IMG/VR virus record: IMGVR_UViG_3300020451_000578
Span: 1 to 56,809 of that record
Reading direction: 5' to 3' (one strand)
Length of the DNA: 56,809 nucleotides
Source of the DNA: a virus
Part shown: piece after piece, positions 1 to 56,809 of the stretch
How positions within the stretch are numbered: position 1 is the first letter of the stretch
Layout: each line of letters starts with the position of its first letter
Notes under the pieces: generated by a model
What the model was told of the DNA's origin: nothing
Database searches by the model: none
What the model saw: the letters and a program-made list of their open reading frames with translations, nothing else
Translations under genes and position numbers: made by a program

Positions 1-536
1 TTATCATCGTAATGAGGGATCAATTCTGAATAGTCATCGTTAGTGATTTCCCAGTGCTCAATGATCTGACCGTAGTGTGCAAGTTTCCTGATTCCTTTCT
101 TACTGAAGTTTGATACTGATGCCTGCTTAGAAAATGAACTGTTCTCTGTCAGTCCAGAGAATGAACACTTATTAAGAATGTAAAAGTAAACTGCCTGTTG
201 AAACTCAGAGACATTTGCAATGTCTGCTTTACATTTCTGAAAGAGTTCTTTTGCTTTAACCTCATTGTCGTGATGATTCTTGATTGTCATCAGAGTATCA
301 CTCAATTCGTATCCACGATCTTGAAGTTGTACCCAGAAGTTATACAAGTAAAAGTAAGTATCATTCACCCAGACAGGAGTGTCAGGATTCTCTTTTGAGA
401 AATAGATTGCCATAGAACCACCACCTAAGAATGGTTCACGAAACTCTTTCACGTAATCAGGAAACTGTGGGTACAGTTTTGCAGCAGCACGTGACTTCCC
501 ACCAGGATAGCGGAGGGGAGTTTTGTAGGATTTCAT
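1..536 (-). CDS. dam: Dam-type (D12 class) adenine-N6 DNA methyltransferase, 3' truncated by window edge
   Basis: The first 178 codons of a D12-class DNA adenine methyltransferase are visible; the gene runs off the left edge. The start ATG is at 536-534, one base after the stop of the upstream small gene. Near the N-terminus is the family signature PLRYPGGKSRA (residues 7-17), followed by EPFLGGGSM (about 36-44), the SAM-binding FxGxG-type motif, and later NKCSFSGLTE, typical of Dam enzymes between motif I and the catalytic DPPY. The DPPY motif itself would lie outside the window. By family knowledge it transfers methyl from S-adenosylmethionine to adenine in a short recognition site, probably GATC, which I infer and cannot see. 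Cyanophages often carry such orphan methyltransferases; no partner nuclease is visible nearby. The position downstream of replication genes fits modification of nascent phage DNA. Confidence 0.88.
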   Translation of the reverse strand, partial: MKSYKTPLRYPGGKSRAAAKLYPQFPDYVKEFREPFLGGGSMAIYFSKENPDTPVWVNDTYFYLYNFWVQLQDRGYELSDTLMTIKNHHDNEVKAKELFQKCKADIANVSEFQQAVYFYILNKCSFSGLTENSSFSKQASVSNFSKKGIRKLAHYGQIIEHWEITNDDYSELIPHYDD

Positions 537-537
537 C

Positions 538-711
538 TCACTGTACTGAAAAGTCATACTCAATGGTAATTACCTTACACGATTCACCCATAGAATTCAC
601 TCTGGTTGATGTATGCATTATACCACCGATTCTATCCGAAGCATACTTAATGTCAGCAATAATTTCTTTTTCCAAATCCTCGTAAGGATCGTAGTGCTTG
701 TCAATTTTCAT
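538..711 (-). CDS. Small conserved-looking hypothetical protein (57 aa)
   Basis: Not recognised. It is a 57-residue acidic-to-neutral soluble protein starting MKIDKHYDPYEDLEK and ending in a beta-strand-like segment (CKVITIEYDFSVQ). The ATG at 711-709 lies inside the last codons of the upstream oxygenase gene (11-base overlap), and its stop is one base before the start of the Dam-type methyltransferase. This spacing implies translational coupling in one operon. A longer reading from 738 would only add residues that overlap the oxygenase, so the shorter start is preferred. No cysteine cluster or membrane segment is visible. Its role cannot be read from sequence. Confidence 0.6.
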   Translation of the reverse strand: MKIDKHYDPYEDLEKEIIADIKYASDRIGGIMHTSTRVNSMGESCKVITIEYDFSVQ

Positions 712-1351
712 TAGGGTTTGGTTGCATAACAGGATCATCTTGTACCAACTTGATGTTGGTCATATTTTGTCCAAAGGGTCCGAAGTTAATAGGACCAGTT
801 GGAAGTGCATTCCACGCAATATTTGCACGGAACATATCACCCACGTGAGGTGTTGAAAAATGAATTAACCAACTTGGCCAGACTACCAGTGTCCCAGGAC
901 GCCACTCAGGGGCGCTACAAGCGTTCTTATATGCTGAGGATACTACTTCCATCTGATTGTAAGAACGGACCCAACAGGGGTCTTGGAACTGCGTTGGGTG
1001 ACCTTCAGTTAAATTGAAGATACCTGACCAGTATGAAAGAGGGTGTCTGTGTGGTTGATGCATCCCTTCAGAGTGTGGCATCGATACGTTGCCCCACATC
1101 ATAGAGATTTCAAACTTACCCCACATCTCAAACTCTTGATCAACCTTAATCTCTTCTAGACATTCTTCGATCCAAGTTGTAAGTGGTCGAAATGCAGGAA
1201 GGTTTTGAAGGTTACCTTTAGTAGACTGTACAGGGTGTGGGAAGTTAAACATACCACGTTCAATAGGATCAAGAGCATCCAAGATAGGATCTACAAGATC
1301 GGGTCTTTCAAAGGTAAAGATCTCGATAGGAAAGATCTCGTGTTTTTTCAT
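701..1351 (-). CDS. 2OG-Fe(II) oxygenase superfamily protein (216 aa)
   Basis: A phage-type 2-oxoglutarate/Fe(II)-dependent oxygenase of the family found in many cyanophages (resembling Pfam PF13759). The double-stranded beta-helix signature is visible: HQPHRHPLSYWSGIFNL supplies the first iron-binding histidines at about residues 98-102. A strand containing PGTLVVWPSWLIHFSTPH then gives the distal histidine, and FRANIAWN contains the arginine expected to bind 2-oxoglutarate. Members hydroxylate or demethylate a substrate using O2 and 2-oxoglutarate; the phage substrate is unknown. The ATG overlaps the stop of the preceding 27-residue gene (ATGA). It is one of four members of this family in the window, all interleaved with replication genes. 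Confidence 0.82.
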   Translation of the reverse strand: MKKHEIFPIEIFTFERPDLVDPILDALDPIERGMFNFPHPVQSTKGNLQNLPAFRPLTTWIEECLEEIKVDQEFEMWGKFEISMMWGNVSMPHSEGMHQPHRHPLSYWSGIFNLTEGHPTQFQDPCWVRSYNQMEVVSSAYKNACSAPEWRPGTLVVWPSWLIHFSTPHVGDMFRANIAWNALPTGPINFGPFGQNMTNIKLVQDDPVMQPNPNEN

Positions 1352-1431
1352 TTCTTGAATACTCCAAGTCTAGCGAACAGATAGACTGTAAGTGTAGTCC
1401 AGAAGACAATTTCTAATCCAATGTGATTCAT
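1348..1431 (-). CDS. Tiny single-span membrane protein (27 aa)
   Basis: A 27-codon reading frame, MNHIGLEIVFW...FARLGVFKK, that is almost entirely one hydrophobic helix with a positively charged C-terminus. It is supported by context: its ATG overlaps the stop of the upstream methyltransferase (ATGA at 1431-1428), and its stop overlaps the start of the downstream oxygenase (ATGA at 1351-1348). Such double ATGA overlap is typical of coupled genes in this genome and unlikely by chance. It should insert in the host inner membrane with N-out/C-in topology by the positive-inside rule. Function is unknown. Confidence 0.6.
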   Translation of the reverse strand: MNHIGLEIVFWTTLTVYLFARLGVFKK

Positions 1432-2015
1432 TTTTTCCAAGTAAACATAGAATCATATGTTGCCATATGACTGTTGATGTCATTTATATCTCTAAACTCT
1501 GCCACACCAACATTAACTGGTTCAGCATTGTAATCGTGCCCAATGATTAGACCACCCTTTTTAATTTTAGGATACCAATCATTTAGTTCACGTTTTACTT
1601 GTTCGTAATCCAACCAAGCATCAAAGAAAATAAAATCGAATGTCTCATCGTCACAATCATCGTGAAGGGAATCTGTATTGCCTTTCCAAAGTTCTGAACG
1701 ATGCTGCTCACCAGACCACTTGATGTGATGCTTGGCGATCCATTCGTGCGACTCCATCTGTGCAGGAGAAGTAGAGTTCAAAGGACCATCACCTTCTGGA
1801 TTCATCCAGTCAGTGTATGGTTCCCAGTTATCAATACCATACAACTTCTTTACGTTAGGACAGTTCTGCAAAATAGTCAGGTGACTTTCTGCACGAAAGA
1901 CCCCAAGTTCTAGACCAATAAGTCCTTTACCGTGGAGTCCAATCAGCAAGATTGCTGATCTAATATCTGTCAGAGCATCTACAAAGTTATATGCTTTGGG
2001 GTATTTCAATTTCAT
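1428..2015 (-). CDS. Class I SAM-dependent methyltransferase (195 aa)
   Basis: A Rossmann-fold methyltransferase resembling the Methyltransf_24/cephalosporin-hydroxylase-like group. Visible signatures are GLIGLELGVFRAESHL (motif I, binds the SAM methionine portion), KLYGIDNWEPY (acidic motif II), FDFIFFDAWLDYEQVKREL (motif IV) and KGGLIIGHDYN (motif V/VI). Proteins of this type in phages often methylate small molecules or glycans rather than DNA; no target-recognition domain is present. The start at 2015 overlaps the stop of gp44 as ATGA and is preferred over an ATG four codons upstream. In T4 the small clamp-loader subunit gp62 follows gp44; here this methyltransferase occupies that slot. 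Confidence 0.75.
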   Translation of the reverse strand: MKLKYPKAYNFVDALTDIRSAILLIGLHGKGLIGLELGVFRAESHLTILQNCPNVKKLYGIDNWEPYTDWMNPEGDGPLNSTSPAQMESHEWIAKHHIKWSGEQHRSELWKGNTDSLHDDCDDETFDFIFFDAWLDYEQVKRELNDWYPKIKKGGLIIGHDYNAEPVNVGVAEFRDINDINSHMATYDSMFTWKK

Positions 2016-2953
2016 TTGAACTGACACCTCATCATAAGTTCAGTAAGGAAAGCAACCAAGTTAATCTCTTGGTCAGCAACGAACGCTGCCTTGTATTGAT
2101 ACTCACCAATCAGAAGCACTGCCTCAGGAATAGATTGTGGTGACAGATATGTATAGAGACTGTCGTAAACATTCCTGATGATCTGTGTAGGTTCATTGTC
2201 CAGATTCTGAACAACCCACTTCTTCATCTTAGTAAACTCTTTGTCCTTGAGAAACTTTACTAGGTCGTCAAGTTTAGTATCAGATACAGCAGCAAGAACA
2301 CCAGTGTCAATCTTACCAATGGAAGAATAACGTTGGAGTTCATTTAGTGTACGTCTGAAGTCAGGGAAATATTTCTGTACTAGCGCCGCCAGAACGCGAG
2401 GTTCAGCAGAGACTTTCTGCTCTTCAAGGATGGACTGGACACGCTTGAAAAACTCTGCTGCGAGTTGTTGCTTTTGTTTGCCTGTGATCCCGAAGTCAAC
2501 AACTGAGCAGCGAGAATGGAGGGGGGCAATGATTTTGTTTTTGTAGTTGCAGGTGAAGATGAATCTGCAGTTGCCACTAAACTCCTCAATACTTGCCCGT
2601 AGGAGGAGTTGAACATCATTGGTTGTGTTATCTGCTTCGTCAATGATGATGACTTTGTGTTTAGAAGTTGAAGTAAGCGATACGGTCGAAGCGAAGTTCT
2701 TCGCATTGTTTCTGACTGTATCGAGAAAACGTCCTTCGTCTGATCCGTTGATGACATAGTAGTCTGCCTCTAGTTGTTCACATAATGCTTTTGCTACTGT
2801 AGTCTTGCCAATACCAGGAGGTCCAGACAGTAGCAGGTTAGGGATCTCACCTTGCTCTACAAACTTGTTTAGTACACTCTTGATATTCTCGGGCAGGATA
2901 CAATCGTCGATCTTACGAGGACGATATTGTTCACACCAAAGAAAATCACTCAT
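2012..2953 (-). CDS. 44: gp44 sliding-clamp loader large subunit (AAA+ ATPase)
   Basis: Clamp-loader ATPase that opens and places the gp45 ring on primed DNA. The Walker A GPPGIGKT is at residues 44-51, Walker B VIIIDEAD at about 101-108, and the clamp-loader SRC motif (arginine finger) at 147-149. The length of 313 aa is close to T4 gp44 (319 aa). N-terminal WCEQYRPRKIDDCILP is the RFC/gp44 box II signature. The ATG overlaps the stop of the upstream oxygenase (ATGA). T4 needs a gp62 partner, which I do not find downstream within the window. Confidence 0.95.
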   Translation of the reverse strand: MSDFLWCEQYRPRKIDDCILPENIKSVLNKFVEQGEIPNLLLSGPPGIGKTTVAKALCEQLEADYYVINGSDEGRFLDTVRNNAKNFASTVSLTSTSKHKVIIIDEADNTTNDVQLLLRASIEEFSGNCRFIFTCNYKNKIIAPLHSRCSVVDFGITGKQKQQLAAEFFKRVQSILEEQKVSAEPRVLAALVQKYFPDFRRTLNELQRYSSIGKIDTGVLAAVSDTKLDDLVKFLKDKEFTKMKKWVVQNLDNEPTQIIRNVYDSLYTYLSPQSIPEAVLLIGEYQYKAAFVADQEINLVAFLTELMMRCQFK

Positions 2954-3522
2954 AATGAAATAGTCTCTCCTGAGAGATGTAAGTTGAAAGAAAATATAAT
3001 CTTATCTTCAGCAGCACGATGTGGTTGTGACTGGTGGATAAGATAGGATGGGAAGAAAATTATATCACCTTCCCTACATTCTGGTTCAATCGATTCGATT
3101 TGTCCAGTCCACGGATCAATCAACGGTGAGAAGAATGATGTGGGTTTATGTGCTCTACCCAGTTGTGCATAGAATACTGAAGAGTATCCAACTGCACCGT
3201 GATTGTGTGCAGCGTGACAAGTGTTAGCGGGATACTTTTGGCACCACGCATTTGACACAAATGCTCCAGGGTTCATACTAGCAAACTCTTGGAGAGGTTC
3301 GTGCAAGATTGTCATCAACTCATCATAGTATTCTGGGTTGCGTCCTGCAGCATAATACTTGTGGAAATCGCTATACCCACCATTGAGATAATCATCTTGC
3401 ATCAAATCCTGACACTCTGGATCGTTCCAGTTAATCTTGTTCAAGAAATGCATCTTGATAACTTCCCAGTCTTTTACTGAGTAGATATAAACTGGAACTG
3501 AGAAGAGGTCAGTTTGCTTCAT
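2950..3522 (-). CDS. 2OG-Fe(II) oxygenase superfamily protein (190 aa)
   Basis: Second member of the phage 2OG-Fe(II) oxygenase family, lying between gp45 and gp44 genes. The metal-binding region reads NTCHAAHNHGAVGYSSVFYAQ (about residues 103-123). A distal strand GDIIFFPSYLIHQSQPH supplies the third ligand, followed by KIIFSFNLHLSG. These positions match the H-x-n-H pattern plus cofactor strand of the family. The predicted reaction is oxidation of an unidentified substrate with 2-oxoglutarate and O2. It overlaps both neighbours by four bases (ATGA), so it is certainly translated in the replisome operon, which suggests early or middle expression. Confidence 0.82.
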   Translation of the reverse strand: MKQTDLFSVPVYIYSVKDWEVIKMHFLNKINWNDPECQDLMQDDYLNGGYSDFHKYYAAGRNPEYYDELMTILHEPLQEFASMNPGAFVSNAWCQKYPANTCHAAHNHGAVGYSSVFYAQLGRAHKPTSFFSPLIDPWTGQIESIEPECREGDIIFFPSYLIHQSQPHRAAEDKIIFSFNLHLSGETISL

Positions 3523-4202
3523 TTGCCTTTGGGTTCTAGAGCGATGTAGTATTCAAGATCTGTACTGGTTGATTGGAAGTGACCGATCTTGTTCTTAGCA
3601 ATACGGACTTTGTAATCACCAGGGAGAAGACGAAGGTTCTCTACTTTAAAACAATAGCAGAACTCATCCTCAGGAGAAGAGAGAACACCAACTGGAACAC
3701 TGAATGTGTTACTGGTTTCATTCTTCTTATCACAGACCATCAAGTTGATGTTACCACCACCATTATACAGACATAGATCAGGTACTTGGTAAACGGAAGC
3801 AGCACGGAGAAGGTCTGCAAGAGTATCAGTGCGAAGATTAAATTCTACATCTACCCCAGGGATGTCCAACTCTTTGGACGGTGGTTTCGTGATGATGTCT
3901 GGGTCACTGTAGTAGTATTGTGTCTTTGCTTGGTGGACTTCATCTTTGATCTCAAGTTTCTGAGGATCACTGAAGTCAAAAATTGGGTTCTCAAACAACG
4001 AGAGACCAGAGAGGAAAAGACCCAAGTCATAAATCGGGACTTGCTGAGGGAACTTTTCAGTAACTTCGACAGAAGCATAAATGTTGCGATTGACAGAGAT
4101 CGTACGGATCCTACTGCCAGGATCGATAACGATCGACTTATTGATAGTAGCAAAGTTTTTTAGAATCGATTGTGTTTTTTTAGAAATCTTGACTGTGCTC
4201 AT
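3519..4202 (-). CDS. 45: gp45 sliding clamp (DNA polymerase processivity factor)
   Basis: A 227-residue protein matching T4 gp45 in length (228 aa) and in its N-terminal pattern STVKISKKTQSILKNFATINKSIVI. It is built of two beta-rich halves, as expected for a trimeric ring clamp. The clamp tethers DNA polymerase to DNA and, in T4, also activates late transcription with gp55 and gp33, so it links replication with the late promoters seen further right. The gene sits between the DUF3310 gene and an oxygenase, overlapping both as ATGA. No membrane or signal features. Confidence 0.95.
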   Translation of the reverse strand: MSTVKISKKTQSILKNFATINKSIVIDPGSRIRTISVNRNIYASVEVTEKFPQQVPIYDLGLFLSGLSLFENPIFDFSDPQKLEIKDEVHQAKTQYYYSDPDIITKPPSKELDIPGVDVEFNLRTDTLADLLRAASVYQVPDLCLYNGGGNINLMVCDKKNETSNTFSVPVGVLSSPEDEFCYCFKVENLRLLPGDYKVRIAKNKIGHFQSTSTDLEYYIALEPKGK

Positions 4203-4486
4203 TGAGGATAGGATTCAGTAATTTGGTTCTTGTTAGAGAAATGGAATAGAAGGACTGCGTAATGCATCACCTTTAAGAGATCCATTTTAGAGGATCCCTT
4301 CTTATCATAACGAGAGGCATACTTTAGAATGTTACTTCTACAGAATGCCTCAGCATCACCACACGCTTCAATTAGATCTAGAGTTTGAATCTGATCATTA
4401 CCTGCTGAATAGTGACCTTGGTATGTTCCGATGATGTAGTCTTTCAATTGTTGAAGAGTTTCCTCTTCTTCATACTTACACGACAT
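4199..4486 (-). CDS. DUF3310 (SaV-like) small protein
   Basis: A 95-residue protein with the DUF3310 signature: a GHYSAGNDQIQTLDLIEACG stretch (about residues 24-43), then FCRSNILKYASRYDKKG and a following helix (DLLKVMHYAVLL). The family occurs in many phages and is sometimes called nucleotide kinase-like without proof of activity; I would not assign a reaction. It overlaps the start of gp45 by four bases (ATGA) and begins inside the end of the 54-residue gene upstream. Operon position implies early expression with the replisome. Confidence 0.8.
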   Translation of the reverse strand: MSCKYEEEETLQQLKDYIIGTYQGHYSAGNDQIQTLDLIEACGDAEAFCRSNILKYASRYDKKGSSKMDLLKVMHYAVLLFHFSNKNQITESYPQ

Positions 4487-4640
4487 AACCGTATTGTTCT
4501 CGAAGGATTTTTTTGTAAGGTTTCCCTAGTGCCTTTAGTTCAGTAACAAGTTTGAGTTTGTTATGAAGGGCAGTGTCGCCACCCAGTTTAAGGGCAGCGA
4601 CAATAGTGAGGAGTTCCTCGTCGTTAATAGGGAGATCCAT
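4476..4640 (-). CDS. Small helical hypothetical protein (54 aa)
   Basis: Reading frame MDLPINDEELLTIVAAL...ILREQYGYVV, not matched to a family by me. It has an acidic N-terminus and a central amphipathic helix with lysines and leucines, suggesting a small DNA- or protein-binding helical hairpin. It fills the gap between cobS and the DUF3310 gene and overlaps the DUF3310 start by 11 bases. The upstream sequence contains no clear promoter. It is supported by lack of any other gene in the gap, tight packing and sensible composition. Confidence 0.6.
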   Translation of the reverse strand: MDLPINDEELLTIVAALKLGGDTALHNKLKLVTELKALGKPYKKILREQYGYVV

Positions 4641-4666
4641 AGGATGCTTTTAGTTTATCAGAGTTA

Positions 4667-5758
4667 TCACCCTAAGTCAACATCGTTTCCATTTAAAGGA
4701 ACAACTTTGTCACCTTCGGGTGCGAAGTCCGCGTCAATCTTATCATACAGTTCGAAGAATGCTTGCTTAGTCTCATCATCAAACCTGTTGATGCTGTACT
4801 TGATTGCATCTTCTTTGGAACCAAAGATGTTGAATGCCTTGGCAATGTGAACCAACCGACGAGTAGAGATCAACTCATCGATACCGCCTTCAGCAAATGT
4901 TCTACGGATGATAGATGCCCAGTCAGCAAGACGCTTACAGAAGTCATCATCAGAGCAGATTGCTTTGAGGATTTTGGTTTCAGTTACCACTGTTGGGTAA
5001 TCTTGTTCAAGGGTAATAGCGAAACGCTCTAGGAATGCTTCATTGAGAACATTTGTTCCAACAAAGCGACCGTCATCGCTGCCTTTACCTTTAGTATTTG
5101 CAGTTGCAATAACATTGAATCCTGGGGATGGTTGTACATAACGTCCAATCTTCTTAAGGAATACTCCTTTACCTTCCAGTACAGATTGAAGACATAGAAT
5201 CTTGTTCGATGCAAGGTCAACCTCATCTAGAAGAAGGACAGTTCCTTTCTCCAGAGCATCGACGACTGGTCCGTTGTGCCAAACAGTATTACCATCAACA
5301 AGACGAAACCCACCAATAAGATCATCTTCGTCTGTTTCAATAGTGATATTTACGCGAATCAACTCTCTATTTAGAGATGCACACGCTTGCTCTACACCTA
5401 GAGTCTTACCGTTTCCTGACAAACCTTGGATGTAAGTAGGATAGAATGCTTTACTCTTGATAACTTTCTTGATTGTGGAGTAGTTACCGAAAGGAATGAA
5501 GTTAGGATCTACTGCAGGAACAAGAGATACTGATGGTGCAACTGCTGCTTCGAGTTGCTTACGTGCTTCAGTAACTGTGAGTTGCCACTTGTTGTAACCT
5601 GCTTTGTACTGCTTCATACGTTTCTTGACAGTAGCAAGAGAACATCCGAAGTGGTCAGATGCTGCGAGAAGATTAGGAACAGAAACTTCTGGTCCGAAGT
5701 TCTCTACAAGATAGTTGAAGAAATCTTCTGTTGTGTGTGGAATAGGATCGAAAGGCAT
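4667..5758 (-). CDS. cobS: CobS-like AAA+ ATPase (cobaltochelatase subunit homologue)
   Basis: A 363-residue MoxR/CobS-type AAA+ ATPase. Walker A GLSGNGKT is at residues 112-119, Walker B VLLLDEVD at 174-181, and a sensor segment FNVIATANTKGKG follows. The N-terminal 60 residues form a small helical domain. In bacteria CobS works with CobT and CobN to insert cobalt during aerobic B12 synthesis, and cobS is a recurrent auxiliary gene of T4-like cyanophages. Here the adjacent upstream gene encodes a CobT-like VWA protein, so the two probably form a chaperone-like ATPase pair. No CobN is seen. The actual substrate in phage-infected cells is not shown by the sequence; a general MoxR/VWA role is the alternative. 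Confidence 0.85.
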   Translation of the reverse strand: MPFDPIPHTTEDFFNYLVENFGPEVSVPNLLAASDHFGCSLATVKKRMKQYKAGYNKWQLTVTEARKQLEAAVAPSVSLVPAVDPNFIPFGNYSTIKKVIKSKAFYPTYIQGLSGNGKTLGVEQACASLNRELIRVNITIETDEDDLIGGFRLVDGNTVWHNGPVVDALEKGTVLLLDEVDLASNKILCLQSVLEGKGVFLKKIGRYVQPSPGFNVIATANTKGKGSDDGRFVGTNVLNEAFLERFAITLEQDYPTVVTETKILKAICSDDDFCKRLADWASIIRRTFAEGGIDELISTRRLVHIAKAFNIFGSKEDAIKYSINRFDDETKQAFFELYDKIDADFAPEGDKVVPLNGNDVDLG

Positions 5759-5801
5759 TTGTTTAGTGTGTTTGATTTGTTTGCTATGAATTAAGTATAG
5801 G

Positions 5802-5820
5802 GCATCTGTGGCACAGATGC
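5802..5820. other. Perfect inverted repeat between the CobT-like gene and cobS
   Basis: Arms of 8 bases (GCATCTGT / ACAGATGC) enclose a 3-base loop, 18 bases beyond the stop of the CobT-like gene and about 45 bases before the cobS start. There is no T-run on the minus-strand side, so it is not a convincing intrinsic terminator. A TATACT hexamer follows at 5794-5799 but lacks a matching -35. It could be an mRNA stability or processing hairpin, or an operator. Confidence 0.4.
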
Positions 5821-5837
5821 TATGGACAGTGTGCCAC

Positions 5838-8003
5838 TTATGCGATTGTCTTACTTAGGGATGAGAGCATCTTCTTATTACTCCCCTTGCCTTTGTAAAG
5901 TTTCTTGAAGGCAGCACGGATCTCTTTGATCTCAGCACCGTCCTCAACATCGATGGACTCACTATCTTCTAGTGTGTTTGTAGGCATAACGTAGAGTACA
6001 TCATACTCAGACTCTGTGATCTCTACAAACTTGTCCTTACGGAACTTAGCGTGAGCAACGTCAACTCTCTTCAGAGCATTCATATACGCAAGTTGACGAA
6101 GGTAACCTGCAGCATCACGTGCGTTAACAAGACGGAACCCGATAGTTGTTACCTCAGGGAATCTCTCCTTAAGATTCTGAAGGAAGATGTTTACTTGGTA
6201 TGAAGGATTATCTTCTTTCTGATAGATCTTACCAAGTTTACGGTCACGAAGTTGGCACCTACGTCCGTATGTATTCTCAAACAACCTACCTGAGAAGAGA
6301 CCGTTACGCTCACAGAAGTAAGATGCAGGACCAGACTCACCGTCAGTCAAGACTGAGAGAGATACTTTCTGAGCACCAGTCTCTTTCTTGAACTGAGGGA
6401 TGACAGAATGCATTGCTGAGATTGCCTCAATAAGAGGTGTACCACTGAGACCTAGACCTGGAGCGTGGTTGAAACCGTAGTGACGACCATACCAGTGTCC
6501 TCTGTCGCTGCAGTTAGATGCAACGTTCCTCCAGAATGTCAAGCAAGAACGATCGAAGTCTTTCTTTTTCTTTGCTTCAGAAGAAAGCATTTCTACAAGA
6601 CAGAATCCGTTAGAGAATGAGATGTCACCGTAGTTTGGAACAAAACGTTCATCCTGAGGAGACTCCTGATTGTAGAATGCATTCCAAGCGTAGGTAAATC
6701 CATAACAACGGAATGGGATGTTGATCTTTCTGCAGAAGTGTGCAAGTTGTAGGACTTGCTTGGCAGTATCAAACAGGCAGTTTGACATAGAACCTGACCA
6801 GTCAAGAAGGAAGATCATACCGTGGTTCTTACCATCAGGTACAACTGTTACTCTCTTGAAGATGTCATCGTTGTACTTGTACTGGTGCAATACAGTTGTG
6901 TTTAGAACACCAGTCTTAGATGTAAGTGAACGTGCATAGGAGTCTGCTGCTTTTCTGCACTCAAACTCTTTGATAAGATAGTTGATTTCTTTTTGAGACT
7001 TTTTGATGAACTCATTGTACTCAACTACAGACTTGTCAAGTTCTTCTTTCTCGTGATCAGAATCACAACCTGCCCAGTAAGACTCAGAGTGATTTACAAG
7101 TTTCTCCCAACCGACAACTAGTTTTGTAGTGTCAACAGTAGGGATCTGAATGTACTCAGAGTCATATGTATTCTCAACAAGATCCTTGACTGCATCTTGG
7201 AATTGTTGATCAGTGATTGACTCTAGAGGATCTTTAGCATCTGTACCTTCTTGTCCGTTTGCTTGCTGATCATCAGTTGGTTCTGGTTGACCTTGCTCAA
7301 AGGATGGATTGTCAATGTCTGCATCAGGGTTTACGTCCTCTTGGAACTTTTCCTGATCAACAGGAGCATCGCTCTTCTCATCAGATGGAATCATCTCACC
7401 TTGTCCACCATCTGTAGGTGCACCCTTAGGAACTGGAACTTCTTGTGTCTGCTGCTCTTCAAGAGTCTCCTTCATATACTTGAAGATCTTAAGAGCAACG
7501 TCACACGCTTCTTGGAAAGTCTCTGCGTTACCAGTCTCATCTACAAATACTTGCTCTTCAGAAGAGAAAGGAATGTTTCTGAAGTTACCGATCTTGAAGT
7601 GAAGGTTGATACGATCGATAAGGTTTAGTTTGTAAGCATCAGATGCTTGGAAGAAATCTTGAGCATCTAGATCTCTGTATCCTCTGTAGAAAGTTTTTGG
7701 TAGACCTTGATAGCGTCTCTTCATCATCTTCTCGATACGTGCATCTTCTGTTACGTTGACGTATGACTGAGGACATTTGAACTGATCTGCATTCCAGTCA
7801 GCAGGAGTATAAAGTGCGTGTCCTACTTCGTGTGCTACAAGTAGATCATAGACCTGCTCAGTTGCTTTCTCCCACTGAGGAAGAGTTAGAACTCTACGCT
7901 TGACATCGAATGATGCTGTCTCGCATTGCTTGTGCTCGATGATAAGGTCTTCAGTTGCGAGCAACTTAGCAAGTGTACCTTTGACTCCTGTGTTTACTGT
8001 CAT
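5838..8003 (-). CDS. CobT-like VWA-domain protein with N-terminal HExxH metalloprotease-like motif
   Basis: A 721-residue protein with two recognisable parts. The N-terminal part has HEVGHALYTP (H58 E59 H62) followed by VNVTEDARIEKMM (about 82-94). This HExxH plus ED.RIE arrangement is that of zinc gluzincin-like peptidases. A middle acidic, glutamine- and proline-rich linker (about 190-270) resembles the linker of CobT. The C-terminal part is a von Willebrand factor A domain whose MIDAS motif DWSGSMS lies near residue 400, with a later LTDGESG. In cobaltochelatase CobT, the VWA subunit partners the CobS ATPase encoded immediately downstream. It is preceded by its own -10 box and a terminator. 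Cobalt insertion versus protein remodelling or proteolysis cannot be decided from sequence. Confidence 0.78.
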   Translation of the reverse strand: MTVNTGVKGTLAKLLATEDLIIEHKQCETASFDVKRRVLTLPQWEKATEQVYDLLVAHEVGHALYTPADWNADQFKCPQSYVNVTEDARIEKMMKRRYQGLPKTFYRGYRDLDAQDFFQASDAYKLNLIDRINLHFKIGNFRNIPFSSEEQVFVDETGNAETFQEACDVALKIFKYMKETLEEQQTQEVPVPKGAPTDGGQGEMIPSDEKSDAPVDQEKFQEDVNPDADIDNPSFEQGQPEPTDDQQANGQEGTDAKDPLESITDQQFQDAVKDLVENTYDSEYIQIPTVDTTKLVVGWEKLVNHSESYWAGCDSDHEKEELDKSVVEYNEFIKKSQKEINYLIKEFECRKAADSYARSLTSKTGVLNTTVLHQYKYNDDIFKRVTVVPDGKNHGMIFLLDWSGSMSNCLFDTAKQVLQLAHFCRKINIPFRCYGFTYAWNAFYNQESPQDERFVPNYGDISFSNGFCLVEMLSSEAKKKKDFDRSCLTFWRNVASNCSDRGHWYGRHYGFNHAPGLGLSGTPLIEAISAMHSVIPQFKKETGAQKVSLSVLTDGESGPASYFCERNGLFSGRLFENTYGRRCQLRDRKLGKIYQKEDNPSYQVNIFLQNLKERFPEVTTIGFRLVNARDAAGYLRQLAYMNALKRVDVAHAKFRKDKFVEITESEYDVLYVMPTNTLEDSESIDVEDGAEIKEIRAAFKKLYKGKGSNKKMLSSLSKTIA

Positions 8004-8026
8004 TTGTTTTCGTGTCTTATGTACAT

Positions 8027-8032
8027 ATTATA
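8027..8032 (-). promoter_or_regulatory. Candidate -10 box (TATAAT) for the CobT-like/cobS unit
   Basis: A perfect TATAAT lies 24 bases before the ATG of the CobT-like gene. No good -35 hexamer is present at 16-18 bases; a TTGACA at 8072-8077 is much too far. It directly follows the terminator hairpin of the preceding gene, so it may restart transcription. The weak -35 suggests an activated or middle-type promoter, if real. Confidence 0.45.
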
Positions 8033-8059
8033 AAACCCCTCCAAGCGAATGGAAGGGTT
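8032..8059 (-). terminator. Rho-independent terminator after the oxygenase pair
   Basis: On the minus strand AACCCTTCC pairs with GGAGGGGTT (9 bp, one G-T) around an 8-base loop and is followed by TTTT. It lies about 22 bases past the stop of the second oxygenase gene and separates the gp47/gp46/oxygenase operon from the CobT-like/cobS operon. Confidence 0.75.
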
Positions 8060-8081
8060 AGTGTGCCAGTTTGTCAACTGT

Positions 8082-8717
8082 CTACTTTGCGTTAAATGCT
8101 AAAGATACTCGTGGAAGATCTGATCGGTTCTCTGATGTTTTATGTTCCATCCAAGATGGGAATAATACTAATGTATTAGGTGTACAAGGAAAGAATCTAC
8201 CTTCTTCTGTGCCCCACATTGCCATCTTAGAGTATGGATTTGGATTCATAAAAACGATACCACCCATTTGTGGTAGGGTCTCGTGATAATATACACCAGA
8301 CACAACAGAGTTAGCGTGAGTATGAACTGCCTGACTGCTACCCTTCGGTAATTTATTTATCCAACTTTGAAAAATTTGTGCCTCAGGATAAACTCTTTCT
8401 AATGCATTAAAAACAAATCGTTCAAACTCTGGCATCTTATATCGTTTGAATAATTGCAGACCGTACATACCATTGTGCGATCCTTCAACGATAGAACGTT
8501 TTGCACCTGGGGATAAGTGTGATAGGATCTCAGGATCATTTGGTAGTGAATTTATTTCCTCTGTAATCAGACTGTTAGTATGACTGAACACATAGATCGT
8601 GCTAGGAAATAATTCAACCCGATGAATCTTCAATGGGTCTAAGAAGTCCTGGGTAAATTGGGAAATCTTACTTCTCGGGTCTTCTGAGGTATTTTCAGAG
8701 TGAAACTGATGGACCAT
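8082..8717 (-). CDS. 2OG-Fe(II) oxygenase superfamily protein (211 aa; start uncertain)
   Basis: Third oxygenase of the family. The clearest signature is QAVHTHANSVVSGVYYHE (iron ligands in HTH), then PNTLVLFPSWMEHKTSEN with the distal histidine, and LPRVSLAFNAK with the cofactor-binding arginine. This matches PF13759-type proteins closely. The ATG at 8717 gives a 79-base overlap with the upstream oxygenase, much larger than other overlaps here. An in-frame TTG at 8633, six bases after that gene's stop, would give a protein beginning KIHRVELFPSTIYV, which looks like the normal N-terminus of this family. I list the longer frame but consider the TTG start quite possible. The gene is followed by a terminator. 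Confidence 0.82.
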   Translation of the reverse strand: MVHQFHSENTSEDPRSKISQFTQDFLDPLKIHRVELFPSTIYVFSHTNSLITEEINSLPNDPEILSHLSPGAKRSIVEGSHNGMYGLQLFKRYKMPEFERFVFNALERVYPEAQIFQSWINKLPKGSSQAVHTHANSVVSGVYYHETLPQMGGIVFMNPNPYSKMAMWGTEEGRFFPCTPNTLVLFPSWMEHKTSENRSDLPRVSLAFNAK

Positions 8718-9217
8718 CGTTCTTGGTTTTCATAATTTTGTCTTACTTCGTGGTCATTATAACCTGGCCAGAAGTATAAGTCACGCTCTCTTGGGATTTG
8801 ACAATGTGTGTATGCCCAATAAGGTTGTATTCTATTTAACGTTTCGACAGAGTGTGCGGGATGATAGAAATATATGTCCCCAGTGTCACCTGGTGGGACC
8901 TTGACATAGTAAGTCCCTGCCATATCGCAATCTGCGTGGTTGTGACGCATTTGGAACCCACCTTTCGGATTGACGTTGACCCACATCTTGTCAATCTGGA
9001 GTTCTTCATCAAAAGGTTCGATATTCGAGAGTACCCAATCTGCAAACTTTGGATACACCAAATGATATTCAAAGTTAGAATGAACAGTTGAGTACCCAGT
9101 GCCATAAAAAATATTGGAATCTTTACAGATGTCGTCACGATGATCTAGAAGATCAAACTTCAATTCATCGTGCTTGGCGTACCCATTGTTACTAGTAAAA
9201 AAGGGATGACTAAACAT
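8639..9217 (-). CDS. 2OG-Fe(II) oxygenase superfamily protein (192 aa)
   Basis: Fourth oxygenase of the family, directly downstream of gp46. The iron-binding strand is GGFQMRHNHADCDMAGTYYV (about residues 98-117). The distal region is YFWPGYNDHEVRQ, and RWSISFTLKI supplies the basic residue for 2-oxoglutarate. It differs clearly from the adjacent third copy, so the pair is not a recent tandem duplication. The stop codon TAG at 8641-8639 lies inside the longest form of the downstream gene. It shares one base with the end of gp46 (TAATG-type junction), which makes it part of the recombination operon. The substrate is unknown. Confidence 0.82.
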   Translation of the reverse strand: MFSHPFFTSNNGYAKHDELKFDLLDHRDDICKDSNIFYGTGYSTVHSNFEYHLVYPKFADWVLSNIEPFDEELQIDKMWVNVNPKGGFQMRHNHADCDMAGTYYVKVPPGDTGDIYFYHPAHSVETLNRIQPYWAYTHCQIPRERDLYFWPGYNDHEVRQNYENQERWSISFTLKIPQKTREVRFPNLPRTS

Positions 9218-10935
9218 TATTCATAAAGGAATGATTTACTAAATCCGTTTACTTTTTCAAAACGAATTTGCTTTTCAAACTTATCTGCAAGTACCTCACC
9301 TTTATGTGAGATTACAAAGAAGTTCGTGTCGCTACCTAGACTCTTAAGAATCTTTAAGAGTTCATCTGTTGCTTGGTTATCGAGCGATGAATCAAACACT
9401 TCATCAAGAATGAGAAGGTTTGTCGCTACAGAGTTTTTGAGTTTCGCAACGTGTCTCCAAGTAAATAATAATGACAGATCAATCTTCTGCTTTTCGCCTT
9501 CAGAAAATGAGGCATAGGAGAACTTGTCGCGATGACGAGATTTTATCACCTCGCTAAACTCTTCGTCAAGAGTAAAATTAACGAAGGTATCCATCTCACC
9601 CAGATACTTATTAATTCTCTGGTTAATGATAGGGATATACTTAGCGATAATTTTAGACTTGATACCACCATCCTTAAGGAGGTTGCCAACTAGTTTGTAA
9701 TCCAAGGTTTCTTTAGAAACTTTAGAACAAGACTCTTCCTTCTCATCATAAGTTTGTTGGAAGGCAACTAGTTGTTCTCTCTCCTTCTTGATGTCGGGTA
9801 ATGTATTTAGACGTTGAACGTGAGATAAGATCTCACTATTCTCTTTCATTAAATTCTTTTCTTCATTATACAAACGGCGGATCTCAAATTGATCTTCTGT
9901 AAGTTGATTTGTTTCTTTCTGAATACTAGTACAAAGTGACATAGTATCTGCAATCTGTGTGTCAAGTTCAGAGACTGCAACACGCATCTCTTCGTACTTC
10001 TTCGAATAGATAGAAACCTTCATATTTCTAAATGATTCTTCAATATCCTGAGAGCAGGTAGGACAGGTCGAGTTCTTCTCAAAGAATTCTTTATCCTTGA
10101 TAGACTTCTTACCTTTGTCTTGTAGTTTAGATTTGATTTTATTTTGCTTCATCAGAATACCTTCGTGCCTCAGCAACTCTTCTTGCATAGACTTGAGTCC
10201 GATGACACGAGTTTCAATGAGGGAGATCTCTTCTTTGATCACCAACATTCTATCTTCATTGTCTTTAAATTTATCTTGCTGTCTATTAATACGCTCATCA
10301 TTTACTGCTGATAACTTATCAACAGTTCTCTTCTGAGAATTAATTGCTTGTTCTGCAAGTTGTAACTGATGCTCACACTCTTTGAGTTGTTCTCTGTTAT
10401 CTTTCATACGCTCCTTGAGGAGCATATTCATTTGCGAAAAGATCTGAATGTCCAGTAGATCTTCGATAACCTCTCTTCGATGAGGAGCAGATAACTGCAT
10501 AAAAGGAACAAAAGTCGAACTTCCAAGTATAACAACTTGAGTGAAAGACTTGAAGTTAAGTTTAAGTATCGATTGTTCCAAGTATTTCTGGTAGTCTCGA
10601 TTCGCAGCGTCTTGATCAACGAGTTCGCTATTCCTCCAAATTTCAAATACATTGGGTTTCATCCCTCGTACTACTTTGTACGAAACAGAACCAATACTGA
10701 AATCAATTTCAACGAGGGTATCTCTTTCGTTAATAGTATTTACCAACTGAGACTTGGACACCTTTCGGAAAGGTCTATTGAATAATCCAAAGCACAAAGC
10801 ATCCAACATTGTGGACTTGCCTGCACCATTGTTACCTACAACAAGAGTTGAGGAAGTATCAATTAGATCCAGTTCGGTGAAGTTGTTGCCAGTTGATAAA
10901 AAATTTCGCCATCTAAGTTTCTCAAAAATAATCAT
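9217..10935 (-). CDS. 46: gp46 recombination endonuclease subunit (SbcC/Rad50-like)
   Basis: A 572-residue SMC/Rad50-type ATPase that with gp47 forms the nuclease complex that resects DNA ends for recombination-dependent replication. Walker A GNNGAGKS is at residues 34-41. A long coiled coil with a central zinc hook CPTC (about residue 293) follows. The ABC signature is FSEGEKQKIDLSLLF and Walker B is LLILDEVFDSSLD. The length is close to T4 gp46 (560 aa). It overlaps the preceding 94-residue gene by four bases. Confidence 0.95.
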   Translation of the reverse strand: MIIFEKLRWRNFLSTGNNFTELDLIDTSSTLVVGNNGAGKSTMLDALCFGLFNRPFRKVSKSQLVNTINERDTLVEIDFSIGSVSYKVVRGMKPNVFEIWRNSELVDQDAANRDYQKYLEQSILKLNFKSFTQVVILGSSTFVPFMQLSAPHRREVIEDLLDIQIFSQMNMLLKERMKDNREQLKECEHQLQLAEQAINSQKRTVDKLSAVNDERINRQQDKFKDNEDRMLVIKEEISLIETRVIGLKSMQEELLRHEGILMKQNKIKSKLQDKGKKSIKDKEFFEKNSTCPTCSQDIEESFRNMKVSIYSKKYEEMRVAVSELDTQIADTMSLCTSIQKETNQLTEDQFEIRRLYNEEKNLMKENSEILSHVQRLNTLPDIKKEREQLVAFQQTYDEKEESCSKVSKETLDYKLVGNLLKDGGIKSKIIAKYIPIINQRINKYLGEMDTFVNFTLDEEFSEVIKSRHRDKFSYASFSEGEKQKIDLSLLFTWRHVAKLKNSVATNLLILDEVFDSSLDNQATDELLKILKSLGSDTNFFVISHKGEVLADKFEKQIRFEKVNGFSKSFLYE

Positions 10936-11216
10936 TGAAAATCTGGAGGTACCACCACTTGATCAGGTTTTACTACAACATAGTCGTAGCGATGCGCTAG
11001 GCAATTATGTACTACGAGATCGAAATCAACCTCAAGGACATCTAGTTTACGTTTGTAATCGTTTGCCTCTAGCATTAAATTATAGCGCACAGCATCATCC
11101 TTGTCAATGAAAATCTGCACTGCCTTGGTAAGTGGTTCCTTAGCATCTGGATTGTCAGGATCTGCTTTGTTTACAGCATACACCCCTCCGTTAGAATTAT
11201 CAACAAGGATATACAT
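10932..11216 (-). CDS. Hypothetical protein between gp46 and gp47 (94 aa)
   Basis: Not recognised beyond being a small gene inserted between the two nuclease subunit genes, a place where cyanophages commonly carry one. It is a compact alpha/beta-looking protein: MYILVDNSNGGVYAV, a helix around KAVQIFIDKDDAVRYNLMLEA, then LDLVVHNCLAHRYDYVVV-type strands. There is no membrane segment or cysteine pair. Start shares a base with the gp47 stop (TAATG) and end overlaps gp46 (ATGA), so it is strictly co-translated. A regulator or accessory of the gp46/47 complex is a guess from position only. Confidence 0.65.
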   Translation of the reverse strand: MYILVDNSNGGVYAVNKADPDNPDAKEPLTKAVQIFIDKDDAVRYNLMLEANDYKRKLDVLEVDFDLVVHNCLAHRYDYVVVKPDQVVVPPDFQ

Positions 11217-12262
11217 TATAGGTTTAGACTCTCCACGTATAAGGACTTCAGAATGTTAACGACATTTTTCTTGTCAACAGATTCCTCCAAGTCCATAACG
11301 TAAGTCTCAAGGATACTCATTGTATCTTCCATCTTCACGTCTTCTTTAATCTCGGGTGCATCTAGTGTAAGATCCTCAATGATTTTTAGATCTGCCACAT
11401 CTGCCTGTTGAATTGCTTTAATCATACGATCAAACCATTTCTGATTAGATCTGTTCTGAACAATTAGTTTGACGAATGCTCCTTTGAGTTCAGTGAGGTC
11501 AGGAATATCATCGTAATCGTTTCTAGAATCATCATAATATAATTTGCAGAATATGTCGTATGGATTTTTTACAAATGTTAAATTTAGTGTATCAGTATTT
11601 AGTACGTGGAATCCACGATCCTGACCGTAATCATTCCAGTAAAGATGGTACGGATTACCGAGGTATTGAATATTATTTTGTCTAGACTTCATATGATAAT
11701 GACCAGTACACACTAGTGGGAACTTACCATACCTCTCAGGGTTTTCTCCGTGCTCCATTATGTGACCTGGAACTGCCTCGAACCCAGATAGTTCTAGGTG
11801 TCCAAGTAGAATGTCAGCAGTGGACTTGTCAATAATATCATCAACATCATCTTTATTGTCAGGACAAATCCAAGGCAAGAAAAGAATTTTCTTCTCACCA
11901 AATTTGAATTCTGTTGGTGACTCAATAACAGTAATATTATCATACTCACCTAGTAGATGATTAGGTGCATTCACACGTAGAGTATTCTTATAATAGATGT
12001 CGTGATTACCGATAAGCATAATCATCGCGACACCCAACTCTTGAAGTGGATCAAACCACATTTCCTTTGCAGCATCTAGAGATGCAAAGTTGATTGACTT
12101 ACGCTTATCAAAGGTATCACCCAAACAGAATACTGTTTTGATTTTATGCTTCTTAATATAAGGGATCACAGTATTCGTATAGAACTCTCTGTACTTCTCA
12201 ATGAAGACAGGGTGGTCATTACGAACACCGAAGTGTTGATCAGTTATCAGAAGAACTTTCAT
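11216..12262 (-). CDS. 47: gp47 recombination endonuclease subunit (Mre11/SbcD-like)
   Basis: A calcineurin-like metallophosphoesterase nuclease of 348 aa, like T4 gp47 (339 aa). The metal-binding motifs are in order: LLITDQHFG (D8, H10), FCLGDTFD (about 46-52), LIGNHDIYY (GNHD at 85-88), then DILLGHLELSG and CTGHYHMKS. It is the nuclease partner of gp46 in end resection and replication initiation by recombination. The ATG lies 23 bases inside the end of the preceding 84-residue gene. Confidence 0.95.
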   Translation of the reverse strand: MKVLLITDQHFGVRNDHPVFIEKYREFYTNTVIPYIKKHKIKTVFCLGDTFDKRKSINFASLDAAKEMWFDPLQELGVAMIMLIGNHDIYYKNTLRVNAPNHLLGEYDNITVIESPTEFKFGEKKILFLPWICPDNKDDVDDIIDKSTADILLGHLELSGFEAVPGHIMEHGENPERYGKFPLVCTGHYHMKSRQNNIQYLGNPYHLYWNDYGQDRGFHVLNTDTLNLTFVKNPYDIFCKLYYDDSRNDYDDIPDLTELKGAFVKLIVQNRSNQKWFDRMIKAIQQADVADLKIIEDLTLDAPEIKEDVKMEDTMSILETYVMDLEESVDKKNVVNILKSLYVESLNL

Positions 12263-12494
12263 CTTTGGTTGGTTTAATAAATTCCTTTTTTTCGTAGTCG
12301 TAGTAAGGGTGTGGTTCTGAAGGTACCCAAGGTTTTTTAGATTCGTTTCCGATAACGATGAATCGATCAGCAGCGAACGTTCCTGCTAGACTAATCCTGA
12401 TGTCTTCACCGTCAGTCCAATTCATTGTACCATCCTTTTTGGTATGGTTCATCAACTCTTGGATCCTGTCGATCATTTCTTGTGTCAGTTTCAT
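12240..12494 (-). CDS. Hypothetical protein (84 aa)
   Basis: Unrecognised 84-residue soluble protein. The N-terminal helix MIDRIQELMNHTKKDGT is followed by a beta segment (MNWTDGEDIRISLAG, RFIVIGN) and an aromatic/proline-rich tail PWVPSEPHPYYDYEKK ending in acidic residues. It overlaps the pcyA stop (ATGA) and the gp47 start, so it is coupled to both. Composition and packing support a real gene; function is unknown. Confidence 0.65.
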   Translation of the reverse strand: MKLTQEMIDRIQELMNHTKKDGTMNWTDGEDIRISLAGTFAADRFIVIGNESKKPWVPSEPHPYYDYEKKEFIKPTKDESSSDN

Positions 12495-13162
12495 TTAAGT
12501 TTTGGGATGTCGAAGAGCATTTCGTTTATGTATTTCTCTGCAAACTCTCTGTCAAACCATTGACTTAGAACTGCGAGAGTCTTCTTGTTTTGTTTCTGGG
12601 ATTTACAGTACCAGATCTGGTCATCTAATCTTAACATATTATTGACCCAGTTGTCATCCCTCTTAGATTTCTTAACGTGATCACAATAGATCATAAGGAT
12701 GTTATTGACCAAGTTAATGAAGTCCTGTTGCTCACTAGCGAGATGTAGTCTTTGAAACTTACACCAAGGAGAGAAGATCTCACCCCATAGTGGTAATGGT
12801 CTTTTGTGTGTGAAATTATATGAGTTACACAACGGTTCTATACTAGCGTAGATGTTACCGCATTCATTTACAGGTGATACATCTACAATCGCAGCAGTTA
12901 CTGTCTGAGGTGTTGCAATAATATCAGCACCAAAGATAGGTATCGGGTACTCAAAGTCTGGAAAGAATACACAGTGGAGTACATCTAGTTTATCTGTCTT
13001 TGCTACTTCGAGGTGTAACTTACGAAGACCTTCGCATTTGTAGATCTCATTTTTTATGATAAGATTACCATTGACTATTTCTTCTTGATCACATTCAACT
13101 CTTTCAGCATCCAACCCTTCAATCGCCAAGCGAATGACAGTTGCAAGTTGTTCGATTAACAT
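12491..13162 (-). CDS. pcyA: PcyA, phycocyanobilin:ferredoxin oxidoreductase
   Basis: A 223-residue ferredoxin-dependent bilin reductase that converts biliverdin IX-alpha to phycocyanobilin, the chromophore of phycobiliproteins. It reads as PcyA rather than PebS. The segment GLRKLHLEVAK carries the His/Glu equivalent to Synechocystis H74 and E76 (here H50, E52). LDVLHCVFFP carries the H88 equivalent (H63), and IFGADIIA carries the catalytic aspartate equivalent to D105 (D80). LPLWGEIFSPWC and the C-terminal YINEMLFDI also match PcyA. It follows gp55 directly, sharing one base, and precedes the gp47 operon, so it should be expressed from the sigma70-like promoter upstream of gp55, early in infection. 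All catalytic residues are intact, so it is probably active. Confidence 0.92.
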   Translation of the reverse strand: MLIEQLATVIRLAIEGLDAERVECDQEEIVNGNLIIKNEIYKCEGLRKLHLEVAKTDKLDVLHCVFFPDFEYPIPIFGADIIATPQTVTAAIVDVSPVNECGNIYASIEPLCNSYNFTHKRPLPLWGEIFSPWCKFQRLHLASEQQDFINLVNNILMIYCDHVKKSKRDDNWVNNMLRLDDQIWYCKSQKQNKKTLAVLSQWFDREFAEKYINEMLFDIPKLK

Positions 13163-13644
13163 TAATAACGATTGTTCATTTCAATACGGGACTTGATACT
13201 ATTAAGTTGTGCAGTATCTCCGTCTCCGTCAGAATGGAATACTTGATCGAATCCACTCTTCTCAATAATTTTATCTTTAATATCCATCTGTCTTTTCTCT
13301 TTAGCAATCCTTCTTAGGAATGCATAGTAAACGATTTGAGTAAAATATGCAAAAGGATTCCTGCTTTTAGCAGGATCAAAGTTGTCAATATACTGAACAC
13401 AATTCTCGATACCATCTGAGATCATATCCTCCTTGTACATATAGTTGATAAAGTTTGGTCTATAAGAAAGGTGCGTAGCAATCTTTAGAAAGCACTCTCC
13501 AATATACTCATCAATTCTAGGTTTGGGTTTGTCACGGACTTTAGCAATTTCCACTAGGTCTCTGTATTTAACGATAGCAGCAAGAAACTTCTGGTTATCT
13601 ACATAGTGCTGGTTTTTGGTTCGCCGTGCTGCCATTAACGCCAT
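13162..13644 (-). CDS. 55: gp55 late-transcription sigma factor
   Basis: A 160-residue sigma70-region-2-like protein equivalent to T4 gp55 (185 aa), which directs host RNA polymerase to TATAAATA promoters together with the gp45 clamp. Visible conservation: KPRIDEYIGECFLKIATHLSYRPNF, then MISDGIENCVQYIDNFDPAKSRNPFAYFTQIVYYAFLRRIAKEKRQ, the region-2 helices that bind the -10 element. The ATG at 13644 is about 17 bases after the expected transcription start of a strong promoter. It is first gene of the unit gp55-pcyA-84aa-gp47-94aa-gp46-oxygenases. Confidence 0.93.
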   Translation of the reverse strand: MALMAARRTKNQHYVDNQKFLAAIVKYRDLVEIAKVRDKPKPRIDEYIGECFLKIATHLSYRPNFINYMYKEDMISDGIENCVQYIDNFDPAKSRNPFAYFTQIVYYAFLRRIAKEKRQMDIKDKIIEKSGFDQVFHSDGDGDTAQLNSIKSRIEMNNRY

Positions 13645-13667
13645 TGTGTTGGTTAATTCATAATGTA

Positions 13668-13696
13668 ATTGTAGCAGAGAACAGGGATGTGGTCAA
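13668..13696 (-). promoter_or_regulatory. sigma70-like promoter for the gp55-pcyA-gp47-gp46 operon
   Basis: TTGACC at 13696-13691, a 17-base spacer, and TACAAT at 13673-13668 on the minus strand, about 24 bases before the gp55 ATG. Both hexamers differ from consensus at one position. The -35 lies in an imperfect inverted repeat (AGGGATGTCAA ... TTGACCACATCCCT), so a regulator could overlap it. Confidence 0.85.
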
Positions 13697-13711
13697 TGGA
13701 TATTGATGCCC

Positions 13712-13740
13712 TTGACATCCCTCTCTAAAACAATTATGAT
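13712..13740 (+). promoter_or_regulatory. Divergent plus-strand sigma70-like promoter (antisense)
   Basis: TTGACA at 13712-13717, a 17-base spacer, and TATGAT at 13735-13740 on the plus strand. It points away from gp55 into the 3' end of the 145-aa gene, so its transcript would be antisense to that gene and possibly to uvsW and uvsY. No plus-strand gene follows. The two -35 boxes lie 15 bases apart, back to back with the gp55 promoter. Confidence 0.6.
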
Positions 13741-13769
13741 CAACACTGTCAGGGTTGCAAAGGATATAC

Positions 13770-14207
13770 TTAGCTATTACCGTTAAACAGTTGTTCTAAT
13801 TTCTTTCTCATTTTTTCTACTTCTCCGATAAGACCCATTTCCTGAGTCAGTTCAATACTCGAATCAGGGAGATCATCGGGATGTTTTTTGAACTCTTGTT
13901 TACAAAAGAATTTGTACATCAGAACCGCGTCCGACGACATCGGCGCGATCGTAATGATCCTCTCTTCTGGAATGATAAAGAAGTCTTCATCCGAGAAGAC
14001 CATCCATCTCTTGAGTCCTACTGCTACTGCTCTCTTATCTTCAATCATCTTCTCAGTGCTATGCACTTTGCCAGGGTCTTGAATGAATGCACAATAGAAA
14101 CCTTTGTGCTCTTCTACTACAACAACTCTGCCAAGCAGTTCCTCTCCAGATGTAAGTTTAATACATCCGTAGAATTCTTCGTCGGGTTTGATGTAATTTA
14201 GAGACAT
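13770..14207 (-). CDS. Conserved-looking hypothetical, possible Sm-like beta-barrel (145 aa)
   Basis: Found immediately downstream of uvsW (one base gap). The N-terminal half reads EFYGCIKLTSGEELLGRVV, CAFIQDPGKV and later IITIAPMSS. This pattern of five short strands, with KLTSGEELLGRV resembling Sm1 of Lsm/Hfq-type barrels, makes an Sm-like fold plausible. The C-terminal part is helical and acidic (QEMGLIGEVEKMRKKLEQLF), suggesting a coiled coil. I infer an RNA- or protein-binding role only from this resemblance; no database check was possible. The divergent antisense promoter starts just beyond its stop. Confidence 0.7.
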   Translation of the reverse strand: MSLNYIKPDEEFYGCIKLTSGEELLGRVVVVEEHKGFYCAFIQDPGKVHSTEKMIEDKRAVAVGLKRWMVFSDEDFFIIPEERIITIAPMSSDAVLMYKFFCKQEFKKHPDDLPDSSIELTQEMGLIGEVEKMRKKLEQLFNGNS

Positions 14208-14208
14208 A

Positions 14209-15669
14209 CTAGTTTCCTAATTTGATTTTAGTGATTGAGTAGTCAAACTTTTCATCCTTGTATTGACGGATACGTTCAACTAAATGGTTCAAAGTTGCAT
14301 TATTAAAACGACCATTGCTAATGTCATCTGCAAAATCATATAGTGTTGCCTGACTCTTTGAATCGTGCTTCCGTAGTGCCCTACCAATAGACTGAAGATT
14401 ACGAATCTTAGACTTGGAGGGTGAGGCAAATATCACATTATGTAAGTTTTTTATATTGATACCAGTTGAGAACGTCCCATAGGATGCAAGAATAATTGCA
14501 TTGTCCGTGTCCTCACAGATCTGGCGTGCCTCTTCTCGTTCCTCAGTGGGAACTTTACCGTGGATAAAAAATATATGTTTATCCCCTGCTTTACTATTTA
14601 TCATTTCGTAAAGAGGTTCTCCGTGCTTCTCGACGTAGTTGAATAGAATCAGAGTGTTACCAACCAAATCTCTAGCAAGACCAGTAATAATATTATTCCT
14701 TTTCTCGTGGGATATGATATAATTTATTTCATCAAAGTAAGAGTCGAAACCAATATAATCGTGTTTACACAGCAGTACATTAATTTTAAGTTCCGTCAGA
14801 TGTCCTTTCTTTTGCAGGTCTTTTGTGCGTATAGCATTATTAACCTTGCCAAACATACCTTCCAGTTGAAGTTGATGACACTGCATACCATCCAACGTAC
14901 CAGTCAGACCGTATCTGTACTTGGCATTGTGGCACTTATTAAGAATACCTGTCAGCGACTTCGCTTTGTAGAGGTGCGCTTCATCGCCGATAACAACATC
15001 AAACCTATTAAAGTAATCCTTAGACTCTTTGTAGATAGATTGCCACGTAGAAATGACGACAGGACTCTTGTTATAACGGTCTCTTCCCCCGTAGATTTTG
15101 TGTATTGTGTTGCGAGCGTAGAATCCATATTGTTCAATGTCCTTATAAAGTTGTTCAACCAAAGAGGTTGTTGGTACAATAATCAAGATCTCTCTATTAT
15201 ATTGTAGGTGCCATCTGAGAAGGCAGTAGATTATAAATGATTTCCCAGATCCAGTGGGAGAGAGTAATAATCTACGGTTGTGCCGAAGTGCTGAATAAAT
15301 GCTTTGGAGTTGGTAATCTCTCGCCTTGAAAGGAGTACCCAGAGATCGAACAAAACCATTAACTGCCTCGGGTGTGATAAGTGTGTTCTCTTCACCAGGG
15401 GTACCTGAGTATTTGTTGTCAACTATTGTATAATCATATTCCTTTTTCTGTAACCATTCTTCAAGATAATGAAACAAACCCACAGGTAGTTCACCTGTCC
15501 CAGGAGAATACAGTCTGATCAATCCATCCCAATACTTGTAGCGTTTCTGTTGCTTCAGAAATTTTGCTTCTGGTACTGCAAATGTAAAGTAATCACTTAA
15601 CTCTCTATGCTGAGACAAGTCAGCACCGATCCTAAGGAACGTTTCATTCTTCTTTTCAATGGTAACCAT
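14209..15669 (-). CDS. uvsW: UvsW helicase
   Basis: A superfamily 2 helicase of 486 aa, near T4 UvsW (503 aa). The N-terminal domain (about 1-105) is the UvsW-specific DNA-binding region. Motif I LSPTGSGKS is at 136-144, motif II DEAH at 229-232, motif III YGLTGTLDG, and motif VI SIGRALRKHD near the C-terminus. UvsW migrates branched DNA, rewinds strands and removes R-loops, switching phage replication from origin-dependent to recombination-dependent mode. It shares one base with the uvsY stop (TAATG). Confidence 0.95.
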   Translation of the reverse strand: MVTIEKKNETFLRIGADLSQHRELSDYFTFAVPEAKFLKQQKRYKYWDGLIRLYSPGTGELPVGLFHYLEEWLQKKEYDYTIVDNKYSGTPGEENTLITPEAVNGFVRSLGTPFKARDYQLQSIYSALRHNRRLLLSPTGSGKSFIIYCLLRWHLQYNREILIIVPTTSLVEQLYKDIEQYGFYARNTIHKIYGGRDRYNKSPVVISTWQSIYKESKDYFNRFDVVIGDEAHLYKAKSLTGILNKCHNAKYRYGLTGTLDGMQCHQLQLEGMFGKVNNAIRTKDLQKKGHLTELKINVLLCKHDYIGFDSYFDEINYIISHEKRNNIITGLARDLVGNTLILFNYVEKHGEPLYEMINSKAGDKHIFFIHGKVPTEEREEARQICEDTDNAIILASYGTFSTGINIKNLHNVIFASPSKSKIRNLQSIGRALRKHDSKSQATLYDFADDISNGRFNNATLNHLVERIRQYKDEKFDYSITKIKLGN

Positions 15670-16091
15670 TAGACAGGGAACTCAAACCGCTTTGCGTCAA
15701 TCGCGTTCTTCACTTGGAATCCACGATTGTTGATCATCTTTAAGATGTTCTCAATATAATTTATACAAGTTTCGAAATAAGTTACCCTTAAGGATTGCTT
15801 CTGAATATCTTCATCAGAATCTAGGAAGGTGTTTAGATCTCCCTTGAGTACCTTTAGATCAAAGACTTGATTGTTCTCGTCCGTTTTCTTTCCGCTATAC
15901 CACAACCACTTTTCACGGTAACACCTCTTGAGTTTGCACTTCTCATCCTCAAGAATTAGTTTGTATTTGTTGTAGTAGATATGGTACTTCTGATGTAAAC
16001 TTGCTATCTGCAAGGACTCGCTGCCCAAATCTGCCTCATTAAAAATAGAGTCCTTAGACCAGGACTCCTGCAACTCTTCAAGTAATGCCAT
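15669..16091 (-). CDS. uvsY: UvsY recombination mediator
   Basis: A 140-residue, mostly helical protein like T4 UvsY (137 aa). The segment ELQESWSKDSIFNEADLGSES is characteristic of the N-terminus, and basic residues around KCKLKRCYREKWLWYSGKK form the DNA-binding surface. UvsY loads the UvsX recombinase onto gp32-covered single-stranded DNA. It lies upstream of uvsW, as in other cyanophages, but is separated from gp23 only by a tail-tube-like gene and a small gene, so late promoters may also read into it. Confidence 0.9.
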   Translation of the reverse strand: MALLEELQESWSKDSIFNEADLGSESLQIASLHQKYHIYYNKYKLILEDEKCKLKRCYREKWLWYSGKKTDENNQVFDLKVLKGDLNTFLDSDEDIQKQSLRVTYFETCINYIENILKMINNRGFQVKNAIDAKRFEFPV

Positions 16092-16094
16092 AAA

Positions 16095-16655
16095 TTAAGA
16101 TAAATTTTTCTTTCTACCACCCTCGATTGCTTGGATCTCGTATGATAGGTAATCGAATGATACGATTGATTGGAAATATTCTTGGTCACTAAGCGTACCG
16201 TCAAACTCTAGTGTACTAAGTTCCACTGGTTTCAAGTTCGTGAAGACGACATTGTATAGAGGTTGGAAGTTAGAGTTGAGGATAGTCAGTGTACCGTCAG
16301 CAAAGATTAGATCATCACCTAAACTTTTGACTGTGTTCTCAGGAGTTGCGTCGATCATCTGCTGACGTTCTTCGAACTTCTCTGGAACTGCAAGACCACG
16401 CATCCAATTATGAAGGATCAAATAGTTCTCCATATTTTCATCTACAAGAAACTGTAGATTGAAACGACCGTAGTCAAGAGTACCTTCAAGGTAGGTGCTT
16501 CTGTATGGTGTTGGTTGCTCAACCAAACTCATAGAGATGTTTGGTACGTTTGCCATTTGTGCGAAGTATGCAACCTTAGGATACTTTGCCAATGTAAAGC
16601 GAAACCCACCTGGACTGAGGAAATTCCTATTGCTTATTTGCGTTTGAAAAGACAT
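16095..16655 (-). CDS. Tail-tube-fold virion protein (186 aa)
   Basis: Not firmly named. The sequence has the rhythm of gp19-like tail-tube proteins: an N-terminal NFLSPGGFRFTLAKYPKV strand, NVPNISMS, and GRFNLQFLVDENMENYLILHNWMRG. The closing LSTLEFDGTLSDQEYFQSIVSFDYLSYEI resembles the end of tail-tube subunits. It is preceded by a late promoter (GATAAATA) and lies after gp23, a position where cyanophages carry a structural gene; tail completion gp3 is one alternative I cannot exclude. A role as a tail-tube terminator, baseplate hub tube or tube paralogue is inference. The stop is three bases before uvsY. Confidence 0.7.
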   Translation of the reverse strand: MSFQTQISNRNFLSPGGFRFTLAKYPKVAYFAQMANVPNISMSLVEQPTPYRSTYLEGTLDYGRFNLQFLVDENMENYLILHNWMRGLAVPEKFEERQQMIDATPENTVKSLGDDLIFADGTLTILNSNFQPLYNVVFTNLKPVELSTLEFDGTLSDQEYFQSIVSFDYLSYEIQAIEGGRKKNLS

Positions 16656-16683
16656 TATCTAAATGATTGGGTTCCGCCAATTC

Positions 16684-16691
16684 TATTTATC
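16684..16691 (-). promoter_or_regulatory. Late promoter octamer GATAAATA
   Basis: GATAAATA on the minus strand, 29 bases upstream of the tail-tube-like gene. One mismatch to the T4-type TATAAATA, with ATAAATA intact. It overlaps the last codons of the 55-residue gene. Confidence 0.65.
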
Positions 16692-16854
16692 CACGATATT
16701 CTTGCAGCATATGGAGAACACGGTTAAGCATAAAATGTGCACCGTCCTCCCAGTCTTTAGTTGCTCCTTTATACTGCTTATCAAAAATTTCAGTTTTTAG
16801 TTTTAGAACTCTGAGGTTGATTTCTTCTTTTGTCACGTAGTTCCTACCAGACAT
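16687..16854 (-). CDS. Small basic hypothetical protein (55 aa)
   Basis: Reading frame MSGRNYVTKEEINLRVLKLK...HMLQEYRG, not recognised by me as a family. It is one predicted long amphipathic helix pair with alternating Lys/Glu and hydrophobic residues (KLKTEIFDKQYKG; WEDGAHFMLNRVLHML). The start at 16854 lies just after the gp23 terminator, about 20 bases behind a GTTAAATA late-promoter-like box. The frame is open upstream into gp23, but that extension overlaps gp23 out of frame and is rejected. Late expression is inferred. Confidence 0.65.
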   Translation of the reverse strand: MSGRNYVTKEEINLRVLKLKTEIFDKQYKGATKDWEDGAHFMLNRVLHMLQEYRG

Positions 16855-16874
16855 TTTACTCACTAATACTAATA

Positions 16875-16882
16875 TATTTAAC
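16875..16882 (-). promoter_or_regulatory. Late-promoter-like octamer GTTAAATA
   Basis: GTTAAATA directly after the terminator of gp23 and 21 bases upstream of the 55-residue gene. The same variant occurs 23 bases before petE. Confidence 0.45.
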
Positions 16883-16909
16883 AAAAAAAAGGACCCCGAA
16901 GGGTCCTTT
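16883..16909 (-). terminator. Strong rho-independent terminator of gp23
   Basis: Minus strand: AAAGGACCC, loop TTCG, GGGTCCTTT, then a run of T residues continuing from the stem. A perfect 9-bp stem closed by a UUCG tetraloop, 25 bases beyond the gp23 stop. Confidence 0.95.
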
Positions 16910-16933
16910 GAGTAAACAAATATAAGCGATCGC

Positions 16934-18301
16934 TTACATAAGGTTGTCAACCAAACTACGTCTGTAGTAACGGTTAGCGTTAGCAGTAAGAGCACCGCTA
17001 CCTTGAGTTGTACCTTCAGCAAATGGGTTTGCAACAAGACCGTATCTTGTCTTAAATCCGATTTTTGGTTGGAAGGTGTCCTGACCAACCGCACGAACCA
17101 TCTGAAGAGGAACGTATGGGCAGTAGAACAGTCCAGCATCATATGCAGAACTACCTTTGTATCCAGCAACGTAGAAGTGTCTGTCACTTACGTTTGCAGA
17201 ATATGGGTCAACGTAAACCTTGATTCTTCCGTTAAGAGTACCAGCAAGAGTGCTGCTATTGTCATCAGGAAGTAGTCCACTGTTGCCAGAAAGAGCAGGA
17301 GTATAATCAAGAACGCCTGCCATTGACAATGCAGATGCAACGTCAGCAGAACAGATCAAGATGTTACCCTTCCCGCGTCTAGTCTCGTGACCGATCGCGT
17401 TCATATCTCTTTCGATGTTGAAAAGAAGACCTTTGAACTTCTCTACAGACCATCTACCGTTGGAGTCAACGTCAAGATCGAAGATACCAGCAGTTGCAGT
17501 GTTAGACTGAGAACCAGGTCTTGCAACCTTGTACACAGTACGAACAACTTCACGGTTGATTTCAGCAAGAACCTCAGTAGACAAGATGTTTGCCAACTCA
17601 GATTCAGCGTCCAATCCGTGAACTGCCTTAAGATCTTGAGCAAGTTCCAAACTGTACTCTGCCTTGAGTGCTCTGGACTTCGCAGTCACAGTAACTTTCT
17701 CAATGCTGAAGTTCATTTCAGCGAAGGCATTAGAACCAGTACCTAGAGTCTCTGACTCATCGGTTCTCATTCCTGTACCGTTGGTGTATGTACCAGAGTC
17801 GTTAAGAAGACCTGGGTTTGATCCTGCCTGAGCAGAACCTGCAGAACCGAATCCACTAGTTCCAGCGGCGTCAGTACCAGTGAACTGTGAATCTGATTCG
17901 TTGAAGAATGCTTCAGTACCAGATGCTCTGTTAGTACCGTATCTAGATCTCATTGCGAAGATCAGACCAGTAGGACCAGTCATAGGTTGAACACCTGCAA
18001 TGTCATAAGCAATAAGCTTAGGCATTGAACGTCTGATCAAGGAGATCAGAACAGGGTCGAAACCTGCAACAGGACCAGTAGCAGTAGCATCAGCAGAGAA
18101 ACCTGCTGCTGAACTTGAAGATCCAGTAGCGTTAGTAGGTGCTGCCTCAGTAAGGATGCCTCTTTCTTCTTTTAAAAATGATTCTTGGTTTTCGAGCAGA
18201 ATTGCGGTGACCGCTTTCTTGTAGTTGTCCTTGATGGAATCAAGACCCTCACAATTAAGAACGGGTGACCACTTCTCCTGCAGATGTTCGGATTTGAACA
18301 T
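16934..18301 (-). CDS. 23: gp23 major capsid protein
   Basis: A 455-residue HK97-fold major capsid protein, shorter than T4 gp23 (521 aa) as usual in cyanophages. The N-terminus MFKSEHLQEKWSPVLN is the gp23 signature. A prohead protease site fits after E52 in RGILTE/AAPT, matching the (I/L)xE rule, so the mature protein would start at A53. Core sequences include LIRRSMPKLIAYDIAGVQPM and PTGLIFAMRSRYG. A good Shine-Dalgarno (AGAGGT) precedes the ATG. It ends at a very strong terminator, consistent with the most abundant virion mRNA. Confidence 0.97.
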   Translation of the reverse strand: MFKSEHLQEKWSPVLNCEGLDSIKDNYKKAVTAILLENQESFLKEERGILTEAAPTNATGSSSSAAGFSADATATGPVAGFDPVLISLIRRSMPKLIAYDIAGVQPMTGPTGLIFAMRSRYGTNRASGTEAFFNESDSQFTGTDAAGTSGFGSAGSAQAGSNPGLLNDSGTYTNGTGMRTDESETLGTGSNAFAEMNFSIEKVTVTAKSRALKAEYSLELAQDLKAVHGLDAESELANILSTEVLAEINREVVRTVYKVARPGSQSNTATAGIFDLDVDSNGRWSVEKFKGLLFNIERDMNAIGHETRRGKGNILICSADVASALSMAGVLDYTPALSGNSGLLPDDNSSTLAGTLNGRIKVYVDPYSANVSDRHFYVAGYKGSSAYDAGLFYCPYVPLQMVRAVGQDTFQPKIGFKTRYGLVANPFAEGTTQGSGALTANANRYYRRSLVDNLM

Positions 18302-18353
18302 TGCGTTTTACCTCTTTGGGTTTAATAGGGAAAAAATAGTTTAATGACTAAAA

Positions 18354-19343
18354 TCACTTAGTCCAGCGTCTGATGGCGTCAACGTACTTGGACATTGAAT
18401 CAGACATATCTGTATCCACAACTGGTTGAACATCTTCGGCAATCGTTTCAGATGCAGTTTGTGGTTTGCTGCTAAAATAAGACTCCTTGAGAGTTTCAAT
18501 TTTGCTGCGGAATGACTCTTCATTTTCAAACTCAACACCTTCAGAGAGACTTCCAAGTTTCTCCTTCTCGGTTTGGGCGAGACCTTCTGCGATCTCAGTC
18601 ACGATTCCATTCTTAACATAACCTGCCACTTGGTGTGTAAGGTCAACGTTCTTATCAATTTGTTCGTTGAGTTTTGCTTCCATCTGATCAAGTTCAGTCA
18701 CCATATCAGTAATGATGTCTGCCTTCTCCTCGGGAACCTCAATGTGGTTCTCGACGAAAACTTTTTTAAGACCTGCAACCACGCTCTCAGCAATCTCTGC
18801 TTTGAGACCAGTTTCAACTGCGAGTTGGTTGGCGTCGATCCACTGCTGAGTAGCATAAGTTAGATACTCATCTACTTGCTCAGCAAGTGTAGTCTTAACT
18901 GCTTCGACTTCCTCAGAAAGTGTACCTGCGTATTCCTTATGAACACGGTCAAGTTCCTCGTTGAGGCGTGATACAACAGCGGCTTCGAAGATCGTCGCTG
19001 CTTTTGCTTTGAACTCTTCAGAAAGATCTTCGCCTTCTGTAAGAGCGGCAACGTCAGCAGAAAGGTCGATCTCAATAAGATCTTCGCCTGGAGCGTTTTC
19101 TGCTTCCACCGATTCTGCCTTCTGAGGTGATGCTGCAGAAGGTTTTGTCTTAGGTGATGCTGCCTGTGTTTGTGATGGAGTCTTCAGTTTGTTAGACTCA
19201 TCATCAGGTTTTGAGTTCTGAGGTGTAGGACCTCCGAGATTCTCAACGCCACCCAAAGAAGAACCATCAGCAACAGCACCGTCGAATTTTGCTTCGGTGA
19301 CTTGCTTTTCTTCGGATGCCATTACTTCATTCTCTTGTGACAT
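18354..19343 (-). CDS. 22: gp22 prohead core scaffold protein
   Basis: A 329-residue acidic, Ala/Glu-rich helical protein directly before gp23, as in T4. The first third is a disordered, proline/serine/lysine linker (PTPQNSKPDDESNKLKTPSQ). The rest is coiled-coil with several L-x-E tripeptides (for example ALTE, DLSE) that would be cut by gp21 during head maturation. It ends SMSKYVDAIRRWTK, the basic capsid-binding tail. A strong AAGGAGA ribosome site precedes the ATG, and a perfect late promoter lies 40 bases upstream. Confidence 0.9.
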   Translation of the reverse strand: MSQENEVMASEEKQVTEAKFDGAVADGSSLGGVENLGGPTPQNSKPDDESNKLKTPSQTQAASPKTKPSAASPQKAESVEAENAPGEDLIEIDLSADVAALTEGEDLSEEFKAKAATIFEAAVVSRLNEELDRVHKEYAGTLSEEVEAVKTTLAEQVDEYLTYATQQWIDANQLAVETGLKAEIAESVVAGLKKVFVENHIEVPEEKADIITDMVTELDQMEAKLNEQIDKNVDLTHQVAGYVKNGIVTEIAEGLAQTEKEKLGSLSEGVEFENEESFRSKIETLKESYFSSKPQTASETIAEDVQPVVDTDMSDSMSKYVDAIRRWTK

Positions 19344-19382
19344 TAGAGTTGTCTCCTTAGTAGTCTTTGCTATTCGTAAAAA

Positions 19383-19390
19383 TATTTATA
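19383..19390 (-). promoter_or_regulatory. Late promoter TATAAATA upstream of gp22
   Basis: Exact TATAAATA on the minus strand in the gap between gp21 stop and gp22 start, 40 bases before the ATG. It would drive gp22 and gp23; I see no equally good box in the gp22-gp23 gap. Confidence 0.85.
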
Positions 19391-19391
19391 A

Positions 19392-20042
19392 TCACAGGGT
19401 ATTCAAAAAATTTGAAAACGCGGAAATCTTCCGCTCTTCAAGTACCCTTTGATTAGCAGCGTTGTCGATTTGCTTCTTCATAGTGGCAATTTCAGACTCT
19501 TGCATAAGTCCGTTATTCCAGACCCATTCTTTGCCTTCCATAATTCCATTAACAAAAGCATCTGGTGCTGAGGGATCAGCAACAATATCTGCTGCGGTTG
19601 CCAACATAAAATCATCAGCAACGACTTTCGATCCATCTCTTGTTTCTTGGAGTGATCCAATACCACGAGATGAAACGCCTAGTTTTACACCTTCATCTAG
19701 AAGTGAACGTGTAATGTTACCCATAGGAGTATCTAGGATTCTTGCTCTGCCTCTAAAGTTATTACCTTCTTGAACCAGAGATGTGATCAGATGTGAAACT
19801 CGATCAAGGTTCACAGTAGGACCATCGGGATGACCCAACTCTCCTAGTGCGCGACCGCTTTTAACGTATGACTCGTTGTATTTAGCAACTTCGCGTACCA
19901 GAGTATTAATAGGGTACATTCTTCCGTTGCGATTTTTGATCTCGCCTTGTAGGAATGTTCCTTCTATGTATAGGTTTTTCTTACCGTTCTTCTCCTCACT
20001 AAGGATCTGAACGTCTTCAATCTGTTCCGTGATCAGTTTCAT
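19392..20042 (-). CDS. 21: gp21 prohead core protease
   Basis: A 216-residue serine protease of the T4 gp21 family (T4: 212 aa). The catalytic histidine lies in GRALGELGHPDGP (H71) and the nucleophile region in KLGVSSRGIGS (S124/S125). IEGTFLQGEIKNRNGRMYP is the typical N-terminal strand pair. It cleaves scaffold and capsid proteins after (I/L)xE during head maturation. The start overlaps the end of the 65-residue core gene by 26 bases. Confidence 0.93.
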   Translation of the reverse strand: MKLITEQIEDVQILSEEKNGKKNLYIEGTFLQGEIKNRNGRMYPINTLVREVAKYNESYVKSGRALGELGHPDGPTVNLDRVSHLITSLVQEGNNFRGRARILDTPMGNITRSLLDEGVKLGVSSRGIGSLQETRDGSKVVADDFMLATAADIVADPSAPDAFVNGIMEGKEWVWNNGLMQESEIATMKKQIDNAANQRVLEERKISAFSNFLNTL

Positions 20043-20214
20043 CTGTGGGTTCCTCTTGAGTTTCGGGTTTCATCCAGTCACCTGCAATTTCTTTCTTCTT
20101 TGCTTCTAGAGCATCAGCAGTCATTGCTTTCATTGCGTCATCAACTTCTGAACTGAGATCTTTGTTCCCAGAAAAAAGTTTGTTGACAATTTCTTTCGCT
20201 TGGATGGATGGCAT
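20017..20214 (-). CDS. Small prohead core-region protein (65 aa; gp67/gp68-like position)
   Basis: Reading frame MPSIQAKEIVNKLFSGNKDL...EEPTDETDHGTD, between portal gp20 and protease gp21. In T4 the small prohead core genes 67 and 68 are in this interval, so a core role is likely by synteny, though I cannot show sequence homology. It is helical with an acidic, probably disordered C-terminus. A longer frame from 20349 runs inside gp20 and is rejected. A TCTAAATA late-promoter-like box lies 23 bases upstream. Confidence 0.65.
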   Translation of the reverse strand: MPSIQAKEIVNKLFSGNKDLSSEVDDAMKAMTADALEAKKKEIAGDWMKPETQEEPTDETDHGTD

Positions 20215-20236
20215 AATAAATGTCCTCGTATAATAA

Positions 20237-20244
20237 TATTTAGA
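20237..20244 (-). promoter_or_regulatory. Late-promoter-like octamer TCTAAATA
   Basis: TCTAAATA overlapping the gp20 stop codon, 23 bases before the 65-residue core gene. The spacing is right, but the box has two mismatches. Confidence 0.45.
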
Positions 20245-21862
20245 ATTCTCCGCGTTTATAGTCTGCTGGAGCGACTGATTCGACACCGCTTGGACCTTCT
20301 TCTTCCTGAACTTCACCTTCCATTCCCATTCCACCTGCCATCGGTTCACCTGTCATAGGATCAATCGAAGCGGGGTCAGGGATCTTACCTTCTTCAATTT
20401 CCTTCTCAATCTGTTCGTCGATCTCAGTGATCTCCGCTTCAGTATGCTTAAGAATTTGACGACGGATATAGTCAGCAGAGAAGTATCTACCAACGAAAGG
20501 ATCCATTGTTTGAACAAGATTCAAACGCTCTGTTAGAATCTCTTTCTCTTTTAGTTCAGAGAAATAGTTGTCAGCAATATAATCATATTGAATATGCTCT
20601 GACATATCTTCCCACTCTTCAATGCTGATAACGCCTTTCAGAATGAGTTGAGTTTTAAGTAGATCGTGAAGCAGTTCAGAGAACTTCTTACGCAAACGAG
20701 TTACGAACTTTTGGAACTTAATCTCGTCACGTGTGATCTCTGCTGCGCGACCTAGGTTGAAGGTTGACTCTGATTCCAGTCTTGATTCTGGAACGTTGAG
20801 TGCACGGTAGAGTTTCTTCTGGAAGTATTTGACATCCTCAAGTTCTCCAAGATTTTGTCCACCTGGGAGCGTAGTGATTTCAGTACCTCGTCCCCCTTCT
20901 CTTCTGGGTAACCAGAAATCTTCGAGCATTGACATAAATTTTCTGTCATCTCTAATTTCTCCTGTGTCTGCATTGTAAACCAACTTGTTTCTATAACGAG
21001 ACATAACCTCGCGGAGATATTGTTCTGCCTTTTGCTTAGGAAGATTACCAACATCAATATAGAAAATACGACGCTCAGGTGCTCTTGACAGTCTGTAAAT
21101 AACAAGACTATCCTCGATCATCCTCAGTTGGTTGAGCGCCTTGATTGACTTATGCAAATGTGACATAATCACATTCTTGTTCATATCTTTCAAACCACTG
21201 TGGGCGAAAGCAATTGCATCAGGAGCAACCTTGATACCAGAGGTTTCCATTGCTCGGAGACCTTTGGGATTGTAAACGTAATACTCTGCAGACTTACCAG
21301 CAATCTGCGCTTCCATTGTTCTTGGATCGACAAACTGTTTATCCTTAGGACGCTCCAGTTCAACAACCTTTCTGATTTTTCTAGGATCAATATATCTTAG
21401 TTCTGTGATACCACCTCTAGGGTTCTTGGTATCAATCATCTTGTGGTAGTAGATCTTCCCGTCAATATACCAGCGACGGAAAATATCATATGCTTTCTTG
21501 TCAAAGTCAAGCAAACGGAGGATGTTAAAGAACTCCTCTCTAATTCTTTTCTTGATAGTACCACTGACTTTGAGATTAGATAACTCTACGTCTACAGGAC
21601 TGTCATCTAACTCACCAGCGATTGCTTCGTTTACTACATCGTCAATAGCGCGATCACATTCAGGATGAATTGACATTGCGCGATAACGACGGATTAGATC
21701 GTTTTCGTCTTTGTATGTTCCATCAAGATCAATGGCGGTACCGAAATAACCACCACCTGCAACTGGTGTCGCTGCATCATCTGACTCTTTACGCACGAAA
21801 GAAGGACCCTTCGCAGAGTCCTTCTTGGCACGTTCAAGAGAATAACCAAAAAGTTGGGACAT
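20240..21862 (-). CDS. 20: gp20 portal vertex protein
   Basis: A 540-residue portal protein (T4 gp20: 524 aa) that forms the dodecameric DNA channel and initiates prohead assembly. Characteristic stretches include YRAMSIHPECDRAIDDVVNEAI near residue 65, DIFRRWYIDGKIYYH, ERRIFYIDVGNLPKQKAEQYL and NVPESRLESES. A perfect late promoter is 27 bases before the ATG. The C-terminus is a methionine/glycine-rich acidic tail (PMTGEPMAGGMGMEGEV). Near its start the coding sequence contains a terminator-like hairpin. Confidence 0.97.
   Translation of the reverse strand: MSQLFGYSLERAKKDSAKGPSFVRKESDDAATPVAGGGYFGTAIDLDGTYKDENDLIRRYRAMSIHPECDRAIDDVVNEAIAGELDDSPVDVELSNLKVSGTIKKRIREEFFNILRLLDFDKKAYDIFRRWYIDGKIYYHKMIDTKNPRGGITELRYIDPRKIRKVVELERPKDKQFVDPRTMEAQIAGKSAEYYVYNPKGLRAMETSGIKVAPDAIAFAHSGLKDMNKNVIMSHLHKSIKALNQLRMIEDSLVIYRLSRAPERRIFYIDVGNLPKQKAEQYLREVMSRYRNKLVYNADTGEIRDDRKFMSMLEDFWLPRREGGRGTEITTLPGGQNLGELEDVKYFQKKLYRALNVPESRLESESTFNLGRAAEITRDEIKFQKFVTRLRKKFSELLHDLLKTQLILKGVISIEEWEDMSEHIQYDYIADNYFSELKEKEILTERLNLVQTMDPFVGRYFSADYIRRQILKHTEAEITEIDEQIEKEIEEGKIPDPASIDPMTGEPMAGGMGMEGEVQEEEGPSGVESVAPADYKRGEF
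21799..21826 (-). other. Hairpin-forming inverted repeat inside the start of gp20
   Basis: Minus strand AAGAAGGAC and GTCCTTCTT (9 bp, perfect) enclose a 10-base loop, starting about 36 bases after the gp20 ATG. It encodes residues around AKKDSAKGPSF. It resembles the gp23 terminator stem (GGACC core) but lacks a following T-run. Confidence 0.4.
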
Positions 21863-21888
21863 CTAATTATTAGAATTTTCTTCCCAAC

Positions 21889-21896
21889 TATTTATA
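21889..21896 (-). promoter_or_regulatory. Late promoter TATAAATA upstream of gp20
   Basis: Exact TATAAATA on the minus strand between the gp19 stop and the gp20 start, 27 bases before the gp20 ATG. Confidence 0.9.
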
Positions 21897-21902
21897 AGGT
21901 TT

Positions 21903-21924
21903 CAAATTAACTTTATTTAATTTG
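21903..21924. other. AT-rich perfect inverted repeat at the gp19 stop
   Basis: CAAATTAA and TTAATTTG arms of 8 bp with a 6-base loop; the minus-strand 5' arm includes the gp19 stop codon. No T-run follows, so it is at most a weak terminator or a 3'-end stabilising hairpin just before the gp20 late promoter. Confidence 0.4.
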
Positions 21925-22588
21925 AGTTTCCAGTGTTGACGTCAGTGTCATAAGTCCAGTATTGAACTTGGAATTCGACGGTGTACTCTTCTGGTGTATC
22001 TGTGGTTCCCCAGTCAAGATCGATCGCAGAAATGTTAGATGGCCAGATACCTTCGAACTTGTATGTACGAATAATCTTACCTTTTCTATCCATCTGTCTA
22101 ACTTTTGCCATCGCTTGATAATCAGCAATGGTGTTAGAGTTCTGGAAGTTCTGCTGTAGTGCTTGAATGTTGGTTGACCAAGATTCGAAGAACGCTCTCA
22201 TCTTGAATGACTGATCGTTTAGAACAGTAACGGTCCAAGGTTCGAATGTTCTGTCGCCAGCAACCTTGAGGATTCTTCCTCTGTAAGGAACTTCCACAAC
22301 ACCAACTGTTGATGCAGGGATGTTTGCTGCCTTCACAAGGAAGGTACCGAATGCGGATGCTTCGGAAGCGTTTAGTTGTGACTCACCAGATGAGTTTTCA
22401 GTTGCTTCTGCATTAGAACCTGAAACTCCACCTGATTGAGGTGATACCCCATCCTGAAGGATTGGGGGTGCATAGATCTCGCACTGAAATAGATTGGGGC
22501 GTGCGAAATCTTTGACTTGATCTCGGAAGGAGAAGATCGGAGCTCGTACCGAACTCTGCTCCACCTGTCCTGGTTGTTGTTCTGCCAT
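21917..22588 (-). CDS. 19: gp19 tail tube protein
   Basis: A 223-residue tail tube subunit (T4: 163 aa) that polymerises inside the sheath. DFARPNLFQCEIYAPP matches the T4 gp19 opening. RGRILKVAGDRTFEPWTVTVLNDQSF matches the central strand region, and YKFEGIWPSNISAIDLDWG the C-terminal region. The extra length is an inserted Ser/Gly/Asn-rich loop (about residues 48-75, GVSGSNAEATENSSGESQL), a likely surface loop. A good AGGAG site precedes the ATG. It follows the sheath gene by 28 bases. Confidence 0.96.
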   Translation of the reverse strand: MAEQQPGQVEQSSVRAPIFSFRDQVKDFARPNLFQCEIYAPPILQDGVSPQSGGVSGSNAEATENSSGESQLNASEASAFGTFLVKAANIPASTVGVVEVPYRGRILKVAGDRTFEPWTVTVLNDQSFKMRAFFESWSTNIQALQQNFQNSNTIADYQAMAKVRQMDRKGKIIRTYKFEGIWPSNISAIDLDWGTTDTPEEYTVEFQVQYWTYDTDVNTGNSN

Positions 22589-22616
22589 TGTTTTAACTCC
22601 TAGTTAGACTCTTGAA

Positions 22617-25397
22617 TCAGGATGTTACTTCAGCGAAACTAGAACCAGTTCTAGTTGCAGTGAAGGTAAGGGTGATGAAGTTGATAGAGCGGGTAGGTTT
22701 CACGAAGATCTCCGCGAAAAATTCTCCTCTGTCAATTGCTTCAGGTGGGTTGTTGCTGCTGTCGCAGACAACCAAGAAATCGATGATGCCTCTACGAGAC
22801 TGAACCGATCTGAGGAAAGGTTCCACAATGTTCTTGAATGAAGCGCGAGTAAACTCGTCATTCAATTCAAAGAGTTGTGTCTTTGCTGCAACTGAGATTG
22901 CATCTTCAAGTACCAAGAACAAGCGACGAACGTTAATTCTGTCGAATGCAGATTGATATGAAAGTGCAGTCTTATCTCCGAAGAGGACGATGCCTTGTCC
23001 AGGGAATGCAACCACAGGGTTTACACGTGCAGCGTATAGTCTGTCTCTATGATCCTTGAGAGGTGAGTAAGCAAGTTTGATTGCGTTTCTCAATTGTCCT
23101 CTGTTGAATCCAGCAGGTGAGAACCACGCTTCTGAATTAAGAGTTGCGCTAAGTGTTAGACCTGCAAGGTCAGCGTTACAAGGAAGGTAACGATACTTAT
23201 CGTTGTACTTATCGTAGATGTACTTATAGTTGTTATCGAAGACAGCGTATGATGTGCTAGAGAGTTTATTGAAGTAATCAATAGTTCTGTTAACAATCAC
23301 GTTGGTATCGCTAAGACCAATCACGTCGTTGCGTGAAGGTGAAACGAATGCCAAGCAATCCTTACGGGTTGCAGCGATGTCGATGATCTTCTGTGCTTTA
23401 GCAACTGTGTCGCTAGTGTCTGCCATTGAAGGTCCCATCAAGATGTAATCTACATCGATGGTTTCTTTGTCAGCAACTAGATCGTATGAACCAAGAATCT
23501 CAGATCTTGAAAGTGTGTAACCGTCAGTACCACCCTGAAGTGCGTATCTGAGAGTTGAACCCTTTGCAGTACCGATGATCTCACGACCAAGGGATGTTTC
23601 TGTAGTCTTGATTGCTGCTGTTTGCTTGATCAAGTCGAAGTGTCTTGAAACACCAGATCCACCGAAGTCACCGTTAGCACCAGAGTCAACATCAAAGATG
23701 CTGCCAGTCTCGTGTGATCCCCAGTAAACGTAGGATGAGATGTTCTTAATAACGTCTCTGTAGTAGATGGTCTCGCCCTGAACACCTTTTGCGTCGTTAG
23801 ACTTAGATGCGAAGAGGAACTTCTCTAGAACCGCACCAGGTGTACCAGTGAGTTTGCCATCCCCATCAAGGACAAGGATGTGAACTTGGTCCTTAGAACC
23901 ACCACGATCCTCAACCCAAGGTGAAGTACCAGGTCTAGGAGCAACGTTTGCCCACTTCTGTGAACCACCAAAATATCTTTCGTCGTATTCTGATCTTACA
24001 GAAGCAACGTTCACGTTAGGTGAACCTGCAACGTTGTCATCAGAAATAGTATAGTTTGCTTCGAATGCTTCGCTAGATTCATTAGTAATAGTAAGAAGTT
24101 GTCTTTCGACTGCTTCAACCTTACCTTTGTCACCAGTTCTTGCACCGCCAGACTCAGCACTCCAAAGAGCGATTACGTCACCAACTTCAAGAACATCAGA
24201 TGAGAGTGAGTAGTTAACATCAATCTCGATCTTTCTTGTAAGAGGATCGTAAGCAACAATCTGACCTTGAACAGGAATACTTACAGGTGAAGAAGCATCA
24301 GTTTCTCCTCTCCAGTATTGTCCTGATTCGAAGTCGCCTGCGATGGATGCGGAATCCATTGTAACTACGACTCTGTAACCGTAAATTTTAGCACCTGCGT
24401 TAGCAGCAGAGTAAGTTACGCTAGTTGTAGTTTGGAATTCCCACTCAGCAGTAGTAGGTTGTGCAAGAGAAAGGATCTGGTCAGGACCAGCGTCAGTCAT
24501 TACAACTCTTACAGAGTTACCGTAAAGACCAGGGTGTCTAGCAGCGAACTTCCAGTTGTTAGAAGCGCCTTCAACATTACCTTCATACTCTTCAAGATTT
24601 CTAACCAAAGGAGCAGACACACCAGTTGAGGTCTGTTCGTTGATTGTAGTCTTACCTGCTGTAACAACAAGTCTCTTAACTGTTTGTCCGTCTGTCTGTG
24701 CAGCAGCAGTTGTTTCCAACTTACCACGCTCAACAGTTAGATCGTTACCCGCGATCGCTGTAACCTTGACAATCTCGTCAGAGACCAAAAGGTGATCGTT
24801 GATAGAAACAGCAAGTGATGCTGATGAAGTAATAGTCAGTGTAGTACCACCAGCAGCAAGGGTTCCACCTTGGTTCATTGTGGTGCTGTTACCTGACTCT
24901 TCGATCAAGGTGATGCTTGAACCAGCAGCGTGTGAAGTTGCTGCAGTTGCAAGTTGACCACGCTGTACAGTAAGGTCGTTACCTGAAACGTTAGTTACTC
25001 TAAGAACTTCAGCGTCGATCAACAGAAGATCGCCTGTCGCGAAGTCTGTCGCTGCTGTTACTGTAAGAGTAGTGTCTGCACCAGAGAAGGTAGTGACAAC
25101 AGTTTGTGCTGTGTCAATAGCGTTCTTAAGTGAAGAACTGTTTGCACGAATAACCTTAAGTGTACCACCGTACAGTAAGAATTGTGCTGCTGAATACCAG
25201 TATTCGTAGTTGTAGTCGTTAGGACGACCGAAGACTGCTAGGAGTTCCTTCTCGCTAGTTACGTCTACAATCTTATTAACGGGACCCTTTTCAAAGGAAC
25301 CGACTATCACTGCCACATTATCTAGAGTTGCGTTAGCAACCGTAGTCAGATCCTTTTCAAGTACCACGACCCCTGGCGAAAGTTGGGTAGATGCCAT
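22617..25397 (-). CDS. 18: gp18 tail sheath protein with inserted repeat modules
   Basis: A 926-residue contractile sheath subunit, much longer than T4 gp18 (659 aa). The N-terminus QLSPGVVVLEKDLTTVAN and the C-terminal regions (AIKLAYSPLKDHRDRLYAARVNPVV; FVKPTRSINFITLTFTATRTG) are sheath signatures. Residues about 109-169 and 185-243 are two copies of a beta module (pattern TTLTVT...LLLIDAEVLRVT...NDLTVQRG). The same kind of module occurs in the 624-residue and 2403-residue structural proteins. These insertions presumably decorate the sheath exterior. An AGGAG ribosome site and an ACTAAATA box lie upstream. Confidence 0.96.
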   Translation of the reverse strand: MASTQLSPGVVVLEKDLTTVANATLDNVAVIVGSFEKGPVNKIVDVTSEKELLAVFGRPNDYNYEYWYSAAQFLLYGGTLKVIRANSSSLKNAIDTAQTVVTTFSGADTTLTVTAATDFATGDLLLIDAEVLRVTNVSGNDLTVQRGQLATAATSHAAGSSITLIEESGNSTTMNQGGTLAAGGTTLTITSSASLAVSINDHLLVSDEIVKVTAIAGNDLTVERGKLETTAAAQTDGQTVKRLVVTAGKTTINEQTSTGVSAPLVRNLEEYEGNVEGASNNWKFAARHPGLYGNSVRVVMTDAGPDQILSLAQPTTAEWEFQTTTSVTYSAANAGAKIYGYRVVVTMDSASIAGDFESGQYWRGETDASSPVSIPVQGQIVAYDPLTRKIEIDVNYSLSSDVLEVGDVIALWSAESGGARTGDKGKVEAVERQLLTITNESSEAFEANYTISDDNVAGSPNVNVASVRSEYDERYFGGSQKWANVAPRPGTSPWVEDRGGSKDQVHILVLDGDGKLTGTPGAVLEKFLFASKSNDAKGVQGETIYYRDVIKNISSYVYWGSHETGSIFDVDSGANGDFGGSGVSRHFDLIKQTAAIKTTETSLGREIIGTAKGSTLRYALQGGTDGYTLSRSEILGSYDLVADKETIDVDYILMGPSMADTSDTVAKAQKIIDIAATRKDCLAFVSPSRNDVIGLSDTNVIVNRTIDYFNKLSSTSYAVFDNNYKYIYDKYNDKYRYLPCNADLAGLTLSATLNSEAWFSPAGFNRGQLRNAIKLAYSPLKDHRDRLYAARVNPVVAFPGQGIVLFGDKTALSYQSAFDRINVRRLFLVLEDAISVAAKTQLFELNDEFTRASFKNIVEPFLRSVQSRRGIIDFLVVCDSSNNPPEAIDRGEFFAEIFVKPTRSINFITLTFTATRTGSSFAEVTS

Positions 25398-25435
25398 TGG
25401 TTAGCTCCTGAAAAAATCTCAATCTATGCTGATAT

Positions 25436-25443
25436 TATTTAGT
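25436..25443 (-). promoter_or_regulatory. Late-promoter-like octamer ACTAAATA upstream of gp18
   Basis: ACTAAATA in the 84-base gap between the 77-residue gene and gp18, 38 bases before the gp18 ATG. Two mismatches to TATAAATA. Confidence 0.5.
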
Positions 25444-25481
25444 AAAAGGTACTGTTCAAGCGGGGAAACGGAACGTGAACA

Positions 25482-25715
25482 TTACCAATCAGGATACTCA
25501 GACTCCTTTCGTAGTTTAGGTTTTTGCTTTCTTGTCTTACTTACTCTTTTCTTTGTACAATATTTGCATTCATACGAATATGCAGAGGGGTTTTGTCCTC
25601 TGTCTTTTCTAGTCTTATAAAAATTATCAATGAGCGAGAGAGTTCTCAGGCATTTTCTACATTGCCTATCAACAAAGAGGAACTGCTCTAGACCCAGTTC
25701 TTCTTCTATACTCAT
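25482..25715 (-). CDS. Small zinc-ribbon protein (77 aa)
   Basis: A basic protein with two CxxC pairs: RQCRKCLRTL (about residues 18-24) and YECKYCTKK (about 48-53). They are separated by FYKTRKDRGQNPSAYS, followed by a Lys/Arg-rich tail ending PDW. The arrangement resembles the zinc-binding N-terminal part of HNH-type or small DNA-binding proteins; no HNH catalytic motif is present. Its ATG overlaps the stop of the 37-residue membrane protein (ATGA). It lies between gp17 and gp18. DNA binding is inferred from charge. Confidence 0.7.
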   Translation of the reverse strand: MSIEEELGLEQFLFVDRQCRKCLRTLSLIDNFYKTRKDRGQNPSAYSYECKYCTKKRVSKTRKQKPKLRKESEYPDW

Positions 25716-25825
25716 TTCGGTTCTTCACTCTTCCTTGCTGCGTAACCTAATACGAATCCGAAAGAAAATAATACTAAGGTTATTAGTGCTGTTGCCAAGT
25801 TAAGTAAGATGCCTTCTACACTCAT
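25712..25825 (-). CDS. Tiny single-span membrane protein (37 aa)
   Basis: Reading frame MSVEGILLNLATALITLVLF...GYAARKSEEPK: one hydrophobic helix of about 24 residues followed by a charged tail. It overlaps the gp17 stop and the 77-residue gene start, both as ATGA, so it is very probably translated. Topology by charge: N-terminus outside, C-terminus in the cytoplasm. It could be a small holin-like or membrane-modulating peptide, but nothing in sequence proves this. Confidence 0.7.
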   Translation of the reverse strand: MSVEGILLNLATALITLVLFSFGFVLGYAARKSEEPK

Positions 25826-27468
25826 TTGTAATCCCACATATAGGAGCGATCGCCATATTCATCGGTATGCCAGACCTGTCCTTCTGGATCTACGAATGCC
25901 TCATCACTGAGACCATCATCCATAAATCCGAACGGTGCCATATCCGCTTCAATTGCTTCGCGTTGTTCTTGATACATTCTAGCACGAATGTCGTTATCGT
26001 GGAGTTCCTTAAAATAATCCTGTACTGCTAACCAAGAGAACATCACAAGACACATAGCAAGGTCATCGTTGCAACCTTCCTCTGCTGCCCACGACTGTCC
26101 TTTTTGAATGAAGGTAGTTAGTTCAGAGATAATATCATAATCACATAGTTGCAACTTATCGTCTTCTAGTAATTGCTTCAGGTTAGAACAACCAACCTTC
26201 TTAACAGCAGTTGACATCTTGACACCTAGTTGTACTTTACCACCAGAGAATCCTTGTCCAACAACTTGTCCTGCTCTACCACGCATTGCTGCCATTAGTA
26301 GATTGTCATACTCAAGATCATACTGTATAATATCTGCAACCTGACCACCAATGTCATTTACTTCTACAAGAATGTAAGCGTGGTTATATGCTCTTGCAAC
26401 CTGACAAATAATATCAGGGAATAACATAGGTTTAACTTCATTATTTCTATACTTAGCAACTAATTTATATGGAACGGTAGTTGTATCGAACAGTGTGAAT
26501 GCACTGTAGTCTCCATTAATACCTCTTGCTACGTCCACTGTCATCGTATAATTATGTTCCGCTTCTGGTTTACAGAATACATCAAGACCATTTTGTCTTT
26601 CTATTGGTTCTTCATATGTCATCACTCTCAACTTACTGGGAGAGATCAGAGTATCTACAGAGCCCAGGAACTCACATTCAAACTCAACACGGAATTGTTG
26701 TTCACTTGTGTTACGGATAGTCTGTGCTTTCCATTCAGCATCTCTTCCTGGAACCTCAGACCAATGTACCTCTGTTGGGATATATTCATTCGTACCACGC
26801 TCTGCATCGTGCCAGAGTTTGTAGTACATATTCATCCCGTGAGGGGTAGAGATGATAATAACTTTAGTGGATTTACCAGAAGAAATAGTAGGATAAACAG
26901 AACTAAAAAACTGATCTGCAATGTTATTCGGAACGAACGCGAATTCGTCCAAAAATATGACGTTAAAAGACATACCCCTGACGGCACTAGCACTAGTAGA
27001 TGCAGCAAGGAGTTTACTTCCGTTCTCCAATTCCACTGACCCTTTGTTCCAGCCAATAATACCTTGCTGCATCCATTTAGGAAGATTCTCGTAACTGAGT
27101 TGTAAACGTCCAAGCATTTCTCGTGCAGTTGCTGCTTTGTTTGCGAGGATTGCGACATTGACGTTATCGTTAAAGATTACATACCATAATAGATATGCGG
27201 TAACAACAGTTGACTTACCACTCTGTCTTGGTAACTTAGCAATATTAAATCTATTCTCGTGGAACCTGTTGACCATCTGTTCTTGAAAGTCATACAAGTC
27301 GAATGGGATGACACCCTCATCCAGCGACACAATTTTAATGTATCTCTTAATAAAGTAAATAGGATCACCAGCACACTTAATAAACTCCTTCACCTGTTTG
27401 GGTGTGAAGTTAGTAGGTACGTTTGCCTTTTTTAAATTGGGGTTGCCTAGATATGCATCAAGACCCAT
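25822..27468 (-). CDS. 17: gp17 terminase large subunit
   Basis: The 548-residue DNA packaging motor and headful nuclease (T4 gp17: 610 aa). The ATPase Walker A PRQSGKST is at residues 80-87, Walker B IFLDEFAF at about 171-178, and the C-motif-like VIIISTP follows. The RNase-H-like nuclease starts TMTVDVARGINGDYSAF, with ILVEVNDIGGQV and a late DLAMC as metal-binding acidic sites. It works with gp16 and docks on the gp20 portal. The start overlaps the upstream membrane-protein gene by 11 bases. Confidence 0.97.
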   Translation of the reverse strand: MGLDAYLGNPNLKKANVPTNFTPKQVKEFIKCAGDPIYFIKRYIKIVSLDEGVIPFDLYDFQEQMVNRFHENRFNIAKLPRQSGKSTVVTAYLLWYVIFNDNVNVAILANKAATAREMLGRLQLSYENLPKWMQQGIIGWNKGSVELENGSKLLAASTSASAVRGMSFNVIFLDEFAFVPNNIADQFFSSVYPTISSGKSTKVIIISTPHGMNMYYKLWHDAERGTNEYIPTEVHWSEVPGRDAEWKAQTIRNTSEQQFRVEFECEFLGSVDTLISPSKLRVMTYEEPIERQNGLDVFCKPEAEHNYTMTVDVARGINGDYSAFTLFDTTTVPYKLVAKYRNNEVKPMLFPDIICQVARAYNHAYILVEVNDIGGQVADIIQYDLEYDNLLMAAMRGRAGQVVGQGFSGGKVQLGVKMSTAVKKVGCSNLKQLLEDDKLQLCDYDIISELTTFIQKGQSWAAEEGCNDDLAMCLVMFSWLAVQDYFKELHDNDIRARMYQEQREAIEADMAPFGFMDDGLSDEAFVDPEGQVWHTDEYGDRSYMWDYK

Positions 27469-27733
27469 CTTCTTCCTTCCGTTTCAAACTATCTATACGC
27501 TTCTTTAGTTCTTGATACCCTTGGTACTCCTCTTCAGATACCTCGATCTCTCTGAACCTTACAGACATTAGTTCTTCCCTACCCTTTAGTTCATCTATCT
27601 CGGGGTGTCCTGTCTTCGGTTTCTTTTTGTAACCGCCAAACTCTTTAATTACTAGCAATGCTTGTAGTCCTAAAGAGACAGCGATTCCCAGTAACACTAA
27701 CCAAAATGCTACTGGGACTGGGTATGGTTCCAT
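27458..27733 (-). CDS. Membrane-anchored hypothetical protein (91 aa)
   Basis: N-terminal transmembrane helix (PVAFWLVLLGIAVSLGLQALLVI, about residues 8-30) followed by a charged, helical cytoplasmic-type domain (EIEVSEEEYQGYQELKKRIDSLKRK) likely to form a coiled coil. Not matched to a family. It lies between a 67-residue gene and gp17, with an 11-base overlap into gp17. A lysis or inner-membrane role is possible, but the sequence does not decide. Confidence 0.7.
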   Translation of the reverse strand: MEPYPVPVAFWLVLLGIAVSLGLQALLVIKEFGGYKKKPKTGHPEIDELKGREELMSVRFREIEVSEEEYQGYQELKKRIDSLKRKEEDGS

Positions 27734-27937
27734 TTAGTTTTCGATATACTTTTCTAGTACCTCTAGTTGATCGTGATAATGTGAGATTTGATCTAGTTCG
27801 CTTTCAATCGCTGCCATAATATCTGGATGCTCTCCGATACCAACAGGATTGGTAAGATAAACTTCAATGTTCATCTTATGCTTTTCAATATTGCCTAGGG
27901 CGTGCAGTTTAACTGCTTCAATCAGTTTCTGTTTCAT
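27734..27937 (-). CDS. Small helical hypothetical protein (67 aa)
   Basis: Unrecognised. MKQKLIEAVKLHALGNIEKHKMNIEVYL then NPVGIGEHPDIMAAIESELDQISHYHDQLEVLEKYIEN: two amphipathic helices joined by a Pro/Gly turn, rich in His. No membrane segment. The ATG lies inside the end of the nuclease gene (20-base overlap) and the stop abuts the next start. Conserved packing supports a real gene. Confidence 0.65.
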   Translation of the reverse strand: MKQKLIEAVKLHALGNIEKHKMNIEVYLTNPVGIGEHPDIMAAIESELDQISHYHDQLEVLEKYIEN

Positions 27938-28394
27938 TTAGTAAGGTACCATAAGATCTACGGATTTCTCTGAGGTATTCGAAATCCTTTTGTTTTGTTC
28001 CTCCGTCATATGCCCAAGCATATCCTTCGGTAATCATTTGCTCATTAAGGGACACATCTGCATCCCCGACGTAAATCCAACCGAGTAAGCGACCATACTT
28101 ACCGACACCACCAACAAGTTCAGTCCTAATAAACAACTGATCATCACCACTAATGGTTGATTCGAGTTTATCTTTGAGCCAATTTGTCGCATCGATACCA
28201 AGTGCTTTCTCCTCTAGATCGCGGGTTCTTTTCTCAGGAGTATCGACTCCTGCGATTCTTACCCTTTCTTTTTTATATAGATCGAAACCTAAATCGATTG
28301 TTACATCGATAGTGTCTCCATCAAGAACTCTGTTGATCTCCGTCACTCGGAAGTTGTAACAACTCTTCCTGCTCGGGGGTAACATCTCTGCCAT
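27918..28394 (-). CDS. Staphylococcal-nuclease-like (thermonuclease family) protein
   Basis: A 158-residue SNase-fold protein. The motif RVLDGDTIDVTIDLG is followed by KERVRIAGVDTPE (catalytic Arg and metal-binding Asp/Thr equivalents of SNase R35, D40, T41). KYGRLLGWIYV contains the second catalytic Arg (R87 equivalent). Such calcium-dependent nucleases cut DNA and RNA to 3'-phosphates; cyanophage versions may help degrade host nucleic acid. No signal peptide is present, so it acts in the cytoplasm unless packaged. The listed ATG overlaps the preceding membrane gene by 74 bases; a later GTG at 28346 is an alternative start. Confidence 0.85.
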   Translation of the reverse strand: MAEMLPPSRKSCYNFRVTEINRVLDGDTIDVTIDLGFDLYKKERVRIAGVDTPEKRTRDLEEKALGIDATNWLKDKLESTISGDDQLFIRTELVGGVGKYGRLLGWIYVGDADVSLNEQMITEGYAWAYDGGTKQKDFEYLREIRRSYGTLLNETETD

Positions 28395-28530
28395 CGTTCA
28401 ACTCCACAAATGATCCTTTTAGTATGTAGTAGATATACCAAGAGATCATTATGAGAAGTATTACTAACATAATAATAACTCCCCATACAGGATCACCATA
28501 GTCTTCGTGAGTCCTAAGAACTAGATTCAT
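28321..28530 (-). CDS. Small membrane protein (69 aa)
   Basis: One strong hydrophobic helix (WGVIIMLVILLIMISWYIYYIL, about residues 16-37) preceded by a short charged N-terminus and followed by an acidic/Gln-rich tail (NDGRDVTPEQEELLQ). Not assigned to a family. It begins inside the end of the 91-residue gene (17-base overlap). The end overlaps the nuclease gene in another frame. Confidence 0.65.
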   Translation of the reverse strand: MNLVLRTHEDYGDPVWGVIIMLVILLIMISWYIYYILKGSFVELNDGRDVTPEQEELLQLPSDGDQQSS

Positions 28531-28789
28531 TTTTTAAATCAGGCAAACGTTCTTCAACCCAGTGATCCTTGTTCTCAATACCTGCAGCAGCAACATAACG
28601 TAAGATGTGCTGATCGATCTGTTGATAGATTGGATGTAGATCCAGATCCATACTAATATCGTGTGCAATTTCTGAAACTTGTTTCTCTGATAAACAGTGA
28701 TCAGGATGCAGAAGGTCACAGCAAGGTATTCTTCTTTCAATTAATTCATTGAGGTTCAGTCGAACCTTATAATCTTTATGAATCGCCAT
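28514..28789 (-). CDS. Hypothetical protein (91 aa)
   Basis: Unrecognised soluble protein beginning MAIHKDYKVRLNLNELIERR. It has a His/Cys patch CCDLLHPDHC (about residues 28-37) that could bind metal, and a helical acidic C-terminal part (IAHDISMDLDLHPIYQQIDQHIL; WVEERLPDLKN). The start at 28789 is preferred to one at 28879 because the longer form overlaps the 71-residue gene completely at its N-terminus. It overlaps that gene by 14 bases. Confidence 0.65.
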   Translation of the reverse strand: MAIHKDYKVRLNLNELIERRIPCCDLLHPDHCLSEKQVSEIAHDISMDLDLHPIYQQIDQHILRYVAAAGIENKDHWVEERLPDLKNESSS

Positions 28790-28991
28790 TGGTTCCCCAG
28801 ACCCTCCTCGGTATCGCTGTAGATTGTCGCCTTTCCATTTCTTCAATAAGGTGACCATATTCTCTAAACATTCTGTCACCTGCTATGTAACAGGTTTGAC
28901 GCTTCCATAAAGCATCGATAATCAACTTGTAATCCTCTTTAACGAGAATGTTATACTCAGTTGACTTTGAGTTGCATTTACATTCAGACAT
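28776..28991 (-). CDS. Hypothetical protein (71 aa)
   Basis: Unrecognised. The N-terminus MSECKCNSKSTEYN has two cysteines; the rest is helical (VKEDYKLIIDALWKRQTCYIAGDRMFREYGHLIEEMERRQ). It lies 23 bases after the 114-residue gene and overlaps the next gene by 14 bases. No membrane segment. Confidence 0.6.
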   Translation of the reverse strand: MSECKCNSKSTEYNILVKEDYKLIIDALWKRQTCYIAGDRMFREYGHLIEEMERRQSTAIPRRVWGTNGDS

Positions 28992-29014
28992 TTTGGTTTT
29001 AACAAAGTTTAGGG

Positions 29015-29359
29015 TTAACCCATTATGTTCACATCTATTCCTAAGAATGGTGCGATCTTTCCAATAACTCTCAGAAAACCATCAACAAAGGCACCAAGGA
29101 ATGCGAACCCAAGTAGCATACTAATAAGTGAGGCATTACGATTATGCCTACGAATCTTATCTTCGATCATTTCATCTACTTCATCACGTGTTGGATGATT
29201 AGGTAAAATTTCTTTAAAGCGATTTGCCATTGGTTCATCTCCAAGTTCGGGAAGATGGAAATCGAAGTCAATAATATCTTCGGATGCCCAAAAATCTTCC
29301 CAGTCTTTTGGTGAGTTGGTTACATCTTTTATCTCTGGTTTTTCTGGTGATTGAGTCAT
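29015..29359 (-). CDS. Hypothetical membrane protein (114 aa)
   Basis: A soluble acidic N-terminal part (DWEDFWASEDIIDFDFHLPELGDE), a basic helix (DEMIEDKIRRHNRN), and a C-terminal hydrophobic region (SLISMLLGFAFLGAFVDGFL, then VIGKIAPFLGIDV) that could form one or two membrane spans. It directly follows the plastocyanin gene with one base between, so both are probably on the same transcript. Not assigned to a family; an effect on thylakoid or inner membrane is speculation from its neighbour. Confidence 0.65.
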   Translation of the reverse strand: MTQSPEKPEIKDVTNSPKDWEDFWASEDIIDFDFHLPELGDEPMANRFKEILPNHPTRDEVDEMIEDKIRRHNRNASLISMLLGFAFLGAFVDGFLRVIGKIAPFLGIDVNIMG

Positions 29360-29360
29360 T

Positions 29361-29684
29361 TTAGTTTACGTGAATTGTTCCAGTCATTCCTGCTCCTTGA
29401 TGAGGACCACAAAAGAATTCGTAGTCTCCAGCATCAGCAAAAGTGATGTCTTGAGATTCACCAGGGGAGAACATAAGAGACTCTCTGGATAAATCTGCTC
29501 GACCTTCTACAATGATATTATGTGGAGGCAACATATTATTCACAAAGTGAACAGTATCACCTGCCGATATGGTAATATCGTTAGGTTCGAAAACTAGGTT
29601 TCCATTGCTTCCCATAGTTACATCAACAGCATACACAGGGAATGCAAAGAACAGCGTAGCAATGAATGCTAAAATGAACTTCAT
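29361..29684 (-). CDS. petE: Plastocyanin with signal peptide
   Basis: A 107-residue blue copper protein that carries electrons between cytochrome b6f and photosystem I in the thylakoid lumen. An N-terminal signal peptide MKFILAFIATLFFAFPVYA (cut after A19) is followed by the cupredoxin fold. The copper ligands are H55 in LPPHNI, C92, H95 and M100 in FFCGPHQGAGM, all present, so the copper site is intact. The ATG at 29684 is chosen over a TTG five codons earlier because the signal peptide then begins correctly. A GTTAAATA late-like box lies 23 bases before the ATG, and a sigma70-like promoter lies before the upstream gene. petE is a known but not universal auxiliary metabolic gene of cyanomyoviruses. 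Confidence 0.93.
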   Translation of the reverse strand: MKFILAFIATLFFAFPVYAVDVTMGSNGNLVFEPNDITISAGDTVHFVNNMLPPHNIIVEGRADLSRESLMFSPGESQDITFADAGDYEFFCGPHQGAGMTGTIHVN

Positions 29685-29706
29685 ACTTAAGTTTATCAAC
29701 TAGAAG

Positions 29707-29714
29707 TATTTAAC
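29707..29714 (-). promoter_or_regulatory. Late-promoter-like octamer GTTAAATA upstream of petE
   Basis: GTTAAATA, 23 bases before the plastocyanin ATG, in the gap after the 85-residue gene. Identical to the box before the 55-residue gene next to gp23. Confidence 0.45.
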
Positions 29715-29741
29715 TGTGTACAAAAATGAGTTTATGGTTAG

Positions 29742-29999
29742 TCAGGAATCCCTGTCTTTACCAAACACACTAATTGCACCGTCAACAAAACCACGTCGAT
29801 AATCCCAAGTATCACCACCTATTTGCCCTCTCTTAGGGTTGATGCACTTGTTGTAATCTGGATCGGTATCACTAATATTATTGCATACTAATCCTGCTAA
29901 GTCTAGTTCGTTTCCTTTAGCGCCAGTACCAGTCCAACGGTGTTCACCGTTCAACCAAGTAGCACCGCATTTGTCACAAACCTTTTGCTCAAACTGCAT
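29742..29999 (-). CDS. Small zinc-ribbon-like hypothetical protein (85 aa)
   Basis: Unrecognised family. It has CDKCGATW near the N-terminus (residues 8-11) and two later cysteines (LVCNN, NKCINP), compatible with a CxxC...C...C zinc ribbon; GEHRWTG may add a histidine. The C-terminus WDYRRGFVDGAISVFGKD is aromatic. It is the first gene behind a sigma70-like promoter and precedes petE, so it probably shares petE's early transcript. Confidence 0.65.
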   Translation of the reverse strand: MQFEQKVCDKCGATWLNGEHRWTGTGAKGNELDLAGLVCNNISDTDPDYNKCINPKRGQIGGDTWDYRRGFVDGAISVFGKDRDS

Positions 30000-30026
30000 T
30001 GGTGGTCTCCCACAGGTTACTAGAAG

Positions 30027-30055
30027 AATTTAGGATAGAAAATTATATATGTCAA
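30027..30055 (-). promoter_or_regulatory. sigma70-like promoter upstream of the 85-aa gene and petE
   Basis: Consensus TTGACA at 30055-30050, a 17-base AT-rich spacer and TAAATT at 30032-30027, 28 bases before the ATG. It is one of few host-type promoters inside the late-gene half of the window. Confidence 0.7.
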
Positions 30056-30067
30056 GAAACTCTTTGC

Positions 30068-30118
30068 AAAAAGATCCGTTACCGCAAGGTGGAACTTTGC
30101 TCTACCAAGATCTTTTTT
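30068..30118 (-). terminator. Possible terminator: long inverted repeat with T-run after the 178-aa gene
   Basis: Minus strand AAAAAAGATC ... GATCTTTTT, about 33 bases apart, with an inner imperfect GCAAAG/CCTTGC pairing. It lies between the stop of the 178-residue gene and the following promoter. The long loop makes termination efficiency uncertain; the symmetry could act on both strands. Confidence 0.4.
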
Positions 30119-30123
30119 ATCCA

Positions 30124-30660
30124 TCAGCATTTCCACTTGCGTAATGCTAACGCTTTTCTAGTGGGTTCACCTTTCTCATCTTTCATTGGTCCTTTGACTC
30201 CTCCCATTCTAGCGCAGAAAGATCTTTTCCTAGGACCCCCTTCAGGTTGAGGTGCTTTAAGATCAGACCCAGGATTTTCTCTCTCATAAGATTTTCTGCC
30301 CTTTTCGTTGAGTCCACCTTCTTTATTCTTTCCTTCCTTTCTTTGCCAAGCACTTTCATTTACGTCCTTGTCCTGTAGGAAGTTGACAGGAGATTTTTCT
30401 GGTTTCTTTTTCTTCTTACTATCCTTACCACCAAGTGCTGCCTTAGCAACTTTACCTGCTGAGTATGGATTATCCTTTTCTCTATTTTTCTTCGTATCCC
30501 TACGAATCTCTCTCATCTTTAATGCGTGAGAGATCTTTCTTCTGGCAGAAGGTCTGCCAATAGGAGGATTAGTTTTATCAATTGCTCGCGCTACAGAGAG
30601 TCCCACACCTTCTTCGATGGGGTCATCTTTAGTGTCTTGGAATTCTCTGAATGATTTCAT
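30124..30660 (-). CDS. Very basic DUF6321-like protein with capsid-targeting-like N-terminus (178 aa)
   Basis: The C-terminal half (SAWQRKEGKNKEGGLNEKG, then DLKAPQPEGGPRKRSFCARMGGVKGPMKD) matches the DUF6321 type of sequence common in marine phages, function unknown. The protein is extremely lysine/arginine rich with a KKKKK run near residue 83. The N-terminus MKSFREF...PIEEG resembles the T4 capsid-targeting sequence MKTYQEFIAE of packaged internal proteins, and IEE/G at residues 15-18 fits the gp21 protease rule (I/L)xE. I infer a DNA-binding protein packed into the head and possibly ejected into the host. Family assignment is from memory of the motif. Confidence 0.75.
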   Translation of the reverse strand: MKSFREFQDTKDDPIEEGVGLSVARAIDKTNPPIGRPSARRKISHALKMREIRRDTKKNREKDNPYSAGKVAKAALGGKDSKKKKKPEKSPVNFLQDKDVNESAWQRKEGKNKEGGLNEKGRKSYERENPGSDLKAPQPEGGPRKRSFCARMGGVKGPMKDEKGEPTRKALALRKWKC

Positions 30661-30800
30661 TTTTCCTTGTTGTTTTTAGGGTTAGATGCACAATTCATTT
30701 CGTGCTTTTCGATCCAGGTTTTAGGACGCCAATGTCCTTGGGGTGAAGTGAGTCCACAATACTGGCATACCCACTGTCCGTTGTCGTTTTGATCAGCCAT
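30657..30800 (-). CDS. Small zinc-finger-like protein (47 aa)
   Basis: Reading frame MADQNDNGQWVCQYCGLTSP...NNKEK with C12-x2-C15 and a later H-x3-C (WIEKHEMNC, about residues 33-37), a CCHC-type zinc finger. The start at 30800 is chosen because a longer frame overlaps the preceding gene for over 100 bases. It overlaps that gene's stop by 8 bases and the next start by 4 bases, so it is co-translated with two putative internal head proteins. Confidence 0.65.
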   Translation of the reverse strand: MADQNDNGQWVCQYCGLTSPQGHWRPKTWIEKHEMNCASNPKNNKEK

Positions 30801-31476
30801 AATGAAACTTTCTATCCTTAGATTTAGATGGGAGTTTTCCTGAACGCACCTTAGTGGATGATGTTTCACCATATCCTGCAGGGTGCTTTCCTGCTTTTGT
30901 TTTACCAACGCTGTCAGACTTTGCCTTGCTTCCCTTCTCTGTGTAGTGAAGTTTAGCAGACTTGTCCTTGTCTTTAGTAATCACAGATTCTTGTCCGTGC
31001 TTACGACCCAGACGACGCATCACTTTGCCGAACCTACGTTTCGACATCTTATCGGGTTTGGTAGTGTGGTATGAAACCTCACGACCTGTCTCACCTGAAT
31101 CATATTTATATTCTCCAACACCTTTCTTGTGACCAATACCGTGCTTCTTAAGACCTTTTTCAAGTTCTTTTCTTTTACCACGGTTCTTCTTTTCATCAGA
31201 ACCACGGTCAGCACTGATATGTCCAGTCACTTTGGTCTTGGATTTATCCATTGCACGGGCGAGACCACCCTCGGAGATAAACTCTCCGAACCCCATTATA
31301 GCATACGATTGTGTTTGTAGGTGCATATCGGTAGAACCCTTTTGCTGAACGGACTTTCTCTGGAGTTGCAACTTCCTAAGGTTGATCATAAGTTGCCTGC
31401 GGTCTAGAAGTTGTTTGGTCTTCTTGATCGCCTGTTGCTTTGGATCTTTAACTTCTTTGTTGGGTTGCCCTTCCAT
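30793..31476 (-). CDS. Basic protein with EFISE capsid-targeting-like motif and DUF3293-like domain (227 aa)
   Basis: Three parts are visible. Residues 1-60 are a basic coiled-coil leader (KKTKQLLDRRQLMINLRKLQLQ). At 61-69 is MGFGEFISE followed by GGLARAMDK; EFISE closely copies the EFIAE of T4 internal-protein targeting sequences, and I67-S-E69 fits gp21 cleavage. Residues about 80-170 (VTGHISADRG...KKNRGKRKELEKGLKKHGIG...EVSYHTT...GRKHGQESVI) resemble DUF3293-type domains. A lysine-rich tail follows. Either translation starts at M61 or the leader is clipped. The neighbouring 178-residue protein shares the ARA.DK element. Role: probably a packaged head protein; enzymatic activity unknown. 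Confidence 0.72.
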   Translation of the reverse strand: MEGQPNKEVKDPKQQAIKKTKQLLDRRQLMINLRKLQLQRKSVQQKGSTDMHLQTQSYAIMGFGEFISEGGLARAMDKSKTKVTGHISADRGSDEKKNRGKRKELEKGLKKHGIGHKKGVGEYKYDSGETGREVSYHTTKPDKMSKRRFGKVMRRLGRKHGQESVITKDKDKSAKLHYTEKGSKAKSDSVGKTKAGKHPAGYGETSSTKVRSGKLPSKSKDRKFHYG

Positions 31477-31477
31477 C

Positions 31478-32029
31478 TTAACCACCAATCACTTGGACTT
31501 GTTCGACAACAACGTCAGCACTACCAGCGGTAAGTTTCACAGTTCTCTTGATCATAGGAACAGTGTTTGCAACGACGTCAGCATCACTCAATGCATATGC
31601 AGAACCTGCACCAGATGCATCAATATCAGTTGTGATAGTCAGGTCAGTCACAGCAGTTACCTTCTTACCACCTGAAGCGGCAGATTCAAAGTCTGTTCCA
31701 AAACCATTTGTATCACCACCGTCAACTGTTTCGATAAAGTCCCCAACTGAGAATGTATGTCTTCCTCCTGCTCCTGTACCGTTGCCCGCTCCACCAACGC
31801 TGAAAACTGCTGTGGCAGCATTAGTAGCGGCGTGGACGCTAATGTTTTTTGATTTCCCACAGGAAAGTAATACTGCTTCACCTGCTGCAAGTGTGATTGC
31901 AGGACCAGCATCGAATTTAATGGTTGAAGCGGAAGCAGCGTATGCCCGTACAACGCCAGTTTTAACGACAATATAAGCGGTACCTGATCCACTCACTGTC
32001 GTAGTATCTAATACATTTAATACAGACAT
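31478..32029 (-). CDS. Virion structural protein, beta-rich (183 aa)
   Basis: A Gly/Ala/Thr/Val-rich protein with alternating strand-like segments (AYIVVKTGVVRAYAAS; ITLAAGEAVLLSCGKSKNISVHA; FSVGDFIETVDGG; KVTAVTDLTITTDI). No named family recognised. Composition is that of decoration or fibre proteins, and a late promoter (GATAAATA) lies 25 bases before the ATG. It lies between gp16 and the basic 227-residue protein, so it could be a head decoration or neck-associated protein. That assignment is inference. Confidence 0.7.
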   Translation of the reverse strand: MSVLNVLDTTTVSGSGTAYIVVKTGVVRAYAASASTIKFDAGPAITLAAGEAVLLSCGKSKNISVHAATNAATAVFSVGGAGNGTGAGGRHTFSVGDFIETVDGGDTNGFGTDFESAASGGKKVTAVTDLTITTDIDASGAGSAYALSDADVVANTVPMIKRTVKLTAGSADVVVEQVQVIGG

Positions 32030-32052
32030 CGACTTTTTAATACTTGTTTTTA

Positions 32053-32502
32053 CTATTTATCAGATTTTTGTTGCTTCAGGAACTTTGCGAGTTCCGCTGT
32101 TGAACCAACAAACATTGTGTTGTTAGTAACGTTCTGTGCTGCTTTGTTCTTCGGTCCTTCTTCAATCTCCATCATTTTCTTATGAAGGTCCGCTAACTTA
32201 TCTGCAGTATCAGCAACGTTCTTAATCAAATTACCAGCAACTTCATATGCTCTAGGTGAGTCAGACTCTTGTGCCAACTCCAGAATACCATCAACTGCCT
32301 CCTGACCTTTCTCGATCAGTGAGTAAAAGTTTCCACGAGAATACTCATAGTCCTTGATCTGTTGATCAGTGACATTTGGTACGATTGAATTATTCTTTTG
32401 TGGTTGACCTTGTTCTACCAAGGATGTTTCCACATCAAGAGCATCTTCAATACCGTCGTATTTACTCGTCTGCCCCTGTGACTGGGTTTCTTGATTTGCC
32501 AT
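32053..32502 (-). CDS. 16: gp16 terminase small subunit
   Basis: The central coiled-coil (DYEYSRGNFYSLIEKGQEAVDGILELAQ, then SPRAYEVAGNLIKNVADTADKLADLHKKMMEIE) matches T4 gp16, which forms rings that bind DNA and stimulate gp17. The C-terminal NNTMFVGSTAELAKFLKQQ is the conserved tail. The start at 32502 (MANQETQ) gives 149 aa, near T4 gp16 (164 aa), and limits overlap with gp15 to 41 bases; an ATG at 32544 is the alternative. The gene is far from gp17 (about 4.6 kb), separated by the accessory block. Confidence 0.88.
   Translation of the reverse strand: MANQETQSQGQTSKYDGIEDALDVETSLVEQGQPQKNNSIVPNVTDQQIKDYEYSRGNFYSLIEKGQEAVDGILELAQESDSPRAYEVAGNLIKNVADTADKLADLHKKMMEIEEGPKNKAAQNVTNNTMFVGSTAELAKFLKQQKSDK
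32054..32061 (-). promoter_or_regulatory. Late promoter octamer GATAAATA
   Basis: GATAAATA overlapping the stop region of gp16, 25 bases before the 183-residue structural gene. Confidence 0.65.
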
Positions 32503-33259
32503 CTGAGAATTCACTATAGAGTTCATTAAATCCGAAGTTATCATCTGGATCTGCAGTAAGAGGATCAGGTTGAACTGTGTACCTTACCTCGCGTGCTGCA
32601 GTTACCTTGGAATCCAGTGCAGTATCCACGATCGATTTCTTGATAAGTTTATTGGTAATGTCATTGACAGGACCATAAACATATGTTTTAGCAGAAAAAG
32701 AAAGTGTATAGATTAGAGTTCTACGTGTGGTGTAATCACCTTCGTAGTCATCTTCATAAACCACTGAGTTCAATGTGACTGGAAAGTCTTTAACTTCGCC
32801 GATCGCTTCCTGAAGATTCAGGGTTATGTTGAACATCGGTTGAAAGAATGGTAAGATCTGTTCAAGAATCTGGAGACCATCATCTTGGTTCTTTGCCATA
32901 ATCGATAGTTCAAAGTCCACATTGTATGGGACTGGCATAAACGATTTTCTAGTCTTACTATCACTACCCGTATAACGAATCACCTGTGTGGGTGATACTT
33001 TTCTGGTAGCATCATAAGAGAAACCAGAGATCTCAAAAGAGATTCTAGGTAGTGTGATCTGTACAGCATCTTTAGTTGTAAGATCTCCTACTTGCTTAAG
33101 ACGTGCAAGGAACTTATCTTTAGGACCATATGCCAAGGGTACTTTCATAACCTCAGTTCTACTACCTTCCGTACGCTTAATTTCAATATTATTGAAAAGT
33201 GTACCGAAAGCAATAACAGTCTTTCTAAAGATTTCGTTGTAAGAATAGGTTCCTAACAT
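32462..33259 (-). CDS. 15: gp15 tail completion / sheath terminator protein
   Basis: A 265-residue homologue of T4 gp15 (272 aa), which caps the tail and joins it to the neck. The N-terminal YNEIFRKTVIAFGTLFNNIEIKR and FLARLKQ, with LPRISFEISGFSYDATRK, match the family. The central FELSIMAKNQDDGLQILEQILPFFQP is also diagnostic. It shares one base with the gp14 stop and overlaps gp16. Confidence 0.94.
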   Translation of the reverse strand: MLGTYSYNEIFRKTVIAFGTLFNNIEIKRTEGSRTEVMKVPLAYGPKDKFLARLKQVGDLTTKDAVQITLPRISFEISGFSYDATRKVSPTQVIRYTGSDSKTRKSFMPVPYNVDFELSIMAKNQDDGLQILEQILPFFQPMFNITLNLQEAIGEVKDFPVTLNSVVYEDDYEGDYTTRRTLIYTLSFSAKTYVYGPVNDITNKLIKKSIVDTALDSKVTAAREVRYTVQPDPLTADPDDNFGFNELYSEFSDGKSRNPVTGADE

Positions 33260-34125
33260 TACTGAGCGCCTCCAATTTCACCAAAGGGATTACCTTGACT
33301 AAAGTCAATGATAGCGTCCCCAAGGGTCTCAAAGTCAGCATTGGCATCAAACTCTGAGTTCGTATTATTTAGTGTATTGTAACTTGCAGTAGTCCAAGCA
33401 GCACCTGAAGTTTGACCAGTTACCGTCTCAGGAATGGTGAACATACCAGACCTGTTGTACACTTGTAACTGTCTTGTAGTAGAATCAAACGACTTAACTT
33501 CAGCAGTTACATTAGATGTACCACCTGCGATCTCTTCACCAGGTGTAAATGTACCAGTACCACCAGCAGCAAAGTTGAGAGTGATAGTCTGTGCAAGGTT
33601 TCTCTCGATAACATCGATTGCTTCGACGCCAGTATCGAGGTCCTCTCCACTGTATTCGAAGAGTTCACACTTGAGACCCCATACGTGGATCTTATTTAAT
33701 TGATAGAATGGTTGCTCGTGCTCAACATATTGAATAGAAAATAACTTATTAGCAAGAGGGAAGTAAATCAAATCTCCTTCGTTTGGTCTACCTTCTACAA
33801 CCAGTGTTGTATTATCATCTACTAGATCTTGAAATCTTTTACGTGCAATAATAAAGTTAACTTGATCAGCAATCCTTACACCAAATTTACTGAACAGATC
33901 TCCATCTCCACCAAACCCCTGTACGTTTTCTAGGTATCCTTCGATTTGATATGCAGAGTCAAATGAATTCAATGAATCTTCTCCAAGGACTGTATCCTCA
34001 GAAACCAATGTCTTAGGGATGTAGTAAAGTTCTACACCAAACATTTTAATTTGTTCTACGACAAGATCTTCAACGAGTTGTTGCTCGCCGCTTGTCCCTT
34101 GTGTGAAGTAAGAATTAGTAGGCAT
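33259..34125 (-). CDS. 14: gp14 neck protein with inserted beta module
   Basis: A 288-residue neck protein (T4 gp14: 256 aa) that with gp13 connects portal and tail. SGEQQLVEDLVVEQIKMFGVELYYIPKTLV at the N-terminus is characteristic. Residues about 178-233 (GTGTFTPGEEIAGGTSNVTAEV, then GMFTIPETVTGQTSG) are two copies of a short beta module that also recurs in gp8, the 624- and the 2403-residue proteins and accounts for the extra length. It overlaps gp13 and gp15 by one base each. Confidence 0.94.
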   Translation of the reverse strand: MPTNSYFTQGTSGEQQLVEDLVVEQIKMFGVELYYIPKTLVSEDTVLGEDSLNSFDSAYQIEGYLENVQGFGGDGDLFSKFGVRIADQVNFIIARKRFQDLVDDNTTLVVEGRPNEGDLIYFPLANKLFSIQYVEHEQPFYQLNKIHVWGLKCELFEYSGEDLDTGVEAIDVIERNLAQTITLNFAAGGTGTFTPGEEIAGGTSNVTAEVKSFDSTTRQLQVYNRSGMFTIPETVTGQTSGAAWTTASYNTLNNTNSEFDANADFETLGDAIIDFSQGNPFGEIGGAQ

Positions 34126-34943
34126 TACCCGATCATATCTAGAGGTGGCATTTCATATGTGCTACGGAGTTTTTCATCTAGTTGTTCTAGTTCAGTAATC
34201 GCATCACTGTAAATCTTTTCTCCGTTCAAGGTGACACCACCAGGAAGTTGCACGTTCTGGAACTTCGTGAGGTTCTGTCCCCAATACTTTTTAATCATTG
34301 CTGTAGTATAATCTTTCACCCAAAGTGTTCCATAAATCTTGCTCCAGTTCAAAGGATCAAGAGCACGAACACAGTCAATAACAACATACGAACCTTCCTG
34401 AGCATCAGTCTCAGCATCAAAATCAATGAAGAGACGACCTTGTGTGGCATTAAACCTAGTGGGTTTCATACCTTCCAACAAGAAGTTGATTGTCTCAAGG
34501 TGTGTCTGAATCATATAGTAGTGATAGAACTGTGTTGATGTGAAATCAAACAGGTCATTCAATCTCATTTGATAACGAATATCAAACATATTACGAGTGC
34601 CTTTATCAGTAAAGGTAAAAATACCATTCACTGCCAAGACGTGATCTGGCAAAATCAAGTAATTGTTCTGTGTCTTAAACACAGTTCCTGTGTTACCTGC
34701 CTGCAAAGTATCAGTACCAGTCTCAGATGCATCTGCTTTGAATCTTGTCATATCCTCAGCAGTGAACTGATGCTTCAGAAATACTTTCTCCGATCCTCCA
34801 TAATGAAATTCTTGAAACGTTTCGATTGTATAATCGATAGCGTCATCAATTTGATCGTCAGAAACGTTCACTTCCAAGACTGGTTTACCAAGTCTACGAA
34901 GTGCGTATTCTTTTAATTCTGCTTTGGAGGTAGGATTTGCCAT
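34125..34943 (-). CDS. 13: gp13 neck protein
   Basis: A 272-residue neck protein (T4 gp13: 309 aa). KAELKEYALRRLGKPVLEVNVSDDQIDDAIDYTIE and the following FQEFHYGGSEKVFLKHQF are the family signature. It is needed with gp14 for head-tail joining. It shares one base with the upstream exported-protein gene and one with gp14. Confidence 0.95.
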   Translation of the reverse strand: MANPTSKAELKEYALRRLGKPVLEVNVSDDQIDDAIDYTIETFQEFHYGGSEKVFLKHQFTAEDMTRFKADASETGTDTLQAGNTGTVFKTQNNYLILPDHVLAVNGIFTFTDKGTRNMFDIRYQMRLNDLFDFTSTQFYHYYMIQTHLETINFLLEGMKPTRFNATQGRLFIDFDAETDAQEGSYVVIDCVRALDPLNWSKIYGTLWVKDYTTAMIKKYWGQNLTKFQNVQLPGGVTLNGEKIYSDAITELEQLDEKLRSTYEMPPLDMIG

Positions 34944-35269
34944 TACTTTCGATTTTGTAGTTGTTGAACAACAGATTCTTTGCCCATAGGAGCAATGTCT
35001 CTAAGACCATTAGCATCAAACCAAGGAGCAGTCTCCCAGTTGAAACCTTCACCAAATGTATTATCAGGTGCTACAACATACCAGTGACATTTAGAGTCAG
35101 GTACATCAACAGCACATACTGCCCAGTCATCTGACCACTGAGGTACTTGTACATACATCACTGGTAAGTGATTAGCAAATACAGGTGCCACACTCACAAA
35201 GAGTGAAACTAAGCAAGAGAATGCAAATAGAAGTGGCACGTATTTAAGTGGGAATGGTGTCTTATTCAT
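34943..35269 (-). CDS. Small exported protein with signal peptide (108 aa)
   Basis: N-terminal signal peptide: basic start MNKTPFPLK, hydrophobic core YVPLLFAFSCLVSLFVSVA, and cleavage motif VFA/NH near residue 32. The mature part is about 75 residues with one cysteine pair (AVCAVDVPDSKC) and many tryptophans (YVQVPQWSDDW; FNWETAPWF). It matches no family known to me. The mature protein should reach the periplasm or thylakoid lumen, unusual for a gene wedged between a tail fibre and neck genes. It shares a base with gp13. An envelope-directed or superinfection role is possible but unproven. Confidence 0.72.
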   Translation of the reverse strand: MNKTPFPLKYVPLLFAFSCLVSLFVSVAPVFANHLPVMYVQVPQWSDDWAVCAVDVPDSKCHWYVVAPDNTFGEGFNWETAPWFDANGLRDIAPMGKESVVQQLQNRK

Positions 35270-35271
35270 TT

Positions 35272-38200
35272 TTATAAGGCAGCGATTGCCGCTTGGAATG
35301 CAGCATAAGTAGCGGAGTTTGCAGCAGCAGTTTTAAGTGCCGCTAGTGTAATTGTCTCTGCCTGCAATGCAGAATCAGCAGTTGCACCTTGTGCAGCAGT
35401 AGCATATGCGGTTGCAGCAGTTGCAGCAGCAGTGCCTAGTGTTGGTTTGCCACTTAGGTCTGCGTATGCACCAGAGAATAATGTAGGTTGATTACTAAGG
35501 TCATTATAAGATCCGCTGGTTGCAACTGTGGCAAGATCTCCTGGTTGTGTAGCAGAAGCAGCGAGTGCACCCTGTGCAGAAGTTGCATATGCAGTTGACG
35601 CAGTGGTAGCAGCAGTTCCAAGACCAAGAGTTGTTCTTGCAGCAGCAGCGTCAGCATCATCAATCAGGGTTCCACCGAAGGTGCTGACAGCAGATGCGTC
35701 AAGTTTTCCAGTGATACCAGCAACAACACGAGCGTCAGCACGTGCGTTTGTGTAGTATAGATTTGTGCCTTCACTTAATTCACTCGTAGACTGATTACTA
35801 ATATCAAGGTTTGCACCAACTTGGAGTGCAATGCGAGCATCAGCACGAGCGTTGGTATAGTAAAGGTTAGTTCCTTCAGCAAGATCAGCAGTATCGTGGT
35901 TGGATAGAGATGCAATCGTTGTTGGGATTGTGTATGAGATAACACCAGTGCTACTGTTGTATCCTAGATCTCCAGTGACTGAGATGTGTCCACGAGTTCT
36001 GGCAGCAGTAGTAAAGAGATTAGTTGATCCCTCAGTAATGTTGTCAGTATTGATGTCTGCTTGAGTTGCACTCAGAGTCAGTAGGTTACCTGCGTCATCG
36101 TATGATGCAGTAATACCTGTACCACCAGAGATAAGAGCAGCAACGCGATCATCAACTCTCTCATCAGTGAAGTAAAGGTTAGTTGAACCCTCAGCAAGAG
36201 CGTTAGTATTATGGTTCGCGATAGAACCAACCTGTGACTGGAAGAAGGTTAATGTTCCAGTAACGTTCAAGTTACCCTGAACCTCAAAGTTCGTTGTAGA
36301 AACGAAGTTAGTAACACTCAGAGTGTTAGAGAATGGGTTGTATGTAAGGTTGGCAGAGTCAACAAACATTCCTGTATGCCCTGTGTTAGAGGCAGAGAAT
36401 GTTGGATAGAATGTAGTATTATTATTTGTATTATTAACGTCAATATTATTTGCGTTCGTTGCAGTTCCTGTAACATCACCAGTCACGTTACCAGTAATCT
36501 GTCCAGTAACATCCAAGGTGTTGCCCATTGTGACAGCATCGGTAAATGCACCCGTACCAGAAGTAACCAAGTTACCCGCCATAGTGACGTGTCCAGTTGT
36601 GGATTCAAGAGTAATCTTGTCCTGACTGTTACCGTTCTGTAGTTTCAGAGTCTTACTAGCACCTCTGATAACCACATCATCTTTGAACAGTGAAGTGCTG
36701 TTCTGAGTAAGAGCATCATTAAGTGTGGTTGTACCATCAACATTCAGTGTGCTATCAAAGTCAACACCCTGAGTCACATTCAATGTGTCATCAATAACAG
36801 TTGAACCAAGAACATCAAGTGAACCGTCGATGTCAGTGTTACCGTTGGAAGAGTTAACGTTGAACTTGTTAGAACCAATCGCGAGGTTACCACCGATCGT
36901 TACAGTAGACTGAAGATCAGCAATACCAGATGCAGTGATAGTTGAAACATTAGTAGCAGCAGTAACACCAAGTGTACCTGCGATTAATGTATTACCTGTA
37001 GGTCCGTCAACAGTAAAGTTACCGTTACCAACATCAAGATCATCGCCGATATATGCTTTCTTAGATACCGCCAAACCACCAGCAGTGAATACTGAGGCGA
37101 CATTGTTAGATGCACTAACAGCATCTGCAGTGTCATTGAATCTTACATTCTCAGCGTAAGTTTGAATACTTGCGTAACTTACAGTTCCATCAATTACTGA
37201 GTTACCATAGACACGAACATCACCTGCAACAACCAAGTTGTTTCCGACTGATGCACCACCTGTAACTCTAAGAGCACCGTCTCCTGTATAAGATCCAGTT
37301 GTGGTTGCTGCTGAAGAATTTGTAACTGATGTAACGCCTGTTACACCTAGAGTGTTTGTAATGTTTGTAGCATTCGTTACATCCAGTGTTCCACCGATTG
37401 TGGTATTGGATGTCACGTCAAGGGTGCTAGAAAGCGTTGTAGCGTTCGTAACTCCCAAAGTACCACCGATAGTGGTATTGCTGCTTACACCCAGTGTAGA
37501 GGACAGTGTAGTGGCACCTGTGGCACCGAATGTACCTGCTACTTGTGTATCACCTGTTCCTGCGTCTACTGTAAACTTATTACTATTAACTGCGAGATCG
37601 TTAGTAACATCAAATGTTCCTGTTACTGAAAGGTTACCGCCGAAAGATCCATCGTCTGTGACAACGAGATCATCGCCGACATAAAGATCCATACCGATGC
37701 CAGCACCACCACCAACGATAAGAGCACCAGACCCTGAGTTAGTTGCGTTGGTTGTATCGAATAGTTTGACTGATCCTGCATCAATGCCTGATCTGGTTCC
37801 TGCGAATGCTTCACTTGAGTTTGTTGCATCGTGATAAAGAGCGAATCTTTCAGCAGAGTTATCCCAACCGAAGAATCCAAGTTTAGCAGATCCATCGTAA
37901 TATCTGAACTCAACACCACGATCCTTAGTATCTGATGACTGAGGAGCAGTGTCTCCACCCAGTGTAATAACTGGATCATCAAGTTGTGTTGTGGTTGAGT
38001 TAACAGTTGTTGTAGTTCCGTTAACAGTCAAGTTACCTTCGATCAAGGTATTTGAATTGACTGTCAAGTCACCATCAACAGTTACGTTGTCAGTAAACTG
38101 AGAGACTGCATTAACTGTCAAGGCATCAGTGTTTGCATCACCGATAGTGGTCTGAGGACCAGTGATTGTAACGTGACGATTGAATGTGCTATCACCGTGA

Positions 38201-41190
38201 ACAGTGAAAGTACCGACAGTGCTTGAACCCTGTCCAGTTCTACCAATCTCAGTGTTACCTGATTCACCAAGTACACTAAACTCAACAGTATCATTAGAGT
38301 TAAGTTTACCGATGTATAGATCATCACCAATGTGAAGGTCAGTAGCAATACCTGCACCACCATAGACTCTCAAGTTAGAGTTGTTATGTGTAGCGTAGGA
38401 AGGAGTATATGCAGCAGTTGTACCAGTTCTAAACTTATATCGTACTCTCAAATAGTTCTGTGTACTGAATGTTTCAGTCGCAGTACCTTGGTCTTTCTGG
38501 TTAATAGCACCGTTGATATAGATGTCATTATTGAATAGAGTATCTCCTTCAACATAACCACCACCATCAAATCTAAATGCACCGTAGTCACCACCACTGA
38601 TAACAAAGTTATTGTTACCGTCAGTAGAGATTGTAGGTGTATCGGAATCCTCAAGATATACAAACTGAGCAACGTTTAGAGTTCCTTCAATATCAGTGTT
38701 ACCATTTGTGCTAGTAACTTGGAACTTATTGACTGAACCATTTGTAATGGTCAGTGTTTTACCAGTTGTATCAAGAAGAATGTTGTTGTGGAAGGTTGAA
38801 TTGCCATCAACATCTAGTTCAGCATTCAATGTTGTGTTCTGATCAACATCAAGAGTGCTGTTGAATGTTACGCCTGAATCAACATCAAGGGTACCATCTG
38901 TGTGTACATTACCGTTATCTGTATCAATATCGAATACAGATGTACCACCAGCGGTTTTAATCTCAAACTTTTTATTGTCCGCTTGAACGATTAGGTTATC
39001 AGTAACTTTGGTCTCTAGTTGTACATCAAGAGTACCTTCGATAACTGTGTTACCTGTGTCAGTATCAACTGTAAACTTATCTACACCTGCTGCAGTCTGA
39101 ATCTTGAAGTCTTCATTATCAGACTTAATGATAACAGTGTCATTAATTTCAGTCTGACCTGCGATGGTTACTTCACCACCGATGTGTGCATTCTCAGAAA
39201 GACCCAAACCACCAGTTACAACAAGCGTACCTGTGGTAGTTGATGTAGATCCAGTGTTTGTTGTTAAAGAAAGAGCACCTGCTTTTAAATAAGCATCAGT
39301 TCCAGTAAAGGTTTCACTACTGTTTGTTGCATTATAAAGGAATGCATAACCACCAGTACCAGAATCAAGACGTGTTAGATCCTCATCCCATCCAAAGAAA
39401 CCAACTCTTGCCTGTGAATCATAGTATTTAAACTCAATACCACGATCTAGTCCATCATCAGACCCAGGTGCAGTGTCTCCACCAAGGGTAAAGATAGGGT
39501 CATCAATAGTAACAGTCGTGCTGTTAACAGTTGTTGTTGTTCCATCGACTTGGAAATTTCCGTGAACTCTGACAGTACCTGTGATCGCTCTGTCATCACC
39601 AGGGTCAAGGTGAAGAGTTGAGTCAGTCGTAGCAATGTAGTTGTCTTGAATTCTGACATCTTCGATCCAAATTTTACCTGCAGCATCAGATGCACTGATC
39701 TGTACTGTATCTTCTGCTGTAATGATTACATTAGAAGTTCCTGATCCTGCATTAGTAGCAAGGATACTAAAGTTTCTATTATTTGTACTATTTTGTGTAG
39801 TCTGGAATGTTAGATCACCGTCGCCAGTCTTATCCAGTGTCTGATCAACTGTTCCATCAAGAGTAATATCAGGATCAGAAAAATAGGAACGGACGTTAAC
39901 ATCAAGTTCACCAGCGCCACCATCGCCTGTATTATTAGCGCCAACAAGTAAGTTGCCGCTTGTATCATTAACTTTAACATAGTTAAGATAATTAAATCCT
40001 CTATAACCTGATGTAGCGGTTAGTTCGTTATCAAGTTCAAATGTTTCAACAGTATTTCCGTCTGCAAATCCAACTACATTATTCTGAAGTTGTGTATTAT
40101 CTACCGATGCGGCGGCAATGGTGACGTGCCCGTTGCTGTCAACGTCGAAATCTTCCTGTGCAAATGATGCCAGTCCCTTCTGCTCCGTCGCCTCAGCCGA
40201 GAGGTAGCGCCAACTTCCAGTATCGCCAGTGGTATGAGTAGGAGCACCAAGACCACTACCAATGTCTGCAATTGCTTGGTAAACTTTTGAGGCATTCTTG
40301 ATGATGTCATATCTGCTATATGCGGTACCTGCATCATAGTCTGGCATCTTTGTGCCTTCAGTTGCAGTAGCAATAGGCACAGTTAAGGCAGCGCCTAAGC
40401 GTCCATACCTGTCTACACTAAATTTAGTTGCATTAACAGTTTCACTAGACCCATTTCCAGTGACAGATGTCAGGGATTCCGTATTATAATCACCAACAAC
40501 CACTGCAGTATCTGCAAGATCGATGAATGGGTTTTGAGATGTTCCGTCAGGAACTGTGAATATAATTCTTCCACCACCACCAGTTAACTGTCTTGTGAGA
40601 ATATTTCCTTGAGATGCACGAACAAGAATACCAACGTTCGTAAGTTGAGCAAGTGAGGTTAGGTCATCATCCAATGCCTGAGCATCAGAAATACCATAGT
40701 CAGCAAGTGTAGATGCAAGTTCAGCACCAACCACACGACCTTGTGAGTTAACTCTAACCCTTGTGTAGAGTGCTTCAGCAGCAGGGTTAGCAGGATCGTA
40801 GTGAGGCAAACTCGTCATAAGTGACAAGTCGGTGTTCAATGTAAGGTTAGAAGAACCGTCGAATGAACCAGAACCTGTTACCTGACCTGATAATTGTATT
40901 TGACGTGCGTTTGATAATCTAGTGGCAGTTGAGGCATTACCGATAAGAGTCGCAGTGACAGCACCTGCTTGGAAGTTACCGTCAGCGTCTCTCTTTACAA
41001 GAGTATTTGCAGCGTTTGATTCTGTTTCTAGTGGTCGCTCATACTTCAGCGAGTTCCACGGGGTAACACCGTCACCAATCTTGATACGTGAAGTATCAAT
41101 TTCGATTCCAAGTTCACCCTGTGCCAGGATTGGATTGATGTTTGCCCACTGCTGAGCACCATCACGTCTTAATTGTAGTCTATTTGCCAT
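35272..41190 (-). CDS. Giant repetitive tail fibre-like protein (1972 aa) with Mtd-type N-terminus
   Basis: The N-terminus RLQLRRDGAQQWANINPILAQGELGIEID...RIKIGDGVTPWNSL is the phage fibre attachment domain seen in major-tropism-determinant-like proteins. The body consists of beta-helix-type repeats such as TLGVTNATTLSSTLDV and DVTSNTTIGGTL. A module of about 90 residues occurs twice, at about residues 550-645 and 1055-1150: TTVNST...DDP..TLGGDTAP...DRG.EF.YYD...GFFGWD. The C-terminal 230 residues are LYYTNARADARI repeats and an Ala-rich helical end. It should be a long trimeric fibre for host contact. A perfect late promoter is 49 bases upstream, after a terminator. Confidence 0.88.
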   Translation of the reverse strand: MANRLQLRRDGAQQWANINPILAQGELGIEIDTSRIKIGDGVTPWNSLKYERPLETESNAANTLVKRDADGNFQAGAVTATLIGNASTATRLSNARQIQLSGQVTGSGSFDGSSNLTLNTDLSLMTSLPHYDPANPAAEALYTRVRVNSQGRVVGAELASTLADYGISDAQALDDDLTSLAQLTNVGILVRASQGNILTRQLTGGGGRIIFTVPDGTSQNPFIDLADTAVVVGDYNTESLTSVTGNGSSETVNATKFSVDRYGRLGAALTVPIATATEGTKMPDYDAGTAYSRYDIIKNASKVYQAIADIGSGLGAPTHTTGDTGSWRYLSAEATEQKGLASFAQEDFDVDSNGHVTIAAASVDNTQLQNNVVGFADGNTVETFELDNELTATSGYRGFNYLNYVKVNDTSGNLLVGANNTGDGGAGELDVNVRSYFSDPDITLDGTVDQTLDKTGDGDLTFQTTQNSTNNRNFSILATNAGSGTSNVIITAEDTVQISASDAAGKIWIEDVRIQDNYIATTDSTLHLDPGDDRAITGTVRVHGNFQVDGTTTTVNSTTVTIDDPIFTLGGDTAPGSDDGLDRGIEFKYYDSQARVGFFGWDEDLTRLDSGTGGYAFLYNATNSSETFTGTDAYLKAGALSLTTNTGSTSTTTGTLVVTGGLGLSENAHIGGEVTIAGQTEINDTVIIKSDNEDFKIQTAAGVDKFTVDTDTGNTVIEGTLDVQLETKVTDNLIVQADNKKFEIKTAGGTSVFDIDTDNGNVHTDGTLDVDSGVTFNSTLDVDQNTTLNAELDVDGNSTFHNNILLDTTGKTLTITNGSVNKFQVTSTNGNTDIEGTLNVAQFVYLEDSDTPTISTDGNNNFVISGGDYGAFRFDGGGYVEGDTLFNNDIYINGAINQKDQGTATETFSTQNYLRVRYKFRTGTTAAYTPSYATHNNSNLRVYGGAGIATDLHIGDDLYIGKLNSNDTVEFSVLGESGNTEIGRTGQGSSTVGTFTVHGDSTFNRHVTITGPQTTIGDANTDALTVNAVSQFTDNVTVDGDLTVNSNTLIEGNLTVNGTTTTVNSTTTQLDDPVITLGGDTAPQSSDTKDRGVEFRYYDGSAKLGFFGWDNSAERFALYHDATNSSEAFAGTRSGIDAGSVKLFDTTNATNSGSGALIVGGGAGIGMDLYVGDDLVVTDDGSFGGNLSVTGTFDVTNDLAVNSNKFTVDAGTGDTQVAGTFGATGATTLSSTLGVSSNTTIGGTLGVTNATTLSSTLDVTSNTTIGGTLDVTNATNITNTLGVTGVTSVTNSSAATTTGSYTGDGALRVTGGASVGNNLVVAGDVRVYGNSVIDGTVSYASIQTYAENVRFNDTADAVSASNNVASVFTAGGLAVSKKAYIGDDLDVGNGNFTVDGPTGNTLIAGTLGVTAATNVSTITASGIADLQSTVTIGGNLAIGSNKFNVNSSNGNTDIDGSLDVLGSTVIDDTLNVTQGVDFDSTLNVDGTTTLNDALTQNSTSLFKDDVVIRGASKTLKLQNGNSQDKITLESTTGHVTMAGNLVTSGTGAFTDAVTMGNTLDVTGQITGNVTGDVTGTATNANNIDVNNTNNNTTFYPTFSASNTGHTGMFVDSANLTYNPFSNTLSVTNFVSTTNFEVQGNLNVTGTLTFFQSQVGSIANHNTNALAEGSTNLYFTDERVDDRVAALISGGTGITASYDDAGNLLTLSATQADINTDNITEGSTNLFTTAARTRGHISVTGDLGYNSSTGVISYTIPTTIASLSNHDTADLAEGTNLYYTNARADARIALQVGANLDISNQSTSELSEGTNLYYTNARADARVVAGITGKLDASAVSTFGGTLIDDADAAAARTTLGLGTAATTASTAYATSAQGALAASATQPGDLATVATSGSYNDLSNQPTLFSGAYADLSGKPTLGTAAATAATAYATAAQGATADSALQAETITLAALKTAAANSATYAAFQAAIAAL

Positions 41191-41238
41191 TGGTTAACAC
41201 ACGTGGTATCCGTTAACGGAGATAATCTGCCTCTCAGA

Positions 41239-41246
41239 TATTTATA
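41239..41246 (-). promoter_or_regulatory. Late promoter TATAAATA upstream of the 1972-aa fibre
   Basis: Exact TATAAATA on the minus strand, 49 bases before the fibre ATG and 6 bases after the T-run of the preceding terminator. Confidence 0.9.
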
Positions 41247-41251
41247 CAGCA

Positions 41252-41275
41252 AATAAAAAGGACCCTTTCGGGTCC
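41252..41275 (-). terminator. Rho-independent terminator between the 75-aa gene and the fibre gene
   Basis: Minus strand GGACCC, loop GAAA, GGGTCC, then TTTTTATTT. A 6-bp GC-rich stem with a GNRA loop, 5 bases past the stop of the 75-residue gene. Same stem core as the gp23 terminator. Confidence 0.92.
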
Positions 41276-41280
41276 AAAGG

Positions 41281-41508
41281 TTATGCAGCGTCTACGTTAT
41301 CCACTTCTGGAGCAGGTTCCGCTTCATTCTCTGTACCGAGGCAGTATTCTAGAGTCTCAATAGCACCTTGTAATTTAAGTGCTTGCTGTTCATTGCTGCG
41401 AATCATCTTCGCCATTCTTTGATTATCTTCAATAAGACGCTTATAGCGGTCTTTGAAATCGCCAAGAAGTTTATCTTGGTCAATTACTTCAGGTTGGTCT
41501 GCAGGCAT
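41281..41508 (-). CDS. Coiled-coil hypothetical protein (75 aa)
   Basis: Unrecognised. A predicted helix DKLLGDFKDRYKRLIEDNQRMAKMIRSNEQQ followed by LKLQGAIETLEYCLGTEN and an acidic tail. A small coiled coil beside large fibres is a typical position for an assembly chaperone, but this is only inference. It shares a base with the upstream 73-residue gene and is followed by a strong terminator. Confidence 0.68.
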   Translation of the reverse strand: MPADQPEVIDQDKLLGDFKDRYKRLIEDNQRMAKMIRSNEQQALKLQGAIETLEYCLGTENEAEPAPEVDNVDAA

Positions 41509-41729
41509 TACTTTTGCTCCAATAATGTTTTCAGTAAGGATTTGATTTCCGACATATCTGATTTTAACACATCTACGTCAGATTTCAAGTTATCGAGGGT
41601 TTCAGCACTCGCTTTACGCTTTTTAGCAGCGTTCCCAGGAGGTGTGGGTTTCATATTTAGGACAGCGTTAGTATTGGAATCCCGAACTAAATCGGGATGT
41701 CCTTTAACGGGAATGTAATCAGAGGTCAC
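41508..41729 (-). CDS. Small structural-region protein with coiled coil (73 aa)
   Basis: N-terminal SDYIPVKGHPDLVRDSNTNAV resembles a short domain seen at the start of several phage virion-associated proteins. A basic linker (AAKKRKAS) follows, then a coiled coil (LDNLKSDVDVLKSDMSEIKSLLKTLLEQK). Not a named family. The ATG lies 11 bases inside the end of the 2403-residue gene. Confidence 0.68.
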   Translation of the reverse strand: MTSDYIPVKGHPDLVRDSNTNAVLNMKPTPPGNAAKKRKASAETLDNLKSDVDVLKSDMSEIKSLLKTLLEQK

Positions 41730-44700
41730 TTAATGCCATAACACGAAGGTTTTTGAGTTCGGGGACGTATGCTTGGTTCCTAGAGGTCATAATAATTTTG
41801 ATCTGTGCAGAACTAAACTCGGTTCCTTCGAACGTATATTCGAGGTCACGATATAGAATGCCTTCTGTCTTAGCAACAGTTTTGTCTTCTTTACCGTTTC
41901 CGTTAAAATATGTATAACCGATCTCATCAAACGTTAATGATGTACCAACAGGCATTGTCCTGTACATCACGTGGATCTCGGTGTCTGGGTGTCTCCACGC
42001 TTCAAATGAAACCCTCAAGGAGTTGGCAGGTTGAAGCAGGTTCATAACCTTAGAGATGTACACTGCTGAGTTTAGATCACCTGTTCTATCTTCAGCATTA
42101 GAATTAGCAGCAGGAATCTGATTAATTCTGTTAGATGTTGTAATGAGTGAACAACGATCACGGTCAACGATTGGTGACAAGTTCTTATTAGATGTACTCA
42201 TCAACAACTGGAAGTTGAGTGACTTAGAACCAGATAGTTTGGCATCTTCATTAACTTGTGAACAAACCATCTTGGGGAATCCAAGGTAGTTGTCTTCGTT
42301 AGCAATACAGTCGATGAACACACCATCGTTAATGAATGACGCTTCGTTTGTATTTGCTCCATCCAAGAGAGAAGTTGCAGATACAACGTTGATTCTAGGA
42401 TCAACATCAGTCTCAGGATAAACAGTCATCTGAATCTGAGGATAGAACTGTTCAAACTGGATGTTCTGTGTTGATGTAACTCTTGATCCACCATTTCTAA
42501 TACCATTGCTAGACACAGATGTAACTGCAATCTTGTAAGTATCAAGTGTGGGTGAACCAATCTGGGTATGAAGTTTGTTAATTTCTACTAGTGGAATACC
42601 ATCAAGGTTATAACATTCAATAATCGTGCTGGCATTGTGAACCAGAGCAGCAGTTCCTGCTTGACCACGAGAACCTGAAGGTAGAGTTAGGATCTTACCA
42701 TCACTAGAGATGCCATTGTACTGGACGATCTCAAAATGTTTCTGTCCAACTTCAGGATCACGGAGAATGATATATCCAGGGTTACTAGTAGAAACTGCAG
42801 AACCATTAATAAGTGTGTGGAATGCAGATGCATCAGCAACGTGTAACTGGAATGTACCAGACACACCATCAGAGGCAGTGATACCGTTTGTATGATATGC
42901 AGAGTCAATAATTGTAGGAGCAACTTCTGAGATACATCCTTCAATCTTGACGTTGTTAGCAACGTCGTGCATACAGTGGTTAGCGTGATGAACAGTAACC
43001 TCAGTTGCTTTGTTGAAGTATGAGATAGGAGCAGAAGCATAATCATTAATGTCATCACCACTTGATGCCACACCACCAGAACCAATCGTACCAGAACCAG
43101 TTGTCTGAGAGTTGATTGTCTGAGTGATAGGATCAGCAGGAGCAAATGTACCTGTGACAGACTTAACTGTTAGGAGTCCTGAACCTGCGTTCCAAGCGGT
43201 AACCATACCAGATGCACCAGTACCATTAGAAATTGCTTCATCAACTGTAAATGTACCTGTGACACCAGTCAGAGTGAGGTTAGCAATAGATCTAGATGAA
43301 ACCAATCTGTAGATGTAGTTTGCACCAGATGCAACACCTTCTCTAAATTCACCCTGAACATCATCAACAATAATGTAAGAGTTAGATGAACCTGAGATAC
43401 CTTGAACAACTTCTCTAACGATCGCAGAAGGAACTGGGTTAGTATCAGTCTGAGTAATCTCAGCACCAATAGTAAAGTTAGCAACGTGATCAGAAAGAAT
43501 AATCTTAAGTTGTGGTTTCAGTGTTTCGATAGGATTGTGACGCAATCTGCTAATACCACCGTTACCAATAGCAAGTTGAGAGTTATTGAATACAGCAGTA
43601 CCAGTTGAGTTCTCAGCAAACTCTGCCTTATGAAGGATAAACTTAAGATCCTCATACTGGTCAGCAGTCCAAGTAGAAGCGTTCTGTGATTTAAAGAGAA
43701 CACCTGCATATGGTTGCTCAGAGATCGTTCTATCGTTTGTAATATCATCCTCACCCATTCTGGAGATCCAGAGTTTATATTCGTTGGAGTCAGAAAGAAC
43801 AACCAAACAATATTCTCTATTCTCTGTCACATAGATTGGTGATGAGAATGTAAATCTAGTAGAGACTGTTCCGTTTTCAGATAGATTAATCTGTGAAGGA
43901 AGAAGTGTAACGTCAGAGAATGCAAGAACTTTAGTGGTTGGATAACCATTTGCCATCTCTCTAACCTGTACAGATACTGGGATTCTCTCATCCTTAGTAT
44001 TAAAGTACAAGTCACAACCAGTAATAAATGCACCACCTTTAGACTCAACCAAGAAGGACTGAGCAAGAGGGTCATACCAACCTGTGTCTCTTGTTGATGT
44101 ACTTGAACTGTTAACGGTTCTACCTTGAGTAACAGTGTCTCTAACAACATCGGCGTTTCTAACAGCAAGAATAGTTGTCTGCTTAGTCTCGATGACACCA
44201 GATGCAACGTAGTTAGCAGATGCAGCAGAGTCAACCTGACCAGGAACTCTAGAGTCAGTTGCTGAAGTTGTAAGACGGATAACACGTGTACCTGTAGCAA
44301 ATCTTGGGTTGGTGTCAACACCAGGATTAGGAATCCACATAATACCTTCAAGGTCACCGTTGGTGTTAGCAACAAGACGCTTAGTCTTAACAACAGCACG
44401 AGCACCAGATGTTTGACCAACAAGGATCTCACCCTCTAGAGGGTTACCGTAGTAAGCACCTGCAACTGTCTCCGACATAATTTTAGTGTCGATATTAAGG
44501 AGAGGTGTAGTTGATGCATAGGAACTAGGAAGTTCACTAGAATCAAATGGGTTTAGATCATCATCAAAACCAGTGTTAGGATCCATCAACTTGAGATGAC
44601 AATCAGATGACTGACCAACTACTGTCTCTCCAACAACGAAAGGTGTGTTGTTTGTTCTTGTATCATCAATAGGATTCTTAATAACTTCAAGCAATCGAGG

Positions 44701-47700
44701 CGTTGTGTAGAAATTAACATTAACGTTATCGATGAAAGCATAGAATCTGGTGTTTGGTTTCAGACGCTGGATCTTAAATGCAATATTTCTTGATCTAATG
44801 AAAGGAATAACTGTACGCTCAATAACTCTATCGCCAAGAGATTGACGGTCAATTCTAGGAACAACGTTAGTTCTAAGACCAGTTCTAGATTGGTTACTAG
44901 TAGTATTTGTGGTGTTAGTGTTAATTCTTCTGATAAACGGCCAAGAACCTCTTCTCATAAACTGAGATGAAGAAGAACTGCTGCTGGAAGACCAGTTAGT
45001 TCTCCAAGAGTTCCACTGTGTAGGAACAAAACCTGTGTTGGTGTCACCACCAAGTGCTTGAACCTGTGCAGTAAAGTCACCTTCAATGTTCACAACTCTA
45101 TCTGGTTCTCTCTCTTCTGCTACCCAGTCGTCAGATGATGGGAATAGATCCAATCTACCGATGTAAGCAAACACGTTGAATGGGTTTACATTCTCAACTC
45201 TTGATGCATAAGGTTGAACAATAAACTGAATTTCGTTATATGGGAGAGTCAGTGTACCAACACTATGGTTAGTAACAGCATTAGATGCAACTTCGTTATA
45301 CTCAAGAGCAACGTTTGTTGTATAGTGAGACGCTCTCAAGATACCTTCAGAGAAGTCAAGAGCACAAGCAAAGTCTTCGTGTCTAGTTTGAGCAGAATCG
45401 AATGATGTAAAGTTATCAACTAAGAATCCATTCTTGAATTTATCAAAACCATCAGCATCCTTAACAGAGAATGATGCAGTTTCCATCTCAAGAAGGTTTA
45501 GAGATGTGTAATACTCAAGGTTATCAACTCTCTTTTCAATCCTACCGATGTCACGCATTGTGAAACGTCGGTTGTTTTCTCTAGAAATTCTTACATCTGC
45601 AGGACTATAACCATATGGTTTATGGAAGAATGTTGCCATTAGCATTGCATTATCCATATCACCTGGGAGTTCTTGGTTTTCACCAGAAATACCCTTGGCA
45701 ATCTTAAACTCTTGCTGGTCAGTTAGGAATAATTTGTCAACTCTACCAAGGTAGTAGTCGTAGTCACAACGGAAATCTGACTCAGGTTTTGGAATATCAA
45801 TAACCGTAGCGTTATTTGCAACACCACCAGAAGAGAATCCTCTATCTTTAAAGTCGAGTGATGCACAGTTTACAAAGTATGGTGAACCTACAGTACCAGA
45901 TCCTGAAAGAACGGGAGTAACGGCGGGTCTAAAGTCAAGAACATCTCTAAGTTCCTTTGTTTCACCGTCAAGAGTTACAGAAGGAATCTTTCCATAGTCA
46001 ATACCAACATAAGATTGAGCAGCAAAATAGTCACCCGTTGCTTCGTGAGTGAATCTATCAAACACAATCATCAACTTTCTAAGAGGTTTTGTTGATGATG
46101 CATACCTAACAAGTTTAGAAATATCGTAGAAGTGACCTTTCTGGTTAGCATCAAGGAAGAAATCTGTAGTAATATTTCTAGAACCATTATCGATAGATCC
46201 TTCTGCATCATTTGAAAGACCAGAGATAACTTCATCGTTAGCATCAAAACCACGAATAGTTTCACCTAACTGGAAGAATGTATCGTTTTCATATACAAAG
46301 TGGCAGACGTATGAAACAGCGTTAAAGTTTACAACACGCCCTTTTGCTTTAGATGTCTGACCTTCAATAATAGTACCTTCTTTGAAGATGGTTGCATCTT
46401 GCATTTGAAGGTTAGGAATTATAGCAGCATTATCGTCTGATGATTCATAGATGGCGTGAACGTTATAAACGTCAGTAGCTCCAAGTGAAATCTCTTCGTC
46501 TTCAATACGAGTTCCAAACAATGAACCATATGTAAGACCATACTTAACAGCATCAGATGAGTTAGTGGTTCTCTCAACCTTCATAACTTCCATCTGAGTA
46601 GCATTCTTCAACTTCTTCTCTGCTTGGTTTTTAGAGATAGAAGCAATCAAACGACAAGATGTAACACCAGTCAAACCAGAAACAGTCAATGATGTTCTTG
46701 GAGTACCAGTTGTGTTAAATGCAAGATTTGATTCGATGTCAATCAGTGTACCTGGGGTAGGTGCAAGAGATACCAACTGATAGTGATCCTTATCATATGC
46801 AAGGAACTGTTCGTCAGCAGGTAGAGAAATCGTAAAGTCGTTAGCACCAGTAACTGTGATGTCGTCAAAAGAACGTGCAACAATAGCAGATTCATCACTA
46901 ATATTATTGATCGATTCTTTTGGCATCTCGATCATAAGATCAGCAGTCTCTCTATCATAAATCTGAGGACGCAATCTAACTAAGAATCCATAATCTCCTG
47001 CTGGAATATTGTTACCAGAGTAGGTAGCACCTGTAGCAGTTGTAATCTTATTATCAATATTACCTGAAACAGTGCTAATTCTATCAGCGAACAGAGAGTT
47101 TACTCCGTTCTGAGTAAAGATGTCATTCGGTCTGATGTCTAATGTGAAGTTAGATTGTGTACCAGTCAATGTACCAGTAGCACCACCAGAACTTACATTA
47201 AAGTTTGTACCAAGAATAACAACCTGAGCATCGTTAATAAGATCTCCAGCAAATCTAATGTTATTTGTATCTGGATCTCTACCGATCATTGAACGTGCAT
47301 CGGTAACTTGGAATGAGAAATGATCGTTTAGAGTACCGATTTCAATACCATCACGCTCAAGAATCTCCCCATTTCGGAATGAACCATAAACTTGATAAAC
47401 GTTGAATACCGATGCACCTGATACATCGCCTTCAACGAATGCTTTTGCCTTAGAAGTTCTACCTCTAATAACGTGACCCTGAGTAAGTGTGACTGCAGCA
47501 TCTGTCTTGAAGATTGTTAGGGGTTGTAGGTCAAATACATATGCTTTAAAAACTGTTGCTGTTGAAGTTACATTAGTACCACTATGATATTCATATGCAG
47601 CGATACGACCAAGTGCAACAATCTGACCATTACTGGAAAGGTTATTACCTTGTGCTTGATCTCTAAACTCAATAACTTGATAGTTGGCAGTAATATTATT

Positions 47701-48930
47701 ACCGTTGATGATAGGGGACCCCTGTACATTATTCATCAACATATACTGACCCAACTCAAACGGGATGATTGAGTTCTGTAATGCAAGAGTTTCTCTTGGT
47801 TTCAACAAGTCAATGAAACTAGGAACCAGAGTTTCTGATTCGTAACCCTTAACATATGCTTTACCAGGTCCAATCTCTACAGCATAGTGTGCAGTAGATG
47901 CATTGTTACCTTGAGGTGAAATCTCTCCAGGAAGATATACACCACCATTAGAACCATCATTATAATGTTCTCTAATTCTTACATCAAAATCACGAACAGT
48001 ATAATCACCAGATTCGTCAAATGTTCTTCTAGCAAGTTCTTTTGCTAGTTCGTTATATGCAGATCTTTCTACAAAACTTTCAATCTGAGATTTATTGATT
48101 CTTAGAAGTTCGATGAAGTTTTTATCAGTATCATCATCGATAACTTTTTTAACTAGACTGGTTCTGATCCTAAATCTGTGAGCACCAGGAGCAGAATAGT
48201 TAGATGTACCAGTAGCATTATCGTTTAGATTTGGATCATCTTCAGGAGTAACGATAGATTCAAAAATTTCTAGACCAATCCTATACGAAGGATTGTTTGT
48301 ATATTGATCAAGAATAATAGTCTGTTCAAGAACATCTACAAAGTGTCCTCTAATAAAGTAAACACCATTAGCAATACTAGCAGTAGAACCTACAGCAGTA
48401 GAGTTAGTAGGAAGCAACTGTGCAAATGGAGTTCCAATTTCAATTAGAGATGAACCATAAGTAATCTCAGAAGCACAAACCAACTGTTCGTTATCAACAA
48501 ACTCTCTTGTATCTGAATCTGAACCACCAGATGTTAGATACTTAACGTATAATGTAATATAACCACGCTCAGATGTAGTAGAAGAAATACTGAATATAAC
48601 TTTTGCTTTGATACCAGTGGTAAGACCTTCAACGATTCTACCAGTAATTTGTTGTCTATATTGTTCAACGTCTGCACCCAAGAATGATCCTTGGAGAATA
48701 ACTGCTTTAGCATCAAGGTCGTAACCAATCTGACCAGGGATGACCATACTGCCATCCTTAAACATATGCGTACCAAACGACTCAACCTGATTTTGCATCA
48801 GAGATTGAAGCGTCGTCAGTTCACGAGCTTGGATAGGGTACCCAGGGCGAAACAGCACTCGGTAAAAATTATTCGCCTTATCGAAATCATCGAAATAAGG
48901 AGCGATATTCAGATTGGTATTCTGAGGCAT
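41719..48930 (-). CDS. Giant DUF4815-containing virion structural protein (2403 aa)
   Basis: The N-terminal 300 residues (IAPYFDDFDKANNFYRVLFRPGYPIQARELTTLQS, FGTHMFKDGSMVIPGQ) are the DUF4815 domain of cyanophage structural proteins. The protein then contains many copies of a short module, pattern F..GE.I.G.TS.A.A.V (for example DATIFKEGTIIEGQTSKAKGRV, EGEILVGQTSGARAVV). A Ser-rich stretch lies near residue 1310 (SSSSSSSSQ). A region near residue 2030 (GYIILRD...FEIVQYNGISSDGK...SGSRGQAG) is like modules in gp18 and the 624-residue protein. Located between gp8 and the fibres, it is likely a baseplate or fibre-network protein. The start is four bases after the gp8 stop. Confidence 0.85.
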   Translation of the reverse strand: MPQNTNLNIAPYFDDFDKANNFYRVLFRPGYPIQARELTTLQSLMQNQVESFGTHMFKDGSMVIPGQIGYDLDAKAVILQGSFLGADVEQYRQQITGRIVEGLTTGIKAKVIFSISSTTSERGYITLYVKYLTSGGSDSDTREFVDNEQLVCASEITYGSSLIEIGTPFAQLLPTNSTAVGSTASIANGVYFIRGHFVDVLEQTIILDQYTNNPSYRIGLEIFESIVTPEDDPNLNDNATGTSNYSAPGAHRFRIRTSLVKKVIDDDTDKNFIELLRINKSQIESFVERSAYNELAKELARRTFDESGDYTVRDFDVRIREHYNDGSNGGVYLPGEISPQGNNASTAHYAVEIGPGKAYVKGYESETLVPSFIDLLKPRETLALQNSIIPFELGQYMLMNNVQGSPIINGNNITANYQVIEFRDQAQGNNLSSNGQIVALGRIAAYEYHSGTNVTSTATVFKAYVFDLQPLTIFKTDAAVTLTQGHVIRGRTSKAKAFVEGDVSGASVFNVYQVYGSFRNGEILERDGIEIGTLNDHFSFQVTDARSMIGRDPDTNNIRFAGDLINDAQVVILGTNFNVSSGGATGTLTGTQSNFTLDIRPNDIFTQNGVNSLFADRISTVSGNIDNKITTATGATYSGNNIPAGDYGFLVRLRPQIYDRETADLMIEMPKESINNISDESAIVARSFDDITVTGANDFTISLPADEQFLAYDKDHYQLVSLAPTPGTLIDIESNLAFNTTGTPRTSLTVSGLTGVTSCRLIASISKNQAEKKLKNATQMEVMKVERTTNSSDAVKYGLTYGSLFGTRIEDEEISLGATDVYNVHAIYESSDDNAAIIPNLQMQDATIFKEGTIIEGQTSKAKGRVVNFNAVSYVCHFVYENDTFFQLGETIRGFDANDEVISGLSNDAEGSIDNGSRNITTDFFLDANQKGHFYDISKLVRYASSTKPLRKLMIVFDRFTHEATGDYFAAQSYVGIDYGKIPSVTLDGETKELRDVLDFRPAVTPVLSGSGTVGSPYFVNCASLDFKDRGFSSGGVANNATVIDIPKPESDFRCDYDYYLGRVDKLFLTDQQEFKIAKGISGENQELPGDMDNAMLMATFFHKPYGYSPADVRISRENNRRFTMRDIGRIEKRVDNLEYYTSLNLLEMETASFSVKDADGFDKFKNGFLVDNFTSFDSAQTRHEDFACALDFSEGILRASHYTTNVALEYNEVASNAVTNHSVGTLTLPYNEIQFIVQPYASRVENVNPFNVFAYIGRLDLFPSSDDWVAEEREPDRVVNIEGDFTAQVQALGGDTNTGFVPTQWNSWRTNWSSSSSSSSSQFMRRGSWPFIRRINTNTTNTTSNQSRTGLRTNVVPRIDRQSLGDRVIERTVIPFIRSRNIAFKIQRLKPNTRFYAFIDNVNVNFYTTPRLLEVIKNPIDDTRTNNTPFVVGETVVGQSSDCHLKLMDPNTGFDDDLNPFDSSELPSSYASTTPLLNIDTKIMSETVAGAYYGNPLEGEILVGQTSGARAVVKTKRLVANTNGDLEGIMWIPNPGVDTNPRFATGTRVIRLTTSATDSRVPGQVDSAASANYVASGVIETKQTTILAVRNADVVRDTVTQGRTVNSSSTSTRDTGWYDPLAQSFLVESKGGAFITGCDLYFNTKDERIPVSVQVREMANGYPTTKVLAFSDVTLLPSQINLSENGTVSTRFTFSSPIYVTENREYCLVVLSDSNEYKLWISRMGEDDITNDRTISEQPYAGVLFKSQNASTWTADQYEDLKFILHKAEFAENSTGTAVFNNSQLAIGNGGISRLRHNPIETLKPQLKIILSDHVANFTIGAEITQTDTNPVPSAIVREVVQGISGSSNSYIIVDDVQGEFREGVASGANYIYRLVSSRSIANLTLTGVTGTFTVDEAISNGTGASGMVTAWNAGSGLLTVKSVTGTFAPADPITQTINSQTTGSGTIGSGGVASSGDDINDYASAPISYFNKATEVTVHHANHCMHDVANNVKIEGCISEVAPTIIDSAYHTNGITASDGVSGTFQLHVADASAFHTLINGSAVSTSNPGYIILRDPEVGQKHFEIVQYNGISSDGKILTLPSGSRGQAGTAALVHNASTIIECYNLDGIPLVEINKLHTQIGSPTLDTYKIAVTSVSSNGIRNGGSRVTSTQNIQFEQFYPQIQMTVYPETDVDPRINVVSATSLLDGANTNEASFINDGVFIDCIANEDNYLGFPKMVCSQVNEDAKLSGSKSLNFQLLMSTSNKNLSPIVDRDRCSLITTSNRINQIPAANSNAEDRTGDLNSAVYISKVMNLLQPANSLRVSFEAWRHPDTEIHVMYRTMPVGTSLTFDEIGYTYFNGNGKEDKTVAKTEGILYRDLEYTFEGTEFSSAQIKIIMTSRNQAYVPELKNLRVMALSDL

Positions 48931-48934
48931 TGGT

Positions 48935-50470
48935 TTAGAACTCTACTACGATCTTAATGTCTTCAATTTGGTCGCCAGCACGGGAGATTGCTCTCCTATT
49001 GTCTATGTAGATGACTTTTCCAGAGTCCTTTTTCACCTCAGATTTGGCGTAACCAGAAGTGAAAGACATACCTAGGTCATACTCAGTGTTATTAATAACA
49101 CGAGTTGCTTCACCAGGTACGATAGGGAAGTTAATATCAGGGTCGGCAGAAGTACCAGAACCTGAACCAACAACAGTGTTACCACCATCAAAGACTGTTT
49201 TATTACCAGAGATTTCAGGGAAGATACCGTCAACTCTGTTTTGGTAATACTTAAGAACTTTTGTTGTTGAGTTCCAAGACACAACTCGACCTCTAGCAGT
49301 CACTTGTTGACCACCAACAGTACGAGTTTGAGTAATAATTTCGTCAGTATTAAATGAACCTGTGAAGTCGGGCGAGAAAATCACAGCGTTAGTAGCAGAC
49401 AAAGTAATAGCGTCTGCCAATTCTTCAGTACCATACTTCAGAGGATTCAGAACCAAACCGATACGTCTGTAATCGTTATCAGTTGGGAAATCTCCAGAAC
49501 CTTCATCGTATGTGAACTTAGTGTTGATCATTGTACGGAACCCACCCAATTCAATTTGGGGACCTGAACCGTGTCCACCTTTCGGAGGAATGATAACGTC
49601 GATAGCACCACCAGATCCAGTACCAGCACCGATACCGTTAATCTCATCAATGATGACTTTACCAAAGGAATAGTTGGCACCACCAGAAGTTACAGTAGCA
49701 GAGACGATACGACCACCGTCAACCACAACAGATATTCTTCCACCAGTTCCATCACCTTTGATTGGGATGTTCTCGTATGTACCGTTGTTATATCCAGAAC
49801 CTGCAGATTGGATAACAACAGTGTCAATCTCACCACCAACAGCATCAGACACAACAGCAGTATCAATCAACACAGGCATATAATCACCTGAGAAGAATTT
49901 CAGTACCTGACCAACAGGGATCGTGTACATATACTTCCAACGATAACCGTCAGCAGTTGTGATAATAGATGTAGATGTACCTGTCGGTTCAACCGTTGAT
50001 GGTTTACCGTTAGGATCACTTGGTGATGTTCCATTGTAAATGCACTTATACGTTTGATAAGATGAGTTAACAACGTAGAAGTCAGCATCATATAGTTTGG
50101 TAGCACCAGAAGATGCAGTCTTACTGGATGAATAATCGTGACGATACATATCGTACACATAACCCAAACCACCAGTGGTTTGCTCGGGTGGGATCCAGTC
50201 AATACGACGAATAACCTGAACAGCGTCGTTCGCAAGAACACGCTTCATCGAGATCATATCATCGAATGAATCAGAAAACTCCTGGAAAGAATCAACGGGG
50301 GTCGGAGGATTATTCTCGTTATCCCATTCCTGAGGACGCCCAATGTACACATACAGACGGTCTCTGTTTGCACCAGCAGCTATGTCACTCTGGTTCTTGT
50401 CAGGACCTTCCAGTGATTTGATGAATTTTTCCGCAGTAAAAATTCTAAATTGGTCAGTGAGTAGTGCCAT
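48935..50470 (-). CDS. 8: gp8-like baseplate wedge protein (511 aa)
   Basis: The first 200 residues follow T4 gp8: RLYVYIGRPQEWDNENNPPTPVDS, DMISMKRVLANDAVQVIRRIDW, and TTADGYRWKYMYTIPVGQVLKFFSGDYMPV. It is longer than T4 gp8 (334 aa). After residue 210 it carries inserted Gly-rich beta repeats (SAGSGYNNGTYENIPIKGDGTGG; SGGANYSFGKVII), then the short module GSFNTDEIITQTRTV. The C-terminal part IGLVLNPLKYG corresponds to the T4 TNPL region, and KVIYIDNRRAI...IKIVVEF to the T4 ending MENRPPI...INILFTF. A perfect late promoter lies 23 bases before the ATG. Confidence 0.8.
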   Translation of the reverse strand: MALLTDQFRIFTAEKFIKSLEGPDKNQSDIAAGANRDRLYVYIGRPQEWDNENNPPTPVDSFQEFSDSFDDMISMKRVLANDAVQVIRRIDWIPPEQTTGGLGYVYDMYRHDYSSSKTASSGATKLYDADFYVVNSSYQTYKCIYNGTSPSDPNGKPSTVEPTGTSTSIITTADGYRWKYMYTIPVGQVLKFFSGDYMPVLIDTAVVSDAVGGEIDTVVIQSAGSGYNNGTYENIPIKGDGTGGRISVVVDGGRIVSATVTSGGANYSFGKVIIDEINGIGAGTGSGGAIDVIIPPKGGHGSGPQIELGGFRTMINTKFTYDEGSGDFPTDNDYRRIGLVLNPLKYGTEELADAITLSATNAVIFSPDFTGSFNTDEIITQTRTVGGQQVTARGRVVSWNSTTKVLKYYQNRVDGIFPEISGNKTVFDGGNTVVGSGSGTSADPDINFPIVPGEATRVINNTEYDLGMSFTSGYAKSEVKKDSGKVIYIDNRRAISRAGDQIEDIKIVVEF

Positions 50471-50492
50471 TGGACAGTTTCTACCTTCTCTT

Positions 50493-50500
50493 TATTTATA
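50493..50500 (-). promoter_or_regulatory. Late promoter TATAAATA upstream of gp8
   Basis: Exact TATAAATA on the minus strand, 23 bases before the gp8 ATG, in the short gap after the 624-residue gene. It would also serve the 2403-residue gene. Confidence 0.9.
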
Positions 50501-50504
50501 GGGG

Positions 50505-52379
50505 TTAGTCTGGTTCGTTTCTAATATATGAAAGATATTCAATTTTCAAGGGTGTACCAACTACTCCTGTCGAACCGCCAGTGAGAGTTTCGTTAGCATT
50601 CCAAAGATAGTTTCCAGCGTTTGCAACGACTGTTTTAACTACCAAAGTTTTGGATGCATTATCCCAAGATTTCACAGTCGCAGTAATACCTGTGATGGAT
50701 CCTGTAACAGTTTCATCAACTGTAAAGTTACCAGTAACAGGGTCAGTGCTACGCATAATAAATTGCACCTCAGCAGGGTGCAGATCACCATCTCCCAGTT
50801 CTCCAGCAATGGAAACTGTGGGAGATAATGGAGGACTGGAACCATCCGCCATTTGGTCTCCAATCGCAAACAGAGTAGTATTGGTACCACCAACGGTCTC
50901 CTCAATACCATAAAGTGATGATGCAATACCACCATCAAGACTTATCTCTCCTTGGAAGTCAGTGTTTGTATTGATCAAATCGGGAATACCATCCCCAAGA
51001 CCACCAACTTCATCATCATCTTCGAATGCTTTATCTTGAATGTAACTAATAGGAACAGTCAAGGTAATGATTCTGGCATCTGCAAGGTCAATCAGAGTGT
51101 GAGGTTCCACACCAGTAGCAGATGCTGAAGCAACACCACCACTAAAGTCAATCACCTGTGATTTAACTTGAGAAGATCCACCATCAATGAAAGCAAGTTC
51201 ATCCACCTCGAAGACGAGGTAGAGTGCTCTCTCAGATGGGACCCAATCATATACTCTCGCAATCTTATTACTGGAACTTTCCGTTGTTCTAGTAACCCTA
51301 TCTCCTACGTTAAAGGTATATCCTGAGACACCATTTGAATCATTTGCTAATGAATCAATTAGAACCTTTTGATCGTATCGGAAGTTAAGAGCACGGTCGC
51401 AACCAGTGAATGAGGTAAGTGTTTTACCTGTATATCTAATAACCTCTCTACCGATAAGAATCTTACCTGAACCAGGATAAGGAGCAGTCGTTTGTACATA
51501 GATTGTTTGATCGTTCTCGTCTACATCTGCAAGTAGACCAGATATGTTATATAGATTTGAATTATAAGATTGACGGTTACGTGCCTGTTTTGTAAGGTCG
51601 GTGTTCCTCGTGAATAACACTTGAGGAGCAGATGAATAACCGCCTCCAGGATTAACAACATCAATGGTTGTAATAGAACCTAGATTGATATTTGCTTTCG
51701 CAGTACCACCAGATCCACCACCTCCATTAAGCAAGATCGTAGGTGCAGTTTCATAGAACTCACCAACGTTAGAAACATCGATAGATTTGATAACACCAAA
51801 TTCATCGACTTCTGCAACACCAGTTGCACCTTGACCCCCGCCACCAGAGACAACTAAGTTGATGTCTCCCAACTCATAGTTTGCACCAGGAACTTCTAGT
51901 GACAAACCAGTAACAAGACCAACAACAGGACGGAGTTCAGCACCTGATCCACCACCACCTTTTACTTCGGCAGTTGTGGGAGATGAGAAATACTCGTCAC
52001 CGTTAGACAAAACTTGTATGTATTGAATAGATCCAGCAGGAGCAATGATAGTACCATCAGGTGCAACTTCATCTTGCTCATACAAGATTGCTTTTGCTAC
52101 TGCACCGTGACCTACACCAGTTGTATCTAATTCAATTCTAAATGGATCGTACCCCTCACCAGGATCCAAAACTCTTACTGAAGCAATCTGACCATTTGAA
52201 ACTACTGGTTGTAAGACTGCCGCTCTGATTGGGGTACCACAATTACCGATTGTAAGTTGAGGAGGATCGGAAGAATTATAACCAGTTCCACCATCCACCA
52301 CATAAACCTCTCTAACCCCAAATATGGAGTTAAAGATAGGTTCAATAATAGCGCCGCTTCCTGGTACTGTTCTTGGCAT
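50505..52379 (-). CDS. Modular beta-repeat virion structural protein (624 aa)
   Basis: Built from repeated Gly-rich units with GY.S.P patterns (VDGGTGYNSSDPPQLTIG; VSNVGEFYETAPTILLNGGGGSGG; VNPGGGYSSAPQVLF) over residues 1-265. Next comes a module near residues 290-345 (TIYVQTTAPYPGSGKILIGREVIRYTGK...RALNFR) shared with gp18. The C-terminal module GNFTVDETVTGSITGITATVKSW is shared with gp14, gp8 and the 2403-residue protein. No catalytic motif. Position next to gp8 suggests a baseplate-peripheral or short-fibre protein. It is separated from neighbours by only a few bases. Confidence 0.8.
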   Translation of the reverse strand: MPRTVPGSGAIIEPIFNSIFGVREVYVVDGGTGYNSSDPPQLTIGNCGTPIRAAVLQPVVSNGQIASVRVLDPGEGYDPFRIELDTTGVGHGAVAKAILYEQDEVAPDGTIIAPAGSIQYIQVLSNGDEYFSSPTTAEVKGGGGSGAELRPVVGLVTGLSLEVPGANYELGDINLVVSGGGGQGATGVAEVDEFGVIKSIDVSNVGEFYETAPTILLNGGGGSGGTAKANINLGSITTIDVVNPGGGYSSAPQVLFTRNTDLTKQARNRQSYNSNLYNISGLLADVDENDQTIYVQTTAPYPGSGKILIGREVIRYTGKTLTSFTGCDRALNFRYDQKVLIDSLANDSNGVSGYTFNVGDRVTRTTESSSNKIARVYDWVPSERALYLVFEVDELAFIDGGSSQVKSQVIDFSGGVASASATGVEPHTLIDLADARIITLTVPISYIQDKAFEDDDEVGGLGDGIPDLINTNTDFQGEISLDGGIASSLYGIEETVGGTNTTLFAIGDQMADGSSPPLSPTVSIAGELGDGDLHPAEVQFIMRSTDPVTGNFTVDETVTGSITGITATVKSWDNASKTLVVKTVVANAGNYLWNANETLTGGSTGVVGTPLKIEYLSYIRNEPD

Positions 52380-52383
52380 TTAA

Positions 52384-54057
52384 TTAACGAATGTCGAATT
52401 GTCCTAGCATTCCACTATGGATTGTGCACTGGTAATACAGAGTAGCAGGTGCATCCATAGGAACTGTGAATGACTGAATACCTGTATTTGAACCAGTAAT
52501 ACCTGTGGTATATGCAGATCCACCTGATGCAGTTCTAATTGCTAGTGGATGTGCTCCCCCTGCTTGGTTGTGGAGATCATATGTAAATCCACGATAGAGA
52601 ATAATAGTAGGACTACTGCCTGCACCTGATGCAGGGAATCCTGGTCCAGATACTGTGTAACTGGAAGATCCAGCAGCAGTAAATCTGAACAGGATAGTAG
52701 GAGAGGGTTTATGAATTGTGGCGTTATTATATCCCTTAATAATTGATGCACCTGCAGGAGCATTATTGATCTGAGATTGGAATCCTCCACCAATTTCATT
52801 GAAGGTAGTACCATCGTTTGCAACTTCCAACTCACCATTGGTACCAACTCTCATTCTCTTGGTTCCAATTTTGATCTCAGAATCAGTAGGAAGTTCTAAG
52901 TTATTAGAAGCATCAAACTTTAGTTTCTTAGTTCCACCAGATCCGAAACGAATTTCTGCAGTATCTGGAACTTCAAGGTTACCACTTCCATCAAATTTGA
53001 TTGATTTAGCAGCATCACCGCCAAAGCGGATGTCAGTACCAGTAGGAAGATCCAAATTACCACTACTGTCCATAGCAATGACTTTCGTAGAGCCACTATC
53101 ACCAAAACGAATAGAACTGTTTGAAGGAAGTTCAAGGATGTCATTACTGAATTTAAGTTCTTTACCTGCAGCAAACTTCAGTGATTGTCCACCCAACTCA
53201 ATGTTGCCTCCTTCATCCTCAGAAACCATACGGTTGTAGGATGTAATCTTGACAGCACTAGAGACAGACAACTCTTGTGACTGATCCGCACCTGCAGCAG
53301 TTGTAGTTATATATCCACGTGCTCCACCATTCTCAGCAACGAAGGAAGCAAACTGAACAGTTGCCTTAGCACCAGTTGCATCCTCAATGTTGAGTTTAGT
53401 ACCAACTTTCATTGCTGCGAATCTAAGTCTAAACTTCTCTTCTTGAGTAGAATCTTCAGAAGCAAGTTTTGATGCAACGGTTCTGGTAGCACCAGTGTCA
53501 ATACTATTAACAGTATGCTCTTGTCTCTTTCTACGATTTAATTCTTGTGTTACTGTGTCAGTAGAAATACCAGTATCTCCCATCCAAATGGTAGATGTAT
53601 CAAGGTACAGGTCTCTGAATTTCAGTGAGGGTGAACCTAGATCATAGGTTGCATCCGAGTTTGGTAGAAAATGAGTGTCGATAACAACGTTACCCGATCC
53701 GTTGTTAGAAAGATTAGTGATCGAAGAACCACCGCCTCCACCACCTTGTAGATCATCACCTGCTTGCCAACGAGCATTTGCCTCGTTCCACTTCAGAACT
53801 TGACCGTTACTGACACCGCTAACATCAATATCGGTAAGATTAGAAACAGAAAGTTGACCTTCAGTGAATACTGAACCATTCCATTTTAGAACCTGATTAG
53901 TTGACGGACTTCCGACACTAATTTGCAGGTTAGTATTGTCTCCAAGATAGGTGTATAACTCATTAATAACATTGTTGAGTTTAATAGCACCATCTCTTAG
54001 GGTATCACCAGTGCCATCGTTTGCCGATACACCAATGTTAAGATTTTGCTTAGCCAT
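52384..54057 (-). CDS. Tail fibre-like protein with C-terminal cupredoxin-like domain (557 aa)
   Basis: The N-terminus NLNIGVSANDGTGDTLRDGAIKLNNVINELY is a fibre/baseplate attachment motif of T4-like cyanophages. The middle contains repeats of the type IRFGDSGSTKVIAMDSSGNLDLP (residues about 285-395, five or six copies), a beta-helix-like stem. The last 100 residues form a cupredoxin-like domain with potential copper ligands H503 (AHPLAIR), C544, H547 and M550 (YYQCTIHSGM). The same four-ligand pattern occurs in the neighbouring 579-residue protein and in plastocyanin. A CATAAATA late promoter lies 25 bases upstream. Metal binding is inferred. Confidence 0.82.
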   Translation of the reverse strand: MAKQNLNIGVSANDGTGDTLRDGAIKLNNVINELYTYLGDNTNLQISVGSPSTNQVLKWNGSVFTEGQLSVSNLTDIDVSGVSNGQVLKWNEANARWQAGDDLQGGGGGGSSITNLSNNGSGNVVIDTHFLPNSDATYDLGSPSLKFRDLYLDTSTIWMGDTGISTDTVTQELNRRKRQEHTVNSIDTGATRTVASKLASEDSTQEEKFRLRFAAMKVGTKLNIEDATGAKATVQFASFVAENGGARGYITTTAAGADQSQELSVSSAVKITSYNRMVSEDEGGNIELGGQSLKFAAGKELKFSNDILELPSNSSIRFGDSGSTKVIAMDSSGNLDLPTGTDIRFGGDAAKSIKFDGSGNLEVPDTAEIRFGSGGTKKLKFDASNNLELPTDSEIKIGTKRMRVGTNGELEVANDGTTFNEIGGGFQSQINNAPAGASIIKGYNNATIHKPSPTILFRFTAAGSSSYTVSGPGFPASGAGSSPTIILYRGFTYDLHNQAGGAHPLAIRTASGGSAYTTGITGSNTGIQSFTVPMDAPATLYYQCTIHSGMLGQFDIR

Positions 54058-54081
54058 AGCGGTGGGGTTTTTCTACAGTTT

Positions 54082-54089
54082 TATTTATG
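54082..54089 (-). promoter_or_regulatory. Late promoter octamer CATAAATA
   Basis: CATAAATA on the minus strand at the end of the 579-residue gene, 25 bases before the 557-residue fibre ATG; one mismatch to consensus. Confidence 0.65.
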
Positions 54090-55824
54090 TGAGGTCGAAC
54101 TCAAAATTAGTCAAGTCAAATCTAACGTTCGATGTAGTGAAGTCGGGATTATTATTATCCCTATCAAAAGGAACGGCGGTCATATCGTATCGTCCTACAT
54201 TACTATCCCATTTTAAAACACCTGATGTATCTGTACCACTAGTACCACCAGTGACCGTTAAGATACTCAGATTAGATGATAGGGGTGAGTTTACTGCCTG
54301 CTGAGATTCACCAACAGGACCTATTAGCACCACTCTATATCTATAACCAGTCATATAAGATAGTGCTACTAAAGTGTAAGTATTTGAATTAGCACCAGTA
54401 ATATTAGACCAAGCAAACCCACCATCAGTAGAGACCTGCCACTGATAGTTTATAGTTCCTGCTTGAGGTTGGACTTCTGCTAGAACAGTGAATGTTTGTG
54501 ATCCACCGTTAGCAATAGTTGCATTGGTCGGTTGACTATTAATAACAAGACTGGGTGGTTCAGTATCATCACCACCACCTGAATCTCCTCCTCCACTAGA
54601 TGACTCTTGTTGGATACCTTGGTTTGCAGGAACATTAACCTGCTGTTTTGATACTAAACCAAAGATGAATGGAAATTTAGGTTCATAACTCATATCTGCG
54701 ATCACAGTACCGATCGCATTGTTCGCCATACCTGAGTGATTCAGGCAATAGTAATATAGATTTGCAGGTGCATCTTGAGGTACTGTAATTACAGTTTTAG
54801 CACCCGCCTGACCAGGAGTTCCAAAATATGTTACTCCTGAAGTGTATTCTGTACCTAGGTTCCAAGGTCCGTTCAAGGTTGCCGAGATACGAATATTGTG
54901 TGAAGCGTTTGAGGGATCTGACTGATCAAATGTATAGGTAGAACCTTTAGTAAAGGTTATGTCAGGATATAAAACGCCATCAAGTCTGTATTTGTTGCCA
55001 TCATCTTCTGCAGAAACAGTGACAACATAAGTCTTATCATCCGAAAGATCGTCGTGAATCGACATAAAGTACGCAAAGGTACCATTCGGAAACTCGGGAG
55101 TATGACAATAACGCCCGTTATATGCATCAAGATGTCTTCCATTTATATCAGCATTGTATTCATAGTCTTGAATAAATGCACCTTTAGGGTATGTTGAATC
55201 GTATGCAGGTCTATTGACAGCAATCTGATCACGCATCTTATACCCTGTGACCATAATTTTAACCGCTGATGTATTATCAGTCGGGTTATCATATCCATAT
55301 GGTCCGTAAATAGGATACCCATCAAAGCAAAAACCGATGATCTTAGAGTGACCATCAGGGTGACGCATATTGTCACTTTGAAATTGAGTAGAACCGTAGT
55401 AATCATTGTAATTTGACATTACCTGATTTGCTTTCCAGCAATTCAAGAGATGTGAATCACGATAATGATACTGTCCTGTGGTTTCAGGATAACCTCCACA
55501 GTTGTCTTCGCCAAAGTCAATAGCAGTGTTTGTTGCTGATCCAACCCAGTTAAAACCCTGTGGTGGACTGCCATCTGGACCACCTGAGGCATTATAGATA
55601 GCAACGCCATTAGCACTGATACCAACTATCCCTACAGGAAGTGTTCCTGAAGCAACTGTGTCATCTCCACCTCTATATGTAAAATTATGTGAGAAAGTAT
55701 ATGACGTAATTGTATTAGAATTATCACTATTCGGGAAAGTACCAGAAAGCACAGGCGTTGGAAGACCATTACCTGTGATAGTCAGAACATCTGTTACTGC
55801 GTTGTACTGTCCGTTTGCTGCCAT
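54085..55824 (-). CDS. YHYH-domain virion protein with cupredoxin-like and Ig-like domains (579 aa)
   Basis: Residues about 30-230 form a YHYH domain (TGQYHYRDSHLLNC near residue 120, then IIGFCFDGYPIYGPYGY). Residues about 260-375 form a cupredoxin-like domain with ASHNIRI (histidine ligand near 309) and YYYCLNHSGM (Cys/His/Met near 358-364), arranged like copper sites. After a Gly/Ser/Asp linker (SSSGGGDSGGGDDTEPP), residues about 430-520 form an Ig-like domain (PTNATIANGGSQTFTVLAE...NYQWQVSTDGG). The C-terminus repeats strand motifs seen in fibres (NVRFDLTNFEFDL). This combination suggests surface display, perhaps glycan or cell-envelope contact. The start shares one base with the upstream gene. 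Confidence 0.82.
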   Translation of the reverse strand: MAANGQYNAVTDVLTITGNGLPTPVLSGTFPNSDNSNTITSYTFSHNFTYRGGDDTVASGTLPVGIVGISANGVAIYNASGGPDGSPPQGFNWVGSATNTAIDFGEDNCGGYPETTGQYHYRDSHLLNCWKANQVMSNYNDYYGSTQFQSDNMRHPDGHSKIIGFCFDGYPIYGPYGYDNPTDNTSAVKIMVTGYKMRDQIAVNRPAYDSTYPKGAFIQDYEYNADINGRHLDAYNGRYCHTPEFPNGTFAYFMSIHDDLSDDKTYVVTVSAEDDGNKYRLDGVLYPDITFTKGSTYTFDQSDPSNASHNIRISATLNGPWNLGTEYTSGVTYFGTPGQAGAKTVITVPQDAPANLYYYCLNHSGMANNAIGTVIADMSYEPKFPFIFGLVSKQQVNVPANQGIQQESSSGGGDSGGGDDTEPPSLVINSQPTNATIANGGSQTFTVLAEVQPQAGTINYQWQVSTDGGFAWSNITGANSNTYTLVALSYMTGYRYRVVLIGPVGESQQAVNSPLSSNLSILTVTGGTSGTDTSGVLKWDSNVGRYDMTAVPFDRDNNNPDFTTSNVRFDLTNFEFDLT

Positions 55825-56021
55825 TAGTCTATTTCAGAAAGGTTATATTCACAAATCATCGCAAAAGTTTGCTTCTTTAATTGATCCAGAAAAATCTGCT
55901 CCTCAGCGGGACGAGCAGGTGAACCTGGCCACATTCTTATCGAGTAATCTAAATGAGAGTAGAGCAACCGAAGTCCCTCTATTCCCATCTTTAACTCGCA
56001 ATAGAATCCTTCATCTTCCAT
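55824..56021 (-). CDS. Small hypothetical protein (65 aa)
   Basis: Unrecognised soluble protein: MEDEGFYCELKMGIEGLRLLYSHLDYSIRMWPGSP, then an acidic/helical end (EEQIFLDQLKKQTFAMICEYNLSEI). It lies between two large structural genes, three bases after one and sharing one base with the next. A chaperone or small baseplate component is possible; nothing specific is visible. Confidence 0.65.
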   Translation of the reverse strand: MEDEGFYCELKMGIEGLRLLYSHLDYSIRMWPGSPARPAEEQIFLDQLKKQTFAMICEYNLSEID

Positions 56022-56024
56022 TAT

Positions 56025-56809
56025 TTAGTTGTCGTCGAAGATTTGGTCTGGTGTGAAGTTGTCCACAGTAGTTGCTCCTATGTTAATAGTAAGGACTGCA
56101 GCGTTGGAAAGTGTTGGTGTTGCTCCAGCAGCGGTGAGTCCGCATCTGAATTCATCTCCACCATCTGCCTGTGTAGTAGCAGGAGAAGTGAATGTAGGAG
56201 ATGTAGCACCAGTGATGTTATTCCAGTCATTCTCACCATAGTTCTTCTTCTGCCACTGGTAGGTTATTGTGCCACCAGCAGGGTTAGTAGACGCGATCAC
56301 GGTGAAGGATGCCACTTGACCTTGGTTAACGGTTGTGTTAACTGGTTGTGATTCGATAACGATTGCTTGCTCACCCTGTGCCTGAGATTCACCTGGGGGA
56401 ACGTAGTTTGGATCATAGATGTCGATACCACCGTTGACTCCAACACCTGAAGGTGCGAAGAAGTTATCAGGAACAGTGGTGTTCACATCGATTGTTGGTT
56501 GTGCATAACCCTGACCTGCGTTCTTCACGTCAATGCGTGCGAGACCCACAAGTGCCTTGATGCGTGCACCAAAACCTGAGGATGAAATCACATCCACGTT
56601 AGGACGTGAATCGTAACCATCACCAGAGTTTGTAAGGATTGCTTCTGTAACACGTCCTTTCTCGATGGTTGCAAGAGCGTCTCCATTACGTCCCTTAACA
56701 GCACCCGAATATTCGAATGTGATTAGTGAGTTAGAAGATTCAATTAGAGCAACCTCTCTAGTCTCGTCCTCACCTTCGATCTGTAGGATGTCACCTGATT
56801 CAATTGGAG
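56025..56809 (-). CDS. Virion structural protein with GY.S.P repeat and Ig-like domain (5' end beyond window)
   Basis: The frame is open to the right edge; about 260 C-terminal residues are seen. It contains TNSGDGYDSRPNVDVI and VKNAGQGYAQPTIDV, the same Gly-Tyr repeat unit as the 624-residue protein. A linker with VPPGESQAQGEQA follows, and then an Ig-like domain (QPVNTTVNQGQVASFTVIAS...ITYQWQKKN...EFRCGLTAAG) with a disulfide-type cysteine. The C-terminus ends TVDNFTPDQIFDDN. By position it is a baseplate or tail-associated protein upstream of the fibre group; gp7-type wedge proteins are possible but not shown. Confidence 0.8.
   Translation of the reverse strand, partial: PIESGDILQIEGEDETREVALIESSNSLITFEYSGAVKGRNGDALATIEKGRVTEAILTNSGDGYDSRPNVDVISSSGFGARIKALVGLARIDVKNAGQGYAQPTIDVNTTVPDNFFAPSGVGVNGGIDIYDPNYVPPGESQAQGEQAIVIESQPVNTTVNQGQVASFTVIASTNPAGGTITYQWQKKNYGENDWNNITGATSPTFTSPATTQADGGDEFRCGLTAAGATPTLSNAAVLTINIGATTVDNFTPDQIFDDN

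Follow-up and report, generated by a model that had tools for sequence, protein, structure and literature searches.

The closest described systems for the locus analysed here are the internal head proteins of phage T4, the SAM lyases of T3 and Svi3-3, and a virion-associated enzyme of cyanophage S-CREM2. In T4, IPI (which is carried in the head and counters restriction), IPII and IPIII are small basic cargo proteins that combine a FxxF[hydrophobic]xE targeting motif with an [IL]xE-type cut site, in a genome that encodes gp21. According to the available part of the T3 literature, infected cells make the SAMase before any other viral protein, and no targeting sequence is described for it. The third system is the ‘SAM hydrolase’ ORF6 (gp6) of S-CREM2, a 414-aa protein with a long C-terminal extension, which was detected in virions by mass spectrometry with 19 unique peptides (PMC10665884). 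In the available sections of that paper, its authors propose that ORF6 enters the host and protects from restriction, and leave its targeting sequence unmentioned; the words ‘internal’ and ‘head’ are absent from the main text. A SAM hydrolase of the virion has thus been described before; no account of its targeting logic turned up in the literature searched.

We analysed the whole 56,809-nucleotide stretch of IMG/VR record IMGVR_UViG_3300020451_000578 (the window), and consider it likely, from sequence comparison and fold models, that two of its genes together make up a cassette for internal head proteins in a marine T4-like phage, through which a SAM lyase would be delivered as an anti-restriction effector. 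The genes encode basic proteins of 227 aa (30793..31476, (-)) and 178 aa (30124..30660, (-)). Among ATG-started window ORFs of at least 100 aa, they rank as the top two in Lys/Arg content, with 27.0% for the 178-aa and 25.6% for the 227-aa protein (next, 16.9%), and have pI values of 10.1 and 10.3 respectively. A sequence-only reading of this DNA had described this extreme Lys/Arg richness, and had correctly placed the motifs of both proteins: MKSFREF at the N-terminus and IEE/G at residues 15-18 of the 178-aa protein, and MGFGEFISE/GG at residues 61-71 of the 227-aa protein. Also as it described, an ARAxDK element lies just past the cut site in both proteins, and the two genes flank a tiny zinc-finger ORF. 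The latter encodes a 47-aa protein (30657..30800, (-), with its ATG at 30800) whose start overlaps the lyase gene end and which is syntenic with S-SZBM1_193; zinc-ribbon profiles gave only sub-cut-off matches, to a 65-aa frame. PADLOC and NCBIfam returned nothing for the 178-aa or 227-aa protein at E <= 0.1. The window also encodes the predicted processing enzyme, gp21 prohead protease (19392..20042, (-); PF03420 Peptidase_S77, E 6.6e-36; PHROG 207), together with the gp22 scaffold or prohead core protein (18354..19343, (-); PF25623, E 1.9e-74) and the gp23 major capsid protein (16934..18301, (-); PF07068, E 1.1e-144), where ILTE/AA at residues 49-54, near the N-terminus, is a possible gp21 site.

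The 227-aa protein consists of an N-terminal basic ‘QLMLN’ module (residues 1-60; 31297..31476, (-)) that is also found in DUF6321 proteins of other phages, the targeting and cut-site motif (residues 61-71; 31264..31296, (-)) and a SAM-lyase domain (residues ~87-196). Of the two domains named by the sequence-only reading, DUF6321 held for the 178-aa protein, but DUF3293 has to be replaced in the 227-aa protein: PF11697 gave no match to it at E <= 1 (the P-SSM2 homologue has a sub-cut-off match, E 0.08 and 14 bits against a cut-off of 25), and the profile search instead identified PF23780 S-AdoMet_lyase (E 9.5e-8, 32.5 bits against a cut-off of 28). The protein also matches PHROGs 26015 and 12788, as does S-CREM2 gp6 (PF23780, E 2.3e-19), which carries a targeting sequence before the domain (N-terminus MKDFDSFLEE) and differs in its genome place. 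A PDB sequence search with the 227-aa protein returned nothing at E <= 1, and one with profile A2 returned just two unrelated chains (E 1 and 1.1); S-CREM2 gp6 retrieved the T3 lyase at E 0.02, with the T3 chain aligning from its residue 15.

The predicted core of the 227-aa protein is beta-alpha-beta-beta-alpha-beta, matching the ferredoxin-like fold of Svi3-3 and T3 lyase, with a modest mean pLDDT of 61.8 and low-confidence termini. Foldseek placed Svi3-3 (6zm9, 6znb) and T3 lyase (7ock_J, 7ock_L) in rows 1-4, with nothing at E below 0.001, and VIA-align placed T3 lyase in its first two rows (Z 10.9 and 10.8), the first unrelated row scoring 8.2. Counterparts of Svi3-3 Gly56, Tyr58, Glu69, Gln104 and Glu105 are present in the 227-aa protein as GEY, EVS and QES. 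In aligned columns, the counterparts of G56, Y58 and Q104 are kept in 114/114 family sequences; the E69 column holds E in 93/114 and lacks it in 21/114, and the E105 counterpart is E in 54 and D in 60 of the 114, with D in the gp6 branch. We prefer these column counts to the combined regular expression G.Y / E.[ST] / Q[ED], which gives 114/114 but is loose. Since the branches share only about 33-39% identity, the invariance of G, Y and Q argues that the active site is retained. We regard it as very improbable that the domain is instead a PII-like nucleotide sensor: PII and CutA proteins do appear further down the Foldseek list and Svi3-3 itself resembles the PII superfamily, but SAM lyases come top by both aligners, T3 lyase outscores the first unrelated row by over 2 Z units, and the active-site residues are conserved. 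The identification of the domain as a SAM lyase, with activity predicted, is largely supported by sequence and model, so that its function, rather than being unknown, can be predicted. Among isolates, the S-SZBM1 lyase gene ranks as the top match (81.7% identity over residues 60-227); P-SSM2, S-WAM1 and P-TIM40 also carry the gene. Among the matches listed, in 31 isolate records, the family is hypothetical, unknown or unannotated, and the two annotations that give it a number call it T4-GC 110. A scan of a genome collection with profile A1 found 3 loci, by inference phage sequence inside those assemblies.

What sets the 227-aa protein apart from the T3 SAMase is the targeting and cut site that precedes its domain. 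F63, F66, I67 and E69 have the T4 spacing, matching positions 4, 7, 8 and 10 that are important in IPIII, and the cut-site residues E69 and G70 are invariant in alignment A1 (30 sequences). The expected conservation of the motif just before the domain was borne out for the lyase, with the strict targeting motif directly before it in 49/57 plus 36/56, or 85/113, distinct ORFs (3 truncated ones excluded). An [ILVMF]xE cut site lies at the lyase boundary in 113/113. Control rates were 4/1296 windows and 13/2260 shuffles for the strict motif and 66/3177 windows for the cut site, ratios that are not probabilities because the relatives are not independent samples. The sequence-only reading had named homologues that keep the domain and lose the motif as evidence against it; 28 of the 113 lack the strict motif, and these too keep the cut site. 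The regular expressions were fixed after T4-like and S-CREM2 N-termini had already been seen. Applied over T4 start codons, the strict rule picks ipII, ipIII and 61.1 only, and is an incomplete test because it misses IPI and Alt. In the window, a start-anchored scan with M.{1,3}[FYL]xx[FYW][ILVMF]xE over frames of at least 60 aa found only this locus and, inside the ORF at 14209-15669, one GTG, and a degenerate DNA search for EF[IV]xE in nine related records found 29 sites, against 7 for the reversed control.

The 227-aa motif is probably internal to the precursor, unlike the N-terminal targeting sequence of T4. We initially favoured M61 as the start, since homology often begins there, and dropped it because M61 is replaced by Leu in the close relatives L009 and L012 and the sequence upstream of the ATG at 31476 is the better one (GGTGG); translation thus probably begins at residue 1. 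In many gp6-branch relatives, the motif is at the precursor N-terminus. Cleavage after E69 would yield a predicted mature SAM lyase of 158 aa (G70-G227; 30796..31269, (-)) with a pI of 10.3.

The 178-aa protein has an IPI-like targeting sequence, an ARAIDK module (residues 17-75) and a C-terminal DUF6321 domain (PF19846, E 5.2e-25, 88.3 bits against a cut-off of 28.5; profile match 110-176), which with its lead-in spans residues 105-178 (30127..30348, (-)). Its degenerate targeting sequence MKSFREFQDTKDDPIEE/G (30607..30660, (-)), at the very N-terminus, keeps F4 and F7, lacks the cutting residues at positions 8 and 10 and has its I15-E16-E17/G18 cut site later. T4-type targeting, claimed for both proteins by the sequence-only reading, was therefore too strong a claim for this one, while the 227-aa protein has the full motif, conserved before the lyase domain. 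The layout is that of T4 IPI, which starts MKTFKEFTSTTTPVSTITEA (MKTFKEF, with a later IxE site), and the relatives L037, L041, L051 and L171 have a full MKSFSQF[VI]xE with a VDE/G or VDE/A site. A strict targeting sequence stands at the ATG in 36/175 distinct full DUF6321 ORFs and a variant in 11, the 178-aa form included; 68 are short stand-alone forms without a targeting sequence and 60 have none by the rule. Conservation before the domain, anticipated for both families, is thus partial here, and the low strict and variant counts indicate that DUF6321 also exists without a targeting sequence. The presence of a DUF6321 targeting motif did not track gp21 in the same record (3/9 vs 4/22, p = 0.38), in a comparison of 31 chosen records at least about 30 kb long, many of them fragments, where two records share one DUF6321 stretch and allowing Leu at position 4 admits at least 2 unlikely matches. 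The DUF6321 model has three short helices (mean pLDDT 75.3); Foldseek gave 6 rows (best E 4.7) and VIA-align 8 chains, none with Z of 2 or more, an absence that is uninformative. For the first 105 residues of the 178-aa protein, a search of the isolate phage collection returned nothing at E <= 1. Cyanophage DUF6321 proteins (T4-GC 119) likewise have a C-terminal DUF6321 in a basic precursor encoded between gp16 and gp17 or beside gp16, the five compared being 271-708 aa long, against 178 aa here.

In relatives, the lyase is fused into long multi-module basic precursors. Distinct module arrangements comprise 15 with the ‘QLMLN’ module and lyase, 12 with the module and DUF6321, and 3 with lyase, module and DUF6321. 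Such fusions, the modules common to lyase and DUF6321 genes, the high basicity and the gp6-branch substitution of E105 by D would all fit prohead core or DNA-condensing peptides, serving head assembly or DNA packing rather than acting as effectors, with the lyase fold as a relic. We consider this unlikely, as the SAM-site G, Y and Q are kept in 114/114 sequences despite the divergence between branches.

Published virion proteomics of relatives bears on whether such proteins are packaged. Besides gp6, the DUF6321 relative gp137, which has no targeting sequence, was detected in S-CREM2 virions with 4 peptides, according to the available part of PMC10665884. With 24 named structural proteins set aside, a T4-spaced N-terminus occurs in 4/28 detected non-structural or hypothetical S-CREM2 proteins and in 0/167 undetected ones (p = 3.5e-4). 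The enrichment holds for the motif within the first 15 residues (4/28 vs 1/167, p = 0.0016), within the first 30 (5/28 vs 2/167, p = 7.5e-4) and in its loosest form (6/28 vs 5/167, p = 0.0015); allowing Leu at position 4 gives 5/28 vs 1/167 (p = 2.4e-4), a rule that was made after gp13 had been seen and is not clean. The 227-aa protein could alternatively be an ordinary SAM lyase that, like the T3 enzyme, is synthesised inside the infected cell, with the motif arising by chance or serving as a non-packaging signal. The S-CREM2 authors allow, in the available text of PMC10665884, that such proteins might be contaminants left unseparated from virions, and the lyase is absent from the S-SZBM1 virion table, whose 30 mass-spectrometrically confirmed proteins include no product of genes 191-194. 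Of these genes, 191 and 192 encode a canonical targeting sequence at the N-terminus, and 194 has one internally. The S-SZBM1 lyase is harder to detect because of its Lys/Arg richness, with 36% of the lyase part in tryptic peptides of 7-30 aa, yet S-SZBM1_191 is not basic, has 94% in such peptides and was still undetected. SSZBM1_190, a detected ‘virion structural protein’, was considered as a DUF6321 orthologue and rejected; it has no such domain, so its detection is not counted. Synthesis in the cell nevertheless appears improbable given the enriched targeting-type N-termini among S-CREM2 virion proteins, the motif and cut site at the lyase boundary, and the position of the gene in S-WAM1 and S-SZBM1, where it is flanked by the terminase genes gp16 and gp17. 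The internal-head-protein interpretation of the sequence-only reading is largely supported, by conserved motifs, gp21, gp22 and gp23 in the window and a lyase relative with the same motif in S-CREM2 virions, with one of its domains renamed.

Under this internal-head-protein interpretation, the FxxF targeting residues would bring the precursors into the prohead core, as T4 IPIII genetics and conservation suggest, and gp21 would cut after [I/L/V]xE, at E69/G70 in the 227-aa and E17/G18 in the 178-aa protein. The resulting basic SAM lyase and basic DUF6321 protein would be kept in the head with the DNA, consistent with the S-CREM2 virion relatives of both, and would enter with it on infection. 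Judging from fold and active-site residues, the lyase would then degrade host SAM to MTA and homoserine lactone, a loss that, ahead of all phage gene expression, would starve SAM-dependent restriction and methylation. The DUF6321 protein, being basic, is probably a DNA-associated companion. Compared with T4 internal head proteins, the cargo here is a SAM lyase and a DUF6321 protein, and the lyase target would be a metabolite, not a nuclease.

The finding offers a concrete predicted function for this hypothetical or unannotated cyanophage protein family, and would combine two ways of countering restriction that are already known, the carriage of internal proteins in the head (T4 IPI) and the destruction of SAM (T3). 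In the tiny cells of picocyanobacteria, which may hold tens of thousands of SAM molecules each, a modest packaged dose might empty the pool fast; at 9.5 turnovers per second, the rate measured for Svi3-3 at 1 mM SAM, 100 packaged copies would remove about 1000 SAM per second. More tentatively, marine T4-like phages may possess a general addressed-cargo system, in which a targeting sequence and gp21 sites are joined to SAM lyase, DUF6321, cytidylyltransferase, kinase-like and Cas9-like cargo, often as multi-module basic precursors diced by gp21 in the prohead. Such a system could deliver, with the genome, a set of enzymes whose action on host SAM, nucleotides and defences would precede the expression of phage genes. 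The short motif may also allow likely head cargo to be read from sequence alone across an abundant marine virus group.

Translation of the window returned both ORFs and both motifs described in the sequence-only reading: the 227-aa protein P0002 (30793-31476 (-)), with MGFGEFISE/GG at residues 61-71, and the 178-aa protein (30124-30660 (-)), with its MKSFREF start and IEE/G at residues 15-18. Their Lys/Arg richness, also claimed there, is the highest in the window among ATG-started ORFs of at least 100 aa (27.0% and 25.6%, the next being 16.9%). The motif of P0002 is internal, with M61 replaced by Leu in close relatives. On the same strand, this 56,809-base virus record encodes a T4-type gp21 protease (PF03420, E 6.6e-36), gp22 scaffold and gp23 capsid protein. 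The longest contig bearing a near-identical lyase gene measures 181,945 bases, and the isolate relatives examined are Kyanoviridae cyanophages. A 112-aa ORF at 29361-29699 (-) has a signal-like N-terminus and appears plastocyanin-like by eye and from the position of petE in related phages.

Profile, fold and residues support the identity of the 227-aa domain as a SAM lyase. P0002 matches S-AdoMet_lyase PF23780 in Pfam (E 9.5e-8, 32.5 bits against a cut-off of 28), as do homologues in S-SZBM1 (S-SZBM1_194), S-WAM1 and P-SSM2 (E 5e-8 to 9e-8); among relatives, 157 complete stop-to-stop frames, 165 to 791 aa long, contain the domain. The structure predicted from a 19-sequence input (mean pLDDT 61.8, mostly 70-86 in the core, residues 20 to about 120) has a beta-alpha-beta-beta-alpha-beta order. 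Foldseek ranks 1-4 are Svi3-3 (6zm9, 6znb) and T3 lyase (7ock_J, 7ock_L), with E 1.1e-3 to 1.6e-2 and TM-scores of 0.27 to 0.52. VIA-align places T3 lyase (8bb1: Z 10.9, rmsd 3.5, 126 aligned; 7ock: Z 10.8, rmsd 3.3, 129 aligned) above an unrelated row at Z 8.2, with Svi3-3 at 7.9 and 7.6. The SAM site of Svi3-3 comprises Gly56, Tyr58, Glu69, Gln104 and Glu105, and its E69Q and E69A mutants are nearly inactive (PMC7877911). The P0002 counterparts are GEY, EVS and QES. Across 114 distinct domain sequences (54 nearer P0002, 60 nearer S-CREM2 gp6), the G, Y and Q are kept in all 114; at the Glu105 place 54 sequences have E and 60 have D, and 93 have E in the Glu69 column.

In T4, gp21 cleaves after L/I-X-E, and the first ten residues of IPIII are enough for packaging, with positions 4 and 7 important for targeting and 8 and 10 for cutting (PMC9026906). 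Targeting and cut motifs are likewise conserved at the lyase boundary. The sequence-only reading had proposed aligning homologues to see whether the motif is conserved just before the domain. Among distinct lyase ORFs (three truncated ones excluded), the strict motif [FY]xx[FYW][ILVMF]xE occurs in the 25 residues upstream of the domain in 49 of 57 on the P0002 branch and 36 of 56 on the gp6 branch; the controls give 4 hits in 1296 windows taken from these ORFs and 13 in 2260 shuffles. A cut site [ILVMF]xE/[GSTNAC] lies within ten residues at the boundary in 113/113, including ORFs with a long multi-module upstream stretch, against 66/3177 ten-residue control windows of the same ORFs, although these ratios are not probabilities because lyase sequences are related. 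Many gp6-branch N-termini read MKTFQEF, MKTYKEFMQE or MKSFKEFIQE; T4 IPII and IPIII begin MKTYQEFIAE. Applied to T4 start codons as a control, the strict rule matches ipII, ipIII and 61.1 and misses ipI and alt; under a wider rule three further frames match, none an annotated gene start. Gene 61.1 (L352:18966-19130 (-)), a 54-aa hypothetical protein with the strict targeting sequence MKTFKEFIKE at its start, may be overlooked head cargo. At loci L033, L038, L062, L089 (754-776 aa) and L167:6387-8510, the lyase forms the C-terminus of long precursors made up of numerous small basic modules (one of them DUF3008-like, at a sub-cut-off score) with several xE/G-like junctions; these precursors resemble polyproteins that are processed within the prohead.

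Pfam confirms DUF6321 in the 178-aa protein, as had been suggested, at residues 110-176 (E 5.2e-25). Its N-terminal ARAIDK module was compared in 16 distinct contexts: six, its own among them, have an MKSFREF[H/Q] start and a PIEE/G site; those at L037, L041, L051 and L171 start MKSFSQF[VI]xE, then VDE/G or VDE/A, and end in DUF6321; L034 starts MKSFSQFINE, L035 keeps F4 and F7 alone, and in the remaining four the module lies further from the N-terminus. Because these relatives begin MKSFREF[H/Q] or the fuller MKSFSQF[VI]xE, the 178-aa protein appears to have a degenerate targeting sequence, which keeps positions 4 and 7 and would depend on the second cut site. This arrangement recurs in T4 IPI, MKTFKEFTSTTTPVSTITEA, which would be cut after ITE, judging from the motif and 10-19-residue propeptides (PMC9026906). 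The DUF6321 protein S-CREM2 gp137 was detected in virions with 4 peptides (PMC10665884); its sequence has no targeting sequence. Some GenBank notes read 'similar to Synechococcus phage S-SM1 protein' on T4-GC 119 (DUF6321) and on virion proteins, for example gp13, gp18, gp20, gp21 and gp23, and the note is absent from gp16 and gp17; the rule is imperfect, since P-SSM2 gp8 lacks it. This pattern hints that T4-GC 119 was one of the 41 proteins identified in virions of S-SM1 (PMC3037559). In podovirus S-CBP4, a DUF6321 frame directly follows the scaffold gene, ahead of the capsid gene.

DUF6321 can also be preceded by the N-terminal module of P0002. From the distinct arrangements counted among the loci compared (15 module + lyase, 12 module + DUF6321, 3 lyase + module + DUF6321, 1 lyase + DUF6321), the lyase and DUF6321 neighbours have components in common and in some cases form one fused protein; a further 91 lyase and 143 DUF6321 frames have neither module. 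Sister contig G001 encodes a 383-aa cytidylyltransferase (PHROG 395, 1e-90) starting MKFSQFITEA and a 129-aa protein with the start-anchored motif MQRFKDFISE. T4-type targeting N-termini also occur on cytidylyltransferases at L186:2141-3289 (-), L180:1390-2478 (-) and S-CREM2 gp154 (L176:4608-5468), and those of S-CREM2 and S-SZBM1 are listed in published virion tables (PMC10665884, PMC9146016). Lyase loci L171, L172 and L173 come from contigs whose assemblies bear archaeal, Nonlabens and Gammaproteobacteria labels, and are probably phage sequence within those assemblies.

Virion evidence comes from S-CREM2, where 52 proteins were detected, among them the ORF6 'SAM hydrolase' with 19 unique peptides (PMC10665884). 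This protein, gp6, begins MKDFDSFLEE, matches PF23780 (E 2.3e-19), shares PHROGs 12788 and 26015 with P0002, and aligns by tblastn to P0002-family genes of S-WAM1, S-SZBM1 and P-RSM6 (E 2e-6 to 9e-6). Across all 219 CDS, the T4-spaced pattern ^M..[FY]..[FYW][ILVMF].E matches 4/28 detected non-structural or hypothetical proteins (gp6, kinase-like gp14, gp136 and cytidylyltransferase gp154) versus 0/167 undetected (p = 3.5e-4; p = 0.0029 with all 52 detected proteins counted). When these residues may fall at any place within the first 30, the counts are 5/28 versus 2/167 (p = 7.5e-4), adding the Cas9-like gp12. The virion-detected Cas9-like protein carries RFASFMAEAA near its N-terminus and the kinase-like protein KRFDAFLTE at its start (L169:7704-10313 (-) and L169:10579-12846 (-)). 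Counting against packaging, the S-CREM2 authors note that such proteins may have stayed unseparated from virions in CsCl (PMC10665884).

S-SZBM1, the isolate with the top-ranked lyase match to P0002, argues against packaging: none of genes 191 (MKSFKSFLSE), 192 (MKTFKQYITEA and a DUF6321-like C-terminus), 193 (zinc finger) and 194 (lyase precursor, 707 aa) is in the table of 30 confirmed virion proteins (PMC9146016). Three annotated S-SZBM1 genes bear the start-anchored motif (140, 191, 192), and only 140, a cytidylyltransferase, was virion-detected (PMC9146016). Basic proteins yield few usable tryptic peptides; 191 is not basic, yet was missed. The 87-aa S-SZBM1_195 (L167:6122-6385), adjoining the lyase precursor and without a Pfam match, is third by emPAI in the virion table (PMC9146016).

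In open-licence literature, no paper tying targeting sequences to cyanophage cargo by its title and start of abstract was among the matches listed, none of the 15 papers containing 'capsid targeting sequence' has a cyanophage title, and DUF6321 is mentioned in no paper; T4 review PMC9026906 contains both 'capsid targeting sequence' and 'cyanophage', the latter once, in the reference list. Host entry of a cyanophage virion SAM hydrolase as an anti-restriction measure has already been proposed (PMC10665884). In the mechanism suggested here, gp21 would cut the precursors, and the cleaved products would be retained in the head and ejected into the host, where the lyase would degrade SAM; loss of SAM would then protect from SAM-dependent restriction or methylation.
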